The notes under the pieces: generated by a model
What the model was told of the DNA's origin: nothing
What the model saw: only the letters and a program-made list of their open reading frames with translations
The model's database searches: none
Program-made: the position numbers and the translations under genes
In this document: in pieces, positions 1 to 64,000 of the stretch
Layout: each line of letters starts with the position of its first letter
Numbering within the stretch: position 1 is the first letter of the stretch
Assembly (NCBI RefSeq): GCF_029229925.1
Contig: NZ_CP107254.1
Coordinates: forward strand, 1,364,001-1,428,000
Direction of reading: 5' to 3'
Source of the DNA: Halorhabdus sp. BNX81
Lineage (GTDB): Archaea; Halobacteriota; Halobacteria; Halobacteriales; Haloarculaceae
DNA length: 64,000 nucleotides

Positions 1-312
1 CTGCGGAAGGTCCATCTCGGCATATCCTTCGACGACGGCGTAGTCACAGTCCGTCGAGAGCTCCTCGAGGGCGTCATGGAGCGTGGTTGACTCACCGGTC
101 CCAAACCACGATCCGTCGGCGATCCCGTAGGTTCGCTCGGCACCGGCCGCCCGGTGGCGGGCAGTGTCTTTCCCCTCGGTATCAATGGTCGGGTCGCAAT
201 CGACATGCTTGACCGTTCCGACGGTCCCGCGCTCGCTCAATCGTTCGACAAGCGCTTCGACGAGCGTCGTCTTGCCTGCGTTCGACGGGCCGGTGACCCC
301 GATGAGCTGCAT
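1..312 (-). CDS. mobB: MobB-type molybdopterin-guanine dinucleotide biosynthesis GTPase (C-terminus outside window)
   Basis: The gene is read on the minus strand from ATG at 312 and runs off the left edge, giving 104 codons of N-terminal sequence. The protein opens with a strand and a P-loop (GVTGPSNAGKTTL, residues 5-17), then VKHVDCDP and a conserved GxxST region, which is the pattern of MobB. MobB is a GTP-binding accessory protein for attaching GMP to molybdopterin. The next gene upstream, moaB, lies 66 bp away on the same strand and belongs to the same cofactor pathway, which supports the call. A GTG codon at 318 is a possible alternative start. Confidence 0.8.
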   Translation of the reverse strand, partial: MQLIGVTGPSNAGKTTLVEALVERLSERGTVGTVKHVDCDPTIDTEGKDTARHRAAGAERTYGIADGSWFGTGESTTLHDALEELSTDCDYAVVEGYAEMDLPQ

Positions 313-378
313 GAACACACTTGCGGATAGGGGCGCTTGTAGGTGTCGTCTACGACACTCGCTACAGCCGGCGTCGAC

Positions 379-882
379 TTAGCTCTCTTCGGCCAGGAGC
401 CCGACGAGGTGGCCCAGTACTGGCGTGACGAGTTCGGCTGTCCCGAAGTCCGCCGCGGACTCGCTGCCGGGGAGACAGAAGACCGGAACGTCGTCGACAA
501 TTCCTGCGGTGGCCCGAGTCAACATCGCGTGTGGTCCTGCCTGTTCGACCGATCGTGCCCTGAAGCGTTCGCCGAATCCCGGAAGTTCCCGGTCGAACAG
601 CGGTGTAAGTGCTTCGATGGTCACGTCGTCGGGAGTGACGCCGGTGCCGCCGGTGGTGATGATCACGTCTACGTCTTCACGGTCGGCGAAGGTTCCCACG
701 CGCTCGCGAATGGCGTCGACGTCGTCGGCAACCAGATCACGGGTGCTGACGGTGTGGCCCGCGTCTTCGAGCGCCGTGATGATCGCATCTCCGCTGTCGT
801 CAGCGTCGAGAGAACGACTCGACGAGATTGTCAGAACTGCGGCGGTGACGTCACTTCTATCGTGCCCGTGGTGCCCGCTCAT
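379..882 (-). CDS. moaB: Molybdenum cofactor biosynthesis protein MoaB/Mog family
   Basis: This 167-residue protein has the MoaB/MogA fold signature: ITTGGTGV near the middle, followed by DVTIEAL, the FRARSVEQAG region and a C-terminal LPGSESA segment that replaces the usual LPGSP. The family adenylylates molybdopterin before molybdenum insertion. The open frame extends further upstream, but ATG at 882 (protein MSGHHGHD) gives the usual family length and the extension has no recognisable content. It is followed on the same strand by mobB, so the two probably form a short cofactor operon. Confidence 0.88.
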   Translation of the reverse strand: MSGHHGHDRSDVTAAVLTISSSRSLDADDSGDAIITALEDAGHTVSTRDLVADDVDAIRERVGTFADREDVDVIITTGGTGVTPDDVTIEALTPLFDRELPGFGERFRARSVEQAGPHAMLTRATAGIVDDVPVFCLPGSESAADFGTAELVTPVLGHLVGLLAEES

Positions 883-985
883 GGTGGCTGGTTCGGATCG
901 CAGGCCGCTTGAAGGGACCGGTCGCGGTGGTCGGACGATGATTTCGACAGCGCTCTGGACTCTCTTGGCCGCTATGCGGTGATCA

Positions 986-1255
986 CTACTTGCCAGGCTC
1001 GCGGGTGTCGAACCGGTCGGCAACATACGAGACGGCGACCAACAGCACGCCAAGGCCGAGGCCGATGGTGACCATGCCATAGATAGCCATCCCCAGGGCT
1101 GTCGGCGGGAGCGCGATGACGCCGAACAGCTCCGGCTCGACGACGTCCGGCCGCGCCGCGCCCAGGATCGCCCCCATCACCCCGGCAATCACGGTGATAA
1201 TCAGGTACACCCCGACGACCACGCGACGGCCACGGATCGGACTGGAAGTCGACAC
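986..1255 (-). CDS. Small two-TM membrane protein of the haloarchaeal cox cluster (DUF7520-like)
   Basis: This 89-residue protein has two strongly hydrophobic segments (about residues 12-34 and 54-77) joined by a short acidic loop containing PDVVEPELFG, and it ends in a charged tail. It resembles the DUF7520 proteins that travel with haloarchaeal haem-copper oxidase genes. The oxidase subunit I gene lies 270 bp upstream on the same strand, which is the expected context. No enzymatic motif is visible. A role as an assembly factor or accessory subunit is inferred from neighbourhood only. Confidence 0.7.
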   Translation of the reverse strand: MSTSSPIRGRRVVVGVYLIITVIAGVMGAILGAARPDVVEPELFGVIALPPTALGMAIYGMVTIGLGLGVLLVAVSYVADRFDTREPGK

Positions 1256-1314
1256 ACCCCCCGATATGTGCCGGAGGCGATTAGGCTTTTCACTCCCGGC
1301 GGGTATCAGGGAGT

Positions 1315-1401
1315 ATGTCCGAAAAAGAACTCATGCTCGTGGCGCTCGTCGCGATCGCGGTGATGATGGGGGTCGCCGCGTTCATGCTCGTGCTTGGATA
1401 A
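1315..1401 (+). CDS. 28-residue single-TM peptide beside the oxidase genes
   Basis: ATG at 1315 opens 28 codons ending in TAA at 1399-1401. The peptide is MSEKELML followed by about 20 uninterrupted hydrophobic residues, ending MLVLG: a charged head and one membrane helix. A TATA-like stretch (TTAGGCTTTT, about 1281-1290) lies 25-34 bp upstream, which suits a leaderless or short-leader transcript. It sits opposite in direction to both flanking cox-cluster genes. Known haem-copper oxidases carry tiny single-helix subunits (for example subunit IIa of Thermus ba3 and CbaD of Natronomonas). A similar role here is inference. Confidence 0.55.
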   Translation: MSEKELMLVALVAIAVMMGVAAFMLVLG

Positions 1402-1525
1402 GCCAGTCCTGTGACGCTCCTGCATCGAGTGGATCCTGCGTCGCTTCTATTGGCCGGTGAAAACTCGGACGGGGAAGAGAAACCGCGATTTCAGATCATG
1501 TGCGCCGCCTTTCAGACCGCAGCCG

Positions 1526-3286
1526 TCACTCGTTTGTCTCACGCTCGCCGCCGTCGGCCCACAGATCCGCGTCCGCTTGCGTATCGTCTTCGGCGATTCG
1601 AGCCTCGTTCCAGGCGAACTCACGGGTGAACAGCCCCTCGTCTTTGAGGTCCCACGGGTCGCCGTCCGTGAGTTTCGGGCCGTCGAGCCACGACTGGAGG
1701 ACGTTCCAGACGAAGATGAGTTGGCCCACTAGCAGGATCAGAGCCCCGACGGTGGCTGCCTGATGGAGGAGCGTAATCACCTCGATCGGGCCGACCGTGA
1801 TCGCGCCGTAGGTCGCGTACCGCCGTGGCAAGCCGAAGTAGCCCAGCAGGATCATGGCGAAAAAGGTCACGTTCGTGCCGATCATCGACAGCCAGAAGTG
1901 CCACTTCCCCAGTGTCCGCTGGTACATCCGGCCCGTAAAGATGGGGAACCAGTAATAGATGCCCGCGAACACCGCAAACGCGATCGCGCCCATGATGATG
2001 TAATGGAAGTGGCCGACGACGTAGTAGGTGTCAGTCAGGATCAGGTCGATCGGGATCGACGCGAGGAACACGCCGGTCACCCCGCCGATGATGAAGTTCG
2101 CGACGAACCCGATACAAAACAGCATCGGGGTCGTCAGCCTGATGCGGCCGTTCCACATCGTCGTGATCCAGTTGAACGTCTTGACGGCGCTCGGTACCGC
2201 GATCGCTAACGAGACTGCCATGAAACTCGCCCGGAGGCGTGGGTCGATCCCGGTAGCGAACATGTGGTGGGCCCAGACGCCGAAGGAGAGGACGCCGATC
2301 GCCAGCGTCGAGTAGACGACGAACTTGAACCCGAACAGTTTCCGCCCGGCAAATCGCGGGAGGATGTAGCTTATCAGTCCCATCGGTGGGAGCACGAGGA
2401 CGTACACCTCCGGGTGACCGAAGAACCAGAAGAGGTGTTGCCAGAGGATCGGATCGCCCGCGCCGACCGCGAAGAACATCGTCCCGAGGTTTCGATCGAG
2501 CAACAGCATGATGAGCGCGCTCCCGAGTAGCGGGAACGCAAAGAGGATGATTCCCGACTGGGTGAGCATCGTCCAGGAGAAGATATCGAGGTTCGCCCAG
2601 GAAACGTCGTCACCGCGTTCGGTGAAGATTGTGACGATGAAGTTGATCGCCCCCATCGTCGCCGAAATCCCGGTGAGATGGAGCCCGAGCAACATCATGT
2701 CCGTCCCGAGGTGAGCCTGCTCGACCGACAGCGGCGCGTACATCGTCCAGGATGCCTGGGAGGGAGCGATCCCGGGAATCAGAAAGCCACTCCAGATGAG
2801 CAACGCGCCCGGCGGTAGCAACCAGAATGCGATCGCGTTGATCCGGGGAAAGGCCATGTCGTCGGCCCCGATCAGGAGTGGGATGAAGTAGTTGCCAAAG
2901 GCCGCGATGATCGGCGTCCCGAAGAGAAACAACATGGTGATGCCGTGACTGGTGAGCAACGCGTTGTAGAAGCTCGCACTCACGATGTTCGAGGTCGGCG
3001 TGACGAGTTCCAATCGCATCACGACGACGGCCAGCCCGCCGACCGCCAGCGCGATCAGCGCAAACAGGCCATAGAGGAGCCCGATATCCTTGTGATCGAC
3101 CGTCGTGAGCCACCGGAGCACCCCGGCGGGTTTCTCCCGGTGACCGTAGCCAGTCTCGCTGACGGTTCCGCCACTGCCCGCCGGTGACGCGTAGCTCCGC
3201 CAGTCTTCAATGCGCGTGAGAAACGCCGCGACCACGACCAACAACACCCCCATCAAAACCGTCAATGCGAGCTGTTCGCCTGCCAT
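1526..3286 (-). CDS. coxA: Haem-copper cytochrome oxidase subunit I (A-type)
   Basis: This is a 586-residue protein with about 12 membrane helices. Haem and copper ligands are all present: low-spin haem His114 (TSHGITMLF), CuB His291 with the cross-link Tyr295 and proton-channel Glu293 (GHPEVY), CuB His340-His341 (WAHHMF), and haem His426/His428 (VVGHFHY). D-channel Asp143 (ADDMAFPR) and K-channel Lys369 (PSAVKTF) are also retained, so this is an A1-type, proton-pumping design. ATG at 3286 is preferred over an in-frame GTG at 3295, because a TATA element lies 26 bp upstream of the ATG. It reduces oxygen to water in the cytoplasmic membrane. No subunit II gene lies in the window. Confidence 0.96.
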   Translation of the reverse strand: MAGEQLALTVLMGVLLVVVAAFLTRIEDWRSYASPAGSGGTVSETGYGHREKPAGVLRWLTTVDHKDIGLLYGLFALIALAVGGLAVVVMRLELVTPTSNIVSASFYNALLTSHGITMLFLFGTPIIAAFGNYFIPLLIGADDMAFPRINAIAFWLLPPGALLIWSGFLIPGIAPSQASWTMYAPLSVEQAHLGTDMMLLGLHLTGISATMGAINFIVTIFTERGDDVSWANLDIFSWTMLTQSGIILFAFPLLGSALIMLLLDRNLGTMFFAVGAGDPILWQHLFWFFGHPEVYVLVLPPMGLISYILPRFAGRKLFGFKFVVYSTLAIGVLSFGVWAHHMFATGIDPRLRASFMAVSLAIAVPSAVKTFNWITTMWNGRIRLTTPMLFCIGFVANFIIGGVTGVFLASIPIDLILTDTYYVVGHFHYIIMGAIAFAVFAGIYYWFPIFTGRMYQRTLGKWHFWLSMIGTNVTFFAMILLGYFGLPRRYATYGAITVGPIEVITLLHQAATVGALILLVGQLIFVWNVLQSWLDGPKLTDGDPWDLKDEGLFTREFAWNEARIAEDDTQADADLWADGGERETNE

Positions 3287-3309
3287 GGCGTACACTCCGG
3301 GAGGTTCCC

Positions 3310-3318
3310 ACTAAAAGG
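3310..3318 (-). promoter_or_regulatory. TATA-like box of coxA
   Basis: Read on the minus strand the sequence is CCTTTTAGT, centred about 28 bp upstream of the coxA ATG at 3286. This spacing places the transcription start at or next to the ATG, so the message is probably leaderless. Confidence 0.4.
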
Positions 3319-3392
3319 GTGCGTTAGAGGCACCATTCGCTCCCGATTCCGTCCGTCGAATCAGGGACGTGACGTCGAAATCGGTACCGCCC

Positions 3393-6212
<2,820 letters not shown>

Positions 6213-6637
6213 TGTCTGGCAGTCGTATCCGTACTGGCGTTTGCGTCACATGATCCACGTCTCTCTGTGCGAGTCGGCTCGCCGAATTAGCTGGATGCAT
6301 GGTAGTACGATATCATATGTTTGCTGCTGTGTGAATGGCCGTTGGTAGTCGCTCCCCTGTTGGACTGTCTTCGTCCTCGGCGTGCCGGTGGTGACACTGT
6401 CGGCGTGTGATCCCTCTTATCTGCGGACGGCAGCGTCCCACCACCAGACGGGGTGGCCCTACTCGCGCGGGGACGTAAGCGATGGGCGGGGCGTGCCACC
6501 GTCGACACACCATCGCGGGCGACTGACGGACACGTCAGTACCATTTAGTAGCGTGCAACGGAGAATTTGCGCAAACTTCAAATTAAACGTTTTGGTATAC
6601 CTGCTAAATTAACCGGTATTTCCTCAGGCGGCCCCGA
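6213..6637. other. 425-bp intergenic region, no gene seen
   Basis: No convincing coding frame is present; the open frames here translate to Arg/Pro/Ser-rich sequence typical of GC-rich antisense. The part near 6540-6620 is AT-rich and lies just downstream of the 90-residue membrane protein gene, where termination is expected. A small hairpin with arms CTGACG (6523-6528) and CGTCAG (6533-6538) around a four-base loop lies next to it. The promoter of the P-type ATPase should lie in the left part, but no strong TATA box stands out. Confidence 0.4.
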
Positions 6638-6910
6638 TCATTCCCGGGTTTCGGGCACGACGCCCGGTGGTTCTTCGGCTTCGCCATCGGCTTCCGCTCG
6701 CGAGACGGCCCGGCCGGCATAATAGGACAGCACCGCCAGCAGCACGATCATCGATCCGACGATCGCAAGCTGAATCCCGGAGGCGACGCTGTTCCACCCG
6801 AACGGACTGGCGACGACGAACGCGACAAAAAAGAACGTCAGGATTGCGAGCGGAATCGCATTGACCGTTAGATCGAGCACTGTCTCGCGATCGAGGTCCC
6901 CGAGTTGCAT
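6638..6910 (-). CDS. Two-TM membrane protein of the cox cluster (DUF6684-like)
   Basis: The 90-residue protein begins MQLGDLDRETVLDLTVNAIP, followed by a hydrophobic helix with FFFVAFVV, a short PFGWNSV loop, a second helix and an acidic tail. This pattern matches the DUF6684 'cox cluster protein' family of haloarchaea, which neighbours oxidase subunit I. The DUF7541-like gene is 62 bp upstream on the same strand, so the pair is probably co-transcribed. Function is unknown; a part in oxidase assembly is inferred from the company it keeps. Confidence 0.75.
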   Translation of the reverse strand: MQLGDLDRETVLDLTVNAIPLAILTFFFVAFVVASPFGWNSVASGIQLAIVGSMIVLLAVLSYYAGRAVSRAEADGEAEEPPGVVPETRE

Positions 6911-6972
6911 ACGTGCGCGTTCGCCGACGGAGATAAATAGACTGTTGAAACCGGAAATCGGCGACCGGCCCG

Positions 6973-7362
6973 TTATTCGAAGAGGGAGCCCGTCAACCCG
7001 AAGGCAACGAGAATCCCACCCGCTCCAACGACCGACAGCCCACGTCCGACGACGCCGCTTGGCTCCTCGACGAGGGCGACGATTTCGACTGTCGCCGGGT
7101 CAACAACGGTCGCGACGATGGCGACACCGAGAACGGAAAACGCCGCACCGAGTCCGGTTAGCGGCCGCCAGAGATCACGGACATACCCTGATTCCCGGAG
7201 GATGCCGGCGACGCTCGCACCGAGAAGCAAAAGTCCGCCCACGGCGACCGGATACAGACCGATGAAGATGCCGACTTCCGAGAGTGCGAACCCGAGTGCG
7301 ACGAACACCGGCCACGGGCTGGCACGCCGGCTCTGGGTCCGCACGTTCGGTTGTTCGCTCAT
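6973..7362 (-). CDS. Four-TM membrane protein of the cox cluster (DUF7541-like)
   Basis: From ATG at 7362 the protein has 129 residues and about four hydrophobic segments. It has a polar N-terminus (MSEQPNVRTQSRRASPW) and an ILRESGYVRDLWRPL loop between helices two and three, where 'ESGYV' followed by a Trp/Pro pair recalls the DUF7541 family of haloarchaeal cox clusters. A longer frame starts at 7476 but its extra residues are low-complexity and not membrane-like. It is followed by the DUF6684-like gene and then the P-type ATPase on the same strand. Confidence 0.7.
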   Translation of the reverse strand: MSEQPNVRTQSRRASPWPVFVALGFALSEVGIFIGLYPVAVGGLLLLGASVAGILRESGYVRDLWRPLTGLGAAFSVLGVAIVATVVDPATVEIVALVEEPSGVVGRGLSVVGAGGILVAFGLTGSLFE

Positions 7363-7583
7363 ACCGTTGGTTGGGCTGGTGGCGTCAAAGGTCCGTCGGA
7401 GGCGACAATGCCGGCCGGAACGCCCACTAGCCGATGGTTGCGGTTCCTGTATCGGACCGACAATGGGCGATGACACCGACGATCGGCGAACCTATCGAAG
7501 GGGGATTGTAATCGCAACTCTGTCATTATCAAGCTCGCGCGCTGGCGCAAAGTATATGGCGCGCATGGGATTTGTTAGGGATA

Positions 7584-10145
7584 ATGACTACACGTGCGAT
7601 CGAGCGCATCGACCAGTGGGAGACGCGCTCGTTTACTGGGGGATATCGCGGCGTTCACGACCTCGCGGATCGAGAATTCTCGGGTGTCGTGCGCGCAGAC
7701 ATCGCCACGCTGTGTATGCTCAACGGGGCTGTCGTCGGCGTGCTCGACGGCACGATCGAGGACTTCGAAGAAGCCGAAGGAACGGCCTACGTCGCGCCGA
7801 CGCCCGCGTTGCCCCTGTTGATCGTCATGCAGGAACGCAGCGACGAGGTCCGGGCAAAGTACTACACTGAAGACACGCCGCTTTCGAAGGTCGATCAGAC
7901 TCTCTCGGACGGGAAGTTCACCGGGTTCGTTGTCCTCTCGGAGAACGTTCTCAGCGGGGACTACTACCTCGTCTACCACGGCGGGCGCTCGATGAGCGTC
8001 GCGTTCGTCGGCGAGCGTGGGGAGCTCCTGACTGAACAGGAGGCCTTCGAGCGCGCCGACGGTGAGGTCGGCATCTACGAAGTTCGGCCGGTCGACATCG
8101 ACGTCATCGACATTCCCGATCCGAAGTCCGGGGTCACGTCCACGCCGTCAGGCGTTGCCGGGACTGGTGGCAACGAAGCTACTGAGACGCCAACCGAGGC
8201 TGATTCGACTTCCGCCGGTGGCAGGAATTCGGCGGACATCACGGACGATTCGTCGGACGGATCCGATATCGCCGCTGACAGCGGTGAGGAGGGCACACCT
8301 CCAGAACCGAGCAGCCAGGAACCCGCCGTCGAAGACGACCCTGATCACGCGGAGACTCCGGATGCTGAGGGCGATGGGTCTGGTGATGCCGATGTGAACG
8401 TCGAGGCGACTGACGGTGCCCCGGATGCATCACGGCGATCCGCCGACACCCCGGCTGAGGACACACCCGATCCGGACACACAGGACACTGCCGTCGCCGA
8501 ACAGCCAAGGACAGATGAGCCCCAGTCGTCGACTTCGAGGTCTGAGCCACAACCGAAAGCGGCAACTGGGGCAGAGCAGGCCACCGAACGGACGCAGACA
8601 GAGACGACTCCTGAGGAGACCGCTGGCGAGCGGAATCAGGCCGACACCGCGCCGGCGACGGCAACCGACCAACGACATGGGCCAACCAGTGACGCAGGCT
8701 CGACGACGGCGTCCGGGACGGAGTCACGTTCCTCCCGGGACGAGCGCGTCGAAGAGCGGAGAGAGGCGGTATCGCCAGACCATCCCGGTGCGGGTACGAG
8801 CGGGCGGATCCGGGCCGAATCGACTGCGTCCGCCGGGAGCGCGTCGGACCTCGAAATACGGACGATCCCGTCGCTCGATCCCGAGCGGTCCTGGGGTGAA
8901 GACGAGAACGGCTCAGGGGCGAGTGGCCCGCCGATACCGCCGGTCGATGCCGGGCAGTCACCGTCCTCCCGCCGGAGTGTCGACGGTCATCAGCAGGATC
9001 GGGACGGTTCGAACGGCCGATCGTCGGATGGCCAAACAGAGCAGCCGGCCCAATCGGGGTCGGCTGGACAAGCCGAGCCGAACGACCCGAAGGCAGCCGC
9101 TGGGGACACCGAAACAGCCCATCAATCGCCCGCGGGGGCCCACCAACAAACCCAACAGACTGACGAGCGATTGCGTGAACTAGAGGAAATCATCGACCAG
9201 CGCGAGGCCCGAATCGAAGATCTAGAGGATCGTGTCGAGACGACAGCGGAACAGCGAGACGAACTCAAAGCCGAACGTGACGAGTTACAGGCCGAGCGCG
9301 ACGAATTGCGTGAGGAACTCTCAGAGGTTCGTTCGGAACTGGCGTCACTCAAGGAGGAACGCGATAGCCTTCAGGCCCAACTCGACGGCCTCGATGTGGA
9401 CGCCGAGGGTGTCCAGCGTCGGATGAGCCGGGGCGAGGCGATCGACGGGACGAACCTGTTCGTCAGATACGGGTCGAAAAGCGAGCCCACGCTTGCGGCG
9501 GCCCGGGAGTCCGGCGCGAGCCAATCGGACGTCAGGCAAAACCTCTCGGTCGAATATCACACCCAGTTCGAAGTCGAGGGCACACACGTCGAGGGCGACC
9601 CCTTCGAGGCCTTCCTCGAAAGCACGATAGAACACCAGTACGTCTCGTGGGTGGTCCAGAACCTGCTGTTCGAGATCCGTGATACCGGCCATCGCGAGGC
9701 GCTGGCGGATCTTTACGACGGGTTGCCACATATCGACCGCGTCGAACTCAACGGCTCCGTCGGCGTCGAATTTACCGAAGACGGACAGACCAAACGCTCC
9801 CAGGAGTCGTTTGACGTCGTCTTCCGGGATCGGATGGGGAACCCACTCATCGTCGCCAACATGAACGACTCCCGCCAGGCGGCGACCGAGAGCCAGTTGA
9901 ACTCCCTGGTCACCGCTGCAACCCGGGTTGGCGAAACCAGTGACTCACTCGCAGGCGCGATGTTCGTCACGTCGAGTTTCTTCGAACCGGCCGCCCTTGA
10001 GACGACAGCCGAGGCGACCGGCGGTGGCTTACTCAGTCGCGACAAACGGGAAAGCTTCGTCAAGCTCTCGCGAAAACAGGGGTATCATCTCTGTCTGGTC
10101 GAGGCACGTGACGATCAGTTCCACATGGCGGTTCCCGAATTGTAG
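7584..10145 (+). CDS. Large modular protein: N-terminal domain, acidic linker, coiled coil, nuclease-like C-domain (DUF7527/'HTR-like')
   Basis: ATG at 7584 gives 853 residues; the frame also opens at a TTG four codons earlier. Residues 1-180 form a folded domain with two similar halves (SGVVRADIATLCMLNG and TGFVVLSENVLSG). Residues 181-520 are a Ser/Thr/Asp/Glu/Gly/Pro-rich linker. Residues 525-605 are a heptad coiled coil (repeats of AERDEL). Residues 620-853 have alternating strands and helices like a PD-(D/E)XK nuclease fold, but the ExK position reads ANM (FDVVFRD, then NPLIVANMND, residues 742-761). In haloarchaeal genomes such proteins are often labelled HTR-like or SMC-like because of the coiled coil. 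No transmembrane segment is visible. Function is unknown. Confidence 0.85.
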   Translation: MTTRAIERIDQWETRSFTGGYRGVHDLADREFSGVVRADIATLCMLNGAVVGVLDGTIEDFEEAEGTAYVAPTPALPLLIVMQERSDEVRAKYYTEDTPLSKVDQTLSDGKFTGFVVLSENVLSGDYYLVYHGGRSMSVAFVGERGELLTEQEAFERADGEVGIYEVRPVDIDVIDIPDPKSGVTSTPSGVAGTGGNEATETPTEADSTSAGGRNSADITDDSSDGSDIAADSGEEGTPPEPSSQEPAVEDDPDHAETPDAEGDGSGDADVNVEATDGAPDASRRSADTPAEDTPDPDTQDTAVAEQPRTDEPQSSTSRSEPQPKAATGAEQATERTQTETTPEETAGERNQADTAPATATDQRHGPTSDAGSTTASGTESRSSRDERVEERREAVSPDHPGAGTSGRIRAESTASAGSASDLEIRTIPSLDPERSWGEDENGSGASGPPIPPVDAGQSPSSRRSVDGHQQDRDGSNGRSSDGQTEQPAQSGSAGQAEPNDPKAAAGDTETAHQSPAGAHQQTQQTDERLRELEEIIDQREARIEDLEDRVETTAEQRDELKAERDELQAERDELREELSEVRSELASLKEERDSLQAQLDGLDVDAEGVQRRMSRGEAIDGTNLFVRYGSKSEPTLAAARESGASQSDVRQNLSVEYHTQFEVEGTHVEGDPFEAFLESTIEHQYVSWVVQNLLFEIRDTGHREALADLYDGLPHIDRVELNGSVGVEFTEDGQTKRSQESFDVVFRDRMGNPLIVANMNDSRQAATESQLNSLVTAATRVGETSDSLAGAMFVTSSFFEPAALETTAEATGGGLLSRDKRESFVKLSRKQGYHLCLVEARDDQFHMAVPEL

Positions 10146-10220
10146 GTGCCAGCCGATCCAAGATATCAGAAAGTCACGACTGGGGCAGTATCCAACTGCC
10201 GGCTTCCCAAGATGGATCTC

Positions 10221-10526
10221 TTAGCCTTCGACTTCGGCCGCATCCTCGATTTTCATCCCTTCGAGCTTTTCGATCGTCTGGTCGACCTTGTTGTCGAGGT
10301 CGTCGACGAACTCGTGGGTGTGGTCGGTGGTGATAGCACCCTGACTCGAGGGCTCGATGAGGTTCTCCTCTTCGAGAACTCGCAGCGAGTACCGTACCTT
10401 GTGATGGGGGTAACCTGTCTCGTTGGACATCTTCACGATGCCGATCGGTTCGTTCTCGATGACCATCCGGAGAACCTGGAGATGCCGCTCCAGCATATCG
10501 ACTTCCTTTTCGAGCCTATCTATCAT
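10221..10526 (-). CDS. Winged-helix transcriptional regulator divergent from purA
   Basis: The 101-residue protein starts with a basic/acidic helix (MIDRLEKEVDMLERHLQVL). It continues with a winged-helix core: IVKMSNETGYPHHKVRYSLRVLEEENLIEPS has the recognition helix and wing. The tail is a predicted helix (FVDDLDNKVDQTIEKLEG). It resembles predicted archaeal regulators in the COG3432 group. It is divergently transcribed from purA across 162 bp, so autoregulation or control of purA is plausible but not shown. Confidence 0.75.
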   Translation of the reverse strand: MIDRLEKEVDMLERHLQVLRMVIENEPIGIVKMSNETGYPHHKVRYSLRVLEEENLIEPSSQGAITTDHTHEFVDDLDNKVDQTIEKLEGMKIEDAAEVEG

Positions 10527-10549
10527 GGCACTTGTTAACTTGTGTTCGG

Positions 10550-10558
10550 AGGGTTTAA
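10550..10558 (-). promoter_or_regulatory. TATA box of the winged-helix regulator
   Basis: On the minus strand the sequence CCTTTAAAC lies about 28 bp upstream of the ATG at 10526. That spacing predicts a leaderless transcript. Confidence 0.4.
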
Positions 10559-10688
10559 AGGTTGCTGTCCGAACGTCAAAAACAACTGGTGTAGGTTTGC
10601 TGCTTGGAGATATAACCCTTGTGGAAGAGTGACTATCAGGACGCGCCGACCGTAATCTGTTTACCGGGGTGGAAAAAACGACCGAGTG

Positions 10689-12068
10689 ATGACCGTTACG
10701 ATCGTTGGGTCACAACTCGGCGACGAGGGAAAAGGCCGGGTCGTCGACCTCTATAGCGACGAGGCAGACGTCGTCGTCCGATATCAGGGCGGCGATAACG
10801 CCGGTCACACGGTGTGTCACAGTGGGGAGGAATACAAGCTGTCACTGGTTCCAAGCGGTGCGATCCGTGACAAAGTCGGTGTACTCGGAAACGGGTGTGT
10901 CATTAACCCGCGGACGCTGTTCGACGAACTACAAATGCTCCGGGATCGGGGACTCGATCCCGACGTTCGGGTCGCCGAGCGCGCACACGTGATCATGCCG
11001 TTCCACCGCGTCCTCGACGGGATCGAGGAGGACGTCAAAAGCGAGGACGACCAGGAGGTCGGCACCACCGGTCGTGGGATCGGTCCGACTTATGAGGACA
11101 AAGCCGGCCGCCGTGGCGTCCGAATCGGCGACCTGCTCGACCCCGATGTCCTGCGGGATCGACTCGAATACGTGGTCCCGCAAAAGCGTGCGATCGCCGA
11201 GGACGTCTACGGTCTCGATGTCGACAACCTCGAGGAGTATCCGAACGCCTTCGACGTCGAGGCGCTCTTCGAGGAGTTCAACGAGTACGGCCGCCGGATC
11301 GAACGCGAGGACATGGCCGTCAACGCCGGTGCGTACCTGAGTGAAGCACGGGCATCCGGGAAGTCCCTCATGCTCGAAGGTGCCCAGGGGACGATCATCG
11401 ACATCGATCACGGAAACTATCCGTTCGTCACCTCCTCGAACCCGACAGCGGGCGGCGCGACGGTCGGCACCGGGCTCAGCCCCGGCGTCATCGGCGACGG
11501 CGAGGTCGTCGGCATCGTCAAGGCCTACCTCACGCGGGTCGGCAGCGGGCCACTCCCGACGGAACTCGCTGGCGTCGAAGGGGACACGCCGGGCTACGAC
11601 GGCGAGGCCGATCCCGAGGAAGAGAAACTCGCAACCTCAATCCGCGAGGCCGGCGACGAGTACGGCACCGTCACCGGTCGGCCGCGCCGGGTCGGGTGGC
11701 TCGACCTGCCGATGCTTCGGCATTCGACTCGCGCCAGCGGGTTCACTGGACTTGCGATCAACCACGTCGACACGCTCGCGATTCTGGACGAACTCAAAGT
11801 CGCCGAGACCTACGAACTCGACGGCGAGGAGCGACAGACGATGCCCGCGACGACCGAGCAGTGGGCCGAATGCGAACCGGTCTACCGGACGTTCGAAGGC
11901 TGGGAGCAACAAGACTGGGAAGCGATCGCAGCGGACGGCTACGACGCGCTTCCGGCGAACGCCCGCACCTATCTCGATTACATCAGCGACGAACTCGACG
12001 TCCCGATCTACGCGATCGGCGTCGGTCCCTCGCGTGAGGATACGATCGTCCGCGAGACGCCGTACTGA
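10689..12068 (+). CDS. purA: Adenylosuccinate synthetase
   Basis: PurA joins IMP and aspartate using GTP, the first committed step from IMP to AMP. The 459-residue protein starts MTVTIVGSQLGDEGKGRVVD, with the glycine-rich GTP/IMP loop, and carries GGDNAGHT, TTGRGIGPTYEDK and SGPLPTEL, all family signatures. ATG at 10689 is chosen over the adjacent GTG at 10686. The length is like bacterial enzymes and longer than the roughly 340-residue form in many other archaea. A GTTTACCGG element about 27 bp upstream suits a leaderless message. The 3' end converges with the Gfo/Idh gene across 16 bp. Confidence 0.96.
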   Translation: MTVTIVGSQLGDEGKGRVVDLYSDEADVVVRYQGGDNAGHTVCHSGEEYKLSLVPSGAIRDKVGVLGNGCVINPRTLFDELQMLRDRGLDPDVRVAERAHVIMPFHRVLDGIEEDVKSEDDQEVGTTGRGIGPTYEDKAGRRGVRIGDLLDPDVLRDRLEYVVPQKRAIAEDVYGLDVDNLEEYPNAFDVEALFEEFNEYGRRIEREDMAVNAGAYLSEARASGKSLMLEGAQGTIIDIDHGNYPFVTSSNPTAGGATVGTGLSPGVIGDGEVVGIVKAYLTRVGSGPLPTELAGVEGDTPGYDGEADPEEEKLATSIREAGDEYGTVTGRPRRVGWLDLPMLRHSTRASGFTGLAINHVDTLAILDELKVAETYELDGEERQTMPATTEQWAECEPVYRTFEGWEQQDWEAIAADGYDALPANARTYLDYISDELDVPIYAIGVGPSREDTIVRETPY

Positions 12069-12084
12069 GCGTCGAACGCCGAAA

Positions 12085-13182
12085 CTAGCTCTCGTCGTCC
12101 GGACCGACCTCACCCGCTTGTACCATCGCCTCGAAGGGGTTGTCCTCGATATCCAGCGGGAAGTCGACGCGCCCACGACGACGGACCGACTCGTAGCCAC
12201 CGAAGATGATCTCGGCGGTGTTCAACCCGTTTTGCGCCCGGAGTTCGGACTCGCGGTCGCTTCCGAGCGCATCGATCACGTCGTCGATCGCGCGCTGGTG
12301 ATAGGCATTGCCGTACTCGAAGTTGCCCGTCCCGGCGTGATGGAGCGTCTCGCCGTCGACGTCGACAGTCTCCCAGGTCCCCGACCCGGCCCGCCGGCAT
12401 TCGAGCATCGGCCCGTCGTCGGTATCGATCCGGATCGCCCCGTCGCTGCCGACGAGATGGAACGCAGCCCCGACCAGGTCGGATCGGTCGCCGGTCGAAA
12501 GGAGCCCATCGACGCCGTTGTCGTACGTCCACTGGGCGAGCATCTGGTTCTCCTGATGCATCCCGAATCGGACGTCTTCCTCGCGGTAATCGAGCTGGGC
12601 CAGCACCCACTCCGCCTGGGGCTCGCCGGCGAACATCCCCGCGAGGTCGATGCTGTGTGCGCCGGTGTCATAGAAGTCGTCCCACCCGATCTCGATCCGC
12701 TGGAGGTCGCCGATCTCACCCGCGTCGAGTAGTTCCGTCGCGGCCCGAAACGGCCGGCCGAAGCGACGCATTCGGTGGAACGTCAACTGGGCGTCGGCTC
12801 GCCAGGCTGCCTGTGCCATCCGTTGTGCGCCGGCCCACGTGGCTGCCATCGGCTTCTCACAGTGGATCGCGTCGACCCCGCCGCGGGCGGCCGCAACCGT
12901 GAGATCAGCGTGGGCCTCGGGCGGGACCGTCAGGCTCACCACGTCCGGTTCGACCGCGTCGAACAGTTCGATTGCATCGTCGAAGCGGCCCTCCTCCGGG
13001 ATGTCAAACCGATCAGCGAACGCGTCGACGCGATCGGGGTGTCGATCAGCGGCGGCAACGAGGCGGGTGTCGTCGTTTCGCTCGTAGGCCTCCGCGTGCC
13101 GATATGCCATCGACCAGCTGTCGACCGTCGGGTTCTCGGGCTCGGCACCGGTCCCGACGACGGCGACGTCGTAGGTTGCCAT
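12085..13182 (-). CDS. Gfo/Idh/MocA family NAD(P)-dependent oxidoreductase
   Basis: The 365-residue protein begins ATYDVAVVGTGAEP, a Rossmann nucleotide-binding start, followed by an insertion (NPTVDSWSMAYRHAEAY) before the second strand. The family EKP motif (HCEKPMA) with its catalytic Lys and the GAHSIDL His/Asp motif are present. Members oxidise or reduce sugars, inositol or related hydroxyl compounds; the substrate here cannot be told. ATG at 13182 is preferred because it immediately precedes the Rossmann strand; the frame extends to 13209 without useful content. Confidence 0.9.
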   Translation of the reverse strand: MATYDVAVVGTGAEPENPTVDSWSMAYRHAEAYERNDDTRLVAAADRHPDRVDAFADRFDIPEEGRFDDAIELFDAVEPDVVSLTVPPEAHADLTVAAARGGVDAIHCEKPMAATWAGAQRMAQAAWRADAQLTFHRMRRFGRPFRAATELLDAGEIGDLQRIEIGWDDFYDTGAHSIDLAGMFAGEPQAEWVLAQLDYREEDVRFGMHQENQMLAQWTYDNGVDGLLSTGDRSDLVGAAFHLVGSDGAIRIDTDDGPMLECRRAGSGTWETVDVDGETLHHAGTGNFEYGNAYHQRAIDDVIDALGSDRESELRAQNGLNTAEIIFGGYESVRRRGRVDFPLDIEDNPFEAMVQAGEVGPDDES

Positions 13183-13299
13183 GTTCGTCCCGAGGGTCGG
13201 CTGGACCACGTAATGGCGTTTCGGTGGGGGCCTCTCTCACGCTCCCCACCGGGACCCATCGAGCGGCACGTTTTTGCCGAGGCGGGCGTAGACCTAGGT

Positions 13300-13494
13300 A
13301 TGCAAGACGATCTGATGGACATCATCTGCTGTCCGCTCGACAAACACGATCTCGAACTCGACGTCGAGGAACGCGAGGACGGGGAAATCGTCGCCGGGAC
13401 GCTGACGTGTACCGAGTGCGGCGAGACGTACCCGATCGAGGACGGCATTCCCAACCTGCTCCCGCCGGACATGCGCGAGGACGCACCGGCCTAG
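13300..13494 (+). CDS. Trm112-family zinc-ribbon protein
   Basis: The 64-residue protein has MDIICCPLDKHDLELD, then LTCTECGETYPIEDGIPNLLPPD. That is the Trm112 pattern of Cys pairs plus the YPI.DGIP.LLP end. Trm112 proteins bind and activate methyltransferases acting on tRNA, rRNA and release factors. It stands alone; the partner methyltransferase is not adjacent. The DUF7524-like gene follows 33 bp later on the same strand, but a separate TATA-like box lies between them. Confidence 0.88.
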   Translation: MQDDLMDIICCPLDKHDLELDVEEREDGEIVAGTLTCTECGETYPIEDGIPNLLPPDMREDAPA

Positions 13495-13496
13495 AG

Positions 13497-13506
13497 CTTT
13501 TTTACC
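13497..13506 (+). promoter_or_regulatory. TATA-like box before the GTG-started membrane protein gene
   Basis: CTTTTTTACC is centred about 26 bp before the GTG at 13528. The spacing fits a leaderless transcript and supports that start codon. Confidence 0.4.
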
Positions 13507-13527
13507 GGTCCCGTCGGAGAAACACGT

Positions 13528-14085
13528 GTGGTAGACCCGCTCCCCGTCCACGTCAACCGCGAGGAACTCCACGAGATAGCGGTGCCCACGTCCTTCGAAA
13601 CCACCGGCACGTTCGACGTTCGACTCGTCAATCACGGTCAGCCACTGCACGTCCATCTCCACCTCGACGACGACCTCTCGACCGTCGCGAGCCTGGAGGC
13701 GACTAATCACTACGTCGACGGCGAGAGCGAGCGACGGGTTACGATCACGGTTCGTGATGGAGCGACCGTCCACGGCAAGCTCAAGGTCGTCAGCGGGTAC
13801 GGCGCACAAACCCGCTACGTCGACGTGATCGTAACCGAACCCGACGAGGAGGAAGGCTCCGTTCGAGTCGACGAATCGCTTGCCGAACCCCAGCCTGTCG
13901 CCGCGGACCAGACCGAGGGGCTCGTTGCCGACGGGCCGGTCGTGCCGGTCGCTGCCCTCGCTATCGGTGCCCTCGTCGTCACTGCCGGGATCGCATTTGC
14001 CCTCCAGGCGTTCGTCGTCGGTCTCGGTGCGCTCGTGGTTCTGGCCGGCGTGATCGTCGCACTGTACGTCCTTTTCGTCGAGTGA
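13528..14085 (+). CDS. Membrane protein with N-terminal soluble domain (DUF7524-like)
   Basis: The gene starts at GTG (13528), supported by a TATA-like box 26 bp upstream. The 185-residue protein has a beta-rich N-terminal part of about 110 residues (LPVHVNREELHEIAVPTSF, then FDVRLVNHGQPLHVHLHL) and two C-terminal membrane helices (about residues 137-182). The N-part resembles an immunoglobulin-like or CARDB-like domain that could face the outside. It matches the haloarchaeal DUF7524 pattern. The function is unknown. The DUF7523-like gene follows 51 bp later. Confidence 0.78.
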   Translation: MVDPLPVHVNREELHEIAVPTSFETTGTFDVRLVNHGQPLHVHLHLDDDLSTVASLEATNHYVDGESERRVTITVRDGATVHGKLKVVSGYGAQTRYVDVIVTEPDEEEGSVRVDESLAEPQPVAADQTEGLVADGPVVPVAALAIGALVVTAGIAFALQAFVVGLGALVVLAGVIVALYVLFVE

Positions 14086-14136
14086 GTGTCACGGCCTCGC
14101 AGTACAGTTATGGTGGTGTCCGCCGGAGACGAACAC

Positions 14137-14613
14137 ATGACGCTGGCAGCGAGAGCCCGCGAAGCCGCCCGCGCCCACCCGTTCGTCCACGAAGGCCTGC
14201 GTGCAGGCGTGATCAACTACTCCGCCGCCGCGCGGCTGCTCGACGTCGGTGACGAGGAAGCGGTTGCCGCTGCGCTTCGGCGATACGCCGCGGAACTCCC
14301 CGAACGTGATATCCCGGATGGGTCCCCACGGGTCACGATGCACAGCGGGCTGGGCGCTGTAGAGCACGGCGACGACGGCGACGGCGGGTTACTCACAGTC
14401 GGCGAGACGACGTATGCAGAGAACGCCGGGTCCTTAACCGCCGTGGCGGCCACCGGCACCATCGACGCACGATCGCTGGCCCGTGTGCTCGCCCGACTCG
14501 AGGCCGAGGACGTCGCCGTCGAGGCTGCCGCCGTCGCCGACGGGTATCTCGTCCTCGTCGTCGATCGCCGTGACGGGCCGGACGTGGTCCGGTTCGTCGA
14601 AGCGATGATCTGA
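14137..14613 (+). CDS. Conserved haloarchaeal protein (DUF7523-like)
   Basis: ATG at 14137 is preceded by GGAG at a Shine-Dalgarno distance and gives 158 residues. The N-terminal part (LAARAREAARAHPFVHEGLRAGVINYSAAARLLDV) is an all-helical region resembling an HTH, and the remainder alternates strands and helices like a regulatory ACT-type domain. The protein resembles DUF7523 of haloarchaea. An upstream in-frame ATG at 14086 exists but adds residues without similarity. It lies between the DUF7524-like gene and cysS, all on the plus strand. No specific function can be given. Confidence 0.8.
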   Translation: MTLAARAREAARAHPFVHEGLRAGVINYSAAARLLDVGDEEAVAAALRRYAAELPERDIPDGSPRVTMHSGLGAVEHGDDGDGGLLTVGETTYAENAGSLTAVAATGTIDARSLARVLARLEAEDVAVEAAAVADGYLVLVVDRRDGPDVVRFVEAMI

Positions 14614-14680
14614 GAGACGTGATCGGCGTGTCGGGCCGGCTTCGACGGATTGAAGCGCTCGCCCCGTCGACCGTCCCACG

Positions 14681-16171
14681 ATGACCCTACGCGTGACGAA
14701 CACGCTCTCGGGCGAACGTGAGGCCTTCGAGCCACAGGATCCGGACGCAGTCACCTTGTATTACTGTGGTCTCACGACGTCCGATCCGCCGCATCTCGGC
14801 CACGCCCGCGGCTGGGTGCACGTCGACGTGATGCACCGCTGGCTGTCGTGGCTCGGCTACGATGTCCACCACGTCGAAAACTTCACCGACGTCAACGAGA
14901 AGATCGTCGCCCGCGTCGGCGAGGTTGGCGGGAGCGAAGCCGACGTCGCCCGGACGTATATTCAGGACGTGATCCGGGACATGCGGTCGCTGAACCTCAA
15001 ACGGGCCGAGGTGTACCCGCGCGTCTCCGAACACGTCCCCGAGATCATCGACCTCGTCGAGACGTTGATCGACCGAGGCTACGCATACGAGGCGAACGGC
15101 TCGGTGTACTTCGACGTCACCGCGTTCGAGGACTACGGCGAACTCTCGAACCAGACGGTCGAGGAACTCGACGCCCAGGGCGATCCCGACGAGCGGGGCG
15201 AGAAGCGCCATCCGCAGGACTTCGCGCTCTGGAAGGCCGGCGGCGTCGACCCCGCCGACATCGGAGCGCACCGCCATGCTGACGCTGCACCCGCCGAGGA
15301 CGCCTGTCAGACAGCGCAGACGTGGGATTCGCCCTGGGGCGAGGGCCGGCCGGGTTGGCATATCGAGTGCTCGGCGATGAGTATGACCCATCTCGGAGAA
15401 ACCATCGACATCCACGTCGGCGGCCAGGATCTGGTCTTTCCCCATCACGAGAACGAGGTCGCCCAGAGTGAGGCGGCGACCGGCGATCGGTTCGCCAACT
15501 ACTGGCTCCACGTCGGGTTGCTCGAAACCGGCGAGGAGAAGATGTCTTCCTCGCTCGGGAACTTCGCGACTGTCGAGGACGCCATCGCCGAATACGGCCT
15601 CGGTGTCGTCCGGACCTTCCTGCTGTCGACGGCCTATCACAGCCGCGCGGCCTACACCGAGGAGACGCTCTCGGAGGCCACAAAGCGGTTCGAGACGCTC
15701 GAACGCGGTTACGAACGCGCCGTCGAGGCGGCCGACAGCGTCGACGCGACCGCCAAGACGACCGACGACGCGCTCCGGGACGCGGTCGAAACAGTCCGCG
15801 AGGCGATCCCGCGTGCGATGAACGACGACTTCAATACCCGCGAAGCACTGGCAGCGCTGGTCGAGTTCACGAGCGCGGTCAACCGCCATGTCGACGAGTT
15901 CGAGACCCACGACTACCGTGGCCTTCGACGCGCGATCGACGTGTACGACGAGTTTGCGGTCGGCGTCCTCGGTCTCCCGCTGGGTGACGGCGGGGGCGAC
16001 ACCGGCGACATCCGCCTGGCCGAGGATCTGGTCGAACTCGTCCTCGACGTTCGTGCCCAGGAGCGCGACGCCGGCAACTACGAGCGCGCCGACGAGTTAC
16101 GCGACGAACTCGCCGCACTCGGTGTCGAGGTCCAGGACAGCGACGACGGCCCGACCTATCGGCTGCCCTGA
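14681..16171 (+). CDS. cysS: Cysteinyl-tRNA synthetase
   Basis: The 496-residue class I synthetase has the zinc-site Cys ([18 protein letters not shown], which includes the HIGH-like HLGH), HIECSAMS and HHENEVAQ. The second signature reads KMSSSLGNF instead of KMSKS. It charges tRNA-Cys. There is an acidic insertion around [18 protein letters not shown] before [16 protein letters not shown]. The C-terminal helical domain ([21 protein letters not shown]) is the usual anticodon-side tail. The start ATG gives the standard length. The gene is followed by a 55-codon gene and corA. Confidence 0.96.
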
Positions 16172-16242
16172 GATAGCGGCTTTCCCCGTTCGGTCGGAGT
16201 TCTCACGCCAACGCTTTTTTCACAGGCTCACGAGGAACGGAT

Positions 16243-16410
16243 ATGCGAATGCTGATGGCCGGAGGGGTGCTTTCGCTTCTCGGCTTCAGTGGCTACCTCG
16301 CGGGCGTCGTGACTGCCTATCCGGGGCGATCAATCTCGCTTGCCGCGATCATGATCGGGCTCACGTTCGTTGCGATCGGTCGGGCGAGTGCGATGGAGGG
16401 ATCGGCGTGA
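16243..16410 (+). CDS. 55-residue two-TM protein translationally coupled to corA
   Basis: ATG at 16243 opens 55 codons ending at TGA 16408-16410, which overlaps the corA GTG by four bases (GTGA). The peptide begins MRMLMAGGVLSLLGFSGYLA, then a short TAYPGRSI turn and a second hydrophobic helix (SLAAIMIGLTFVAIGRA). A T-rich element (CTTTTTTCAC) lies about 27-30 bp upstream. The overlap suggests translational coupling and a possible accessory role for the Mg2+ channel; the role is inference. No family name can be given with confidence. Confidence 0.7.
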   Translation: MRMLMAGGVLSLLGFSGYLAGVVTAYPGRSISLAAIMIGLTFVAIGRASAMEGSA

Positions 16411-17384
16411 TCGACGCGCTCGTCTACGACGGGACCGGCGTCGAGTCCGTCGAGGATATCGCCGCCGCACGCGCGGCAGACGGAACAACGTGGGTCCACG
16501 TCGAGGATGCGAGCGACGCGGAGATCGATGCCGTCGCCGACGCGTTCGACCTCCACGCGCTGGCCATCGAGGACGTGCGGAACAACGTCCGGGCGAAATC
16601 CGAGGAGTTCAGCGCCTACACCTTCGCCCTGGTCAAGACCGCCCGCCTGACTCGGGGCGAGACCACCTTCGAGGAGGAGATCGACGACGAGCCGGTTGGC
16701 CTCTTCATCGGCGATGACTGGCTGGTCACCGTCGCCACCGGCAGTGCCGACCCGGTCGCTCGTGTTCAGGAGAGCGTCCGTCGTGGGGACGAACGGCTGC
16801 TCGAACGGGGGCCGGATTTCACCGCCTATCGAGTTCTGGACGTGCTCGTCGACAGCTACTTCGAGATCCTCGAACATCTAGAGGGCCAGATCGAGGCCAT
16901 CGAGGACGAGGTCGTCGAGTCGCCCGACGCCGACCTGCTCGGGGAGATCAACAGCGTCCGCCGGGAACTGCTTTCCTTCCGGAAAGTCGTCTGGCCCGTC
17001 CGGGAGACGCTTGCGGTGCTCGCCCGCGGTGACGTCACCACGATCCATGCAGACACCCAGAAGTACTACCGCGACGTCTACGATCACCTGGTCCAGCTCG
17101 TCGACCTGCTGGAGACGTACCGTGATCTGGTGGTCGGGACGCGGGATATCTATCTCAACGCCCTCTCCCAGTCGACCAACGAGGTGATGAAGGTCCTGAC
17201 CGTCGTCGCGACGATCTTCATCCCGCTCACGTTCGTCGCCGGCGTCTACGGCATGAACTTCTCCGGCGGGCCGTACAACATGCCCGAGTTGACCTGGGAG
17301 TTCGGCTATCCGGCGGTCATGCTCGGCATGGCCGGCGTCGCGGCACTGATGGTGTTTTACTTCCGGCGGCAGTCGTATCTGTGA
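16407..17384 (+). CDS. corA: CorA-type Mg2+/divalent cation transporter
   Basis: The gene starts at GTG 16407, overlapping the preceding small gene. The 325-residue protein has a long cytoplasmic alpha/beta N-domain and two C-terminal membrane helices. The first helix ends in the signature YGMNF (GMN), with TFVAGVYGMNFSGGPYNMPEL forming the pore loop. The tail FYFRRQSYL is basic, as in CorA. These channels import Mg2+ and sometimes Co2+ or Ni2+. The length matches the family. Confidence 0.94.
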   Translation: MIDALVYDGTGVESVEDIAAARAADGTTWVHVEDASDAEIDAVADAFDLHALAIEDVRNNVRAKSEEFSAYTFALVKTARLTRGETTFEEEIDDEPVGLFIGDDWLVTVATGSADPVARVQESVRRGDERLLERGPDFTAYRVLDVLVDSYFEILEHLEGQIEAIEDEVVESPDADLLGEINSVRRELLSFRKVVWPVRETLAVLARGDVTTIHADTQKYYRDVYDHLVQLVDLLETYRDLVVGTRDIYLNALSQSTNEVMKVLTVVATIFIPLTFVAGVYGMNFSGGPYNMPELTWEFGYPAVMLGMAGVAALMVFYFRRQSYL

Positions 17385-18068
17385 GAAGTAACGCTGTCTG
17401 TGGCCTTCGCTGCCACGTTAACGGCCCAATTGTTCAAGACGAACGCATTGAGTGTAGTCATGCTTCGTTGGATGCCCTTCGTATGTCACATTTCCCTGCT
17501 GTGACTGTCCGCTATCACTGAGAACTCATGAACAAACCACTTTAAAATAGACATTTCATGTTTGAGACTGTATCCTCTCTCGCAAAACAATAACAGCCAC
17601 AAAAGACATAATCGTGAGAATCACGGATGGCAGAGATGTCCGTATACCCATGCGGTAGACGCTGTCATACACCCATACAGAGAAAATGAGTGGGATAACG
17701 AAAAGCACGTTCCTTTTTGAAACAAATATGTCCAAATACGCGAGGGTGCCAGCAATCAGTGATAAGACGGCAATGACCTTCGTTGCAAGCATCTCTGGAC
17801 CGAAAAACATAATCAGACATATGAATATCAAAATCCCAAATAACAGTCCTCGTATCTTTTGTGAATACAGTGGATTGTCGTGCATGGGTTAGGTATACTT
17901 TCGATCGTTTCTTTCTGGGTTTTCCGGTGTAATTGGTACTGTATCAACGTGAATTTTCGTGGAGACGGAATCGGTACCAAACGATATCGGATTATAGCAT
18001 ACTAAATCATTCTGTCTGAGTATCACTCGCTGTTTGAACGATCCAGACATACGTCGCCTCATTCTCAC
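17385..18068. other. AT-rich islet containing one small gene
   Basis: Base composition shifts sharply towards A and T between about 17440 and 18010 compared with the flanking GC-rich genes. The only plausible gene is the 109-residue membrane protein at 17556-17885. The flanks (17385-17555 and 17886-18068) show no coding sequence and no clear repeats. The composition suggests recent acquisition or relaxed selection. Confidence 0.6.
17556..17885 (-). CDS. Small membrane protein of unknown function, atypical composition
   Basis: This 109-residue frame encodes three to four hydrophobic segments (about residues 10-29, 33-52, 58-75 and 83-100) with Lys/Arg-rich connecting loops. Unlike its neighbours it is neutral to basic and uses AT-rich codons such as ATA, AAA and AGA. 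The hydrophobic pattern makes it a credible gene. I do not recognise a family. It lies between corA and a TctA-like permease, convergent with corA. Confidence 0.6.
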   Translation of the reverse strand: MHDNPLYSQKIRGLLFGILIFICLIMFFGPEMLATKVIAVLSLIAGTLAYLDIFVSKRNVLFVIPLIFSVWVYDSVYRMGIRTSLPSVILTIMSFVAVIVLRERIQSQT

Positions 18069-19310
18069 TCACACGCCCAAGATCAACGGGCCGATCAACA
18101 CGCCCATCAGCGAGACACGTCGGGCACCCAATCTGGCAGGGATCAGGCCGACCAGCGTGCTGACGGCGAAGACGACAACCCCGATCGGCCCGGCGAACAA
18201 CCCCGAGAGCAACGCCAGTACGGCAAGCACGCCGACCGACAGCCGGACGTGATCGAGCCGTCTGACTGCCCGGAGATACCAGTCGCCGACCACCACGACG
18301 AGGACGAAACCGACGGCCGCCGCGATGAGAACCGAAGCGACGAGCAGCGGCCACGCGAGCGGCGCGCCCGAGCGGTCGAGCGCGACGAGCACGCCGGTTC
18401 GTGGATTGCCGAAGGCGATGAGTGCACAGAGTGCAAAGAGTGTATTCGACGTATTGACACCGCTGGTGGTCACGACGAACCCGCGGCTGCCGTACTTCGA
18501 CGGCGCGCTGACGAGCGCCAGCGTCGCCGCGATGGCGCTGGAGACGCCCGGCAGGTAGCCAACGATCGCCCCCGAGACGGTGCCCAGCAGCGCGAGTCCG
18601 CCGACTGACTTTCGTGTAGTTCGGACGGTGGGGCCGTCCTGGCTCGGGACGCCGGCGCCACGCATGGCGTCGATCAACACCGGCGCGCCGAACAACCCGC
18701 CGAACAGCGGCGCGAGCATGCTTCCGACCGGAAGGACGCCGTCGGCGGGCACGTCGAGGGTGACGACGCCAAGGGCGGCACTGACGAGAAACGACAACAG
18801 GGCGGCCTTTCGGGCGTGATTGGTCGGCTCCGTCGCGATGACTGCGGCTGCGATGGCCGTCAACACGACCGGCAGCCGGGCGGCAAGCATGGGATAGACT
18901 TCCAGCATGACGAGCGTCACCGGGACCGCGAGTGGGAGCGCGAAGACGACAGCGAGCCCGCTCCCCAGCGCCGAAAGTCGAAGCGCCTCGCGACCACGCC
19001 CGCCGAGGACGAGGCGATGGCTCGGCAGCGCGCTCGCGGCCATCGCGGGATCGGGGACGCCGAGCGCCAGTGCGGGCACGAAATCCAGAAATGTATGCAC
19101 GACGCCGGCGGCGAGCATGGCTGCCCCGACCAGCCGCGGCGGGGCTGGTACGCTCGGCGCGACGGCTGCGAGGAGCAACGCGAAGTTGTTCGCGTGCAGT
19201 CCCGGCGTCAGCCCGCTGATCGTTCCCAGGCAGATCCCGCCGGCGATGGCCACGATAGCGAGGGCAGTGGCTTCCGGGGCGAACGCGAGTCTGACGCCGA
19301 GGTCGAACAC
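18069..19310 (-). CDS. TctA-like multi-spanning membrane permease (archaeal COG1784 type)
   Basis: The 413-residue protein has about 10-12 hydrophobic segments. The N-terminal GGICLGTISGLTPGLHANN matches the glycine-rich repeat of tripartite tricarboxylate transporter TctA proteins, and it recurs in the second half as LGTVSGAIVGYLPGVSSAIA; such internal duplication is typical. The archaeal branch lacks the TctB and TctC partners, and none is seen nearby. The substrate is unknown. Confidence 0.82.
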   Translation of the reverse strand: MFDLGVRLAFAPEATALAIVAIAGGICLGTISGLTPGLHANNFALLLAAVAPSVPAPPRLVGAAMLAAGVVHTFLDFVPALALGVPDPAMAASALPSHRLVLGGRGREALRLSALGSGLAVVFALPLAVPVTLVMLEVYPMLAARLPVVLTAIAAAVIATEPTNHARKAALLSFLVSAALGVVTLDVPADGVLPVGSMLAPLFGGLFGAPVLIDAMRGAGVPSQDGPTVRTTRKSVGGLALLGTVSGAIVGYLPGVSSAIAATLALVSAPSKYGSRGFVVTTSGVNTSNTLFALCALIAFGNPRTGVLVALDRSGAPLAWPLLVASVLIAAAVGFVLVVVVGDWYLRAVRRLDHVRLSVGVLAVLALLSGLFAGPIGVVVFAVSTLVGLIPARLGARRVSLMGVLIGPLILGV

Positions 19311-19422
19311 GGCGGAAGTGGTCTCCCTCTGTGATTTAAACCTCCGTCAAGAGTGAGTCTCGATGCCCGCTTCCTCGACCGAAAGCGACTCGTTAAGTGA
19401 ATCCACGACCAACCTTTCGGTA

Positions 19423-20328
19423 ATGACGGAAACCGATCTCGAAGATCTACGTCGGGGTACTGATCTCGTCAAGCGTGGCTTCGCGAAGATGCAGAAAGGC
19501 GGCGTCATCATGGACGTCGTCAGCCCGGAACAGGCCCGGATCGCCGAGGACGCCGGTGCTGTCGCCGTCATGGCCCTAGAGGCCGTCCCGGCTGACATCC
19601 GCAAGCGCGGCGGCGTCGCCCGGATGGCCGACCCGGCGGACATCCAGGAGATCATCGACGAGGTTTCGATCCCGGTGATGGGCAAGTCTCGGATCGGCCA
19701 CACCAAGGAGGCCCAGATCCTCGAAGCCATCGGCGTGGACATGGTCGACGAGAGCGAGGTCCTGACGCCCGCCGACGACGCCTATCACATCGACAAGCGC
19801 GACTTCACGACCCCGTTCGTCTGCGGGGCACGGAATCTCGGCGAAGCCCTGCGCCGGATCGACGAGGGCGCGGCGATGATCCGGACCAAAGGTGAGGCCG
19901 GCACGGGCGACGTCAACCAGGCCGTCCACCACCAGCGGACGATCAAGGGTGCGATCCGGCAACTCGACGGCATGAGCCACGAGGAACGCGAGGCATGGGC
20001 ACGAGAACACGAAGCCCCAGCCGAACTCGTCCACGAGACCGCCGAGATGGGTCGTCTCCCGGTCGTCAACTTCGCCGCCGGCGGGATCGCGACGCCCGCC
20101 GACGCAGCCCTGATGATGCACCACGAGTGTGACGGCATCTTCGTCGGCTCGGGCATCTTCGGCGCGGAGGACCCGGAAGCGATGGGTCGGGCGATCGTCG
20201 AAGCCGTCAACAACCACGACGACCCCGAACGGCTGGCCGAGATCGCCGCCGGAACAGGCTCCGGCATGAAGGGTGACGCCAACGTCGATCTACCCGAGGA
20301 CGAGCAGTTGCAGGGACGGGGCGTCTGA
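19423..20328 (+). CDS. pdxS: Pyridoxal 5'-phosphate synthase, lyase subunit PdxS
   Basis: PdxS makes the vitamin B6 cofactor from ribose 5-phosphate, glyceraldehyde 3-phosphate and ammonia. The protein shows [20 protein letters not shown], the catalytic-Lys regions (MGKSRIGH and [11 protein letters not shown]) and the phosphate-binding [18 protein letters not shown] and GSGIF. ATG at 19423 yields 301 residues, the usual family size. An in-frame ATG at 19363 would add a Ser/Thr-rich tail and also has a TATA-like TTTAAA box at a leaderless distance, so that start is not excluded. The glutaminase PdxT is not in the window. Confidence 0.95.
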
Positions 20329-20441
20329 GACGTTTTTACTACCCTCGTGTCGTCATTCGGCAAGACATTGTTTTTTCACTGTGACCAACAGCCATCACCG
20401 TCACAGAAACATCCAAGTTCGCGCACCCCGCTTTGGCGGAT

Positions 20442-21629
20442 ATGGCCTCTCTCGCCTCTCTGGTCTCGGAATTTCAACAGTTTCTGGAGAGCCTGGCATC
20501 GACACAGGCGCGCATCGCGGCGACCGTTGCCGTCGGGATGCTTGCCATCATCGTCGCCGCGTTCATCCTGCCGGTCGGCCTCGATCGAGCGTATCGGCTC
20601 ATGTCGACCCGTCTCGGGACAAGTCGACTCGCCGATTGGATCCGACTCGTCGGTGAGTACGTTCCACGGACGGTCGCCGAGGCCTTTGTCCGCCTCGTTC
20701 AGGGTCTGGTCCTGGCGGCAGCAGGGCTTGCTTTGCTGGTTATCTGGGGGCTCGTTGATACCGCGGAGTTGGTCCTGCGATATCTCGGCGGGTCGTTGCC
20801 GGTTCTCGGTCGTGGGAGCCTAACGCTGGTGGTTGCTCTTCTGGCGTACGTCGGGGCGGACCAGTACAAACAGATGGTCGTCCGGATCGGCAAGGAGGCC
20901 ACCTGGCTGACCGATCACCAGCAGGAGATCGTGATCCGGCTGGGACAGATTGGGATCCTCCTGACAGCCGGCCTTGTCGTTCTCACCGTCTGGGAGGTCA
21001 ACTTACAGGGACTGCTGGTCGGGGCGGGCTTTCTCGGCATCGTCGTCGGTCTCGCCGCCCGCCAGACGCTCGGCGCGCTGATCGCCGGCTTCGTGTTGAT
21101 GTTCTCGCGCCCGTTCGAGATCGGCGACTGGATCGAGATCGGCGAGGAGGAAGGGGTCGTCACCGACATCACGATCATGAACACGCGCCTGGAGAACTTC
21201 GACGGCGAAGTCGTTTATCTCCCGAACGACCGCGTCAACGAACAGGCGATCGTCAACCGGAGTCGCCGTGGCTCGCTCCGGCTCCGCGTCGACGTCGGCA
21301 TCGACTACGACAGCGACCCCGAACACGCAAAGGCCGTTGCCCTGGAGACGATCAAGGAGATCGACGTCATCGCGGACGGCCCGCCGCCACAGATCGTCCC
21401 GAAGTCCTTCGGCGATTCAGCCGTCATCCTGGAGATGCGCTTCTGGATCGATCACCCGACGCCGCCCCGGAAGTGGAACGCGGTCGAACGGGTCGTCACA
21501 GCGGTAAAGACCGCCTTCGAACGCGAGGGGATCAAGATCCCGTTCCCACAGCGCGAACTCAGCGGCCGCGCCGAAACCAACGGCTTCCAGGTCCAGGAAT
21601 CAGCAAGTGGGAGCGAGGATGTCAGATAA
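20442..21629 (+). CDS. MscS-family mechanosensitive channel
   Basis: The 395-residue protein has about four to five membrane helices before the pore helix (LQGLLVGAGFLGIVVGLAARQTLGALIAGFVLMF), followed by the MscS beta domain start PFEIGDWIEI and the C-domain through KIPFPQRELS. It should open on membrane tension and release solutes after osmotic downshock. ATG at 20442 is preferred to a TTG three codons earlier. A second MscS-type gene is present at 50760, so this strand of chromosome encodes two. Confidence 0.9.
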   Translation: MASLASLVSEFQQFLESLASTQARIAATVAVGMLAIIVAAFILPVGLDRAYRLMSTRLGTSRLADWIRLVGEYVPRTVAEAFVRLVQGLVLAAAGLALLVIWGLVDTAELVLRYLGGSLPVLGRGSLTLVVALLAYVGADQYKQMVVRIGKEATWLTDHQQEIVIRLGQIGILLTAGLVVLTVWEVNLQGLLVGAGFLGIVVGLAARQTLGALIAGFVLMFSRPFEIGDWIEIGEEEGVVTDITIMNTRLENFDGEVVYLPNDRVNEQAIVNRSRRGSLRLRVDVGIDYDSDPEHAKAVALETIKEIDVIADGPPPQIVPKSFGDSAVILEMRFWIDHPTPPRKWNAVERVVTAVKTAFEREGIKIPFPQRELSGRAETNGFQVQESASGSEDVR

Positions 21630-21659
21630 CAGCAGCACAGCCGGCTTTCATCGACGTGT

Positions 21660-22544
21660 TCAGTACAATCGCGCCCCGTCGCCGATGCTGGTCTGATAGG
21701 CACGGGCGTCGATACCGCGATCGTCGAACGTATCGAGCATCGCGTTGGCAACAGCCCGCTGGTCGTGGGCTCGCGTGACTGCGAGGACGGCCGGGCCGGC
21801 CCCGCTGATCGTGACGCCGGTCGCACCGGCTGCAAGCGCTGCATCCCGGACGGCATCGTAGCCGTCGATGAGCTTTGCCCGTGCCGGCGTGACGACGCTG
21901 TCCTCCATCCCCTGCCCGACGAGCGCCGGGTCGTCGCGGTACATCCCGGCGGTGAGCGTCGCCGCGTTGCCGACCGTCTCGACCAGTTGCTCGACAGTCG
22001 TCTCCGTCGGCACTACCTTCCGTGCGTCCCGTGTCGAGACGACGATTTCCGGGAGTGTCACGACGATGGAGATATCGGTATCGACCTGTGTAACGCCGCC
22101 GGGTGTGGCGATCGTGAACCCGCCGAGAATCGCCGGAGCAACGTTGTCGTCGTGGGCATCGCCGGAGACGACGGCTTCGCCCTTTGCGGCGATCGGGACG
22201 AGTTCCTTCCGGGATTTCCCCCGCTCGTAGAGATCGTTGAGTGCGACGGCCGCCGCCGCGGCGCTGGCGGCCGAAGAGCCCAGGCCCGATGCCGGTCGAA
22301 TGCCCTTGTCGATCTCGATGTGGGCGGGCGCATCGAGTGCGTCGGCGACGGCTCCCACGGTGTTTTTCTCGGGATCCTCCGGAATGAATTGACTCCCGGC
22401 TCCAGTCACTTCGATGGTCGTCCGGTCGGCTCGCTCGACGCGAACGACATCAGCCGGGCGGGAAAGCGCGATCCCAAAAACGTCGAACCCGCTCCCGAGA
22501 TTCGCGCTCGTCGCCGGGGCTCGCGCCGTGCGCATACCCGTCAT
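21660..22544 (-). CDS. thrB: Homoserine kinase (GHMP family)
   Basis: ThrB phosphorylates homoserine on the way to threonine. The 294-residue protein has the N-terminal APATSANLGSGFDVFG, the GHMP ATP-binding loop GIRPASGLGSSAASAAAAA and the C-terminal GVTISGAGPAVLA. ATG at 22544 gives MTGMRTARAPATSA; the internal ATG at 22535 is an equally good start. The longer frame to 22601 crosses the divergent promoter region and is unlikely. The gene is divergent from the histidine kinase gene. Confidence 0.93.
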   Translation of the reverse strand: MTGMRTARAPATSANLGSGFDVFGIALSRPADVVRVERADRTTIEVTGAGSQFIPEDPEKNTVGAVADALDAPAHIEIDKGIRPASGLGSSAASAAAAAVALNDLYERGKSRKELVPIAAKGEAVVSGDAHDDNVAPAILGGFTIATPGGVTQVDTDISIVVTLPEIVVSTRDARKVVPTETTVEQLVETVGNAATLTAGMYRDDPALVGQGMEDSVVTPARAKLIDGYDAVRDAALAAGATGVTISGAGPAVLAVTRAHDQRAVANAMLDTFDDRGIDARAYQTSIGDGARLY

Positions 22545-22609
22545 TTCCGGACTGCGGTCAAAAAGGTAGCGAACCCAACCGCGGCGATGACCCCTAAACA
22601 TAAGCCACC

Positions 22610-22627
22610 GTCCCCCGAATCGGGGAC
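22610..22627. repeat. Short inverted repeat at the histidine kinase promoter
   Basis: Arms GTCCCC (22610-22615) and GGGGAC (22622-22627) flank six bases. The repeat lies 13 bp before the kinase ATG and downstream of a CTAAACATAA TATA-like element, so it overlaps the expected transcription start. It could be an operator or an mRNA 5' hairpin. Confidence 0.35.
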
Positions 22628-22639
22628 ATAGTAGCGTCG

Positions 22640-24829
22640 ATGGTGCAACTCTCAGTCCCCGTCCTGGTTGCTGCTGGTAGTGCTGGTGGTGGTGTCATCT
22701 CCGCCTGGTTGGCCGTCTTCGCGTGGCAACGGCGTGCAGTTGACGCGGCCGGTCCCTTTGCCGCACTTGCCGCCGCCGTCAGCGTCCTGTCGTTCTGTTA
22801 TGCGGGTGGGTTGATAGCGGACTCGACAACGACCGCGTCGATACTGCTGACGGCCGGGAACGTCGCTGGTTCGCAAGTGGCTCCGCTATGGGTCGTGTTT
22901 GCGATCGTCTACACGCGGTTCGAGCAGTATCAGCGACCGTCGATCTACGCGTTGCTGTGGGTCGGCCCGCTGGCCTATGTCCTGTTGCTGGTGACGGCAC
23001 CGGTCCACAGCCTCGCTGACACGGCGGTACAGTTCCAGACCGTCGCCGGAATTACGGCGCCAGTTCCCGCCACCGACATCGCCACGGAGGCCTATACGGC
23101 GTTTTCGTATCTGCTGTTGGTCGGCGGATACCTCCAGCTTGTGCGCTTTCTGATCGAATCCCGGAACGTCTATCGCCAGCAGACTGTCGCGATCATCATC
23201 GGGAGTGTCGTCCCGCTAACCGCCAACGCGTTGTTCGTGATGGGCTTTAGTCCGCATCCCGGCTTGAACCCGACGCCGCTGGCCTTCGTTATCACTGGTG
23301 GGATTGTCGGCTGGGCGCTGTTCGAGTACGATCTGCTCTCGATTGCGCCGCTGGCCAGCGATCTGGTCGTCGACGAGTTGCCCGACCCGGTGATCGTTCT
23401 CGATGAGAGCGATGTCGTGGTCGATCACAACACGGCAGCCGAGGCTGCGTTCGAAGCGAACGAACTGACCGGACGGGACATTTCGGCGGTCGTTCCCGAG
23501 TTCACCGAGCGTCAGGGCACTGATCGGCTGATTTCGGCCACCGCACCAGCCCAGTCGGACTCAACGGCATTGTACAACCCTCAGACGACCGAGATTACCG
23601 ACCAGCATAGCCAGTACCGTGGCCGGCTGATCGTCTTCCGAAACGTGACGGCCCAGCAGCGGCGCCTCGACCGGATCGAAGCCCTTCAGGCGGCGACCGA
23701 GGCACTCATCGACGCACGTATCGACGACGAAATCGCCGAGGTCGCCGTCTCGTTCGTCGATCGGATCCTCGATCAGGAGATCGCCGTCGTCTTCGTCGCC
23801 ACCGACGACGGCGCACAGCTCCGTCCGGCAGCAGTTTCGGAATCGATCGACGCAGCGAGCGACGGTCAGCCGCCGAATCTGACCGCCAACGACGGAACGC
23901 TCTGGGCCCGATATCAGCAATCGGATGCGGACGGTGTCGTCTCCGCGGACTGGGAGTGGGAACCGCTGACTGCGGTCGACCTCGACGAACTACTGGTGCT
24001 ATCACTGGGCGATCACGGGCTGTTCTGTATCGGCTCCGCCGAAACGGGATATACAGTCGGGGATCGACAGTTCGCCAGGATACTTGCCGACGGGACGGAA
24101 ACGGCACTCGACCGCGTGGCCCACGAACAGGATCTCCGGGAGAGTCGCCGGGTCGTCCGACAGCACACCGAACAACTCGAATTCCTCAACGGCGTCCTCC
24201 GACACAACATCCGCAACGGGATGCAGGTCATCGAGAGTAACGTCAGCTTACTCGATGCACACATCGACACCGATCCGGACAGCCAACAATATCTTTCACG
24301 GATCCGGGATCGAACGGGAGAACTCTCGACGCTGACCGCCAGGATCCGTTCGATCACCGATACCGTGACGACCGACCCGGGGAACCGTTTGTGGCCAGTC
24401 GAACTGCGCCCGGCACTCAAAGAGCAGATCGCGGAGATCGAACGGCGACATAAAGACACGTACATTGAACTACACCACGACGGAAACCCGGTCGTCCTGG
24501 CGAATGGACTGCTCGAAGACGTCTTCGAGATCATCTTACAGAACGCCGTCGAGCACAACGATGCCGACCGGACGCGCATCGAGATCGACGTGAAACACGT
24601 CGGGGACTGGATCCAGGTGCACATTGCCGATAACGGCCCCGGCGTCTCCGATCACCTGAAAGAGTCACTGTTCGAGCGGAACGTCTCGGTCAGTGAGACG
24701 GCACACGGGTTCGGATTGTATTTCGTGGCGCTGATTCTCGACCTCTTCGGCGGCGACGTCTGGTTCGAGGACAACGAGCCACGGGGCGCGATCGCCGTTC
24801 TGGAGTTCCAGCGCGCACCCGACGAGTAA
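22640..24829 (+). CDS. Sensor histidine kinase with N-terminal 7TM, PAS-like and GAF-like domains
   Basis: The 729-residue protein has seven hydrophobic segments in residues 1-215, like the 7TM N-terminal domain of haloarchaeal kinases. A PAS-like region follows (about 230-335, DPVIVLDESDVVVDHNTAAEAAF), then a GAF-like region (about 340-480). The phospho-acceptor His is in LNGVLRHNIRNGMQ (about residue 521). The ATPase domain carries N-box QNAVEHND, G1 DNGPGV and G2 GFGLYF. It should autophosphorylate in response to a membrane or intracellular signal. No response regulator gene lies nearby, so the partner is unknown. Confidence 0.92.
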   Translation: MVQLSVPVLVAAGSAGGGVISAWLAVFAWQRRAVDAAGPFAALAAAVSVLSFCYAGGLIADSTTTASILLTAGNVAGSQVAPLWVVFAIVYTRFEQYQRPSIYALLWVGPLAYVLLLVTAPVHSLADTAVQFQTVAGITAPVPATDIATEAYTAFSYLLLVGGYLQLVRFLIESRNVYRQQTVAIIIGSVVPLTANALFVMGFSPHPGLNPTPLAFVITGGIVGWALFEYDLLSIAPLASDLVVDELPDPVIVLDESDVVVDHNTAAEAAFEANELTGRDISAVVPEFTERQGTDRLISATAPAQSDSTALYNPQTTEITDQHSQYRGRLIVFRNVTAQQRRLDRIEALQAATEALIDARIDDEIAEVAVSFVDRILDQEIAVVFVATDDGAQLRPAAVSESIDAASDGQPPNLTANDGTLWARYQQSDADGVVSADWEWEPLTAVDLDELLVLSLGDHGLFCIGSAETGYTVGDRQFARILADGTETALDRVAHEQDLRESRRVVRQHTEQLEFLNGVLRHNIRNGMQVIESNVSLLDAHIDTDPDSQQYLSRIRDRTGELSTLTARIRSITDTVTTDPGNRLWPVELRPALKEQIAEIERRHKDTYIELHHDGNPVVLANGLLEDVFEIILQNAVEHNDADRTRIEIDVKHVGDWIQVHIADNGPGVSDHLKESLFERNVSVSETAHGFGLYFVALILDLFGGDVWFEDNEPRGAIAVLEFQRAPDE

Positions 24830-24914
24830 TTCAGCCCGGAATATCCGTTGCTGTCGGGAATCGCCCGGGGACCACAGCAAAAAGCATATTCACCGTACCG
24901 GCCAATTCCAGTCC

Positions 24915-26228
24915 ATGATCGGCGTCGTCGGCGGCGGGGTCGCAGGACTGGCAGCAGCACGTCGTCTCCAGAAGGCGGGATACGACGTCATGGTGCTCGA
25001 AGCGAGTGACGACCTCGGCGGACTGGCGGCGACCTACGAAACGAAGGGGGACCCGATCGAGCGGTACTATCATCACCTCTCGAAGTCCGAAGAGACGATC
25101 GTCGAGCGGTTCGAGGAACTGGGACTCGGATCTGACCTGGTGTGGGGCTACGGCAGCGACGCCTACTACGTCGACGGTGTGGTCCATCCGATGGACAAAC
25201 CCTGGGAGATTCTCGCCTATCCGCACCTCTCGCTGTATGACAAGTTCCGCCTCGGCCTGCTCGTGTTGGACGTCGATATCCGCGGGGGGATCCCCTCCTT
25301 TGACACCTACGAGCAACTCGAAGACTTCGAGGACGTTCCAGTCAAGGAGTTTATCCTCGATCACACGTCTCGGGGCTGTTTCGAGCGGTTTTTCAAGCCG
25401 TTGCTCGAGGCGAAGTTCGGCGAGCGCTGGGAAGACGTCAGCGCCGCGTGGCTCCTCGGCCGCGTGAAGTTCCGCGGCGAACGGGATCCGTTGCGGGGGG
25501 AACTGCTGGGCTACCCACTTGGCGGATTCGGCAGCCTGATCGACGCGCTTGTCGATTCCGTCGGCATGATGGACATCTTTACCGGGGAGCGTGTGACCGA
25601 TATCGGTATCGAGGACGGGGCCGTTCAGTCGGTGACCGCCGAAACAGACCTGGGAGCCGTTCCTTACACAGTCGACGGCGTCGTCATCGCCACGATGCCC
25701 GACGTACTGGAGTCGATCACGGGCTATGCATGTGACATCGACTTCCAGGGCACCGTCTGTTCGGTCATCAGCATGGCGGAAACGCTGACAGACACCTACT
25801 GGCTCAACATTGCCGACGACGCCCCCTTCGGCGCACTCATCGAACACACGAACTTCGTCTCGCCGGAGCAATACGGTGGCGAGCACCTGCTGTACGCCGT
25901 CAAATACATCCAGGATTTCGAGGACGAACTCTGGCAAATGGACGACGAACGCGTCGAGGAAACGTGGCTCGCCGGCATCGAGGATCTATTTCCCGACTTC
26001 GACCGGGCATCCGTCAACTGGATCGAAACCTCGCGAAGCCCGAAGACCGCGCCCATCTACGAGCGGGGCTATCTCGAGAAGGTGATCCCCTATGACCTGA
26101 GCGGGGAGGTGGCAGACGGCGTCTATTACGCCGGCATGGCCTCGCGGGCACAGTACCCCGAACGCTCGCTCAACGGCGCGTTCGTCGCCGGTGAGACAGC
26201 CGCCGAGCGACTCATCCAAAACCAGTAG
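24915..26228 (+). CDS. FAD-dependent amine-oxidase/protoporphyrinogen-oxidase-like oxidoreductase
   Basis: The 437-residue protein begins with a dinucleotide-binding fold (MIGVVGGGVAGLAAARRLQKAG, then VMVLEASDDLGGLAATY). It ends with the second FAD contact region GVYYAGMASRAQYPERSLNGAFVAGETAA. This layout is shared by flavin amine oxidases, phytoene desaturases and UDP-galactopyranose-mutase-like proteins. The middle part, with RYYHHLSKSE and YPHLSLYDKFRLG, is close to a group often found near cell-surface glycan genes. The substrate cannot be assigned. It converges with the DUF6149-like gene. Confidence 0.88.
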   Translation: MIGVVGGGVAGLAAARRLQKAGYDVMVLEASDDLGGLAATYETKGDPIERYYHHLSKSEETIVERFEELGLGSDLVWGYGSDAYYVDGVVHPMDKPWEILAYPHLSLYDKFRLGLLVLDVDIRGGIPSFDTYEQLEDFEDVPVKEFILDHTSRGCFERFFKPLLEAKFGERWEDVSAAWLLGRVKFRGERDPLRGELLGYPLGGFGSLIDALVDSVGMMDIFTGERVTDIGIEDGAVQSVTAETDLGAVPYTVDGVVIATMPDVLESITGYACDIDFQGTVCSVISMAETLTDTYWLNIADDAPFGALIEHTNFVSPEQYGGEHLLYAVKYIQDFEDELWQMDDERVEETWLAGIEDLFPDFDRASVNWIETSRSPKTAPIYERGYLEKVIPYDLSGEVADGVYYAGMASRAQYPERSLNGAFVAGETAAERLIQNQ

Positions 26229-26272
26229 CACAACGCAGCTGCGTACTCCAGACACATTCGACAGGCCGGCTC

Positions 26273-26881
26273 TCAGCCCTCTACCTCAGCGTCGTCGACG
26301 GCGTCCGGATCAACGCCGGGGGCTGCCTCGACATCGACTTCCTCGGGTTCTTGGCCGCCGCCGATCACGACCTCGCCGTCATCCGTCTCGACGTAGACGT
26401 CGTCGGCGAACCCGCCGATCGCGTGCGGGTGGTCGGGATCGTCGAGTTTCTCCGGCGTCGAGGGTGCGTCCGGGAGTCCGCCCTCGGGTGCGAACTCGCC
26501 GAGGGGGTCGTCGATCGTGATGCCGTGGGATTCGAAGAAGTCGGCGTAGCGGTCGTAGTGGGCCTCGACTTCCTCGACGGGGAACTCCATCATCTCGGTC
26601 CAGCCGTGGTTATAGAAGTCGAAGTTTGCCTGCGCGTGAGTGATCTCGCGGGCTTGGGCCTCGGGATAGCCTTCCTGGAGTGCCGCGACATAGGTGTCCA
26701 TGGTCGCGTCGAACATGGCCGCTAAGCGCTCGCGCCGCTCTTCCTGGCGTTGTTCATCGGCCCAGTCCAGGAAGAAGTCGGTGTGGATATCGACCAGTTT
26801 GTCGGCCACCATCTCACCGACGACCGGGGCAGTCAGACTTTGCTTGGCTGCCCAGTGTTTGACGCCTTGTTTGAGTTTCAT
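26273..26881 (-). CDS. Conserved haloarchaeal protein (DUF6149-like)
   Basis: The 202-residue protein starts MKLKQGVKHWAAKQSLTAPV and contains AREITHAQANFDFYNHGWTEMMEF and VEAHYDRYADFFESHGI, a combination matching DUF6149. It is mainly helical with an acidic, Pro-rich C-terminal tail (EEVDVEAAPGVDPDAVDDAEVEG). ATG at 26881 is chosen over 26905 because MKLKQ matches the family start. No catalytic motif can be recognised and the function is unknown. Confidence 0.82.
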   Translation of the reverse strand: MKLKQGVKHWAAKQSLTAPVVGEMVADKLVDIHTDFFLDWADEQRQEERRERLAAMFDATMDTYVAALQEGYPEAQAREITHAQANFDFYNHGWTEMMEFPVEEVEAHYDRYADFFESHGITIDDPLGEFAPEGGLPDAPSTPEKLDDPDHPHAIGGFADDVYVETDDGEVVIGGGQEPEEVDVEAAPGVDPDAVDDAEVEG

Positions 26882-26963
26882 CGTACCGGGGCCTATACCC
26901 TCCATTCACATCAATTCCGGGACGACGGCAACGACGCACAGGGCGCTCGTTGTCCCTCTCGGC

Positions 26964-27257
26964 GTGACTCTCGTCAGTTGCTTGGTCGTCGTTTACGGGT
27001 TGCGCTGGGCCGCCATCGGTTTCATGGCCGGCACACGGCAATCGGATCCGAACCCCGCGGTTCAGTTCACTCCGTTCCTCGGGCTCTTGCTGGTGGTGAT
27101 CGGGCTGGAGGTGTGGGAACGCAGATGGACTGCGTGGTCGCTTGCTGTCATCATCTCTGGCGAGATACTCATCACATCTCTTCACCGGATGGCGTTCACG
27201 TTCGACGTCGTCGTGGCCGTGATCATCGTCGGCTACCTGTTCGTCAAACTGAACTAG
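26964..27257 (+). CDS. 97-residue membrane protein, GTG start
   Basis: From GTG at 26964 the frame encodes three hydrophobic segments (VSCLVVVYGLRWAAIGF, FLGLLLVVIGLEVW, and WSLAVIISGEIL) plus a C-terminal helix ending VVAVIIVGYLFVKLN. The regular alternation of membrane helices and basic loops (ERRW, HRM) is not expected of a chance frame. No ATG is available between the divergent gene and this point. I do not recognise the family. It is divergent from the DUF6149-like gene by 82 bp. Confidence 0.6.
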   Translation: MTLVSCLVVVYGLRWAAIGFMAGTRQSDPNPAVQFTPFLGLLLVVIGLEVWERRWTAWSLAVIISGEILITSLHRMAFTFDVVVAVIIVGYLFVKLN

Positions 27258-27286
27258 TATTTCACCGCTAGGTTGGGGGCACGGCA

Positions 27287-27375
27287 GTCTAGCCCTGAGT
27301 GAATGCCCGTGTGGAAACGGGAACGGTCGAACTGGGCTAGACGGGAGAGACCCATCACAGGGTGTTCGGTCTCTC
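27287..27375 (+). other. Two adjacent strong hairpins, candidate structured leader or small RNA
   Basis: The first element has arms GTCTAGCCC (27287-27295) and GGGCTAGAC (27334-27342) enclosing a smaller hairpin with arms CCCGT and ACGGG (27306-27321). The second has arms GAGAGACC (27345-27352) and GGTCTCTC (27368-27375). A TATA-like AGTATTTC (27256-27263) is about 26 bp upstream, so a transcript could begin right at the first stem. The FAD oxidoreductase ATG is at 27449, and another hairpin lies just before it. The strand is assumed from the downstream gene. It matches no RNA family that I recognise. Confidence 0.4.
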
Positions 27376-27427
27376 GCCTCGAACAGTTCCAGCCGATAGA
27401 TTGTGACGATAGCAATCCACATTAGGC

Positions 27428-27445
27428 CCCGGTACGAACACCGGG
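27428..27445 (+). repeat. Hairpin immediately upstream of the FAD oxidoreductase start
   Basis: Arms CCCGGT (27428-27433) and ACCGGG (27440-27445) flank six bases and end three bases before the ATG at 27449. In an mRNA with a leader this would occlude the start codon region. Confidence 0.4.
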
Positions 27446-27448
27446 AGC

Positions 27449-28690
27449 ATGACCACGTCGCACGTGATCCTCGGCGACGGCATCGCCGGGAGTTCCGCCG
27501 CGGAAACGATCCGTGAAGCGGATCCCGACGCCGACGTCACGATCATCACCGACGAGGGCGAACCCCTGTACAACCGCATTCTCATCAAGGAGTTCGCCAA
27601 AGGAACCCTCCCCGAAGAACCCGTCTCGATCCACGAGGAGGAGTGGTACGAGGAACGGGACATCGACCTCGAACTCAATACCCGCGTCACGTCCGTCGAT
27701 ACCGACGCGAACGTCGTCGAGGCCCAGGACGGAGCCACCTACGAGTACGACAAACTTCTCGTGGCCACCGGCGGCACGCCGACGAGGCTCCCGGTCGAAA
27801 ACAGTGACGCCGAGGGAGTCCACTACTTCTGGACGTTCAAGGACGCACGGGCGATCCGTGACCACGCTGCCGAGGCTGAAACGGGTGTGATCGTCGGGGC
27901 CGGGCTGCTCGGCATCGACCTCGCTGCGATCTGTGGCGCACAGAACGTCGAGGCCGACTACCTCATGCGTGGCAACCGGTGGTGGCGCTACGCGCTGAGC
28001 CTCGACGGCGCGGAGATCATCCACGAGGCGCTCAGGCACAAAGGCGTCACGCCCGTCTTCGATAGCGGCGTCGAACGGTTCGAAGTCGACGACGACGGTC
28101 ATGTCACGGGAGCTGTGGACGCAAACGGCGAATTTCACGCGGGAGAATTCGCCGCCGTCGCGATCGGCCTGGATTTCAACACGGCATTTCTCGAAGACAC
28201 GGCGGTTGAACTCGATGACGGCATCGTCGTCGACGAACACATGCGGACAGGCGTAGAAGATATCTACGCGGCTGGCGACCTGACGCGGTATTACGACGTC
28301 ATTCTCGACGAACGCGCCCAGAACGGCTCGTGGGGGAGTGCCAAAGAACAGGGCGTCGTCGCCGCCGAGAACATGGTCGCCGACGAGCCAGTCGAGACGT
28401 TCCGGTACGTCTCTTCGTACTCGATTACACACTTTGAGTTCCCGTTTCTGTCCTTTGGTCACCCGACGATCGGCGACGACGAGGCCGAACGGAAGTACTC
28501 AGACACCGAGTGGCGGCGGCTCACGTTCAAGGACGGCCAACTCATCGGCGGCGTCCTGATCGGCGACCTCTCCCAGCAACAGGCGTTCAAACAGATCATC
28601 CGTGAAGAGCGGCCTGTCGCCGACCAAAAGGAGAAGCTCCTCGAACCCGACGTCGATCTCGACGCACTGCCAGCCCCCGCTGTCGAGTGA
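27449..28690 (+). CDS. NAD(P)/FAD-dependent pyridine nucleotide-disulphide-type oxidoreductase
   Basis: The 413-residue protein has an FAD-binding start (HVILGDGIAGSSAAETIREADP), a second nucleotide-binding motif (TGVIVGAGLLGIDLAA), and the C-terminal FAD motif (GVEDIYAAGDL). An extra C-terminal domain contains SITHFEFPFLSFGHPTIG and a long acidic tail. It is related to NADH-rubredoxin reductase and the large subunit of assimilatory nitrite reductase, but lacks a redox CxxxxC. The electron acceptor is unknown. It is preceded by an unusual array of hairpins and followed 52 bp later by a DUF7124-like gene. Confidence 0.9.
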   Translation: MTTSHVILGDGIAGSSAAETIREADPDADVTIITDEGEPLYNRILIKEFAKGTLPEEPVSIHEEEWYEERDIDLELNTRVTSVDTDANVVEAQDGATYEYDKLLVATGGTPTRLPVENSDAEGVHYFWTFKDARAIRDHAAEAETGVIVGAGLLGIDLAAICGAQNVEADYLMRGNRWWRYALSLDGAEIIHEALRHKGVTPVFDSGVERFEVDDDGHVTGAVDANGEFHAGEFAAVAIGLDFNTAFLEDTAVELDDGIVVDEHMRTGVEDIYAAGDLTRYYDVILDERAQNGSWGSAKEQGVVAAENMVADEPVETFRYVSSYSITHFEFPFLSFGHPTIGDDEAERKYSDTEWRRLTFKDGQLIGGVLIGDLSQQQAFKQIIREERPVADQKEKLLEPDVDLDALPAPAVE

Positions 28691-28742
28691 TCGGACTCGC
28701 CGGATCGACACCGTTTTGCTCGCCACGCCAATTTTTCAGGAC

Positions 28743-29159
28743 ATGGACGCCGACGCCGATGGAGAGATGACGCTCGCGTTCGATCTCGACGCATTGCAGC
28801 ACCTGGCACATCCGGACGCGGTATTCACCGATGCTCGCCAGTGGAGCAAGTACGTGGGTATCGTCTCCGATGAGCCGACCTACGTCGTGACGAACTTCGC
28901 CCGGAAACACCGGATTCGACAGGATTTCTTCTCCGGGCCACGCGGACGAGCCGAGAGCTTCGAGACGATCAAAGACCAGTTCGACACCCCGCGGTACGTC
29001 TACGTCGGGACCGACGACGCGGCTGCGGAGGCCGCCACAGCCAACGGCTGGGAATACCTCGACGTGGAAGCCGCTGCCGACGCTGCGGAGTGGACACTCG
29101 GTGACCCAGAGGTGCCTTCGGCGGCGGACGAATCCGAAACGCGCGACGACTGGCCCTGA
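28743..29159 (+). CDS. Conserved haloarchaeal protein (DUF7124-like)
   Basis: The 138-residue protein from ATG 28743 contains TLAFDLDALQHLAHPDAVF, VGIVSDEPTYVVTNF and RKHRIRQDFFSGPRGRAES, a strongly conserved haloarchaeal block of DUF7124 type. The C-terminal part (YVYVGTDDAAAEAATANGWEYL) looks like a Rossmann-like half. A T-rich GTTTTGCTC region lies about 30 bp upstream. The function is unknown. It follows the FAD oxidoreductase on the same strand. Confidence 0.8.
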   Translation: MDADADGEMTLAFDLDALQHLAHPDAVFTDARQWSKYVGIVSDEPTYVVTNFARKHRIRQDFFSGPRGRAESFETIKDQFDTPRYVYVGTDDAAAEAATANGWEYLDVEAAADAAEWTLGDPEVPSAADESETRDDWP

Positions 29160-29237
29160 ACGATCGACGCGTTTTCGCGCAGTCGAATCCCTTCGGGTAC
29201 CGCGTCGTTTAACCACCCGGACGCGCAATCTCCGCCG

Positions 29238-29768
29238 ATGGCTACCCCCCGCGTGCCGAGCGACGAAGACCGCCTGGAACTCCCGTGTGGCGAGACCGTG
29301 GACGTCCACACCTTCGACATGGGCCGTCGTGAATTCGCGTGTCAGTGCGGCGAAACCCACGCGCTCGTCATGGACATCCACCCGCTGACACGGTTCTTGC
29401 CGACGTTTCTCGTCGACACTCTCTCCGAGACGGTCGAACCGAGCGGGGACGCCGACGAATTCGGAACCCCCCACCTCATGGGCATCGTCCTGGAGGAGTT
29501 TCCCGACGACGTGGTCGCGAAGGATGTCGAGGACGACGGCGCGATCGGTTGTGGCCTGTTGTGGGTGACGGACTTCGACTCGCGTCGCCTCCACGAAATC
29601 GTGGTGGAACTCGTCGTCGAACTTATGGAACACGCGATCAGCCACGCCGAAGATGAGACCGCCCGGGACGCCTTCGAGGAGGACATGCGCGAGTTCGACG
29701 TGGCTGCGTTCGTCGACGCCTACCGGGCTGACCGCGACTTCGATGGCGAACGCGACACACCAGTCTGA
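29238..29768 (+). CDS. Conserved haloarchaeal protein (DUF5815-like)
   Basis: The 176-residue protein has an N-terminal beta region with a Cys motif (LELPCGETVDVHTFDMG, then REFACQCGETHALVMDIHP), which may bind zinc. A helical C-terminal part follows (HEIVVELVVELMEHAISHAEDE). This is the DUF5815 pattern. A TATA-like CGTTTAACC lies about 28 bp upstream of the ATG, consistent with a leaderless transcript. The function is unknown. Confidence 0.82.
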   Translation: MATPRVPSDEDRLELPCGETVDVHTFDMGRREFACQCGETHALVMDIHPLTRFLPTFLVDTLSETVEPSGDADEFGTPHLMGIVLEEFPDDVVAKDVEDDGAIGCGLLWVTDFDSRRLHEIVVELVVELMEHAISHAEDETARDAFEEDMREFDVAAFVDAYRADRDFDGERDTPV

Positions 29769-29900
29769 CTGGTTCTGGGTCGAGTTCGTCCCCGGCGCTG
29801 GAGGTCTGTGTCGTCTGACCGGCGTGTGTGACACGGCCGGCGTCGATTCCGTCTGTGTGACGAGTTACTCCGCTACTGTCCCCCGAATAGACGCCAAGGG

Positions 29901-29922
29901 CCGTCAGACGCTAGTCTGACGG
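29901..29922 (+). repeat. Perfect 9-bp hairpin upstream of the small winged-helix-like gene
   Basis: Arms CCGTCAGAC (29901-29909) and GTCTGACGG (29914-29922) surround the loop GCTA. The core GTCTGAC/GTCAGAC recurs nearby: an imperfect palindrome CCAGTCTGACTGG at 29760-29772, GTCTGACCGG near 29814, and GTCAGACC at 29948. The cluster lies in the 187-bp intergenic region and could be an operator array or a terminator for the upstream gene. Confidence 0.5.
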
Positions 29923-29955
29923 TGTTTAATGGTGTTCGGGGACGTTTGTCAGACC

Positions 29956-30183
29956 ATGCTGCGTCACGGCGAGTTCGAGCGGATCCGCGCCGTGCTTCGG
30001 GAGTCGGATCTCGACGAACCCCTCACCGCGCGTGAGATCCACGACGTGCTGGAGGCCCACGATGAGTCCTTCGAGAGCCCCCACGAGATCGCGACCGTGC
30101 TCGGCCGTCACGCCGAGACCGGCGCGGTCGAAGTGATCCGCGGCCACCCCTACCGGTATCGATTCGACGACCGCGGGCAATGA
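29956..30183 (+). CDS. 75-residue winged-helix-like protein
   Basis: ATG at 29956 gives MLRHGEFERIRAVLRESDL followed by PLTAREIHDVLEAHDESFESPHEIATVLGRHAETGAVEVI and YRYRF. This helix-helix-helix-strand pattern with a terminal basic strand resembles a small winged-helix domain. An earlier ATG at 29929 is possible, but the residues added (VFGDVCQT) look unlike a family start. The preceding GTCTGAC repeats and hairpin make autoregulation conceivable. No family name can be given with confidence. Confidence 0.65.
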   Translation: MLRHGEFERIRAVLRESDLDEPLTAREIHDVLEAHDESFESPHEIATVLGRHAETGAVEVIRGHPYRYRFDDRGQ

Positions 30184-30215
30184 GGTCTCACGCGTAATTC
30201 TCGACCACAACTGGT

Positions 30216-31973
30216 TTGAAACGACCCGGCGTGGCTCCGTTTGTGAATCGTGTCATCGATCGGCTGGGGCTGAAAGAACCGCGGCGAGCGCTCGCTCTTG
30301 TCGTGCTCGCCGCACTTGTTGCCCGACTTATCGCTCTGGACGTCCGGGTCGCCCACTGGGACGAGGCGCGGGTCGGGTACTGGATCCTCCACACTGCCGA
30401 CACGGGATGGTGGGAGTACCGGCCGATCATCCACGGCCCGTTCGTCCAGCACGTCACGCGCTGGACCTTCGCCGTTGCGGGCGTCTCGGACTTCACGATG
30501 CGACTGCCGGTAGCTCTGATCGGGTCGGCGCTCCCGGCGACGGCCCTGCTGTTCCGGTCGCGTTTGCGCGATGTCGAAACCATCGCGCTCGGTGTCATTC
30601 TCGCGGCGAATCCACTCCTCCTCTACTACTCGCGGTTCATGCGCAGCGACCTGCCGCTGGCCGCATTCGCCTTCGTCACGCTCGGTGCGATCGTGGCCGC
30701 GATCGATACGGATCGGCGGCGCTACCTTCACCTCGCTGCGATCGCGTTCGCGCTCGCACTGACGACCAAGGAGAATGCGGTCCTCTATCCCGTCTCGTGG
30801 CTCGGGGCCGGCACGCTGGTTGTTCTCTCCCGGTTGGCCGCGGATCACTACGATGGGGGTGATCCGATCGCGACCCTGCGAAGTTGGGTGACAGCGACCC
30901 GGCGGCGCGCGTGGGCCTGGCGACGGACGCTCCTTGCGCTTCCGTTTGAGATTCTCGCCGTAGTCGCGTTCTTCTATGCGCCGCGCTCGCCCGAGGCTGA
31001 CGCCGGCCTCTTCAGTGCGCTTGCCGACCCGACGTTGCTCCCCGGCGTCCTGGGGCAGGCGACGGTCGGCGCGACTGGTGAACTCATGGACCTCTGGCTG
31101 TCGCCCAGCGTCCGTGGCCACGCCTACGCCCCGTATCTCGCGCACTTTCTGGTAGTTCTGGCCATGGCTTCGGCCGGCACTGCGGTGCTTGCAGTCCTGG
31201 CAGTTCGTTGGCAGCCTCGTCCCCTGGTAACGTTCTGTGGCTGGTGGGCGCTGTCGGGGGTTGTCGGCTACCCGTACGTCGCTGACATCAAAGCGCCGTG
31301 GCTCGCGATTCACGTCGTCGTTGCGCTTGCGATCCCGGCGGCTGTCGGGCTACTCGCCGTCGTCGAGCGGTTCCGGGCGGCCCGCATCGAGCGCCGTCAG
31401 CTTGCATCGGTCGGATTGGCGCTGCTCCTCGTTTTTTCGGGCGTATTCGCCGTCGCTTCGGCGGGATTCACGACATACCACCAGCCACCCGACGGCTTCA
31501 ACGTCGTCGCACAGAGCGGTCAGCCGGGCGGGGATATTCGCCCAGTTCTCCAAGACATCCGTGCGGTGGCAGGCCACAACGATGGAACCGATGTCCTCTA
31601 CTACGGGAACCTCTCGTTCAGGGACGAGACGTGGGCGAACCACCCCCCCGCGCCCAGCGACTGGTTCAACCGATTGCCGATACCGTGGTACACCGAGCGG
31701 GCCAACGCCACCGTCGATAGTGTTGAGACCGCCGAGGGACTCCCCACGAACCCGCCGCCGGTCGTGATCGCCGAAGGCCGCGATCGGGCGGAACTCGCGG
31801 CTGCGCTTGACGGATATGCGGTCCGCGAGGAGGCGATTTTGATCCGCGGCGGGCGACGGACCATCGAGGTGTTCGGGTTCGAATACCACCTCGGCGGGAA
31901 AACGTTCGCCTTTTTCATCGACCGTGACGCCCTCGAAGCCGCCACAGCCGGCCGTGATAGCGCGCCCCCGTGA
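30216..31973 (+). CDS. Agl23-type flippase-associated membrane protein (TIGR03663 family)
   Basis: The 585-residue protein has 10-12 hydrophobic helices. A first extracellular loop carries the conserved block VAHWDEARVGYWILHTADTGWWEYRPIIHGPFVQH with its acidic Asp-Glu pair, as in GT39/PMT-like glycosyltransferases. This block is diagnostic of the TIGR03663 family, named Agl23 in haloarchaea and linked to lipid-linked oligosaccharide flipping. A soluble C-terminal domain of about 150 residues follows. The start is uncertain: the frame opens at TTG 30216, with GTG alternatives at 30231 and 30243. Confidence 0.85.
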   Translation: MKRPGVAPFVNRVIDRLGLKEPRRALALVVLAALVARLIALDVRVAHWDEARVGYWILHTADTGWWEYRPIIHGPFVQHVTRWTFAVAGVSDFTMRLPVALIGSALPATALLFRSRLRDVETIALGVILAANPLLLYYSRFMRSDLPLAAFAFVTLGAIVAAIDTDRRRYLHLAAIAFALALTTKENAVLYPVSWLGAGTLVVLSRLAADHYDGGDPIATLRSWVTATRRRAWAWRRTLLALPFEILAVVAFFYAPRSPEADAGLFSALADPTLLPGVLGQATVGATGELMDLWLSPSVRGHAYAPYLAHFLVVLAMASAGTAVLAVLAVRWQPRPLVTFCGWWALSGVVGYPYVADIKAPWLAIHVVVALAIPAAVGLLAVVERFRAARIERRQLASVGLALLLVFSGVFAVASAGFTTYHQPPDGFNVVAQSGQPGGDIRPVLQDIRAVAGHNDGTDVLYYGNLSFRDETWANHPPAPSDWFNRLPIPWYTERANATVDSVETAEGLPTNPPPVVIAEGRDRAELAAALDGYAVREEAILIRGGRRTIEVFGFEYHLGGKTFAFFIDRDALEAATAGRDSAPP

Positions 31974-32019
31974 TACGATATTCGAAATCAAACTTCGAGG
32001 ATCGTAACCTTTCGCCGGG

Positions 32020-32026
32020 TTTATTA
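32020..32026 (+). promoter_or_regulatory. TATA box of carB
   Basis: TTTATTA lies about 28 bp upstream of the carB ATG at 32051. The spacing indicates a leaderless transcript for carB. Confidence 0.5.
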
Positions 32027-32050
32027 CGATGAGCGAACTCCGAATGCACA

Positions 32051-35272
<3,222 letters not shown>

Positions 35273-35279
35273 CTGGCAC

Positions 35280-35801
35280 ATGGATCCCAGCGAACAGGCA
35301 CTGGCATCGCTGCTCGATGAGGGTGAGTCCCTCGAAGAGACCTGGACAGTCGATACGATCTCCCGGGGCTTCGAGTTGGCCGCCCCCGGACTCGGCAGCC
35401 GAGAGACACTTGGCTTGACCGGCAAGCGGCTCGTCTGGCTCGACGAGGAGTTCGAAACGGTCGACCTCGAGGCCGTCGAATCGGTCGAAACGAATGCTGT
35501 CAGCCAGTCACCCACGTCGATCCTCATCGTGATCGGGGTGTTGGGGATCGTGCTCGGGACGATCGTGACGCCGCTTCTCTGGGTATTTACCTCACTCTCG
35601 ATGGAACTGACGCTTGCACCGCTGGTGGTTGGGTTGCTCGCGCTCGTCCTGGGTGTTGTCGGCACCCGTCTCTGGGACCGCGAGGATGCCGAGCAACAGC
35701 ATTATCTCGACGTGAAGACGATGACGGAGACGATCCAGATCTACGCCACGGAAGCGACTGTCGAGACGATCACCGAACGCATTCGATCCGAGACCGAGTG
35801 A
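35280..35801 (+). CDS. Two-TM protein with PH-like halves, downstream of carB
   Basis: The 173-residue protein begins seven bases after carB stops, so it is probably co-transcribed. An N-terminal beta-rich part (RETLGLTGKRLVWLDEEFETVDLEAVESVE) and a C-terminal strand region (YLDVKTMTETIQIYATEATVETI) flank two membrane helices (about residues 82-104 and 108-130). This resembles a bacterial PH domain split by membrane helices, as in YdbS/bPH proteins. No link to CarB function is known. Confidence 0.75.
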   Translation: MDPSEQALASLLDEGESLEETWTVDTISRGFELAAPGLGSRETLGLTGKRLVWLDEEFETVDLEAVESVETNAVSQSPTSILIVIGVLGIVLGTIVTPLLWVFTSLSMELTLAPLVVGLLALVLGVVGTRLWDREDAEQQHYLDVKTMTETIQIYATEATVETITERIRSETE

Positions 35802-35859
35802 GCCCCGGCGGCTCCCAGCGACCGGCAAACACTTGCCCCCGTCGGTCGATAGAGGGGGT

Positions 35860-36756
35860 ATGAGCGACGTGGACCTTTCGGCCGAGAAGTACGAGAAACA
35901 CAGACAGGCAGGAAAGATCTTGGCAGAAGTACGCGACGAGGCCGCCGATCGCGTCGAAGTCGGTGTGAGCCATCTCGAAATCGCCGAGTGGGCCGAAGAC
36001 CGCATTCGGGAACTGGGCGGGAAACCGGCGTTTCCGGTCAACATCAGTGTCGATGAGGAGGCTGCGCACGCGACCCCCGGCATCGACGACGAGGCGACCT
36101 TCGGCGAGGAATTGATCAACCTCGACATCGGCGTCAGCATCGACGGGTGGCTCGCGGACACGGCCGTTACAGTCGACCTGTCGGGCCACGCCGAACTCAC
36201 GGAGGCCTCTGCCGAAGCTCTCGAGGCAGCCCTCGAGATCGTCGAACCGGGCGTCGAGACTGGCGAGATCGGGCGGGTCGTCGAGGAGGCCATCGACGGG
36301 TACGGCTTCAACCCGGTCGTCAATCTCACTGGGCATGGACTCGGCCAGTACGAACAGCACACCGAACCCAACATCCCCAACCGGGCGGTCTCCCAGAGTG
36401 CAACGCTGTCGGCCGGCGACGTCGTCGCCATCGAACCGTTCGCCACCGATGGGGCCGGCAAGGTCCGGGAGGGCAGCGACGAGGAGATCTTCGCACTCGA
36501 CCGGGAGGGGTCGGTTCGCGACCGGCGTGCGCGCCAGGCACTCGAACAGATCACCGAGGAGTTCAAGACCCTGCCCTTCGCAACGCGGTGGCTCGACGTC
36601 AAACGGCCGTCGATGGCACTCAAACGCCTGAAGCGCAACGACATCGTTCACGGCTATCCCGTCCTCAAGGAGGAAGATGGAAAATACGTCAGCCAGAAGG
36701 AACACACGATCATCGTGACCGAGGACGGGTGTGAGGTCACGACCCGGAGCCGGTAG
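35860..36756 (+). CDS. map: Methionine aminopeptidase, type II
   Basis: Map removes the initiator methionine from new proteins using two divalent metals. The 298-residue protein has the metal ligands in order: NLDIGVSIDGWLADTAVTVDL (two Asp), LTGHGLGQYEQH (His), AIEPFAT (Glu) and SQKEHTIIV (Glu). The insertion before the last ligand (TLPFATRWLDVKRPSMALKRLKRNDI) is the type II helical subdomain typical of archaea. ATG at 35860 matches the family start. Confidence 0.95.
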   Translation: MSDVDLSAEKYEKHRQAGKILAEVRDEAADRVEVGVSHLEIAEWAEDRIRELGGKPAFPVNISVDEEAAHATPGIDDEATFGEELINLDIGVSIDGWLADTAVTVDLSGHAELTEASAEALEAALEIVEPGVETGEIGRVVEEAIDGYGFNPVVNLTGHGLGQYEQHTEPNIPNRAVSQSATLSAGDVVAIEPFATDGAGKVREGSDEEIFALDREGSVRDRRARQALEQITEEFKTLPFATRWLDVKRPSMALKRLKRNDIVHGYPVLKEEDGKYVSQKEHTIIVTEDGCEVTTRSR

Positions 36757-36800
36757 GTCGCCGCGAGACGGACGAGTACAGTCGGCCGAGCGGGGAGTCC

Positions 36801-37001
36801 TCAGGCGTCGTTCATCCGGCGTTCGGTTCGCTGCCCGCAGGATCGACAGACAGACACCCGATACGGTTCCCGGGAGTAGGCGGCGTTGTCCGAGGCCTCG
36901 TTTTCGGTCAGCAACGTGATCGAGACGTCGTGTGGGTGTTCGCCACGACAGGAGGAGCAGTACTCGACGCGGGTATTTGTCGCCTGATTGGCGGTCGCCA
37001 T
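36801..37001 (-). CDS. Small zinc beta-ribbon protein (DUF7835-like)
   Basis: The 66-residue protein has two CxxC pairs (VEYCSSCRGEHPHDVSI and VSVCRSCGQRTERRMNDA) separated by a Glu/Asn-rich stretch with SREPYRV. This is the pattern of the haloarchaeal DUF7835 putative zinc beta-ribbon family. Such small proteins may bind RNA or protein partners. A candidate TATA-like element (CCTTTTAATTGG read in reverse) lies about 25-30 bp upstream of the ATG. Confidence 0.8.
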   Translation of the reverse strand: MATANQATNTRVEYCSSCRGEHPHDVSITLLTENEASDNAAYSREPYRVSVCRSCGQRTERRMNDA

Positions 37002-37324
37002 AGAGGAGAGAAGTCGGCAGGTACCTTTTAATTGGAGAGTCGTTCGTACTGTTCAGCGGCTGTCGGGGGACCAATTTGGGTGTCACGGCCCAAAATCCTC
37101 CTAACGCGGCTATTGAGCGTTCTACGCTCGTTTCATGGGATAAAAACAGTCCGAAAACGGCCGATAGATATTTATATTTGGGTTAACGAAGCGAGGTCGC
37201 TTCCAATTTTGAGACCGTCAACCGCAACCGATCGAATCCGTCTCCGCTCAATTCGGTATTTCGACGCGAGTCGACGATACTCCCCTCGGAAGCTTCTTTG
37301 GACCCCAGCGGCGAGTGTCCCAGC
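37002..37324. other. 323-bp intergenic region, no gene seen
   Basis: No coding frame is convincing. Small inverted repeats occur: GAGCG and CGCTC around five bases near 37113, and AAGCGA and TCGCTT around two bases near 37190. An AT-rich GATATTTATATTTG stretch near 37165 looks like a strong TATA element with no gene in range, so an unrecognised small transcript is possible. The HIT gene has its own candidate element (TTCTTTGG, about 37291). Confidence 0.35.
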
Positions 37325-37867
37325 ATGGATCAGGTCTTCGCCCCGTGGCGCATCGAGTGGGTCGAACGCGCGGAGAAGAACCCCGACGTCGATGAGTGTA
37401 TCTTCTGTGAACTCCCCGCGTGGGACGACGATCGGGAGCACCGCCTCCTCGCCGAGAACGACCACGCCTACGTTCTTCTCAACAACTACCCGTACAATCC
37501 CGGTCACGCGATGGTGATCCCGCGCGCACACGCCGGGGCCTACGGCGACCTCGACGACGCACAACTCCTGGATCACGCCCACCTCAAACAGCGAACGATC
37601 GACGCCATGGACGCCGCCTTCGACCCCGACGGCTACAACGTCGGGCTGAATCTCGGCGGTAGCGCGGCCGGCGGGTCGATCGACGACCACCTCCACACCC
37701 ACGTCGTCCCGCGCTGGTCGGGCGACAACAACTTCATGGCGGTGATCTCCGACACGAAAGTCATCGTCGAGGCACTTGAGGACTCTTACGACCGACTCCA
37801 CGACGCCTTTGCCGATCAACCCGGGGCAACCGTCTCCGATCCGGACGACGCCGTCTCCTTTTCGTGA
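37325..37867 (+). CDS. HIT-family nucleotide hydrolase/transferase
   Basis: The 180-residue protein has CIFCELP, the nucleotide-binding segment LLNNYPYNPGHAMVIPRAHAG and the catalytic triad HLHTHVVPRW (HxHxH pattern). These enzymes cleave or transfer the alpha-phosphate of dinucleotide or adenylylated substrates (AP4A hydrolase/Fhit type). The frame is open to 37298, but ATG at 37325 matches the family start MDQVFAPWR. A TATA-like element lies about 30 bp upstream. Confidence 0.9.
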   Translation: MDQVFAPWRIEWVERAEKNPDVDECIFCELPAWDDDREHRLLAENDHAYVLLNNYPYNPGHAMVIPRAHAGAYGDLDDAQLLDHAHLKQRTIDAMDAAFDPDGYNVGLNLGGSAAGGSIDDHLHTHVVPRWSGDNNFMAVISDTKVIVEALEDSYDRLHDAFADQPGATVSDPDDAVSFS

Positions 37868-37903
37868 TCCGATTCGCCCGACAGCAATTCACGCCGCTGT
37901 CGA

Positions 37904-38047
37904 TCACAGTCCCTGGTCGGTGAACCGACCCTCTTGCTCGTAGATGGTCACCAACTCCGTGAGGAACTCCTCGATCGTTTCGTCGTCTTCGAGATGTGGC
38001 TCGATCCGTTCGACCAGTTCGTCGTCGAGCTCGATCGTGTGTGGCAT
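37904..38047 (-). CDS. 47-residue protein (DUF7557-like)
   Basis: ATG at 38047 opens 47 codons: MPHTIELDDELVERIEPHL, EDDETIEEFLTELVTIYEQEG, ending RFTDQGL. This matches the small haloarchaeal DUF7557 family. The strand-helix-helix layout is like ribbon-helix-helix antitoxins. TATA-like TCTATAAGA (about 38071-38079 on the minus strand) is 28 bp upstream, so the message is leaderless. No toxin gene lies next to it. It is overlapped by a longer frame on the opposite strand that has no coding character. Confidence 0.8.
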   Translation of the reverse strand: MPHTIELDDELVERIEPHLEDDETIEEFLTELVTIYEQEGRFTDQGL

Positions 38048-38168
38048 TATATACCGTACATGCTATTGACTCTTATAGATGCCGACCGGGTGGCTAACGG
38101 CTGTCAGTCAGTCTTGCCTGGATGCAAACACGAAGTCACTTTAGGCCCGGATCACCAACTCACGATCG

Positions 38169-39110
38169 ATGACTCGTCGCAGGACGCTCCGGCGTGTCGG
38201 ATTACTGTTGTTCGGAGCGAACCTGGCACTCTTCCTGTCAAAAGGCGTGGTCGCCGTCGAGACGGGGAGTCTCGCCGTCCAGTCCGAAGCGATCAACAGT
38301 CTCGCCGACACCGTGTATTCGCTGGTGATCGTCGGCGGGCTGTACCTCACGACGCGGCCGCCCGACTTCGAGCATCCCCATGGCCACGAACGGATCGAGC
38401 CGTTCGTCTCGTTGTTCGTTGCGGCCGGTATCTTCCTGGCCGGCGGCGCGGTGATCTACCAGTCCGGAACGGCTTTGCTTGCCGGTGACATCGAACCGTT
38501 ACGGAGTCCAGCCGCCGTCGGCATCCTCGTGCTCACCATCGCCGCGAAACTCGCGCTCTATCGATACTGTCTGACTGTCGGGCGAACCTGGCAGTCCCCG
38601 GCACTGGTCGCGACGGCTCTCGATAATCGAAACGACGTGCTGACAGCCGGGGCTGCACTGGTCGGCGTCATCGGGGCAGCCGTCGGGGCACCGATTCTCG
38701 ACCCGCTCGCTGCACTCGTGGTGGCCCTCGGGATCCTCCATACCGGCGTCGAGGTCGTCCGGGACAACGTCAACTACCTCGTCGGCGCGGCCCCGCCTGA
38801 CGAACTCCGCAAAGAAATCCTCCAGACGGCGCTGGACCATCCGGACGTCGAGGGTGCCCACGATGTGATCGCCCATTATGTCGGTCCGGAAATCGACGTC
38901 AGCCTTCACGTCGAGGTCGAAGGCGATCGAACGCTCCGGGAGGCCCACGACATCGAATCGGCCGTCGTCACATCCGTCGAAGCCCTCCCGCAAGTCGACG
39001 ACGCGTTCGTCCACGTCGATCCGCGGGAACTCGGCGAGTGGAAGGCTGACGAGGAGGTCGAGCAGTTCGTGGATCCAACGCCCGACGATGGCGAGACAGA
39101 TTCGAGATGA
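38169..39110 (+). CDS. Cation diffusion facilitator, Mn-type metal ligands
   Basis: The 313-residue CDF protein has six membrane helices and a C-terminal cytoplasmic ferredoxin-like domain. Ligands are Asn43 and Asp47 in helix 2 (EAINSLADTVY) and Asp152 and Asp156 in helix 5 (ALDNRNDVLTA). An Asp in place of the zinc-transporter His in helix 5, giving DxxxD, is typical of manganese or iron exporters such as MntE. The HPHGHERIE loop is conserved. It should export a divalent metal against protons. Confidence 0.9.
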   Translation: MTRRRTLRRVGLLLFGANLALFLSKGVVAVETGSLAVQSEAINSLADTVYSLVIVGGLYLTTRPPDFEHPHGHERIEPFVSLFVAAGIFLAGGAVIYQSGTALLAGDIEPLRSPAAVGILVLTIAAKLALYRYCLTVGRTWQSPALVATALDNRNDVLTAGAALVGVIGAAVGAPILDPLAALVVALGILHTGVEVVRDNVNYLVGAAPPDELRKEILQTALDHPDVEGAHDVIAHYVGPEIDVSLHVEVEGDRTLREAHDIESAVVTSVEALPQVDDAFVHVDPRELGEWKADEEVEQFVDPTPDDGETDSR

Positions 39111-39385
39111 GTGGATAGCTACACGAGGCCGCGGGATACGCTGACACGAAACCACCACACTCAGTGCCTACCGTCCGTTCTGCGGTTCGATACGGGCGGA
39201 CGGTGTTGACGCGGAGGCCGATATTGAGGACATTTGGGCGTATAAATCGATATGCGGCGTTGTTCTGTCTATATAATTCTATATATGCAGGCATGTGCTG
39301 GATATATTCATACGTTTGGCCGTTCTTTCGGGGAATTTGGCACAAGCCTTTTGGTGTATATCGCCGAAAATTCATACGGGGTAGT

Positions 39386-40153
39386 ATGGCATTACTCGAT
39401 AATACGGTCGCCGTGGTCACCGGCGGTTCGAGTGGTATCGGTCGGAATATCTGTGAGACGTTTGCGTCGGAAGGCGCGTCAGTAGTGAACGCTGATATCC
39501 GAGAGGAACCCCGGGAAGGTGGAGTCCCCACCCACGAGATGGTGACTGAAGCGTACGGCGTCGCGGCGACGTTCGTCGAGTGTGACGTCTCGGAGAGGGC
39601 CGACTTGGAAGCCGTTGCCGACGCGGCTGAGGATCTCGGTGGGCTCGACGTCTGGGTCAACAATGCCGGGATCTTCCGCGGTGAGGAGTTCACCGAGGTC
39701 ACGGAAGCGGAGTACGATCAGTTGATGGACATCAACGTCAAGGGGACGTTCTTCGGTGCCCAGGTCGCCATCGAGCGAATGGTCGAGGACGGCGGCGGGA
39801 GCCTGATCAACCTCTCCAGCGTGGCCGGCTTGGAGGGGTCGGGTGACTTCGTCACGTACTGCTCGTCGAAGGGGGCCGTCAGACTGATGACCTACTCGCT
39901 GGCGGACAAGTACGGGCCGGACGGCGTCCGCGTCAACGCCATCCACCCGGGCGTCATCGAGACGGAGATGGTAACCGACGACGTGCCGATCATCGGCGGC
40001 GAGAGCGAGGACGCGTTCCGCCAGCAAATCCCCTCCCGACGGTTCGGCAAGCCGGAAGACATCGGCAACGCAGCGCTCTTTCTCGCCAGCGACATGAGCG
40101 ACTACGTCAACGGGGAGTCACTGGTCGTCGATGGCGGCCAGACGAACACCTGA
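39386..40153 (+). CDS. Short-chain dehydrogenase/reductase
   Basis: The 255-residue SDR has the cofactor loop TGGSSGIG, NNAG, the catalytic Ser (LSSVAG) and YCSSK. Asp after the second strand (VVNADIR) favours NAD(H) over NADP(H). ATG at 39386 is the family start; upstream in the same frame lies AT-rich intergenic sequence that is not protein-like. The intergenic 275 bp has several TATA-like stretches, including CGTATAAATCG and TATATAATT. The substrate cannot be predicted. Confidence 0.9.
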   Translation: MALLDNTVAVVTGGSSGIGRNICETFASEGASVVNADIREEPREGGVPTHEMVTEAYGVAATFVECDVSERADLEAVADAAEDLGGLDVWVNNAGIFRGEEFTEVTEAEYDQLMDINVKGTFFGAQVAIERMVEDGGGSLINLSSVAGLEGSGDFVTYCSSKGAVRLMTYSLADKYGPDGVRVNAIHPGVIETEMVTDDVPIIGGESEDAFRQQIPSRRFGKPEDIGNAALFLASDMSDYVNGESLVVDGGQTNT

Positions 40154-40227
40154 CGGGTTCCATCCGCCGCGTCGGGTGCCGAACCGCGGACCAGCCGTTT
40201 TTTAGGGACCGCGAGATTGGTGAGTAC

Positions 40228-41610
40228 ATGGACGAGGCGATCGAGTTCGGTACTGACGGCTGGCGCGCAGAGCTTTCGGAGTTTACCACACCACGGGTTC
40301 GAATGGTCGCACAGGGGATCGCGGACTATCTCCGTGAGGAGGCCGACCGCGCGGGCCATACCGTGGCTGTCGGCTACGACGCCCGGGAAACGTCACCCGG
40401 GTTCGCGGCGGACGTGACGGAAGTGCTGACGTCGAACGGGTTCAACGTGCTCCTTTCGGAGCGTGACTGCCCGACGCCGGTGACAGCGTATACAATCGTC
40501 AACCAGAACCTCGCAGGGGCAGTTGCGATCACGGCCTCGCATAACCCGCCGGAGTACAACGGCATCAAGTTCATCCCGGACGACGGTGCGCCCGCACTCC
40601 CGGAAGTGACCGAGGCGATCGAATCCCATCTGCGTGAGCCTGATCCGTTACCGGCCGAAGAGCACGGTGTCTATCGCGAAGACGATTTCATCGAACCGTA
40701 TCAGGAGAATGCGTTCATGCTGACGAACGCCAATCTGAATGACCTGACAGTTGTCTACGACGCGATGCACGGGAGTGGTCGCGGCGTGACCGACGAGCTG
40801 CTCGAACTGGCCGGAGCGGATGTCCACAAGCGGCGTTGTGAGTACGATCCGACGTTCGGCGGTTCCCCACCCGAACCATCCGCTGAAAACCTCGAGGGAC
40901 TCGTTGAAGCCGTCGAGGAACACGACGCGGATATCGGCATCGCCAACGACGGCGACGCGGACCGGATCGCCGTAGTTACGCCCGAACGCGGCTTCCTCAA
41001 CGAGAATCTCTTTTTCGCCGCGCTGTACGATTATCTGCTCGAATACAACGACGGCCCGGCGGTTCGATCCGTCTCGACGACGTTCCTGATCGACCGGATC
41101 GCCGAGGCCCACGGTGAGGAAGTTTACGAGACGCCGGTCGGGTTCAAGTGGGTCGCCCAGGCGATGGGAGAACACGACGCGCTGATCGGCGGCGAGGAGA
41201 GCGGCGGGTTCTCGATCCGTGATCACGTCCGCGAGAAGGACGGTGTGTTGATCGGACTGCTCGCCGCGGTGATGACAGCCGAACGCCCGATCGACGAGCG
41301 AGTCGACGACATTCTCGACACCCACGGCGAGATCTACCAGGATCGACGGAGCATCGACTGCCCGGACGCTCGCAAGGAACCCGTCGTCGCGGCACTCGAA
41401 TCACAACTTCCCGACACCGTCGCCGGCGTCGCCGTCGAACGCGTCAACGACGCTGACGGGTTCAAGATCCTGTTAGAAGACGGCTCGTGGCTGCTCGTTC
41501 GGCCCAGCGGGACCGAGCCGAAACTTCGGGTCTACGCCGAATCGGACAGTCAGGAACGGATCGAAACGCTGCTGGCTGCGGGCGTCGACCTGGTCGAGCC
41601 GCTGGTCTGA
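40228..41610 (+). CDS. Phosphohexomutase (phosphoglucomutase/phosphomannomutase/GlmM family)
   Basis: The 460-residue protein has the catalytic phosphoserine loop TASHNPPEYNG, the Mg2+ loop DGDADR, the sugar-binding GGEESGG and the phosphate-binding RPSGTEPKLR. These are the four signatures of the alpha-D-phosphohexomutase superfamily, which interconverts 1- and 6-phosphorylated hexoses. Which sugar is used (glucose, mannose or glucosamine) cannot be fixed from sequence. It follows the SDR gene by 74 bp on the same strand. Confidence 0.93.
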   Translation: MDEAIEFGTDGWRAELSEFTTPRVRMVAQGIADYLREEADRAGHTVAVGYDARETSPGFAADVTEVLTSNGFNVLLSERDCPTPVTAYTIVNQNLAGAVAITASHNPPEYNGIKFIPDDGAPALPEVTEAIESHLREPDPLPAEEHGVYREDDFIEPYQENAFMLTNANLNDLTVVYDAMHGSGRGVTDELLELAGADVHKRRCEYDPTFGGSPPEPSAENLEGLVEAVEEHDADIGIANDGDADRIAVVTPERGFLNENLFFAALYDYLLEYNDGPAVRSVSTTFLIDRIAEAHGEEVYETPVGFKWVAQAMGEHDALIGGEESGGFSIRDHVREKDGVLIGLLAAVMTAERPIDERVDDILDTHGEIYQDRRSIDCPDARKEPVVAALESQLPDTVAGVAVERVNDADGFKILLEDGSWLLVRPSGTEPKLRVYAESDSQERIETLLAAGVDLVEPLV

Positions 41611-41648
41611 CGACGCACTTCGGCTTACCGGGTGGGGCCTCGCGGACG

Positions 41649-42095
41649 TCAGGCTTCGACGTCGAGATGGCGGCAGTGTTTTGCCTCGGCATCGTAGCAG
41701 TCCGGACACTCGGGCCGTCGCTCGACGTACCGGGTTAACCGGGCTGCAACGTCGTCGCTAAGGGCGTGTTCGAGCCGGCAGGCCTCGTCATGGAACCCCT
41801 CAGTCACGTCCAACCCCTCGACGAGGAACCGCTCGATCAGGCAGTGTTTGGCGAGGAGATCCCTGGCCTGTTCAGCCCCGGCCTCGGTGAGTTCAGCGCC
41901 GCGTCGCTTCTGATATTCGAGGAGGCCCTGATCTTGCAGCCGCGAGAGCATCTGCGTGACACTGGGTGGTGAGACGCCGAGTCGATCGGCGATGGCCCCG
42001 GTCCGGGCCGGATCACCGTCCCGCGAGAGGAGGTAGATCTCCTTGAGATACATTTCCACGCTCTCGCTCGTGGCGGACTCGCTGTGGTGACTCAC
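41649..42095 (-). CDS. DtxR/IdeR-type metal-dependent transcriptional repressor
   Basis: From GTG at 42095 the protein has 148 residues with a winged helix (DRLGVSPPSVTQMLSRLQDQGLLEYQ) and a DtxR metal-binding domain. Primary-site ligands Met15 (VEMYLKEIY), Cys106, Glu109 and His110 (HDEACRLEHALSDD) and ancillary-site ligands His84, Glu88 and His102 are all in place. Cys and Met ligands are the iron-sensing type, unlike MntR, which uses Glu/Asp. It should repress iron-uptake genes when Fe2+ is bound. An upstream ATG at 42149 gives an unlikely hydrophobic extension. Confidence 0.92.
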   Translation of the reverse strand: MSHHSESATSESVEMYLKEIYLLSRDGDPARTGAIADRLGVSPPSVTQMLSRLQDQGLLEYQKRRGAELTEAGAEQARDLLAKHCLIERFLVEGLDVTEGFHDEACRLEHALSDDVAARLTRYVERRPECPDCYDAEAKHCRHLDVEA

Positions 42096-42230
42096 AATTA
42101 CCAGTATTACATGACGAGCCAAGAAATACTCACCGCTCCCCACAACCACGTTACCCGAGGGCGGCCCACAGTATCGCTCAGGTTCGACCGATTCACGGAT
42201 ATATTACTACTGGACATTTTCATGAATAGG

Positions 42231-42238
42231 AAATATTA
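42231..42238 (+). promoter_or_regulatory. TATA box of the split metE operon
   Basis: AAATATTA is centred about 31 bp before the ATG at 42266, so the message should be leaderless or nearly so. A second AT-rich element (ATATATTACTAC, about 42199) lies further upstream. Confidence 0.4.
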
Positions 42239-42265
42239 AGCCTCGTCATTTCCTACCCCGGTGTA

Positions 42266-43255
42266 ATGACACAGGTGGTAGCTACCACGACCGGACTGTA
42301 TCCCCTTCCGGACTGGGCGAAAGACGAACTGGCGAACCTGAAAGGCCACCAGCGAAGCGATCTGATCGATGGCGAGGAAGGGCCGGAGATCACCTCGGCG
42401 TACGATCAGGCGCGCGAGGACGTCATCGAGGCCCAACAGGCTGCGGGACTCGACCGGGTTGTCGAAGGACAACTCCGATGGGACGACATGCTCGCCCACC
42501 CGCTTTCGGTCCACGATGCCGTCGAGACCCGCGGGATCGTCCGGTATTACGACAACAACAACTTCTATCGCGAGCCTGTCGTCGAAGGCGAACTCACGTT
42601 CGACGGCGACGTCGGTGCGGAACTCGACGCGGCAGCCGAACTTGCCGAGGAAGGACTGCAAGCAGTGCTTCCCGGCCCGTACTCCCTGGCTGACCTGGCC
42701 ACCGACGAGTACTACGGCGACGAAGCCGCCTTCCTCGACGCGATCGCGGACTTCCTCGCCGAGGAGGCCGGTGCGTTCCCCGAGGTCGAGACGCTGTTCC
42801 TGCTCGAACCGTCCCTCGTAACCGACCCGCCGGCTGACGGTGGCGAGCACGCCAGCGAGGCGATCGACACGGTCGCGGACGCGATCGACGCCGACGTCGT
42901 CGTCCAGACGTACTGGGGCGCACTCGAGGAGAAAGTCTACGCCTACCTCCTTGACGCCGATATCGATGCCGTCGGTCACGATCTCGTTTCCGATCACGAG
43001 CAGGCCATCCACAACGTCAACGAGTACGGGACGACCGACGACGTGGCGCTGGGGCTGGTCGACGGCCAGAACACACTCGTCGAGACGCCCGCGGAGATCC
43101 GCGAACGCATCGAGTGGTTCCTCGGCGAGACGACCAACGACTTCGAGACGATCTATGCGACGCCGAACACCGAGTTGCTGTATCTGCCCGACAACAAGTT
43201 CGAGGCCAAACTCGACGCACTGGCCGCAGCCACAACGGAGGCGATCGACCAATGA
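42266..43255 (+). CDS. Split MetE, first subunit (lacks zinc ligands)
   Basis: The 329-residue protein has the MetE TIM-barrel pattern (TTTGLYPLPDWAKDEL, LPGPYSLADLA, FLLEPSL), but the expected His-x-Cys and second Cys of the zinc site are replaced (VVQTYWGA and YATPNTELLYL). It is probably the N-terminal-domain counterpart of bacterial MetE. It could bind the methyl donor or act in complex with the second subunit. Its stop codon overlaps the start of the next gene by four bases. Confidence 0.85.
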   Translation: MTQVVATTTGLYPLPDWAKDELANLKGHQRSDLIDGEEGPEITSAYDQAREDVIEAQQAAGLDRVVEGQLRWDDMLAHPLSVHDAVETRGIVRYYDNNNFYREPVVEGELTFDGDVGAELDAAAELAEEGLQAVLPGPYSLADLATDEYYGDEAAFLDAIADFLAEEAGAFPEVETLFLLEPSLVTDPPADGGEHASEAIDTVADAIDADVVVQTYWGALEEKVYAYLLDADIDAVGHDLVSDHEQAIHNVNEYGTTDDVALGLVDGQNTLVETPAEIRERIEWFLGETTNDFETIYATPNTELLYLPDNKFEAKLDALAAATTEAIDQ

Positions 43256-44304
43256 GCGACACACGCGAACAGTTCCGACCGGACGACCACGACAACGACC
43301 ACTTCCTGCTGACGACCGTCGTCGGCTCCTACCCGAAACCGGAATGGCACGATCGCGCCCGGGAACTGTTCGAGGCCGAAGACACCGGCTTCGACGAGGA
43401 CGACTGGGAAGAATCCAAAGACGATGCCTCCCGCGTCATCACCCACGAGCACGAACGCGCGGGCATCGACGTCGTCACCGACGGCGAGATGCGGCGCAAC
43501 GAGATGGTCGAGTACTTCGCCCACCGGATCGACGGCTACGAGTTCAACGGCCGCGTGAAGGTCTGGGGCCACAATTACTTCGATAAGCCAAGCGTCGTCG
43601 AACCGGTCGAGTACGACCAGCAATGGCTCGTCGAGGAGTTCAAGTTCACCGACGAGGTCGCCGACGTGCCGGTGAAGGTTCCGATCACCGGGCCCTACAC
43701 GCTGGCGTCCTGGAGTTTCAACGAGGCCTACGACTCGGAGGCCGAACTCGCCTACGACCTCGCGGACCTCGTCAACGAAGAGATCGAGGCCTTGGTCGAG
43801 GCCGGCGCGCGATACATCCAGATCGACGAACCCGCGCTGGCAACGACACCCGACGATCACGCGATCGTGGGAGAGGCGCTTGAACACATCGTTGAAGACG
43901 TGCCCGATGAGGTCCGCCTCGGACTGCACGTCTGTTACGGTGATTACTCGCGGATCTACCCCGAGATCCTGGAGTTCCCCGTCGAGGAGTTCGACCTCGA
44001 ACTCGCCAACGGCGACTTCGAGCAGATCGGCGTGTTCAAAGAACACGAGTTCACCAAGGACTTCGCACTGGGGGTCGTCGACGTTCACGACACCGAGGTC
44101 GAATCCGTCGCCGAGATCAAGGAAAACATCAAGAAAGGACTAGAAGTCGTCCCGCCCGAGCGACTGACCGTCTCGCCGGACTGCGGCGTGAAACTTCTGC
44201 CCCGTGAGGTGGCCTACGAGAAGATGGCCAACCTCACGACCGCCGCCCGCGAGATCGAAGCCGAACTCGACGCTGGTGAAATCGACGTCCCGGCTTGCGA
44301 ATGA
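43252..44304 (+). CDS. Methionine synthase, catalytic MetE C-terminal-type subunit
   Basis: The 350-residue protein carries the complete zinc site: LHVCYGDYS (His and Cys) and VSPDCGVKLLPR (Cys), plus IDEPALATTPDD for substrate binding. These place homocysteine on Zn2+ for methylation. It starts VVGSYPKPEWH after an acidic N-terminal tail. The two MetE-like genes overlap by four bases and are clearly one operon. The actual methyl donor in haloarchaea (a folate or other carrier) is not settled by sequence. Confidence 0.9.
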   Translation: MSDTREQFRPDDHDNDHFLLTTVVGSYPKPEWHDRARELFEAEDTGFDEDDWEESKDDASRVITHEHERAGIDVVTDGEMRRNEMVEYFAHRIDGYEFNGRVKVWGHNYFDKPSVVEPVEYDQQWLVEEFKFTDEVADVPVKVPITGPYTLASWSFNEAYDSEAELAYDLADLVNEEIEALVEAGARYIQIDEPALATTPDDHAIVGEALEHIVEDVPDEVRLGLHVCYGDYSRIYPEILEFPVEEFDLELANGDFEQIGVFKEHEFTKDFALGVVDVHDTEVESVAEIKENIKKGLEVVPPERLTVSPDCGVKLLPREVAYEKMANLTTAAREIEAELDAGEIDVPACE

Positions 44305-44418
44305 TCCCGCCGCAGTGAGTGCCGACTCGAGAACGGCCGTCCGATTGCGAACCCGATGCAGTTATTTCGCCGACCCACAGATTGAACAAGTGTCGGAGAA
44401 AACCATCATCTGTAATAT

Positions 44419-44859
44419 ATGGTCGAACAGGAGGTGAACGGCGCTACGCACACCTGGCCATATCGACCGCGGAATGTCGGTGGCACACTGCTCGCCGCTG
44501 TCCCCGTCGTGCATGTCGCGGCTCGGGCCGGCGTGGAGCCACCGGTGATCGGATTCGGGATGCTTGCCGTTGGCGGTCTTCTCGTGGTGATTTCACGGTT
44601 CGAACGAACGCTTCGGCCGTTTGCCGTCGGGATACTTCTCACCGGAATGAGCGTGTTTCTCCAGGCAAGCTTGGACGGTGCCGGTGTCGAGCGGGCAACG
44701 ATCTTTCTGGGACTGTTCGGGGTCGTTCTCGTGGTCAGCGAAACGAGTCCGGTTCGTCACATCAGCCGCCGTATCAATGAACGGATCGACCCGTACGTCG
44801 AGGCTGCGGGAACTCGGCTCGGCCGCTGGCTCGCACCTCTCCTGTCCAGACTGAGTTAG
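44419..44859 (+). CDS. Membrane protein of unknown function
   Basis: The 146-residue protein has a polar start (MVEQEVNGATHTWPYRPRNVGG) and four hydrophobic segments (about residues 23-40, 42-60, 68-88 and 92-107), followed by a basic amphipathic tail (VRHISRRINERIDPYVEAAGTRL). I do not recognise a family. A GTTATTTCG element about 60 bp upstream may be the promoter. It converges with the NUDIX gene across 20 bp. Confidence 0.7.
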   Translation: MVEQEVNGATHTWPYRPRNVGGTLLAAVPVVHVAARAGVEPPVIGFGMLAVGGLLVVISRFERTLRPFAVGILLTGMSVFLQASLDGAGVERATIFLGLFGVVLVVSETSPVRHISRRINERIDPYVEAAGTRLGRWLAPLLSRLS

Positions 44860-44879
44860 GACGGGAACGGGGGACCGGA

Positions 44880-45353
44880 TCATTCCGCTTCGACCGTCTC
44901 GATCGCCCGCTTGCCGATCTCGATCACGTCACTCGGGAGTCGGTCGCTCGCCGCGTCGAGGTCGGCCGGCGAGAACCACTCCCAGGCGTCGGCTGGCGCT
45001 TCGCCATCCCCGGGCTCAATATTTCGGCTGTCGGCTTCGCCATAGAAGATGAAGTCGACGTGCTGGTGGCCGACCTCGCCGTCGTGGACGTTGATGTCCT
45101 CAAGCAGGAAATGCTGGGGCTGGGGGATACTCTCGACCGTTGATGAGGTAATGTCCTCCTGTGGTGCGAGGAGGTCGACGTCGAGTCCGAGCTCTTCCCG
45201 GGTTTCCCGCTTCGCCGCAACGTGGGGGAGTTCGTCGCGGTCGATGTGCCCGCCGGGCGGGAGCCACATGTCCAATTTCTCGTGATCGTGTAGGGCTGTC
45301 TCGCCGTCGTGGACGACGTACACCGTCGCGACGAAATGACGCGTCGTTTCCAT
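44880..45353 (-). CDS. NUDIX hydrolase
   Basis: The 157-residue protein starts METTRHFVATVYVVHDGE and has the NUDIX box GGHIDRDELPHVAAKRETREELG (G-x5-E-x7-REUxEExG, positions 47-69). The family hydrolyses nucleoside diphosphates linked to other groups. Substrate choice cannot be told. The frame is open upstream to 45407, but the METT start immediately precedes the first strand of the fold. Confidence 0.9.
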   Translation of the reverse strand: METTRHFVATVYVVHDGETALHDHEKLDMWLPPGGHIDRDELPHVAAKRETREELGLDVDLLAPQEDITSSTVESIPQPQHFLLEDINVHDGEVGHQHVDFIFYGEADSRNIEPGDGEAPADAWEWFSPADLDAASDRLPSDVIEIGKRAIETVEAE

Positions 45354-45432
45354 GGACGCCTTCGAGAACGGGCCGGAGTTGAACCTGCCGAAACTGGCGA
45401 AGGCCAAAATCAGACTGACTAGCTGACGGTCC

Positions 45433-46404
45433 TCAGGCCGTCCGGATGTCCTGTTTGGCTTCCAGCAGTTCGTGATACCGGTTGCGGATCGTAACCTCGG
45501 AGATGTTCGCGACCTCGCTGACCTCGTTTTGGGTCACCTTCTCGTTGGCGAGCAACGAGGCCGCGTAGATCGCAGCAGCGGCGAGGCCGACCGGGCTCTT
45601 CCCGGAGTGGACGCCCTCCTGCTTTGCGTTTTCCAGCAGGTCACGTGCGTGGCGTTCGGCCTCCTCGCTGAGTTCGAGATCCGAAGCGAATCGCGGGACG
45701 TAACTCGTCGGATCAGCGGGCTTCACTTCCAGTTTCAACTCGCGAACGACGTATCGATACGTGCGAGCGACTTCGTCTTTTTCGACCCGCGAGACGTTGT
45801 CGATCTCGTCGAGACTGCGGGGGTTGCCGGCCTGTCGGGCGGCGGCGTACAACGACGCCGTCGAGACACCCTCGATGGAGCGGCCGGGCAGGAGGTTCTC
45901 GTCCAGCGCGCGGCGATAGATGACGCTTGCCGTCTCCCGAACGTTTTCGGGCAGACCGAGCGCCGAGGCCATGCGGTCGATCTCGCCGAGTGCCTGCTTG
46001 AGGTTGCGTTCTTTCGAATCGCGGGTGCGGAAGCGCTCGTTCCAGGTGCGCAACCGCTGCATTTTCTCGCGCTGGCGGCTGGACAGGGAGTTACCGTAGG
46101 CGTCTTTGTCCTGCCAGCCGATGTTGGTCGAGAGCCCCTTGTCGTGCATCATGTTCGTCGTCGGTGCGCCGACACGGGACTTTTCGTCTTTTTCCGCAGC
46201 GTCGAAGGCCCGCCACTCCGGGCCGGGATCGATTTCGTCCTCTTCGACGACGAGGCCACACTCGCCACAGACGGTCTCGCCGCGCTCGGAATCCGTTACC
46301 AGGTTGCCACCACACTCCGGACAGACCTGTGTCTCGGTCTCCTCATCGGTGGTAGTCTCGTGCTGATTCGCTCGCTCGTGGCTTCTGAGGGTCGTATCTG
46401 ACAT
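45433..46404 (-). CDS. tfb: Transcription initiation factor IIB (TFB)
   Basis: The 323-residue protein begins with a polar tail and the zinc ribbon CPECGGNLVTDSERGETVCGECG, then the B-reader/linker (EWRAFDAAEKDEKSRVG). Two cyclin-like repeats follow (one around ARQAGNPRSLDEIDNVSRVEKDEV, the other around KQEGVHSGKSPVGLAAAAIYAASLL). TFB recruits RNA polymerase to TATA-bound TBP. Haloarchaea carry several TFBs; which paralogue this is cannot be decided. It is divergent from gatC. Confidence 0.96.
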   Translation of the reverse strand: MSDTTLRSHERANQHETTTDEETETQVCPECGGNLVTDSERGETVCGECGLVVEEDEIDPGPEWRAFDAAEKDEKSRVGAPTTNMMHDKGLSTNIGWQDKDAYGNSLSSRQREKMQRLRTWNERFRTRDSKERNLKQALGEIDRMASALGLPENVRETASVIYRRALDENLLPGRSIEGVSTASLYAAARQAGNPRSLDEIDNVSRVEKDEVARTYRYVVRELKLEVKPADPTSYVPRFASDLELSEEAERHARDLLENAKQEGVHSGKSPVGLAAAAIYAASLLANEKVTQNEVSEVANISEVTIRNRYHELLEAKQDIRTA

Positions 46405-46531
46405 TGGTCAATTACGTAACGGGCACGATGCCCGGAGAACGCCATCACTCGATTCACTGTATTTTCCCTGAGAACTTAAATTCTTTGGTCAGCCAAAACC
46501 TTGGTTTTGCGGAAGGATAAACGGATCCCGG

Positions 46532-46545
46532 GGGTTTCGAAACCC
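46532..46545. promoter_or_regulatory. Perfect palindrome GGGTTTCGAAACCC at the gatC promoter
   Basis: The 14-bp palindrome is followed directly by TTAGTGG and lies about 30-43 bp before the gatC ATG at 46575. Its CGAAA half resembles the haloarchaeal BRE, so it probably marks the gatC promoter and could also be an operator. A second hairpin, arms CAAAACC (46494-46500) and GGTTTTG (46503-46509), lies 23 bp upstream within the same tfb-gatC region. Confidence 0.45.
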
Positions 46546-46574
46546 TTAGTGGCAATCCCGCACTGAGCACAGCC

Positions 46575-46853
46575 ATGAGCGAATCGGCCGTCGATCCTGA
46601 TGAGGTCGAACACGTCGCGGACCTCGCGCGAGTGAATCTGGATGACAACGAGCGCGAGCGATTCACCGAACAGTTCGCCGATATCCTCTCCTCGTTCGAG
46701 ACGCTCGACGAGGTCCCCGAAGTCGACCCCGAGACCGAATTGACCAACGTCATGCGTCCCGACGAGGTCGAGGCGAGTCTCGACCAAGACAGGGCACTCG
46801 AAAACGCGCCGGAAACCGAGGACGGCTTCTTCAAAGGGCCACGTGTCTCATGA
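46575..46853 (+). CDS. gatC: Asp-tRNA(Asn)/Glu-tRNA(Gln) amidotransferase subunit C
   Basis: The 92-residue protein begins MSESAVDPDEVEHVADLARVNLDDNE and ends with FFKGPRVS, the GatC pattern. GatC wraps and stabilises GatA in the GatCAB complex, which amidates mischarged Asp-tRNA(Asn) and Glu-tRNA(Gln). It overlaps gatA by four bases. The gatB subunit is not in this window, which is common in haloarchaea. Confidence 0.93.
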   Translation: MSESAVDPDEVEHVADLARVNLDDNERERFTEQFADILSSFETLDEVPEVDPETELTNVMRPDEVEASLDQDRALENAPETEDGFFKGPRVS

Positions 46854-48160
46854 GCTACAACGCCTACATTACCGAGGAGACGATTTCCGGCGACGGGGAC
46901 ACCGATGGTCCACTCGCCGGCCGGACCGTCGCCGTCAAGGACAACATCTCGACGGACGGCGTCCGGACCACTGCCGGTTCGGCGATGCTCGCCGAATACG
47001 TTCCACCCTATGACGCGACCGTCGTCGAGCGACTCAAGGAGGCGGGCGCGACGATCCCCGGGAAGACCAACATGGACGAGTTCGGGATGGGGACAACGAC
47101 GGAGACCTCCGCCTTCGGACCAACCGAAAATCCTGCCGCCGAGGGCCACGTTCCCGGCGGGTCCTCGGGTGGCTCGGCTGCCGCCGTCGCCGCCGGCGAG
47201 GCCGATCTCGCGCTGGGCAGCGACACGGGGGGATCGGTCCGGTGTCCGGCCGCATTCACGGGCACTGTCGGTATCAAACCCACCTACGGGCTGGTCTCGC
47301 GATACGGCCTGATCGCCTACGCCAACTCACTGGAGCAGATCGGTCCCATCGCGCCCACCGTCGAAGAAGCGGCCGAACTGCTCGAAGTCATCGCCGCTCC
47401 CGACGAAAACGACGCCACGACGCGGGCTGCTCACGAGGAAATCGATGGCGAAACCCCCGAGGACATGCGCGAGTATGCCTTCGCCGACGCAGCAGACGGC
47501 GACGTCGACGGGCTGGACATTGGTATCCCTACGGAACTACTCGACGGTGCCGACGAGGACGTCGTCGAGACGTTCTGGGACGCCATCGACGAGCTGGAAT
47601 CGCTGGGCGCAAGTTACCACGAGGTCGATCTCCCCTCCGTCGAACACGCCGTCGAGGCCTACTACGTCATCGCGATGAGCGAGGCGTCCTCGAACCTCGC
47701 GCGCTTCGACGGCGTCCGCTACGGCCCGACGCCCGACTACGAGGGCAACTGGAACGAGGAGTACGCGAAGGTTCGCGAGGAAGGTTTCGGCGAGGAGGTC
47801 AAGCGCCGGATTCTGCTGGGGACATATGCGCTCTCGGCGGGCTATCACGACAAGTACTACAAGAAAGCCCAGGACGCCCGCGCGTGGGTCAAGCAAGACT
47901 TCGATTCGGCACTCGAGGAGGCGGACGTGCTCGCATCGCCAACGATGCCGGTCCCGCCGATGGAACGCGGCGAGAGCCTGGACGATCCGCTCACGATGTA
48001 CCTCGCCGACGCCAACACGACGCCGGTCAACCTCGCGAACCTGCCCGCGATATCGGTGCCGGCGGGCGAGACGAGCGACGGCCTCCCGGTCGGTCTCCAG
48101 TTCGTCGGCCCCGCGTTCGGCGAGCGCGCGATCATTCGGGCCGGCAGTGCGCTGGCGTAG
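46850..48160 (+). CDS. gatA: Asp-tRNA(Asn)/Glu-tRNA(Gln) amidotransferase subunit A
   Basis: The 436-residue amidase has the catalytic Lys in AVKDNIS and the Ser-rich signature GGSSGGSAAAVAAG, giving the Ser-cisSer-Lys triad. It also has GGSVRCPAAFTGTVGIKPTYG. It supplies ammonia from glutamine for tRNA-dependent amidation with GatB and GatC. The length and motifs are normal. It is the second gene of the gatCA unit. Confidence 0.95.
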   Translation: MSYNAYITEETISGDGDTDGPLAGRTVAVKDNISTDGVRTTAGSAMLAEYVPPYDATVVERLKEAGATIPGKTNMDEFGMGTTTETSAFGPTENPAAEGHVPGGSSGGSAAAVAAGEADLALGSDTGGSVRCPAAFTGTVGIKPTYGLVSRYGLIAYANSLEQIGPIAPTVEEAAELLEVIAAPDENDATTRAAHEEIDGETPEDMREYAFADAADGDVDGLDIGIPTELLDGADEDVVETFWDAIDELESLGASYHEVDLPSVEHAVEAYYVIAMSEASSNLARFDGVRYGPTPDYEGNWNEEYAKVREEGFGEEVKRRILLGTYALSAGYHDKYYKKAQDARAWVKQDFDSALEEADVLASPTMPVPPMERGESLDDPLTMYLADANTTPVNLANLPAISVPAGETSDGLPVGLQFVGPAFGERAIIRAGSALA

Positions 48161-48280
48161 AACGCAGACGAGTCCCGGATGGGGCAGCGTTCCGGTAAAC
48201 GCAGTTTCTGACGGCAGTGGAGGCACTCATTCTCACGGACTGTCACAAAGCATTTACCGAATAAATGTGGACCTGGTGAT

Positions 48281-48916
48281 GTGAAGCGGCGATCAGTCAT
48301 CGCCGGGGCCGTGGCCGGTCTGGCTGCCGTTGGCGGCATCGGGTCGGCAGTCCTGGGTTCAGAGGCCAGCGTGGAGACGAGACGACCGGACGAGCAAAAC
48401 GGAACAGTCACGCCGACGGGCGACGGGTCGACCGGTGACCAGTCGGCCACACCGTCGCGGACGCCGGCGGATAGTGTTAAACCTGGACAGGAGTCCGAAT
48501 CGGAAGGTGAAGCGAATCAAACGGACACGGTCGAGTCAGATCGGATCAACGCCGGCGCGTCGATCTGTCTCTATCCGGGCGAATCCAGGGACGGGACGCT
48601 GACGGTTGATGTCGCCGAATCGTCGTTCGTTTCGGTCGGGACGGATCTCGTCACTGAGCACTTCGAGGCGACGGTGACGGGGACCGACCCGTCGCCGAAC
48701 GCAACGCTGGAGTCGGACCCACCAGTCTGGAGTTGGGGCCGGGATAGGACGGTCTCGATTTCGTATACCGTGTCCGTCGGCGACGATATCGAGCCGGGAA
48801 CCTACACCGTCCCGGTGTCCATCAGAGAAGAGCTATCCCTGGAAGGGGACTCGCCTGAGCGTCGAGCGGACGTCCACATTGCTGTCAGGTCACCTGACGC
48901 GGACTGTCGCCCGTAA
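48281..48916 (+). CDS. Exported protein with twin-arginine-like signal and Ser/Thr-rich linker
   Basis: The GTG start at 48281 gives MKRRSVIAGAVAGLAAVGGIGSAVLG, a basic start and hydrophobic core typical of haloarchaeal Tat signals, although it has only the RR pair rather than the full RRxFLK. The next 75 residues are Ser/Thr/Asp/Glu/Gly-rich. The C-terminal domain (about 100-211, beta-rich, with VSVGTDLVTEHFEATVTG and YTVSVGDDIEPGTYTVPVSI) looks like an immunoglobulin-like or CARDB fold. It is likely secreted. Function is unknown. Confidence 0.75.
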   Translation: MKRRSVIAGAVAGLAAVGGIGSAVLGSEASVETRRPDEQNGTVTPTGDGSTGDQSATPSRTPADSVKPGQESESEGEANQTDTVESDRINAGASICLYPGESRDGTLTVDVAESSFVSVGTDLVTEHFEATVTGTDPSPNATLESDPPVWSWGRDRTVSISYTVSVGDDIEPGTYTVPVSIREELSLEGDSPERRADVHIAVRSPDADCRP

Positions 48917-48917
48917 T

Positions 48918-50027
48918 TCACAGCAGGTCCCGATAAACGTCTTCGAGCGTGTCGACGGCGTTCTCGATGCTGATCGCCTCCCGGCTGTCGAGACATGCCT
49001 CGCCGAGTGCCTCGCGTTCGTCGAGCACGCGCTCGATTGCCTCCCGGAAGGCCCCGATGTCTCCTTGGGGATACGTGTAGCCGGTGACGCCGTCCTCGAT
49101 AGTGACTGAGAGTGCGCCGCTGTCGACGCCGGCGACTGGCGTCCCGCAGGCGTTGGCCTCCAGGGCGACCAGTCCCTGGGTTTCGACGGGACTCGGGAAC
49201 GCAAAGGCGTCAATGACGGAGTAAAACGCGGGCAACTCCTCGCGGGGGAGAAACCCGAGGAAGCGGACGTCGACGTCGGCCGCGGCGGCACGGGACTCGA
49301 GGTCCTCGCGGGCGGGGCCGTCGCCGCCGAAGACGACCGTAACGTCCATCCCGTCGGTGGCAGCGACGATGTCCGGCAGACACTTCTCGTAGCCGTGGCG
49401 GCCGGTGTACCCGACGATCGGCCGGTCCTCGGGCAGGTCGTATCGATCACGGAAGTCGGCCGTCTCGACGGGCTTGAACCGCTCGATGTCGACGCCGTTC
49501 GAGACCACCTCGACGGGCGTTGACACGCCAACCGATTCACGGACGTGCTCGCGTGTCCGCTCGCTCGGCGTGACCACCACGTCGGCACGATCGAAGAACC
49601 ATCGTTCGTAACTCTGGGCCGTCTTGCGGATCGTCCGCTCGACGCGATCACCAAGCGAGACGTACGACGCGTATTCACTGGTCGGCGTGTGATAGGAGGC
49701 GACCAGCGGGAGATCCTGTGAACGTGCAACTCGCTTTGCACTCATTCCGAGCCCGAAGGGCGTGTGAGCGTGGACGAGGTCCATCTCGCCAACTTGGTCC
49801 GGGACCTGCGGGACGCCGATCCGGAATCCCTCGTAGAACGGAAACGGCAGGCTCCGGACCGGATACTCCCGATCGCCAGGTTCGTAGTCGTCGGCAGCGG
49901 GGTAGATGATCGGCATATCACCGCCTCGACGGTGCCAGGCGTCGCGCCAGGACTGGACCGTGTAGGTGACGCCGTTGACCGTCGGGAGATAGGTGTCGGT
50001 GAACGCGGCGACGGACGGCAGACTCAT
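48918..50027 (-). CDS. GT4-family glycosyltransferase
   Basis: The 369-residue GT-B protein begins VAAFTDTYLPTVNGVTYTVQSW, which is the N-terminal half of GT4 enzymes. It has HAHTPFGLG and SPVETQGLVALEANACG with the donor-binding E-x7-E motif. It transfers a sugar from an NDP-sugar to an unknown acceptor, perhaps a lipid or glycan. It converges with the exported-protein gene (stops two bases apart). Confidence 0.9.
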   Translation of the reverse strand: MSLPSVAAFTDTYLPTVNGVTYTVQSWRDAWHRRGGDMPIIYPAADDYEPGDREYPVRSLPFPFYEGFRIGVPQVPDQVGEMDLVHAHTPFGLGMSAKRVARSQDLPLVASYHTPTSEYASYVSLGDRVERTIRKTAQSYERWFFDRADVVVTPSERTREHVRESVGVSTPVEVVSNGVDIERFKPVETADFRDRYDLPEDRPIVGYTGRHGYEKCLPDIVAATDGMDVTVVFGGDGPAREDLESRAAAADVDVRFLGFLPREELPAFYSVIDAFAFPSPVETQGLVALEANACGTPVAGVDSGALSVTIEDGVTGYTYPQGDIGAFREAIERVLDEREALGEACLDSREAISIENAVDTLEDVYRDLL

Positions 50028-50124
50028 GCTGACCGTGGATTCGGCGACGAGTGATTAATGCGTTGTGACTTGTTTCGACGGCGGATCGACATCCCTAACC
50101 GCGACTCGCCGCTATCGCTAGCCA

Positions 50125-50418
50125 ATGAGTGATGACGCAGCCATCGCCACAGAGCGGATTCAGCGGCTGCACGAAGCAGCCCGCGAGGCTGCCCGTTCCG
50201 GAAAGGACCAACGGGCTCGAAGCCACGTTCGCCGGGCGAAACGTATCGCCCAGCGCCATCGGTTGTCACTACCCGACCGGTTCGATCGATTCACGTGTGC
50301 GGACTGTGGGGCGTACTTGCTTCCCGGTCGATCGGCCCGCGTCCGCACGCAGAACGGTCACGTCGTGATCACCTGTGACTGTGGTAGCCACGCTCGCTAT
50401 CCCTACGACGACCAGTAG
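50125..50418 (+). CDS. rnp4: Ribonuclease P protein component 4 (Rpp21/Rpr2)
   Basis: The 97-residue protein has a basic helical N-terminus (ARSGKDQRARSHVRRAKRIAQRH) and a zinc ribbon (FTCADCGAYLLPGRSARVR and VVITCDCGSHARYPY). It is the archaeal Rpp21 pattern. It binds the specificity domain of RNase P RNA, which matures tRNA 5' ends. The YhbY gene follows, a common archaeal pairing. Confidence 0.93.
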   Translation: MSDDAAIATERIQRLHEAAREAARSGKDQRARSHVRRAKRIAQRHRLSLPDRFDRFTCADCGAYLLPGRSARVRTQNGHVVITCDCGSHARYPYDDQ

Positions 50419-50514
50419 CCGATCGTTCGTCAACGACATTTTCTGCGCCGCTGTGGTGGCTCAACCCCGGTCCAGTGCCGAAGCTTCAAACAGTCTGGGG
50501 ACGAACAACGGGGT

Positions 50515-50763
50515 ATGAGTGACGTGACACCCGAAAACGCGATGCATGACCTGGACGTGACGGTCTGGGTCGGCAAAAAGGGGCTCGACGCGGTCGTCGA
50601 CGAACTCGGTGATCAGTTGCACGAACGCGGCCTGGTCAAGGTCAAGTTCTTACGTGCCGCTCGATCCGAGGGCGAACCGGCGACGCTCGCCGCGGAGCTT
50701 GCCGAGCGGACGAACGCAACGGTCGTGGACACACGGGGCCACACAACTGTTCTCAAACGATGA
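50515..50763 (+). CDS. YhbY/CRM-domain RNA-binding protein
   Basis: The 82-residue protein contains the CRM fold pattern VWVGKKGLDAVVDELGDQLHERGLVKVKFLRAA and ends TVVDTRGHTTVLKR. Such proteins bind structured rRNA during ribosome assembly. It follows rnp4 by 96 bp and overlaps the MscS gene by four bases. Confidence 0.9.
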   Translation: MSDVTPENAMHDLDVTVWVGKKGLDAVVDELGDQLHERGLVKVKFLRAARSEGEPATLAAELAERTNATVVDTRGHTTVLKR

Positions 50764-51653
50764 GCTCGATCACGTTCGTGCCGCTGGTGGGCGTCATCAG
50801 TGATCTGCTTGCCGAACAGAACGTCCCGTATGCGGGGGCGATCGGCTCGACGATCACGTTCGTCCTCGTGCTCGGGCTGGTGTCGCTTCTCGGTCGTGCC
50901 ACAGTCCAGCCCATCGTCCGACGTGGCCTGCGATCACGTGGCGTGGACAAACACGCATCGATACCGATTCTGAAGCTCACGCGGGGCCTGATCGTCTTCG
51001 TTGCCGTCGCCGTCGCCTTCCAGATGGCCGGGTTCGGCAACTTCCTCACGTCGCTGGCGACCATCGCCGCCGCCGCGACGCTCGCCATCGGCTTCGCGAT
51101 GCAGGACGTCATCGCGAACTTCGTCGCCGGCGTGTTCATCTTCACCGACAAACCGTTCCGGATCGGCGACTGGATCGAATGGGACGACCACTCCGGGGTC
51201 GTCGAGGACATCAGCCTCCGGGTGACTCGGATCCGCACGTTCGACAACGAACTGCTCACCGTTCCCAACTCCCACTTGACCGACGGCGTCATCAAAAACC
51301 CCGTGGCCAAAGACGAGCTTCGGATGAAGTTCACCTTCGGTATCGGCTACGACGACGACATCGACGCGGCGACTGAGATCATCATCGAGGAGGCCGAGGC
51401 ACACGACGAGATCCTTGAGGATCCCGCCCCGTCGGTTCGACTCGTCGAACTTGGCGATTCCTCTGTGGGTCTGCAATCTCGGATCTGGATCTCGAATCCA
51501 AGCCGGTCGGACTTCGTGAAGATCCGCGCCGAATACGTCAAGACTGTCAAGGAACGCTTCGACGAGGCCGACATCAACATCCCGTACCCCAACCGCACGA
51601 TCGGTGGTGAACTCGAACTCGCGGGCTCCGGTCCTCTCGCTACCGAGGAGTAA
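50760..51653 (+). CDS. MscS-family mechanosensitive channel
   Basis: The 297-residue protein has three membrane helices, including the pore helix ATIAAAATLAIGFAMQDVIANFVAGVFIF, followed by FRIGDWIEWDDHSGVV and a C-domain ending INIPYPNRT. It should gate on membrane tension. Translation is coupled to the YhbY gene by ATGA overlap. It is shorter than the other MscS protein in the window (395 residues), which has extra N-terminal helices. Confidence 0.9.
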   Translation: MSSITFVPLVGVISDLLAEQNVPYAGAIGSTITFVLVLGLVSLLGRATVQPIVRRGLRSRGVDKHASIPILKLTRGLIVFVAVAVAFQMAGFGNFLTSLATIAAAATLAIGFAMQDVIANFVAGVFIFTDKPFRIGDWIEWDDHSGVVEDISLRVTRIRTFDNELLTVPNSHLTDGVIKNPVAKDELRMKFTFGIGYDDDIDAATEIIIEEAEAHDEILEDPAPSVRLVELGDSSVGLQSRIWISNPSRSDFVKIRAEYVKTVKERFDEADINIPYPNRTIGGELELAGSGPLATEE

Positions 51654-51688
51654 ACGGCGTCCGCAAACGATCTGTGACAACGCGAGAA

Positions 51689-52705
51689 TTATTTTCGGCG
51701 TTCGTCGAGGCGCGGTGCCAGCCCCGCCGCGATGGAACGCATCCCCTCGTCAGCAGGATGGAGGATGTCCCAGGTGAGTTCCGATGCGTCGAGAAGCTCC
51801 GTGCCGTCGACAAGGGAGACATTTTGGTGCGGTGAGTCTTCGACGACAGTTCCCAAGGCACTCCGGAACGCTTCGGCGCGCGCCGGATCGCCCGATTCGG
51901 TGACGTCGGCGAAGTACGGGAACAGCGTCACGCAAACGACCGGTTTCTCGGGATGGGCTTGTGCGATGGTATTGACGAAGTACTCGGCGCGCTCGCGGAA
52001 CTCGGCCCTCGTGAACTCGGCGTTCGCCATGTTGACCGACAGCGCCAGCGTCGCGACGTCCCAATCCTCGCGATCGGCGATGTACTCGGCCATCGCGGGG
52101 TCCGCGTACGCCGACCCGGAACAGCCGAGGTTCACCACGTCGTAGTCGTTGGCCCGCGCGATCTGTGTGACGAAGCTCAAGTGTGCCGCGGAAGCTTTCG
52201 CCCCCTCGGTGATCGAGGTGCCGTACGCGAGATACCGCCGGTCCGGGAGTTCCGCCGCTGTCGGTGGGCGACAGTCCCCGGCGACGTCGTGGAGTGCGAC
52301 GGGGACGAACCGCTCGAAGGCGATCCAGCAGACGCGCGGATCGAATCGGCCCTCGTCGACGCTGTCATCGAGTTCAGCTAATCGCTCGGGCACACCGAGC
52401 GTGAACGTCTTCGGCGTCGAATCGATCGCCTTGGCCTCCCACGGCTGAAACGACCCCCAGAAGATCCGAAGCTCCGCTCGCTCGGGAGCCGAGAGCGTGA
52501 TCTCGATCTCCTCGGTGTCGTCTTCGGGGACGAACCGAATCTCGCTGTGCGTGGGATGGCGAACTCTGTGACGTGCCTCCTCGTTCAGGTCACTTCTGAC
52601 TGATTCCGGGACGCGAGACAGTCGATCGCCCTGAGTTGTCCATTCCGCGTTCTCCAACTCCGCGACGTTGTGCAGCGAAACGGACGGGTACTTCTCCGTG
52701 GACAT
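51689..52705 (-). CDS. SGNH/GDSL-type hydrolase with N-terminal accessory domain
   Basis: The 338-residue protein has about 160 residues of beta-rich N-terminal domain (LRIFWGSFQPWEAKAI) and then an SGNH hydrolase. Block I is AYGTSITEG (nucleophile Ser), block II NLGCSGSAY, block III SVNMAN (Asn), and block V DILHPADEG (Asp and His). It resembles carbohydrate or lipid esterases. No signal peptide is visible, so it probably acts in the cytoplasm. Confidence 0.85.
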   Translation of the reverse strand: MSTEKYPSVSLHNVAELENAEWTTQGDRLSRVPESVRSDLNEEARHRVRHPTHSEIRFVPEDDTEEIEITLSAPERAELRIFWGSFQPWEAKAIDSTPKTFTLGVPERLAELDDSVDEGRFDPRVCWIAFERFVPVALHDVAGDCRPPTAAELPDRRYLAYGTSITEGAKASAAHLSFVTQIARANDYDVVNLGCSGSAYADPAMAEYIADREDWDVATLALSVNMANAEFTRAEFRERAEYFVNTIAQAHPEKPVVCVTLFPYFADVTESGDPARAEAFRSALGTVVEDSPHQNVSLVDGTELLDASELTWDILHPADEGMRSIAAGLAPRLDERRK

Positions 52706-52826
52706 TGGGACACAGTGTGATCGATAGGGGCGAATAAATCCCTGGCTATTTCGATCGCGTGACGGCGATCCAACGGGATGGAGTTTTGGGACCCATCGCT
52801 CACTGATTGCTGAATCGGTATGAATG

Positions 52827-53136
52827 GAGTGGACGCCCGGGATTGCCCGGCGTTCGAGCGTGGGGAATCCCGCGTGCCTCCTCCACCCCGCGACCCTGCG
52901 AGCGGCAGGTGTCCGGGGGTCCGCTGCTCGCTTCCGCGCCTGGCGGATTGCCCCCGGTTAACGACACCGGCACGCCCCTGCAGGCGATTCAGCGTCGACC
53001 GCTACCCCCGCAGGACGAGGCTTCGACGTTGGCTAACGGGGCCCGCGCCCGTCTGCACGGACGCCCCCGGGGTTTGGCCCCCGCTGAAGACCATAGCGCG
53101 GGGAAAGAGCGGGGCCTAACCGCCCGGCCTAGTCCA
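52827..53136 (-). ncRNA. Signal recognition particle 7S RNA
   Basis: The minus-strand RNA begins near CTAGGCCGGG and ends in CCCGGGCGTCCACTCC; the two ends can pair (GGAC with GTCC and CCGGG with CCCGG). The SRP hallmark GGAAGCGAGCAGC, preceded by CCAGGC, lies at 52923-52935 (complement), which is the helix 8 loop bound by SRP54. Size (about 310 nt) and Alu-domain-like GGTTAGGCCCC fit archaeal 7S RNA. A CTTATGGG TATA-like element is about 26 bp upstream. End points are approximate. Confidence 0.9.
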
Positions 53137-53201
53137 GTTTACTCTTCCTCACTAACCCATAAGGGCCTTTCGGCTCGTGGATTTGCTGGCGAAACGACCG
53201 C

Positions 53202-53585
53202 TCACCAGATTCCCAATTCGCGAGCGTACCAGATCGCCGTGATCGGGATCGCGACCGCCGTCCCGGCGAGTGCATACCGGTGGAGCCAGGTGATCGAGAG
53301 GACGTCCGTTCGGGCGGTCACGAGCCAGAGAACGACGATCGCTGCGATCAGGATACCAAGCGCCAGTGCGACACCGGCTGCCAGTGGCGGATCCGTGCGA
53401 TCTTCCCGACCCGCGGCAAAGACGATCACCGTGACCAGGGCAAATAACCCACCAAAGAGAGGATTCAGCGCCCCTGACGTATAGTACGTGCTCACCGATC
53501 CAGCGCGGAACGGAAACACCAACGCGCCCAGAAACGACAGACACGCGAGGATCCCGACGGCTGGCGCGAGACGCATTCGGTTCAT
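53202..53585 (-). CDS. Four-TM membrane protein (DUF7548-like)
   Basis: ATG at 53585 gives a 127-residue protein with four hydrophobic segments. It contains TYYTSGALNPLFGGLFALVTVIVFAAGREDRTDPPLAAG and ends with AIPITAIWYARELGIW. The middle block is typical of haloarchaeal DUF7548 proteins. A longer frame to 53651 is unlikely. It lies 65 bp upstream of the SRP RNA on the same strand. Function is unknown. Confidence 0.78.
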   Translation of the reverse strand: MNRMRLAPAVGILACLSFLGALVFPFRAGSVSTYYTSGALNPLFGGLFALVTVIVFAAGREDRTDPPLAAGVALALGILIAAIVVLWLVTARTDVLSITWLHRYALAGTAVAIPITAIWYARELGIW

Positions 53586-53674
53586 AGCAGGCAGTCCGAC
53601 CGCCGGTATCTTAACACCGACGCTCGTCGATCCCCACCGAAAAGCGCACAAATCCCGAGTCGCAATTGCTGGGC

Positions 53675-54013
53675 ATGGGATTCGGAGACACGGCCAAAAA
53701 ACTGCAGAAAGTCACCAGTGCGGCAGAGGATCTCTACGAAAAGATGAACCAACTCCGCGGGCAAGTCCAGTCACTCCGCGAGGAGGTCGCGACCACGAGC
53801 GAGCAAGTCGACGAGATCGAGACTGATCTCGCCGAACAACGCGCTCTGATCGAAGCCATCGCCGAAAGCCAGGGCCTCGATGTCGAGACCGTGATCGCAG
53901 ATGCCGACATCGACGCCGTCGAAGAGGGTGCGGAGGTCACCGACAAAGCAGGCGACACTGATGGGAACAGGAGTGAGGCCGCCGATGTCGACGCCGAAAC
54001 CAGTGACGCCTAA
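53675..54013 (+). CDS. Coiled-coil protein (DUF5798-like)
   Basis: ATG at 53675 gives a 112-residue acidic protein. Its first 65 residues form a helical coiled coil (FGDTAKKLQKVTSAAEDLYEKMNQLRGQVQSLREEV). Its C-terminal part is disordered and acidic. This matches the DUF5798 family of haloarchaea. No domain suggesting function is visible. It is divergent from the DUF7548-like gene. Confidence 0.82.
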   Translation: MGFGDTAKKLQKVTSAAEDLYEKMNQLRGQVQSLREEVATTSEQVDEIETDLAEQRALIEAIAESQGLDVETVIADADIDAVEEGAEVTDKAGDTDGNRSEAADVDAETSDA

Positions 54014-54071
54014 TCAGTGAACGCCACCACCTGGCAAGTGATGCTGGGCATCGATTCGGGCCCCGGACGGA

Positions 54072-54485
54072 TCACCCGAGCAGCCGCTGGTGTTCGACCT
54101 TCATACACCGGTCCTGAACGAATTGGCGACCCGCAGCTTCCGCCTTTCGCGCGCTCTCGTCGTGGGTGATCCCCTCCTGAAGCCAGATCACGGCGTCGTC
54201 CTCGCGGTCGAGTGCACTCTCGACGATATCGGGGACTTCCTCGCCCGGGCGGAACACGTTGACGACGTCGACCTCGTCGGGGACGGCCAGCAGGGAGTCG
54301 TACGCATCACGGCCGAAGATGGTTTCGGCGAAGGGATTGACGGGGATCACGTCGTAGCCCGCTTCCAACAGGTACTTCGGGATATCGTGAGCGGCCTTGC
54401 CGGGTGTCGATGAGCAACCCACAACTGCGATTGTCTCGCTCGTTTCGAGGATCTCGGCCATTAGCTCGTCGTCAGTGACAGGCAT
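54072..54485 (-). CDS. CoA-binding domain protein (YccU-type)
   Basis: The 137-residue Rossmann-like protein has IAVVGCSSTPGKAAHDIPKYLLEAGYDVIPVNPF, the CoA-binding pattern, and AVIWLQEGI. Single-domain proteins of this family bind CoA; the biological role is not known. The frame continues upstream to 54566, but ATG at 54485 (MPVTDDELM) gives the usual length and precedes the first strand. Confidence 0.88.
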   Translation of the reverse strand: MPVTDDELMAEILETSETIAVVGCSSTPGKAAHDIPKYLLEAGYDVIPVNPFAETIFGRDAYDSLLAVPDEVDVVNVFRPGEEVPDIVESALDREDDAVIWLQEGITHDESARKAEAAGRQFVQDRCMKVEHQRLLG

Positions 54486-54619
54486 TGGGAATATTATGGG
54501 CATGGTATGGAAAAGCGTGGCGCAATCTGGGAAATGAGGTGGGGTCGCCGGGACGGATAGAGACATTTTTTACAGTGGGTACGTTTTGGGGTAATGCGAA
54601 GGGTCGGCCACGGCTCCGT

Positions 54620-54694
54620 GGGCGCTTAGCTCAGCCTGGACAGAGTACTTGGCTTCGGACCAAGCTGTCGGGGGTTCAAATCCCTCAGCGCCCG
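54620..54694 (+). tRNA. tRNA-Arg (anticodon TCG)
   Basis: The 75-nt sequence folds as a tRNA: acceptor arms GGGCGCT and AGCGCCC, D-arm GCTC...GAGT, anticodon stem CTTGG/CCAAG with loop CTTCGGA (anticodon TCG), and T-arm with TTCAAAT. It should read CGA arginine codons. CCA is not encoded. Its 3' part is the source of the repeats found downstream. Confidence 0.95.
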
Positions 54695-54701
54695 TACTTC
54701 T

Positions 54702-54724
54702 GTCGCTCGCAATTCGCGAGCGAC
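54702..54724 (+). terminator. Perfect 9-bp hairpin just after the tRNA-Arg gene
   Basis: Arms GTCGCTCGC (54702-54710) and GCGAGCGAC (54716-54724) surround the loop AATTC, starting seven bases after the tRNA discriminator base. It may help to end or process the tRNA transcript. There is no long T-run, so terminator function is uncertain. Confidence 0.4.
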
Positions 54725-54736
54725 GAATTCGTCATT

Positions 54737-54753
54737 CTGAGGGATTTGAACCC
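54737..54753 (-). repeat. Inverted copy of the tRNA-Arg T-arm
   Basis: CTGAGGGATTTGAACCC is the exact reverse complement of 17 nt from the T-arm and acceptor of the tRNA gene just upstream (part of 54673-54690). Together with the direct copy at 54811 it shows repeated insertion or rearrangement at this tRNA. Confidence 0.85.
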
Positions 54754-54810
54754 TGGCAGTCGCAGCCCGCGCAGCCGAGCGAAGCGAGGCAAGCAGGACC
54801 GTCTCCATTC

Positions 54811-54832
54811 GGTTCAAATCCCTCAGCGCCCG
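54811..54832 (+). repeat. Direct copy of the last 22 nt of tRNA-Arg, attachment-site-like
   Basis: The 22-nt sequence starting GGTTCAAATCCC and ending AGCGCCCG is identical to 54673-54694, the 3' end of the tRNA gene, 116 bp downstream of it. Such a direct duplication of a tRNA 3' end is the usual trace left by a site-specific integrase (attL/attR). No integrase gene remains between the copies. Confidence 0.8.
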
Positions 54833-55061
54833 CTTGCTATCGCTCGCACGAAGGCGATCGACCTGTTCGAAATACAGAGTAGTTGAACCCCGTTCGATGA
54901 ACGGCTACGGGGACCGGAATGGGAAGTATGCGCACCAATCGACCGCGACAGAGAGTTCGGCACGGATGGAAAGACCTCGCGGTTGCGTGGACCGGTCTGT
55001 CCAACCGGGGTGTCCAACCCTCACGACAGACGCAACCACTTGAACCGGTATCGGTGATTCT

Positions 55062-55292
55062 TCACTCCCCAGCGAGGCCGGTCAGCGGCGACGCGCCGCC
55101 GATGATCGCGGCAGCCGAAATGATCGCCGCCGACAACGTCACGAAGCCGGCGTCCGGTGACAGTCCCGCCAGCCCCGCGCCGGCGTCCACGATGAACACC
55201 GTCACGAAGAAGCTCAATATTGCGAACACCAACAGTACCAGGGCCGCGATGAGACTCGCGACCAGGCCGCCGAACGAATCGAGTATTGCCAT
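55062..55292 (-). CDS. 76-residue two-TM membrane protein
   Basis: ATG at 55292 gives MAILDSFGGLVASLIAALVLL followed by FAILSFFVTVFIVDAGAGLAGLSPDAGF and a second helix (AAIISAAAIIGGAS). It is intact and strongly membrane-like, in contrast to the decayed frames to its right. The longer frame to 55394 adds polar residues and is less likely. It lies inside the tRNA-Arg-associated island. The family is not recognised. Confidence 0.65.
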   Translation of the reverse strand: MAILDSFGGLVASLIAALVLLVFAILSFFVTVFIVDAGAGLAGLSPDAGFVTLSAAIISAAAIIGGASPLTGLAGE

Positions 55293-55400
55293 TGGAATTT
55301 TCACTCCATCAATGTAGTCAGCCCGCGGACAGATAAATGGCCGTGCTCCGCTCGGCGGAATGCTTTTCACAGAACGTCTATCCTTTGATAGCATACGCCG

Positions 55401-55736
55401 ATGTCCCTGCTCGATCCGATACGGCGGACTGGGGAGTAGTTCTCCGAATGGTCGTTGCGATACATTCCGGACCCATACACGATCGAAATAATACTCACGT
55501 TCCTGACGTTTCTGGGGGCGCTCGCCGCCGGGACGGGCCCGCGGGCGACCATGGAGGGGTGGGTCGACGGCGTCTGGACGCTGCTGCCGTTCATGGCGAC
55601 GCTGTCGGGCATGCTGATGGCCGGCGACGCCATCGCCAAGTCGCCGGCGCTGATGATGACCGACGTCTCGCTGATCCCGGCGTCCTGGCCCGCCGAGTTA
55701 CGGGAAGTCATCCCGCTGGTCGAGACGATCGGCTGA
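55401..55736 (+). pseudogene. Remnant of short-chain fatty acid transporter (AtoE-like)
   Basis: ATG at 55401 starts MSLLDPIRRTGE and meets TAG at 55437-55439. In the same frame, FSEWSLRYIPDPYTIEIILTFLTFLG and then GWVDGVWTLLPFMATLSGMLMAGDA follow. That is the N-terminal segment of AtoE-type short-chain fatty acid transporters, here cut to about 110 codons of a normal length above 400. The downstream end near 55650-55736 no longer resembles the family. Family identity is moderate; the broken state is clear. Confidence 0.65.
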
Positions 55737-55852
55737 CCCGGAACCTCGACTGGCACACGAAGCTCGATCGGGATCCGCAATTCATCGAGACGCTGATCGA
55801 GGACGGACGGGAGTCGGCTCGGAGGTTCCTGTCGGACCACGACGCCGGCTGA
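55730..55852 (+). pseudogene. C-terminal fragment of another gene, possibly patatin-like
   Basis: A frame different from the AtoE remnant encodes LTRNLDWHTKLDRDPQFIETLIEDGRESARRFL and then stops at 55852. This looks like the authentic C-terminal helix of a soluble enzyme, with a pattern reminiscent of patatin-like phospholipases, but no start or body is present. The upstream part of the frame is not protein-like, so it is a fragment. The family call is tentative. Confidence 0.35.
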
Positions 55853-55895
55853 CCGGCCGGCCAACGCTCTTGAGTGTGCGGAGGGATGGGTCCGT

Positions 55896-56414
55896 ATGAG
55901 CGTCCTCTCGACACTGGTTCCCTCGGTCGTCGCCGTCGCCATCCTGCTGGGCGTCAGCGCCTTTTTCTCCAGCAGCGAATCGGCGCTGTTCTCGCTGCCC
56001 GCGGACTGGATCCAGGCCGCCGCGGCCGATGAGTCGGCGGCGAGTCTGACACTGCAGGAGTTACGCGGGAACCCACACCGGCTGCTGGTCACGCTGCTGG
56101 TCGGCAACAACCTCGTCAACATCGCGATCACGAGCATCGTCACGCTGCTGGTCGCGACGTACGTCCCGCCCGGGATCACGGTCGTGCTTTCGACGCTGGC
56201 GACGACCGTCCTCATCCTCGTCTTCGGCGAGATCGTCCCGAAGTCCTACGGACTCGGACACGCCGAAGCCTGGAGTCTGCGGGTCTCGCGCCCGATCGCC
56301 GCCGTCGAATGGATCCTGGGCCCGCTCGTCACGGTGTTCGACAGGGGGACGCGGTCGCTGACTGGCCTGCTCGGCGGCGATCAGGGGATCGAGGAGACGT
56401 ACCTGGAGGACTGA
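55896..56414 (+). CDS. CNNM/DUF21 transmembrane-domain protein without CBS domains
   Basis: The 172-residue protein has SAFFSSSESALFSLPADWIQ, VTLLVGNNLVNIAITSIVTLLVA and LVFGEIVPKSYGLGHAEAWSL, which is the DUF21 (CNNM) membrane domain of CorC/HlyC-like proteins. It ends at GDQGIEETYLED, where CBS domains normally begin. Directly after its stop, another gene's remnant begins in reverse. It may be truncated, or be a naturally short CNNM-only protein; a terminal YLED is compatible with either. Confidence 0.7.
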   Translation: MSVLSTLVPSVVAVAILLGVSAFFSSSESALFSLPADWIQAAAADESAASLTLQELRGNPHRLLVTLLVGNNLVNIAITSIVTLLVATYVPPGITVVLSTLATTVLILVFGEIVPKSYGLGHAEAWSLRVSRPIAAVEWILGPLVTVFDRGTRSLTGLLGGDQGIEETYLED

Positions 56415-56615
56415 CGCGTCACGCCGGCGGTCGACACGGTCGGCAAGTCGGCCGAACAAGATCGATCCCGGGCCCCCGACGATCGCGGCCGTCGAGGCCA
56501 ACACGCCGAGCTGGACCGGCGACGCGCCCAGTTCGACGATGTACCGCGGCACGAGAAGCGAGGCACCTCCCGAACGCCACGGAGCCCAGTCCCCATGGAT
56601 ACAGCCAGCGATCAC
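56415..56615 (-). pseudogene. N-terminal remnant of an MFS transporter
   Basis: On the minus strand, a frame starting near 56615 reads LLVPRYIVELGASPVQLGVLASTAAIVGGPGSILFGRLADRVDRRRDA, which includes the MFS loop motif (GRLADRVDRRR). After about 65 codons it abuts the 3' end of the CNNM gene and loses similarity. A full transporter has about 400 residues, so this is the relic of a deletion. Confidence 0.7.
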
Positions 56616-56677
56616 TCATGTGGTGACGGCTCCGCGTGCGGCCGTCACGAGGGGGGATCGACCCGCGTCGTCGCTCG

Positions 56678-57553
56678 TCAGTATGTCAGACTCATCCCAC
56701 CCTCGTGGGTCATGTCGCCCCCGTTGAGGTGGTTGCTGTGTTCCGAACACCCCATCACGAAGAGGTTCGCGACCTCGTAGGGTTCCATCATCTCCTTGAC
56801 GCGGGTGCGTTCGAGCATGACGTTCTCGACGACCTCCTTGACGGTCATTCCGCGTCGGTCGGCGGTGTCGGGGAGTTGCTTCGCGACGAGTGCGGTCTTG
56901 ACGTAGGCCGTACTGACCGAAAAGGCCCGGACCTGCCCCTCGCCCTCGGCGGCGATCGACTGGGTCAGTCCACGGAGGCCGAACTTGATGGTGTTGTAGG
57001 CCACTTTGTCCCGGGTGACGATGTGACCGTGGACCGAGCACATGTTGCCCACGACGCCGCGGCCGTCGTCGTTCGCTCTGAAGTGCGGGAGACAGTGTTT
57101 GCTCAGCACGAGCGGCGCGCGCTGCATCACGTCGTGCATCAGGTCGTACTTCTCGATCGGGAACGCCTCGATGGGGGCGACGGTCTGGATCCCCGCGTTG
57201 TTGATCAGGTACCGGAGCGATCCGTGCTCGCCCGCCCGATCGACGATCCGTTCGAGCGCGTCGTCGTCGGCCAGGTCCCCGGCGACGGTGACGACTTCCC
57301 CCGGAAGATCCATGGCAGCCGCTTTTGATCGCGTGTCCGCGAGTCCCGCTTCGTCCCGGTCAGTGGCGACAACGGTCAGGCCGTTCGCCGCGAACGCGTG
57401 GGCGGTCGCGCGCCCGATCCCCGCCCCGCCACCCGTGACGATGGCGACGTTCTCGGGGGCGTAGTTCGGATCGTCGATCTCCAGGAAATCCGCCCGAGTC
57501 GTCTCGCTGGGCCCGTACTTCTCCAGGGCTTCGTCGGCAGTCATGTCAGCCAT
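56678..57553 (-). CDS. Short-chain dehydrogenase/reductase
   Basis: ATG at 57553 (or 57544) gives about 291 residues. It has a 35-residue acidic lead, cofactor loop TGGGAGIGRA, NNAGIQ, catalytic Ser in NMCSVHG and YNTIK. Asp after the second strand (VVATDRDEAG) suggests NAD(H). It resembles 3-hydroxybutyrate-dehydrogenase-like SDRs. It lies 68 bp downstream of a flavin reductase gene on the same strand, so the two are probably an operon. Confidence 0.88.
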   Translation of the reverse strand: MADMTADEALEKYGPSETTRADFLEIDDPNYAPENVAIVTGGGAGIGRATAHAFAANGLTVVATDRDEAGLADTRSKAAAMDLPGEVVTVAGDLADDDALERIVDRAGEHGSLRYLINNAGIQTVAPIEAFPIEKYDLMHDVMQRAPLVLSKHCLPHFRANDDGRGVVGNMCSVHGHIVTRDKVAYNTIKFGLRGLTQSIAAEGEGQVRAFSVSTAYVKTALVAKQLPDTADRRGMTVKEVVENVMLERTRVKEMMEPYEVANLFVMGCSEHSNHLNGGDMTHEGGMSLTY

Positions 57554-57621
57554 GGTGGTTTCGACGGGTGCGGAACAGATAATAGCTCGTCCGCCACCGG
57601 CGAGTGAACGCTCCGGCTCCG

Positions 57622-58659
57622 CTACCCGAACCCTTCGGCTTCGATCCGGGTTTGGGGGACACCGAGCTCTTCGACCACCCTGACGAGTCCATACACCATC
57701 GCGTTGATTCCGCAGGCGTAGACGTCCATGGTGGACGGATCGAGTCGGGCATCGACACCAGACCGCGGTCGTTTCCGGAGCCAGCCTTCGAGCGGCTTGC
57801 CGAGCCCTGCCGTCACGACCGACGGATCGACATGTTTGAGCAGGCTGTGCTGGACGAACTCCGTCTCCCCGTCCCAGTCGGCCAGTAGCGGCTCGAAGAC
57901 GAGACACGGCACGAAGTGAAAGTTCTCGTGCGTTCGATCGAGTTCGCGGAGCTCCTCGCGGTATGGCAGATCGTCGTCCCAGTCGGCCCCGAGGAACAGC
58001 CAGATGTCACGCTTCTCCCCGGCGTACTCATCGCGCCCAGTCTCGAAGATGTAGTCGATCATGCTCTTCAGCGGGGCGACACCCGTGCCGGTCGCGACGA
58101 ACACCGTGTCCCGCGGCGAGTGATCGCCGAGGACGAGTTCGCCGTACGGGCCGCGGATGGTGACCGAATCGCCGGGTGAGAGGTCGTCACAGATCCGCGG
58201 CGACAGCCGGCCGCCCGGGACGCGCCGGACACAGATCTCGAGGTCCTCGCGCGTCGGCGAGCCCGACAGCGAGTAGGCCCGTGGGATGCCGTCGTACTGA
58301 AAGCCGACGTACTGTCCCGCGACGAAATCTACGTCCTCGTCGGTCTCGAACCGGACGCGCGTGAGCATCGGCGTCGGTCGATGATAGCGCCTCGACAACG
58401 TCGTCACGGTTCGAGCCACGTCCGCATGCCCGTCCTCGACAAGCCGTTCGGACAACTTGTCCCACGTTTCTGGATCGTCGAGCGAACCGTACGTACCTCC
58501 GAGCCCTGCCGTTTCGAGTTGTCGGGTGACGGCGTCCTCGACGTCCGAGCGGCGGTCGGCGTCCATCGCGACGACATCGGTGATCCGGGCCAACTCGGTC
58601 ACCAGCGGGAGGTCCGCGATGGAATCGTGCTGTGACGCATGTTCACGAACGCCTGTCAT
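57622..58659 (-). CDS. FAD-binding ferredoxin/flavodoxin reductase-type oxidoreductase
   Basis: The 345-residue protein has an N-terminal extension (about residues 1-100, helical), then the FNR module: FAD-binding RAYSLSG, phosphate loop, GPYGELVLG, NAD-binding VATGTGVAPLKSMI, and a C-terminal DVYACGINAMVYG. No [2Fe-2S] Cys cluster is present, so it passes electrons to a separate carrier. ATG at 58659 is preferred over 58770. It precedes an SDR in the same direction. Confidence 0.85.
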   Translation of the reverse strand: MTGVREHASQHDSIADLPLVTELARITDVVAMDADRRSDVEDAVTRQLETAGLGGTYGSLDDPETWDKLSERLVEDGHADVARTVTTLSRRYHRPTPMLTRVRFETDEDVDFVAGQYVGFQYDGIPRAYSLSGSPTREDLEICVRRVPGGRLSPRICDDLSPGDSVTIRGPYGELVLGDHSPRDTVFVATGTGVAPLKSMIDYIFETGRDEYAGEKRDIWLFLGADWDDDLPYREELRELDRTHENFHFVPCLVFEPLLADWDGETEFVQHSLLKHVDPSVVTAGLGKPLEGWLRKRPRSGVDARLDPSTMDVYACGINAMVYGLVRVVEELGVPQTRIEAEGFG

Positions 58660-58936
58660 TTCGATAAGGATACAGCCCGACGTCGAAAGTCCTTGTGCCT
58701 CGATGGCGGAAATCCGACATCCCCCGGGCAAGTGGCCAGTGTGGGCCACCGACGGAACGCCTACCGCCAAATGACGCCGTTGGACGACCGGCGAGCCATC
58801 GCTTCACTCATGCCCGGATGGATGGGGCCGCGTGGGCTGGCCGAGTGCGTCCTGACGGCCACCCCATGTGTGGTACTTACACCCGCTGTCCCGTCGATTG
58901 AGAACGCTTTAGCCGCCCATGGCCCGCTAGTCGCCA

Positions 58937-60124
58937 ATGAGCTACAAGATCGGTCTCGTGGGCAAACCCTCGGTGGGGAAGTCCACGTTCTTCAATGCGG
59001 CGACGATGAACGACGTGCCGGAGGGGGCCTATCCGTTCACGACGATCGACCCCTCGGTCGGCGAGGCGTACGTCCGGGTCGAGTGTGCAGCCCCCGAATT
59101 CGGCCACACCTGCACGCCGAATCACGGCTACTGTGACGATGGCGTCCGCTTCGTCCCGACGAAGCTGGTTGACGTCGCGGGGCTCGTCCCCGGCGCTCAC
59201 GAGGGCAAGGGGCTCGGCAATCAGTTCCTCTCGGACCTGAACGAGGCGGACGTCCTGATCCACGTCGTCGATTTCACCGGCGAGACGGATCTGGAAGGCG
59301 AACCGACGACGGATCACGACCCACGCGCGGACATCGACTTCCTGGAGAACGAACTCGACATGTGGTATGTCGATGTCTTCGAGAAGGGGATCGAGCGCCA
59401 CCAGACGGGGTATAATGGCGCAGATGGGGACATCGAGGCCGACCTCGCCGAACAGCTCTCGGCGTTCGGGATCGGTGAAGACGAGATCAAGCAGGTCATC
59501 CTCGCCGAAGAGTTAGAACTCGATCCCGACACGTGGGACGAAGCCGATCGGCAAGCTCTGGCCCGCGAGATCCGGATGCGGACCAAGCCAATCGTCATCG
59601 CGGCCAACAAGATGGACACCGAGGCCGCACAGGACAACTGGGACGCGGTGACGAGCGATCCCGACTACGAGCACCTGACGTTCGTACCTGTCTCGGCCCA
59701 TGCCGAAAAGGCGTTGAAGAACGGCAACGAACAGGGTGTGCTGGACTACCGGCCCGGTGACGAGGACTTCGAAGTGACGGCTGACCTCCCCGAGGCAAAA
59801 GCAGCGGGCCTCGAAGAGATCCGCGAGTTCATCGGAGCCTACGGCGGGACAGGTGTCCAGGACGTCATCGAAACGGCGCTGTTCGAAGTGTTAGACGCGA
59901 TCGCCGTCTTCCCTGGCGCGCGCAAGCCACAGGACGACGGCACCTTTTTGCAGGACTGTTTCGTCCTCCCCGACGGCTCGACGGCAGAGGACTTCGCGTA
60001 TTTCCTGCATACCGACATCGGCGAGGGCTTTCTTCACGCTCACGACGTCCGTTCGGAGCGTCAGGTCGGCGCGGAGACGGAACTCGATCACCGTGACGTC
60101 GTCGAGATCACGACGACGAACTGA
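58937..60124 (+). CDS. ychF: YchF/OLA1-type P-loop NTPase
   Basis: The 395-residue protein has the G1 loop GKPSVGKST, G3 DVAGLVPGAHEGKG, G4 NKMD, and a C-terminal TGS-type region ending in the HAHDVRSER block. YchF proteins prefer ATP, associate with ribosomes and are involved in stress responses. An archaeal-specific Cys/His stretch (FGHTCTPNHGYC) follows the first switch. A TATA-like GCTTTAGCC is about 28 bp upstream. Confidence 0.94.
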   Translation: MSYKIGLVGKPSVGKSTFFNAATMNDVPEGAYPFTTIDPSVGEAYVRVECAAPEFGHTCTPNHGYCDDGVRFVPTKLVDVAGLVPGAHEGKGLGNQFLSDLNEADVLIHVVDFTGETDLEGEPTTDHDPRADIDFLENELDMWYVDVFEKGIERHQTGYNGADGDIEADLAEQLSAFGIGEDEIKQVILAEELELDPDTWDEADRQALAREIRMRTKPIVIAANKMDTEAAQDNWDAVTSDPDYEHLTFVPVSAHAEKALKNGNEQGVLDYRPGDEDFEVTADLPEAKAAGLEEIREFIGAYGGTGVQDVIETALFEVLDAIAVFPGARKPQDDGTFLQDCFVLPDGSTAEDFAYFLHTDIGEGFLHAHDVRSERQVGAETELDHRDVVEITTTN

Positions 60125-60160
60125 GGCGACGTGCCGACTGCCGGAAGACGGCTATATTCG

Positions 60161-61270
60161 CTACAGAATACCCATCGCTTCGAGACGCTCGGGTAGATAC
60201 GTATCAGTCACGAAGTCGAGGCCGTAGGAGGCCAGGGCCTGCTGTTCGGACTTCTTGTCGATGTCGAGCTGGAGTTCGATCTGTTCCTCCCAGTAATCGG
60301 TCTGGAAGCGGGGGTCTTCGAGTTCTGATTCGAGGGCGTTGACGTCCGAATCCGCGAGGGGGTCGGTCGGGAGGTCGTACTCGACGATGTCCTCGGGCTG
60401 GACGCCGATGAACTGCGCTTCCGGCGTCGCGAGGTACTTCGAGAGGTGGGCGGATTTGATCGACCCGTAGGCGACCGATCCGTAGATCCGGTAGGACCAC
60501 GGGTCACCGTCAGTGAACACCGTCACCGGCAGATCAAGTTCGTCGTGGAGTCGCTTGGTCAGCCGGCGGGTCGCACGGGCAGGCTGGCCGCCCAGATGGA
60601 CCACGAGGGCGTTGTACTCGTCGTCGAAGCCGTTCTCGACGAGTCGATCGCGCATACCACCGGTCTCGACACAGAGGACGAAGTCGGCGTCGTTGTCAAG
60701 GAACTCGATGGTGTCGGGGTCGTTCGGGATCTGATAGCCGCCCTGGCCCACGTCGTCCTGGCAGTGGATCTCCCGATCCCCGCGGTTGGTTTGCTCCCGA
60801 AGTCGCAACGGGCCCATCACCTTCGCGCCGGACTCCTCGGGACGCATATGGAACTCCTCACGGCGCACGTCCGAGACGATTTCCAAGTCCTCGATGATCT
60901 GATTTGACTCGTCCTGGCTGTTGAACTGCGCCTCGTCGAGGTCCCAGGATTCGCTGAGGTAGTACAGTTCACGCAGCGTCGAAGAGCGGTCTTCTTCGAG
61001 TTGATTCGCGAGGAAGTCGATCGAATAGATGACCTTCAGGAGCTTCTGTGCCCCCCGAACGCTGTTGGCCGAGCGTGTACTCTTCCGATCGCCGTAGACC
61101 CAGACTTTCTGTTCGGGGTCGTACTCGATGTTGGTCTTCGTCCGGGTCGGGACGTCCATGTGGGGCACGTCACCGCGGTCGAACTGGTCGTAGAACTGTG
61201 CCGCCAGCTCGATCAACCGCTCGCGGGCGTCCCCGTCGGTTCCGTCGGTTCCGTCTGTGTCCGTGCTCAT
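60161..61270 (-). CDS. top6A: DNA topoisomerase VI subunit A
   Basis: The 369-residue subunit has the winged-helix (CAP) domain with catalytic Tyr in [13 protein letters not shown], and the TOPRIM domain with [11 protein letters not shown] (Glu) and DGDPW (Asp-x-Asp). It cleaves both DNA strands for strand passage. The first 20 residues are Asp/Gly/Thr-rich. It overlaps top6B by four bases and follows it in the operon. Confidence 0.96.
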
Positions 61271-63699
61271 TGTTCACCGTCCACTGTGAGTTTCTCCTCG
61301 GCGATACCCTCGACCGAAATGTCGAACGCTGCGTCCTCGCTGACCTCGTAGGTCAGAACCGCCTCGTCGCCACTCGAAACGGTCGGCGACCACTTGATGA
61401 ACCACTCGCCGTCCATCTCGACGACGCGGGCCTCGTCACCGTCGGCATCGACGCTCACCGGCTCGGCGGTCACGATCTCCGTGATCTCGACGTCGGCGTT
61501 CGTGCTGTCGTTGTTCTCGACGACAAGACTGACTGTCCCGTCCTCGCGCTCCCGCTCGAGGAGGACGTTGTTCATGATCCGGGCCAGCGAATCGTCGATG
61601 TTCAACTCTGCGCGCCCGGTCACCGCAGTCAGCTTCGTCGCCATCTCCGGGAGGATCGTCCCGAGTTTGTCCTGCTTTTCGCGGCGCTGACGACGCGACC
61701 GCCGCTCGTTGAGGAACGACTTGAGTTCGCGGGCCGCCTCCCGGATCGCGAGTTCGATCTCGTCTTCGATCTCGGGGATGTTGGCGATGGCGTCCTTCGA
61801 TTCGCTCGTGAAGGGGACGTTCGTCGAGGCGACGTGGACCATCACGACGGCCGGCCCGCTGGGAATGCCGCTGCCGCCCGGCTGGTCGAGCCCGTAGTTG
61901 CGCCAGTTGATCGTCTTGACGACGTCCGTCGTCGCACACGCCCCACGCTGGTAGACCAGCGGGACGCGGTTCGCGAATCGCATTACGTCGACCGGCCCCC
62001 CTTCCTCAAGTTCGCCGCCATAGGCGATCCCGGCCTCGACGATGAACGGATCGCCGCCGTGGACAGAGGCGTCCCGCGTGGATGCGGCGTAGAAGTCGGC
62101 ATCGAACTCCTTGCGGAGCCCTTCCTCGACGAGCCGCTCGGAGATCGGGGCGAGACAGCCGGTCGGCGGCGCGATGATCTCGGTCTCACGCATCGCTTCT
62201 AAGAGTTCGGCGGCCGCGTCGCGGTCGTCGGCAAGGGTCGCGACGTTCGGCACGTCGTCAGGGACCGTCGCCATCACGCTCCAAACCGCTTCGACAACGT
62301 TCTCGCGGGCGGTTTCACCGATCGTCGCGTCGTCGTACTCCTCGGTGTTTTCGGCGGCTCGCTCGACGTACTCGGCGAGCTGCTCGCGGGTGCAACGGTG
62401 GCGGTCATCCCTATCGGCGAACTTCGAGGCGATGCGGTCGGCCAGCCCTTCGATCGTCGCGTCGTCTTTTCGTTTGCTGGTGGCTTCGTCGACCAGGCCA
62501 TAGAGGTCCGAGGCCAGCGTCTCGCGCTGATCGCCCTCGTCCGTGTCCCCGACGATCTGGGCCCAGGCTGCCGCCGTGGCTTTCTCCCGGACGGTGCTGC
62601 CGAACGTCGTCCCGAAGCCCTCGGCGGCGGTTTCGGCTGCCTCGTCGACGATCGTACGGAGCTGGTGATGGGCGATCCGTTCGCGACCATCGACGGCGTC
62701 GGCCACCTCACGGGCGAAGGATTTGGTGGCGTCTTTACCCTTGTTGGCGACGGCAGCCCTGACGGCCACCTCGACGTCACCTTCGTGAACCTGTGGTGGC
62801 TGCCAGGCCATCTCGCGGCCGAAGTGCCGATCCCGGAAGTTGTCGAGGATCTTGTCCGACGTCTTCCCACCCACGCGGGTGAACTCCCCCTGCAAGAAGC
62901 CGGACACGGAATACGAATCGGTGGCATCGAGCATCTTGAGTACCGTCCCGAGTTCGACGCCGTGGGGGTGGGGACGGATCTCTTCGGTCTCGGCCGGGAG
63001 ATCCGCGCCCTCGACGCGCTCGAACTTCGCCGGCTCGGCCATGTTCGGTTCGTGGAACTCGATACGGGCATGTGGATTAACCACGGCCGTGTGCTTGATG
63101 TAATCGTGCAGTTGCTGGCGCGCCCGGAGATTAGCTTCCAGTTCGAGTTCGATTCGCGTCCCGTGGGGGCGATCCCAGGCCGTCGTCTCGTCGACGTCGA
63201 TCTCGGGCTCGTTGGTGTCGGTGTCGATGATCAACTCGAAGTAGTGGGCCTCCTCGCTGCCCTTCGTCCGGGAGGTGATCTTGGCGGGCTTGCCGGACGT
63301 CAACTGCGAATAGAGGACGGCTGCGGAGATTCCGATCCCCTGCTGACCGCGATTCTGCTCCCGTTTGTGAAACCGGCTGCCGTACAGCAGCTTCCCGAAG
63401 ACTTTGGGGAGTTGTTCGCGCGTGATCCCCGGACCGTTGTCCTCGATGACCAGCCGGTAGTACTCGCCGACGTCCTCGATTTCGACGTAGACGTCGGGGA
63501 AGATATCGGCCTCCTCGCAGGCGTCGAGGCTGTTGTCGACACCTTCTTTGACGGCCGTGACGAGTGCGCGGGCTCCCGAGTCGAACCCGAGCATGTGCTT
63601 GTTTTTCTCGAAGAACTCGGCGATGGAGATCTGGCGCTGACTTGCGGCCAGTTCCTCGGCGATCCCCTCTTCGCCGAGCGTTGACTGCATCGATGGCAT
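61267..63699 (-). CDS. top6B: DNA topoisomerase VI subunit B
   Basis: The 810-residue subunit begins with a GHKL ATPase (Glu and Asn in [15 protein letters not shown], then EDNGPGI and [10 protein letters not shown]). A long insertion follows (about residues 275-475, with repeated [24 protein letters not shown]-like content), then the H2TH-containing and transducer domains. ATP binding closes the enzyme gate. The C-terminal 100 residues are a beta-rich extension seen in haloarchaea. ATG at 63699 (MPSMQS) is used; 63690 is an alternative. Confidence 0.96.
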
Positions 63700-63768
63700 T
63701 CTCTATCAAATCAGGGACCGCGGTCGGGTTAAAGCCTTCCGGGTGGTCGATGGCTCGGCCGTTGGCGC

Positions 63769-64000
63769 TCACTCAGCGGCCTCGAGTGTGACCGTCCTGG
63801 CGGCGTATTCCTCCAAGAAGGCTCCGTGGCCGCCGACCGTCGTCCGTCCCTCATCGGTCTCCAGCACGAGCGTGTGTTCGATCGGGAACTCGTTCGTAAT
63901 CGGGTCGACGACCCCCTGACGGGTCGCGACGACCCGGCCGGTGACCGTTTCGGTGTCCGTCTCGGAAGCGGCCGGCGTCGCTTCGACCCGGGCAGTAATC
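63769..64000 (-). CDS. Hypothetical protein, C-terminal part (N-terminus outside window)
   Basis: The minus strand encodes 76 codons ending at TGA (63769-63771). It reads TVTGRVVATRQGVVDPITNEFPIEHTLVLETDEGRTTVGGHGAFLEEYAARTVTLEAAE, in a beta-rich style. The acidic content and strand alternation make it a real coding end. No family is recognised. It is on the same strand as top6B, 69 bp upstream of it. Confidence 0.65.
   Translation of the reverse strand, partial: ITARVEATPAASETDTETVTGRVVATRQGVVDPITNEFPIEHTLVLETDEGRTTVGGHGAFLEEYAARTVTLEAAE

Follow-up and report, generated by a model that had tools for sequence, protein, structure and literature searches.

In what follows, the window is the whole 64-kb stretch of Halorhabdus sp. 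BNX81 DNA that was analysed. Within it, tRNA-Arg(TCG) is followed by a unit of ~138 nt that consists of a hairpin (module A), an inverted copy of the tRNA's T-arm, a second hairpin (B), and the last 20–22 nt of the host tRNA (Table 1). The direct copy is identical to the tRNA over its full 22 nt (54673–54694 and 54811–54832, 100%), and the edge of the copied core falls at G53/T54. The inverted copy is perfectly complementary to the tRNA over 17 nt (54672–54688 and 54737–54753, 100%) and also pairs with the distal direct copy, over 16 nt. An earlier sequence-only reading of the locus had reported both of these repeats, and its coordinates and identities proved to be exact.

Module A of the window unit folds as DNA at −13.3 kcal/mol (z = −3.8). 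The inverted copy can alternatively pair with the T-arm of the tRNA itself, which gives a DNA hairpin around module A with z = −10.3. Hairpin B has a conserved inner stem, formed by AGTCG (54758–54762) and CGTCT (54800–54804) and containing a T.T mismatch, and a variable tip. Against R1, a covariance model of hairpin B, the window copy scores E = 5.7e-20. Beyond the last core, positions 54837–54848 resemble 54700–54711 at 92% (direct repeat D4), and the segment that holds them is possibly the decayed start of an older unit.

Table 1. Features of the tRNA-Arg(TCG) locus, in window coordinates
Feature	Position	Strand	Basis or remark
tRNA-Arg(TCG)	54619..54695	+	ARAGORN; Rfam tRNA
20-nt 3′ end of tRNA-Arg(TCG), T54-N73 (duplicated segment)	54675-54694	+	
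Module A hairpin	54695..54736	+	Stem 54698-54710 / 54716-54727; sequence differs from unit to unit
Inverted T-arm copy of tRNA-Arg(TCG)	54737..54753	-	Can pair either with the distal copy, forming hairpin B, or with the T-arm of the tRNA itself
Hairpin B interior	54754..54810	+	Covariation; covariance model R1
Direct copy (core) of tRNA 3′ end	54811..54832	+	100% identity; cognate part T54-N73 = 54813-54832
A-like segment after last core	54833..54865	+	Putative; direct repeat D4

A family of units behind haloarchaeal tRNA genes

A BLASTN comparison of positions 54600–54900 with 59 genomes gave many matches per genome, behind different tRNAs. The matches that we read share one architecture, in which the tRNA 3′ end is followed by hairpin A, an inverted T-arm, hairpin B, and a copy of the same tRNA's 3′ end. 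In BNX81, at least one such copy lies no more than 900 nt behind 25 of the 41 tRNA genes, each with that tRNA's own 3′ end, and ~40% of the tRNAs have no unit. Because the three-part arrangement recurs behind so many genes, each time with the cognate end, it is far beyond chance.

The covariance model leads to the same picture. Searched with R1 at E up to 1, the BNX81 genome returned 41 rows; three weak readings on the opposite strand (E about 0.001–0.008), two of them overlapping stronger same-strand matches, were set aside, which left 38. Thirty-six of these lie within 600 nt 3′ of a tRNA, and all 36 are on the tRNA's strand, a zone that makes up only 0.4% of strand positions. One of the other two is found ~9 kb from tRNA-Val(GAC), behind a displaced copy of the 3′ end of this tRNA and near an integrase gene; the second scores only E = 0.57. 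Inversion of hairpin B was considered and rejected, there being no strong opposite-strand match in the BNX81 genome. All strong hairpin B matches follow the strand of their tRNA.

Units are present in 51 of 53 Halobacteriales genomes of a phylum sample and in 0 of its 242 other Halobacteriota genomes. Halobacteriales genomes without a match include G028, G043, G047, and G151. In the set of relatives, matches occur in 52 of 59 genomes, from many families; named carriers include Halorhabdus amylolytica, Haloarcula mannanilytica, Halorubrum xinjiangense, and Halobacterium sp. CBA1126. The units are thus a large, haloarchaea-specific family of short non-coding units at tRNA 3′ ends. At E ≤ 1, Rfam cmscan of nine loci found no family for the units; its matches were to tRNA and one S15 leader, and all others fell short of the gathering score. 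In phage and plasmid collections queried with the window unit, the matches listed were tRNAs, together with a single unit on a Natrinema megaplasmid, and this unit in turn sits behind a tRNA-like sequence. A hairpin-B pattern gave nine matches in viral contigs, of which the covariance model confirmed none. Our search of the open-access literature found no description of the haloarchaeal units, although such an absence does not prove novelty. One carrier, tRNA-Pro(CGG) (L143, G000:C1:503500-506000, 1278–1351), was called by ARAGORN and is absent from the genome's Rfam tRNA list.

Covariation of hairpin B and of the inverted T-arm

The structure of hairpin B is supported by covariation. In 28 units, RNAalifold gave 17 pairs, 9 of which show compensatory change, and shuffling and sliding controls support these pairs. 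In 68 distinct matches, largely from other genera and aligned to R1, which favours its structure (the MAFFT alignment A1 agrees), 97.1% of the hairpin B cells are paired, and 116 cells have changed on both sides, compared with 26.6 in shuffles. The pairing in this alignment was destroyed when the partner was slid by one column. Helix 1 of the hairpin, which is formed by the inverted and direct core copies, is paired in 96.7% of cells across the 68 sequences, and the T.T mismatch of the inner stem is kept in 76 of 85 units.

The inverted copy, in turn, covaries with the tRNA. Where the T-arm of the tRNA is other than TTCAAATCC, the inverted copy is closer to its own T-arm than to the common one in 33 of 39 units. 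The copied segment has a sharp boundary. G occupies position 53 in 128 of 129 cases; position 52 varies independently of the tRNA, and the positions from 54 on vary with it. In the sequence-only reading, the inverted copy was attributed to a second insertion or inversion event; it is instead a regular internal part of the unit, which pairs with the direct copy and changes with the tRNA.

G-U pairs are found in 0 of ~136 cells at the two most variable inner-stem pairs, compared with 3.3% at variable tRNA stem pairs. This lack weakly favours DNA over RNA. A strong verdict from these counts was dropped because G-U pairs are scarce in the stems of haloarchaeal tRNAs as well.

Insertion, array growth, and exchange of modules

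Orthologous tRNAs were compared across five Halorhabdus genomes, and exact filled/empty junctions were found at five of them. BNX81 (G000) has a 168-nt unit at Ala-GGC and a 136-nt unit at Lys-CTT, with none in G003 and G006, respectively. G004 has a 191-nt unit at Arg-TCT, with none in G000, G006, or G003, and a 174-nt unit at Ser-GGA, with none in G000; at Arg-CCT, a 114-nt unit is present in G003 and none in G004. At all five junctions, alignment of the flanks resumes with the first base behind the tRNA or the core. At the level of sequence comparison, these clean junctions show unit insertion exactly at the tRNA 3′ end.

Growth of the arrays is polar. In arrays whose sizes differ by one or two units, the additional units mostly adjoin the tRNA (for example at Arg-CCG, Asn-GTT, Gly-GCC, Ser-TGA, Thr-GGT, and Leu-TAG), with exceptions at Val-TAC and a few others. 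We read 245 distinct tRNA genes, of which 145 have arrays; these hold 227 units, up to five per tRNA. Most units are 91–176 nt long. In the 60 arrays with at least two units, mismatches to the tRNA are more numerous in the last core than in the first in 26, equal in number in 33, and fewer in 1 (p = 4e-7). This p value is optimistic, because the loci are enriched for units, many having been fetched because they had matches, and include orthologues, so that the 60 arrays are not all independent, but the ratio is still lopsided. Units seem to have been added successively at the tRNA end, so that copies of the tRNA tail now lie behind it in order.

The tRNA-Arg(TCG) locus itself varies in this way. 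Rather than the same three copies at identical spacing in all relatives, we found 0 to 3 units across the genus: none in G004 and G005, one in BNX81, two or three in G003, and three in G001. The earlier view of the locus as one of active recombination, with copies that differ between relatives, is borne out; its readings as two separate events and as the scar of a lost integrase element are not. In G003, the third unit (L039) ends in TTCGAATCCTGCAGCGCCCA, which differs from the end of its own tRNA and resembles tRNA-Arg(TCG) ends found in other genera, and this distal core is possibly a fossil or an import.

Longer DNA is also found at these sites; the names given here to its genes come from reading translations. 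In G002, tRNA-Arg(TCG) is followed by one unit and then by two cargo segments (~0.85 and 1.4 kb), each with another unit behind it. The two segments, which lie between unit cores (L038, G002:C21:46000-50500, 820–3340), start with similar sequence; one has a Nudix-like ORF and the other has small membrane-protein-like ORFs. The units themselves have no genes, and gene cassettes were rejected as a rule for the family because kilobase cargo lies between cores at only a few loci. Integrase elements occur as well. In G006, a 14-kb element that encodes a tyrosine integrase, along with restriction-modification-like genes, separates tRNA-Arg(TCG) from a decayed unit; the earlier reading had proposed to look in relatives for insertions and integrase genes at this tRNA. 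At tRNA-Gly(TCC) of G244, a 2.9-kb tyrosine recombinase element lies between two nearly identical units (L140, G244:C1:3343000-3350000, 2131–3240), and its right end copies ~43 nt of that tRNA. At tRNA-Val(GAC) of BNX81 (L152, G000:C1:2628500-2631500, 4–1450), an integrase-like ORF lies beside the displaced 3′ end, and an integrated element of ~9 kb appears to separate the tRNA from its array. The copied core measures 41–43 nt in the elements at L048 and L140 and perhaps only ~20 nt at the tRNA-Val element. Since such elements are found at unit cores, they seem to use these cores as landing sites as well, but the integrase elements do not have the units as their ends. A tblastn search with two haloarchaeal integrases found few arrays with a tyrosine recombinase nearby, and no recombinase was linked to the units in the arrays checked in this way.

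Whole units and their parts behave differently. The best match of a whole unit in another genome (at least 75%) is behind the same tRNA in 47 cases and behind a different tRNA in 7, where random expectation is 4% for the same tRNA. For B interiors, sharing is about equal across tRNAs (49) and within tRNAs (42). Among 1331 inter-tRNA unit pairs, with a threshold of at least 80% identity for B, 58 share B, 18 share A, and 0 share both. Thus, whole units stay with their tRNA while their parts reassort. Simple vertical descent may account for some of the sharing at the same tRNA.

Proposed mechanism, alternatives, and relation to known systems

We propose that the haloarchaeal units are inserted at tRNA 3′ ends, where they build polar tandem arrays, by a site-specific recombinase that acts in trans on a folded substrate. 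As a complete account, we regard this as evenly poised between right and wrong. On this reading, they are non-coding recombining units, and their insertion probably proceeds by site-specific recombination at the T-loop on a DNA hairpin. The enzyme would most likely be a tyrosine recombinase. The crossover would fall in the T-loop, near G53/T54, and would join the 5′ part of the tRNA to the 3′ end brought by the incoming unit, presumably from an excised circle. The old 3′ end would be pushed downstream, where it would become the next core and then decay. We infer that the unit is recognised in folded form, as a single strand or a cruciform; this would be the reason for the inverted T-arm, which would act like the R″/R′ arms of integron attC sites. 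Through the T-arm sites, B interiors would also pass from one tRNA locus to another. A conservative crossover of this kind would make whole units tRNA-specific, would make each core equal to its tRNA, and would let preservation fall away from the tRNA. The prevalence of same-tRNA matches and the lack of joint A and B sharing between tRNAs would follow from a unit that brings the tRNA 3′ end with it. The preservation gradient could also stem from gene conversion with the tRNA as donor. Tentatively, we also raise the possibility of an integron-like system on tRNA platforms, in which hairpin-dependent insertion at the T-loop replaces the tRNA 3′ end each time and archives the older ends downstream.

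Strong covariation of hairpin B would also be found in a functional RNA, such as a small RNA or a structured trailer transcribed together with the tRNA, with a conserved fold and a copy number that varies by recombination. The Arg-TCT unit lies between the tRNA and its oligo-T stretch and is therefore probably transcribed. However, units are exactly absent at orthologous tRNAs of close relatives and from the ~40% of tRNAs noted above. Moreover, the exact acceptor-strand copy, for which an RNA would have no need, is among the best conserved parts, and both the missing Rfam match and the missing G-U pairs at the most variable inner-stem positions speak against this function, which we consider rather unlikely. 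Unlikely, too, is an origin without a dedicated recombinase, in which old repeats are reshaped by replication slippage or unequal crossing-over between the 22-bp repeats and by gene conversion from the tRNA. Direct repeats that flank a hairpin are unstable, hairpin B is identical in some adjacent units, and gene conversion could hold the cores identical to the tRNA. Such processes, however, do not create units at empty tRNAs, as at Arg-TCT, which is filled in G004 and empty in three relatives, and they leave unexplained both the B modules common to different tRNAs and the regular inverted copy.

Two other explanations invoke insertion of a different kind. In a Cas1- or casposase-like target-site duplication, an A–B fragment would be joined to staggered cuts around the 20-nt tRNA end. 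The cognate 20-nt duplication at many tRNAs agrees with this, as do the tRNA-proximal polarity and distal decay, which recall CRISPR arrays. Yet whole units should then move freely between tRNAs, whereas none of the 1331 inter-tRNA pairs shares both modules, and the cognate inverted copy is unexplained; we judge this route improbable. The simple remnant of a lost integrase element, as first read from the window, draws on the fact that tRNA 3′ ends are common archaeal att sites (PMC8371274) and on the integrase elements found at these same tRNAs. We nevertheless think it very improbable: units of this kind have a conserved interior of their own and recur genome-wide and at many tRNAs in many families; the elements at L048 and L140 carry 41–43 nt of the tRNA and insert independently of the unit; and in relatives, elements are far less frequent than units or empty sites.

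It is useful to compare the units with known recombination systems. Integron attC sites form imperfect hairpins whose outer arms are inverted and direct copies of the crossover site, with a G^TT-like boundary, and cassettes are inserted at the proximal end in a fixed orientation. The haloarchaeal units resemble attC arrays in all of these respects, with a hairpin made from inverted and direct core copies, a G^TT-like boundary, fixed orientation, and proximal insertion. They differ in that they carry no genes, their platform is the tRNA itself, and their core is set by each tRNA. The main text of an archaeal integron survey mentions neither haloarchaea nor tRNA (PMC9668308). With CRISPR arrays, the units share a repeat of constant length, insertion at one end, and decay of the distal repeat (26 to 1 arrays). 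However, their inserts of ~70–155 nt have a conserved structure, with hairpins shared across genomes, unlike CRISPR spacers, and their repeat is a functional tRNA end.

Among haloarchaeal mobile DNA, the sections of a Haloquadratum repeat survey considered here describe MITEs, PATEs, and small mobile repeats, none of them tied to tRNAs (PMC3119063). As described in those sections, these repeats are likewise short, non-coding, and palindromic, but they have terminal inverted repeats or near-terminal palindromes, whereas unit ends are set by the target tRNA. Fixed, element-encoded termini are not what we find, given that the inverted end follows the host tRNA in 33 of 39 units. SNJ2-type and other haloarchaeal integrase integrations also target tRNA 3′ ends and duplicate them, but they bring an integrase gene and kilobases of cargo, and two examples copy 41–43 nt, compared with 20–22 nt for the units.

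If the proposed mechanism is correct, a moving, ordered insertion record, which appears to be undescribed, lies behind most tRNA genes in a haloarchaeal genome, and the 3′ ends of essential genes are swapped repeatedly. The candidate would then join the short list of recombination systems with a folded DNA substrate, and its units would provide strain-level markers of recombination at tRNA genes, the main docking sites of archaeal mobile elements.

The nearest precedent is provided by the 178-bp repeats of Escherichia coli tyrT/tyrV (rttR/tpr), which, like the haloarchaeal units, are tandem and have an exact tRNA 3′-end copy at the unit end. In MG1655, as checked in the sequence, exact 19-nt copies of the tRNA-Tyr 3′ end follow tyrV at intervals of 178 bp. 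These repeats differ from the units in having no exact inverted T-arm copy and no order-wide family with covarying hairpins; to our knowledge, they occur at a single locus. In each 178-bp repeat (NC_000913 1285500-1288200, L280), GGAAGGATGAGA lies ~98 nt upstream of the direct copy and is a 10/12 inverted match to the tRNA-Tyr T-arm, which may reflect chance or the same architecture as in the haloarchaeal units.
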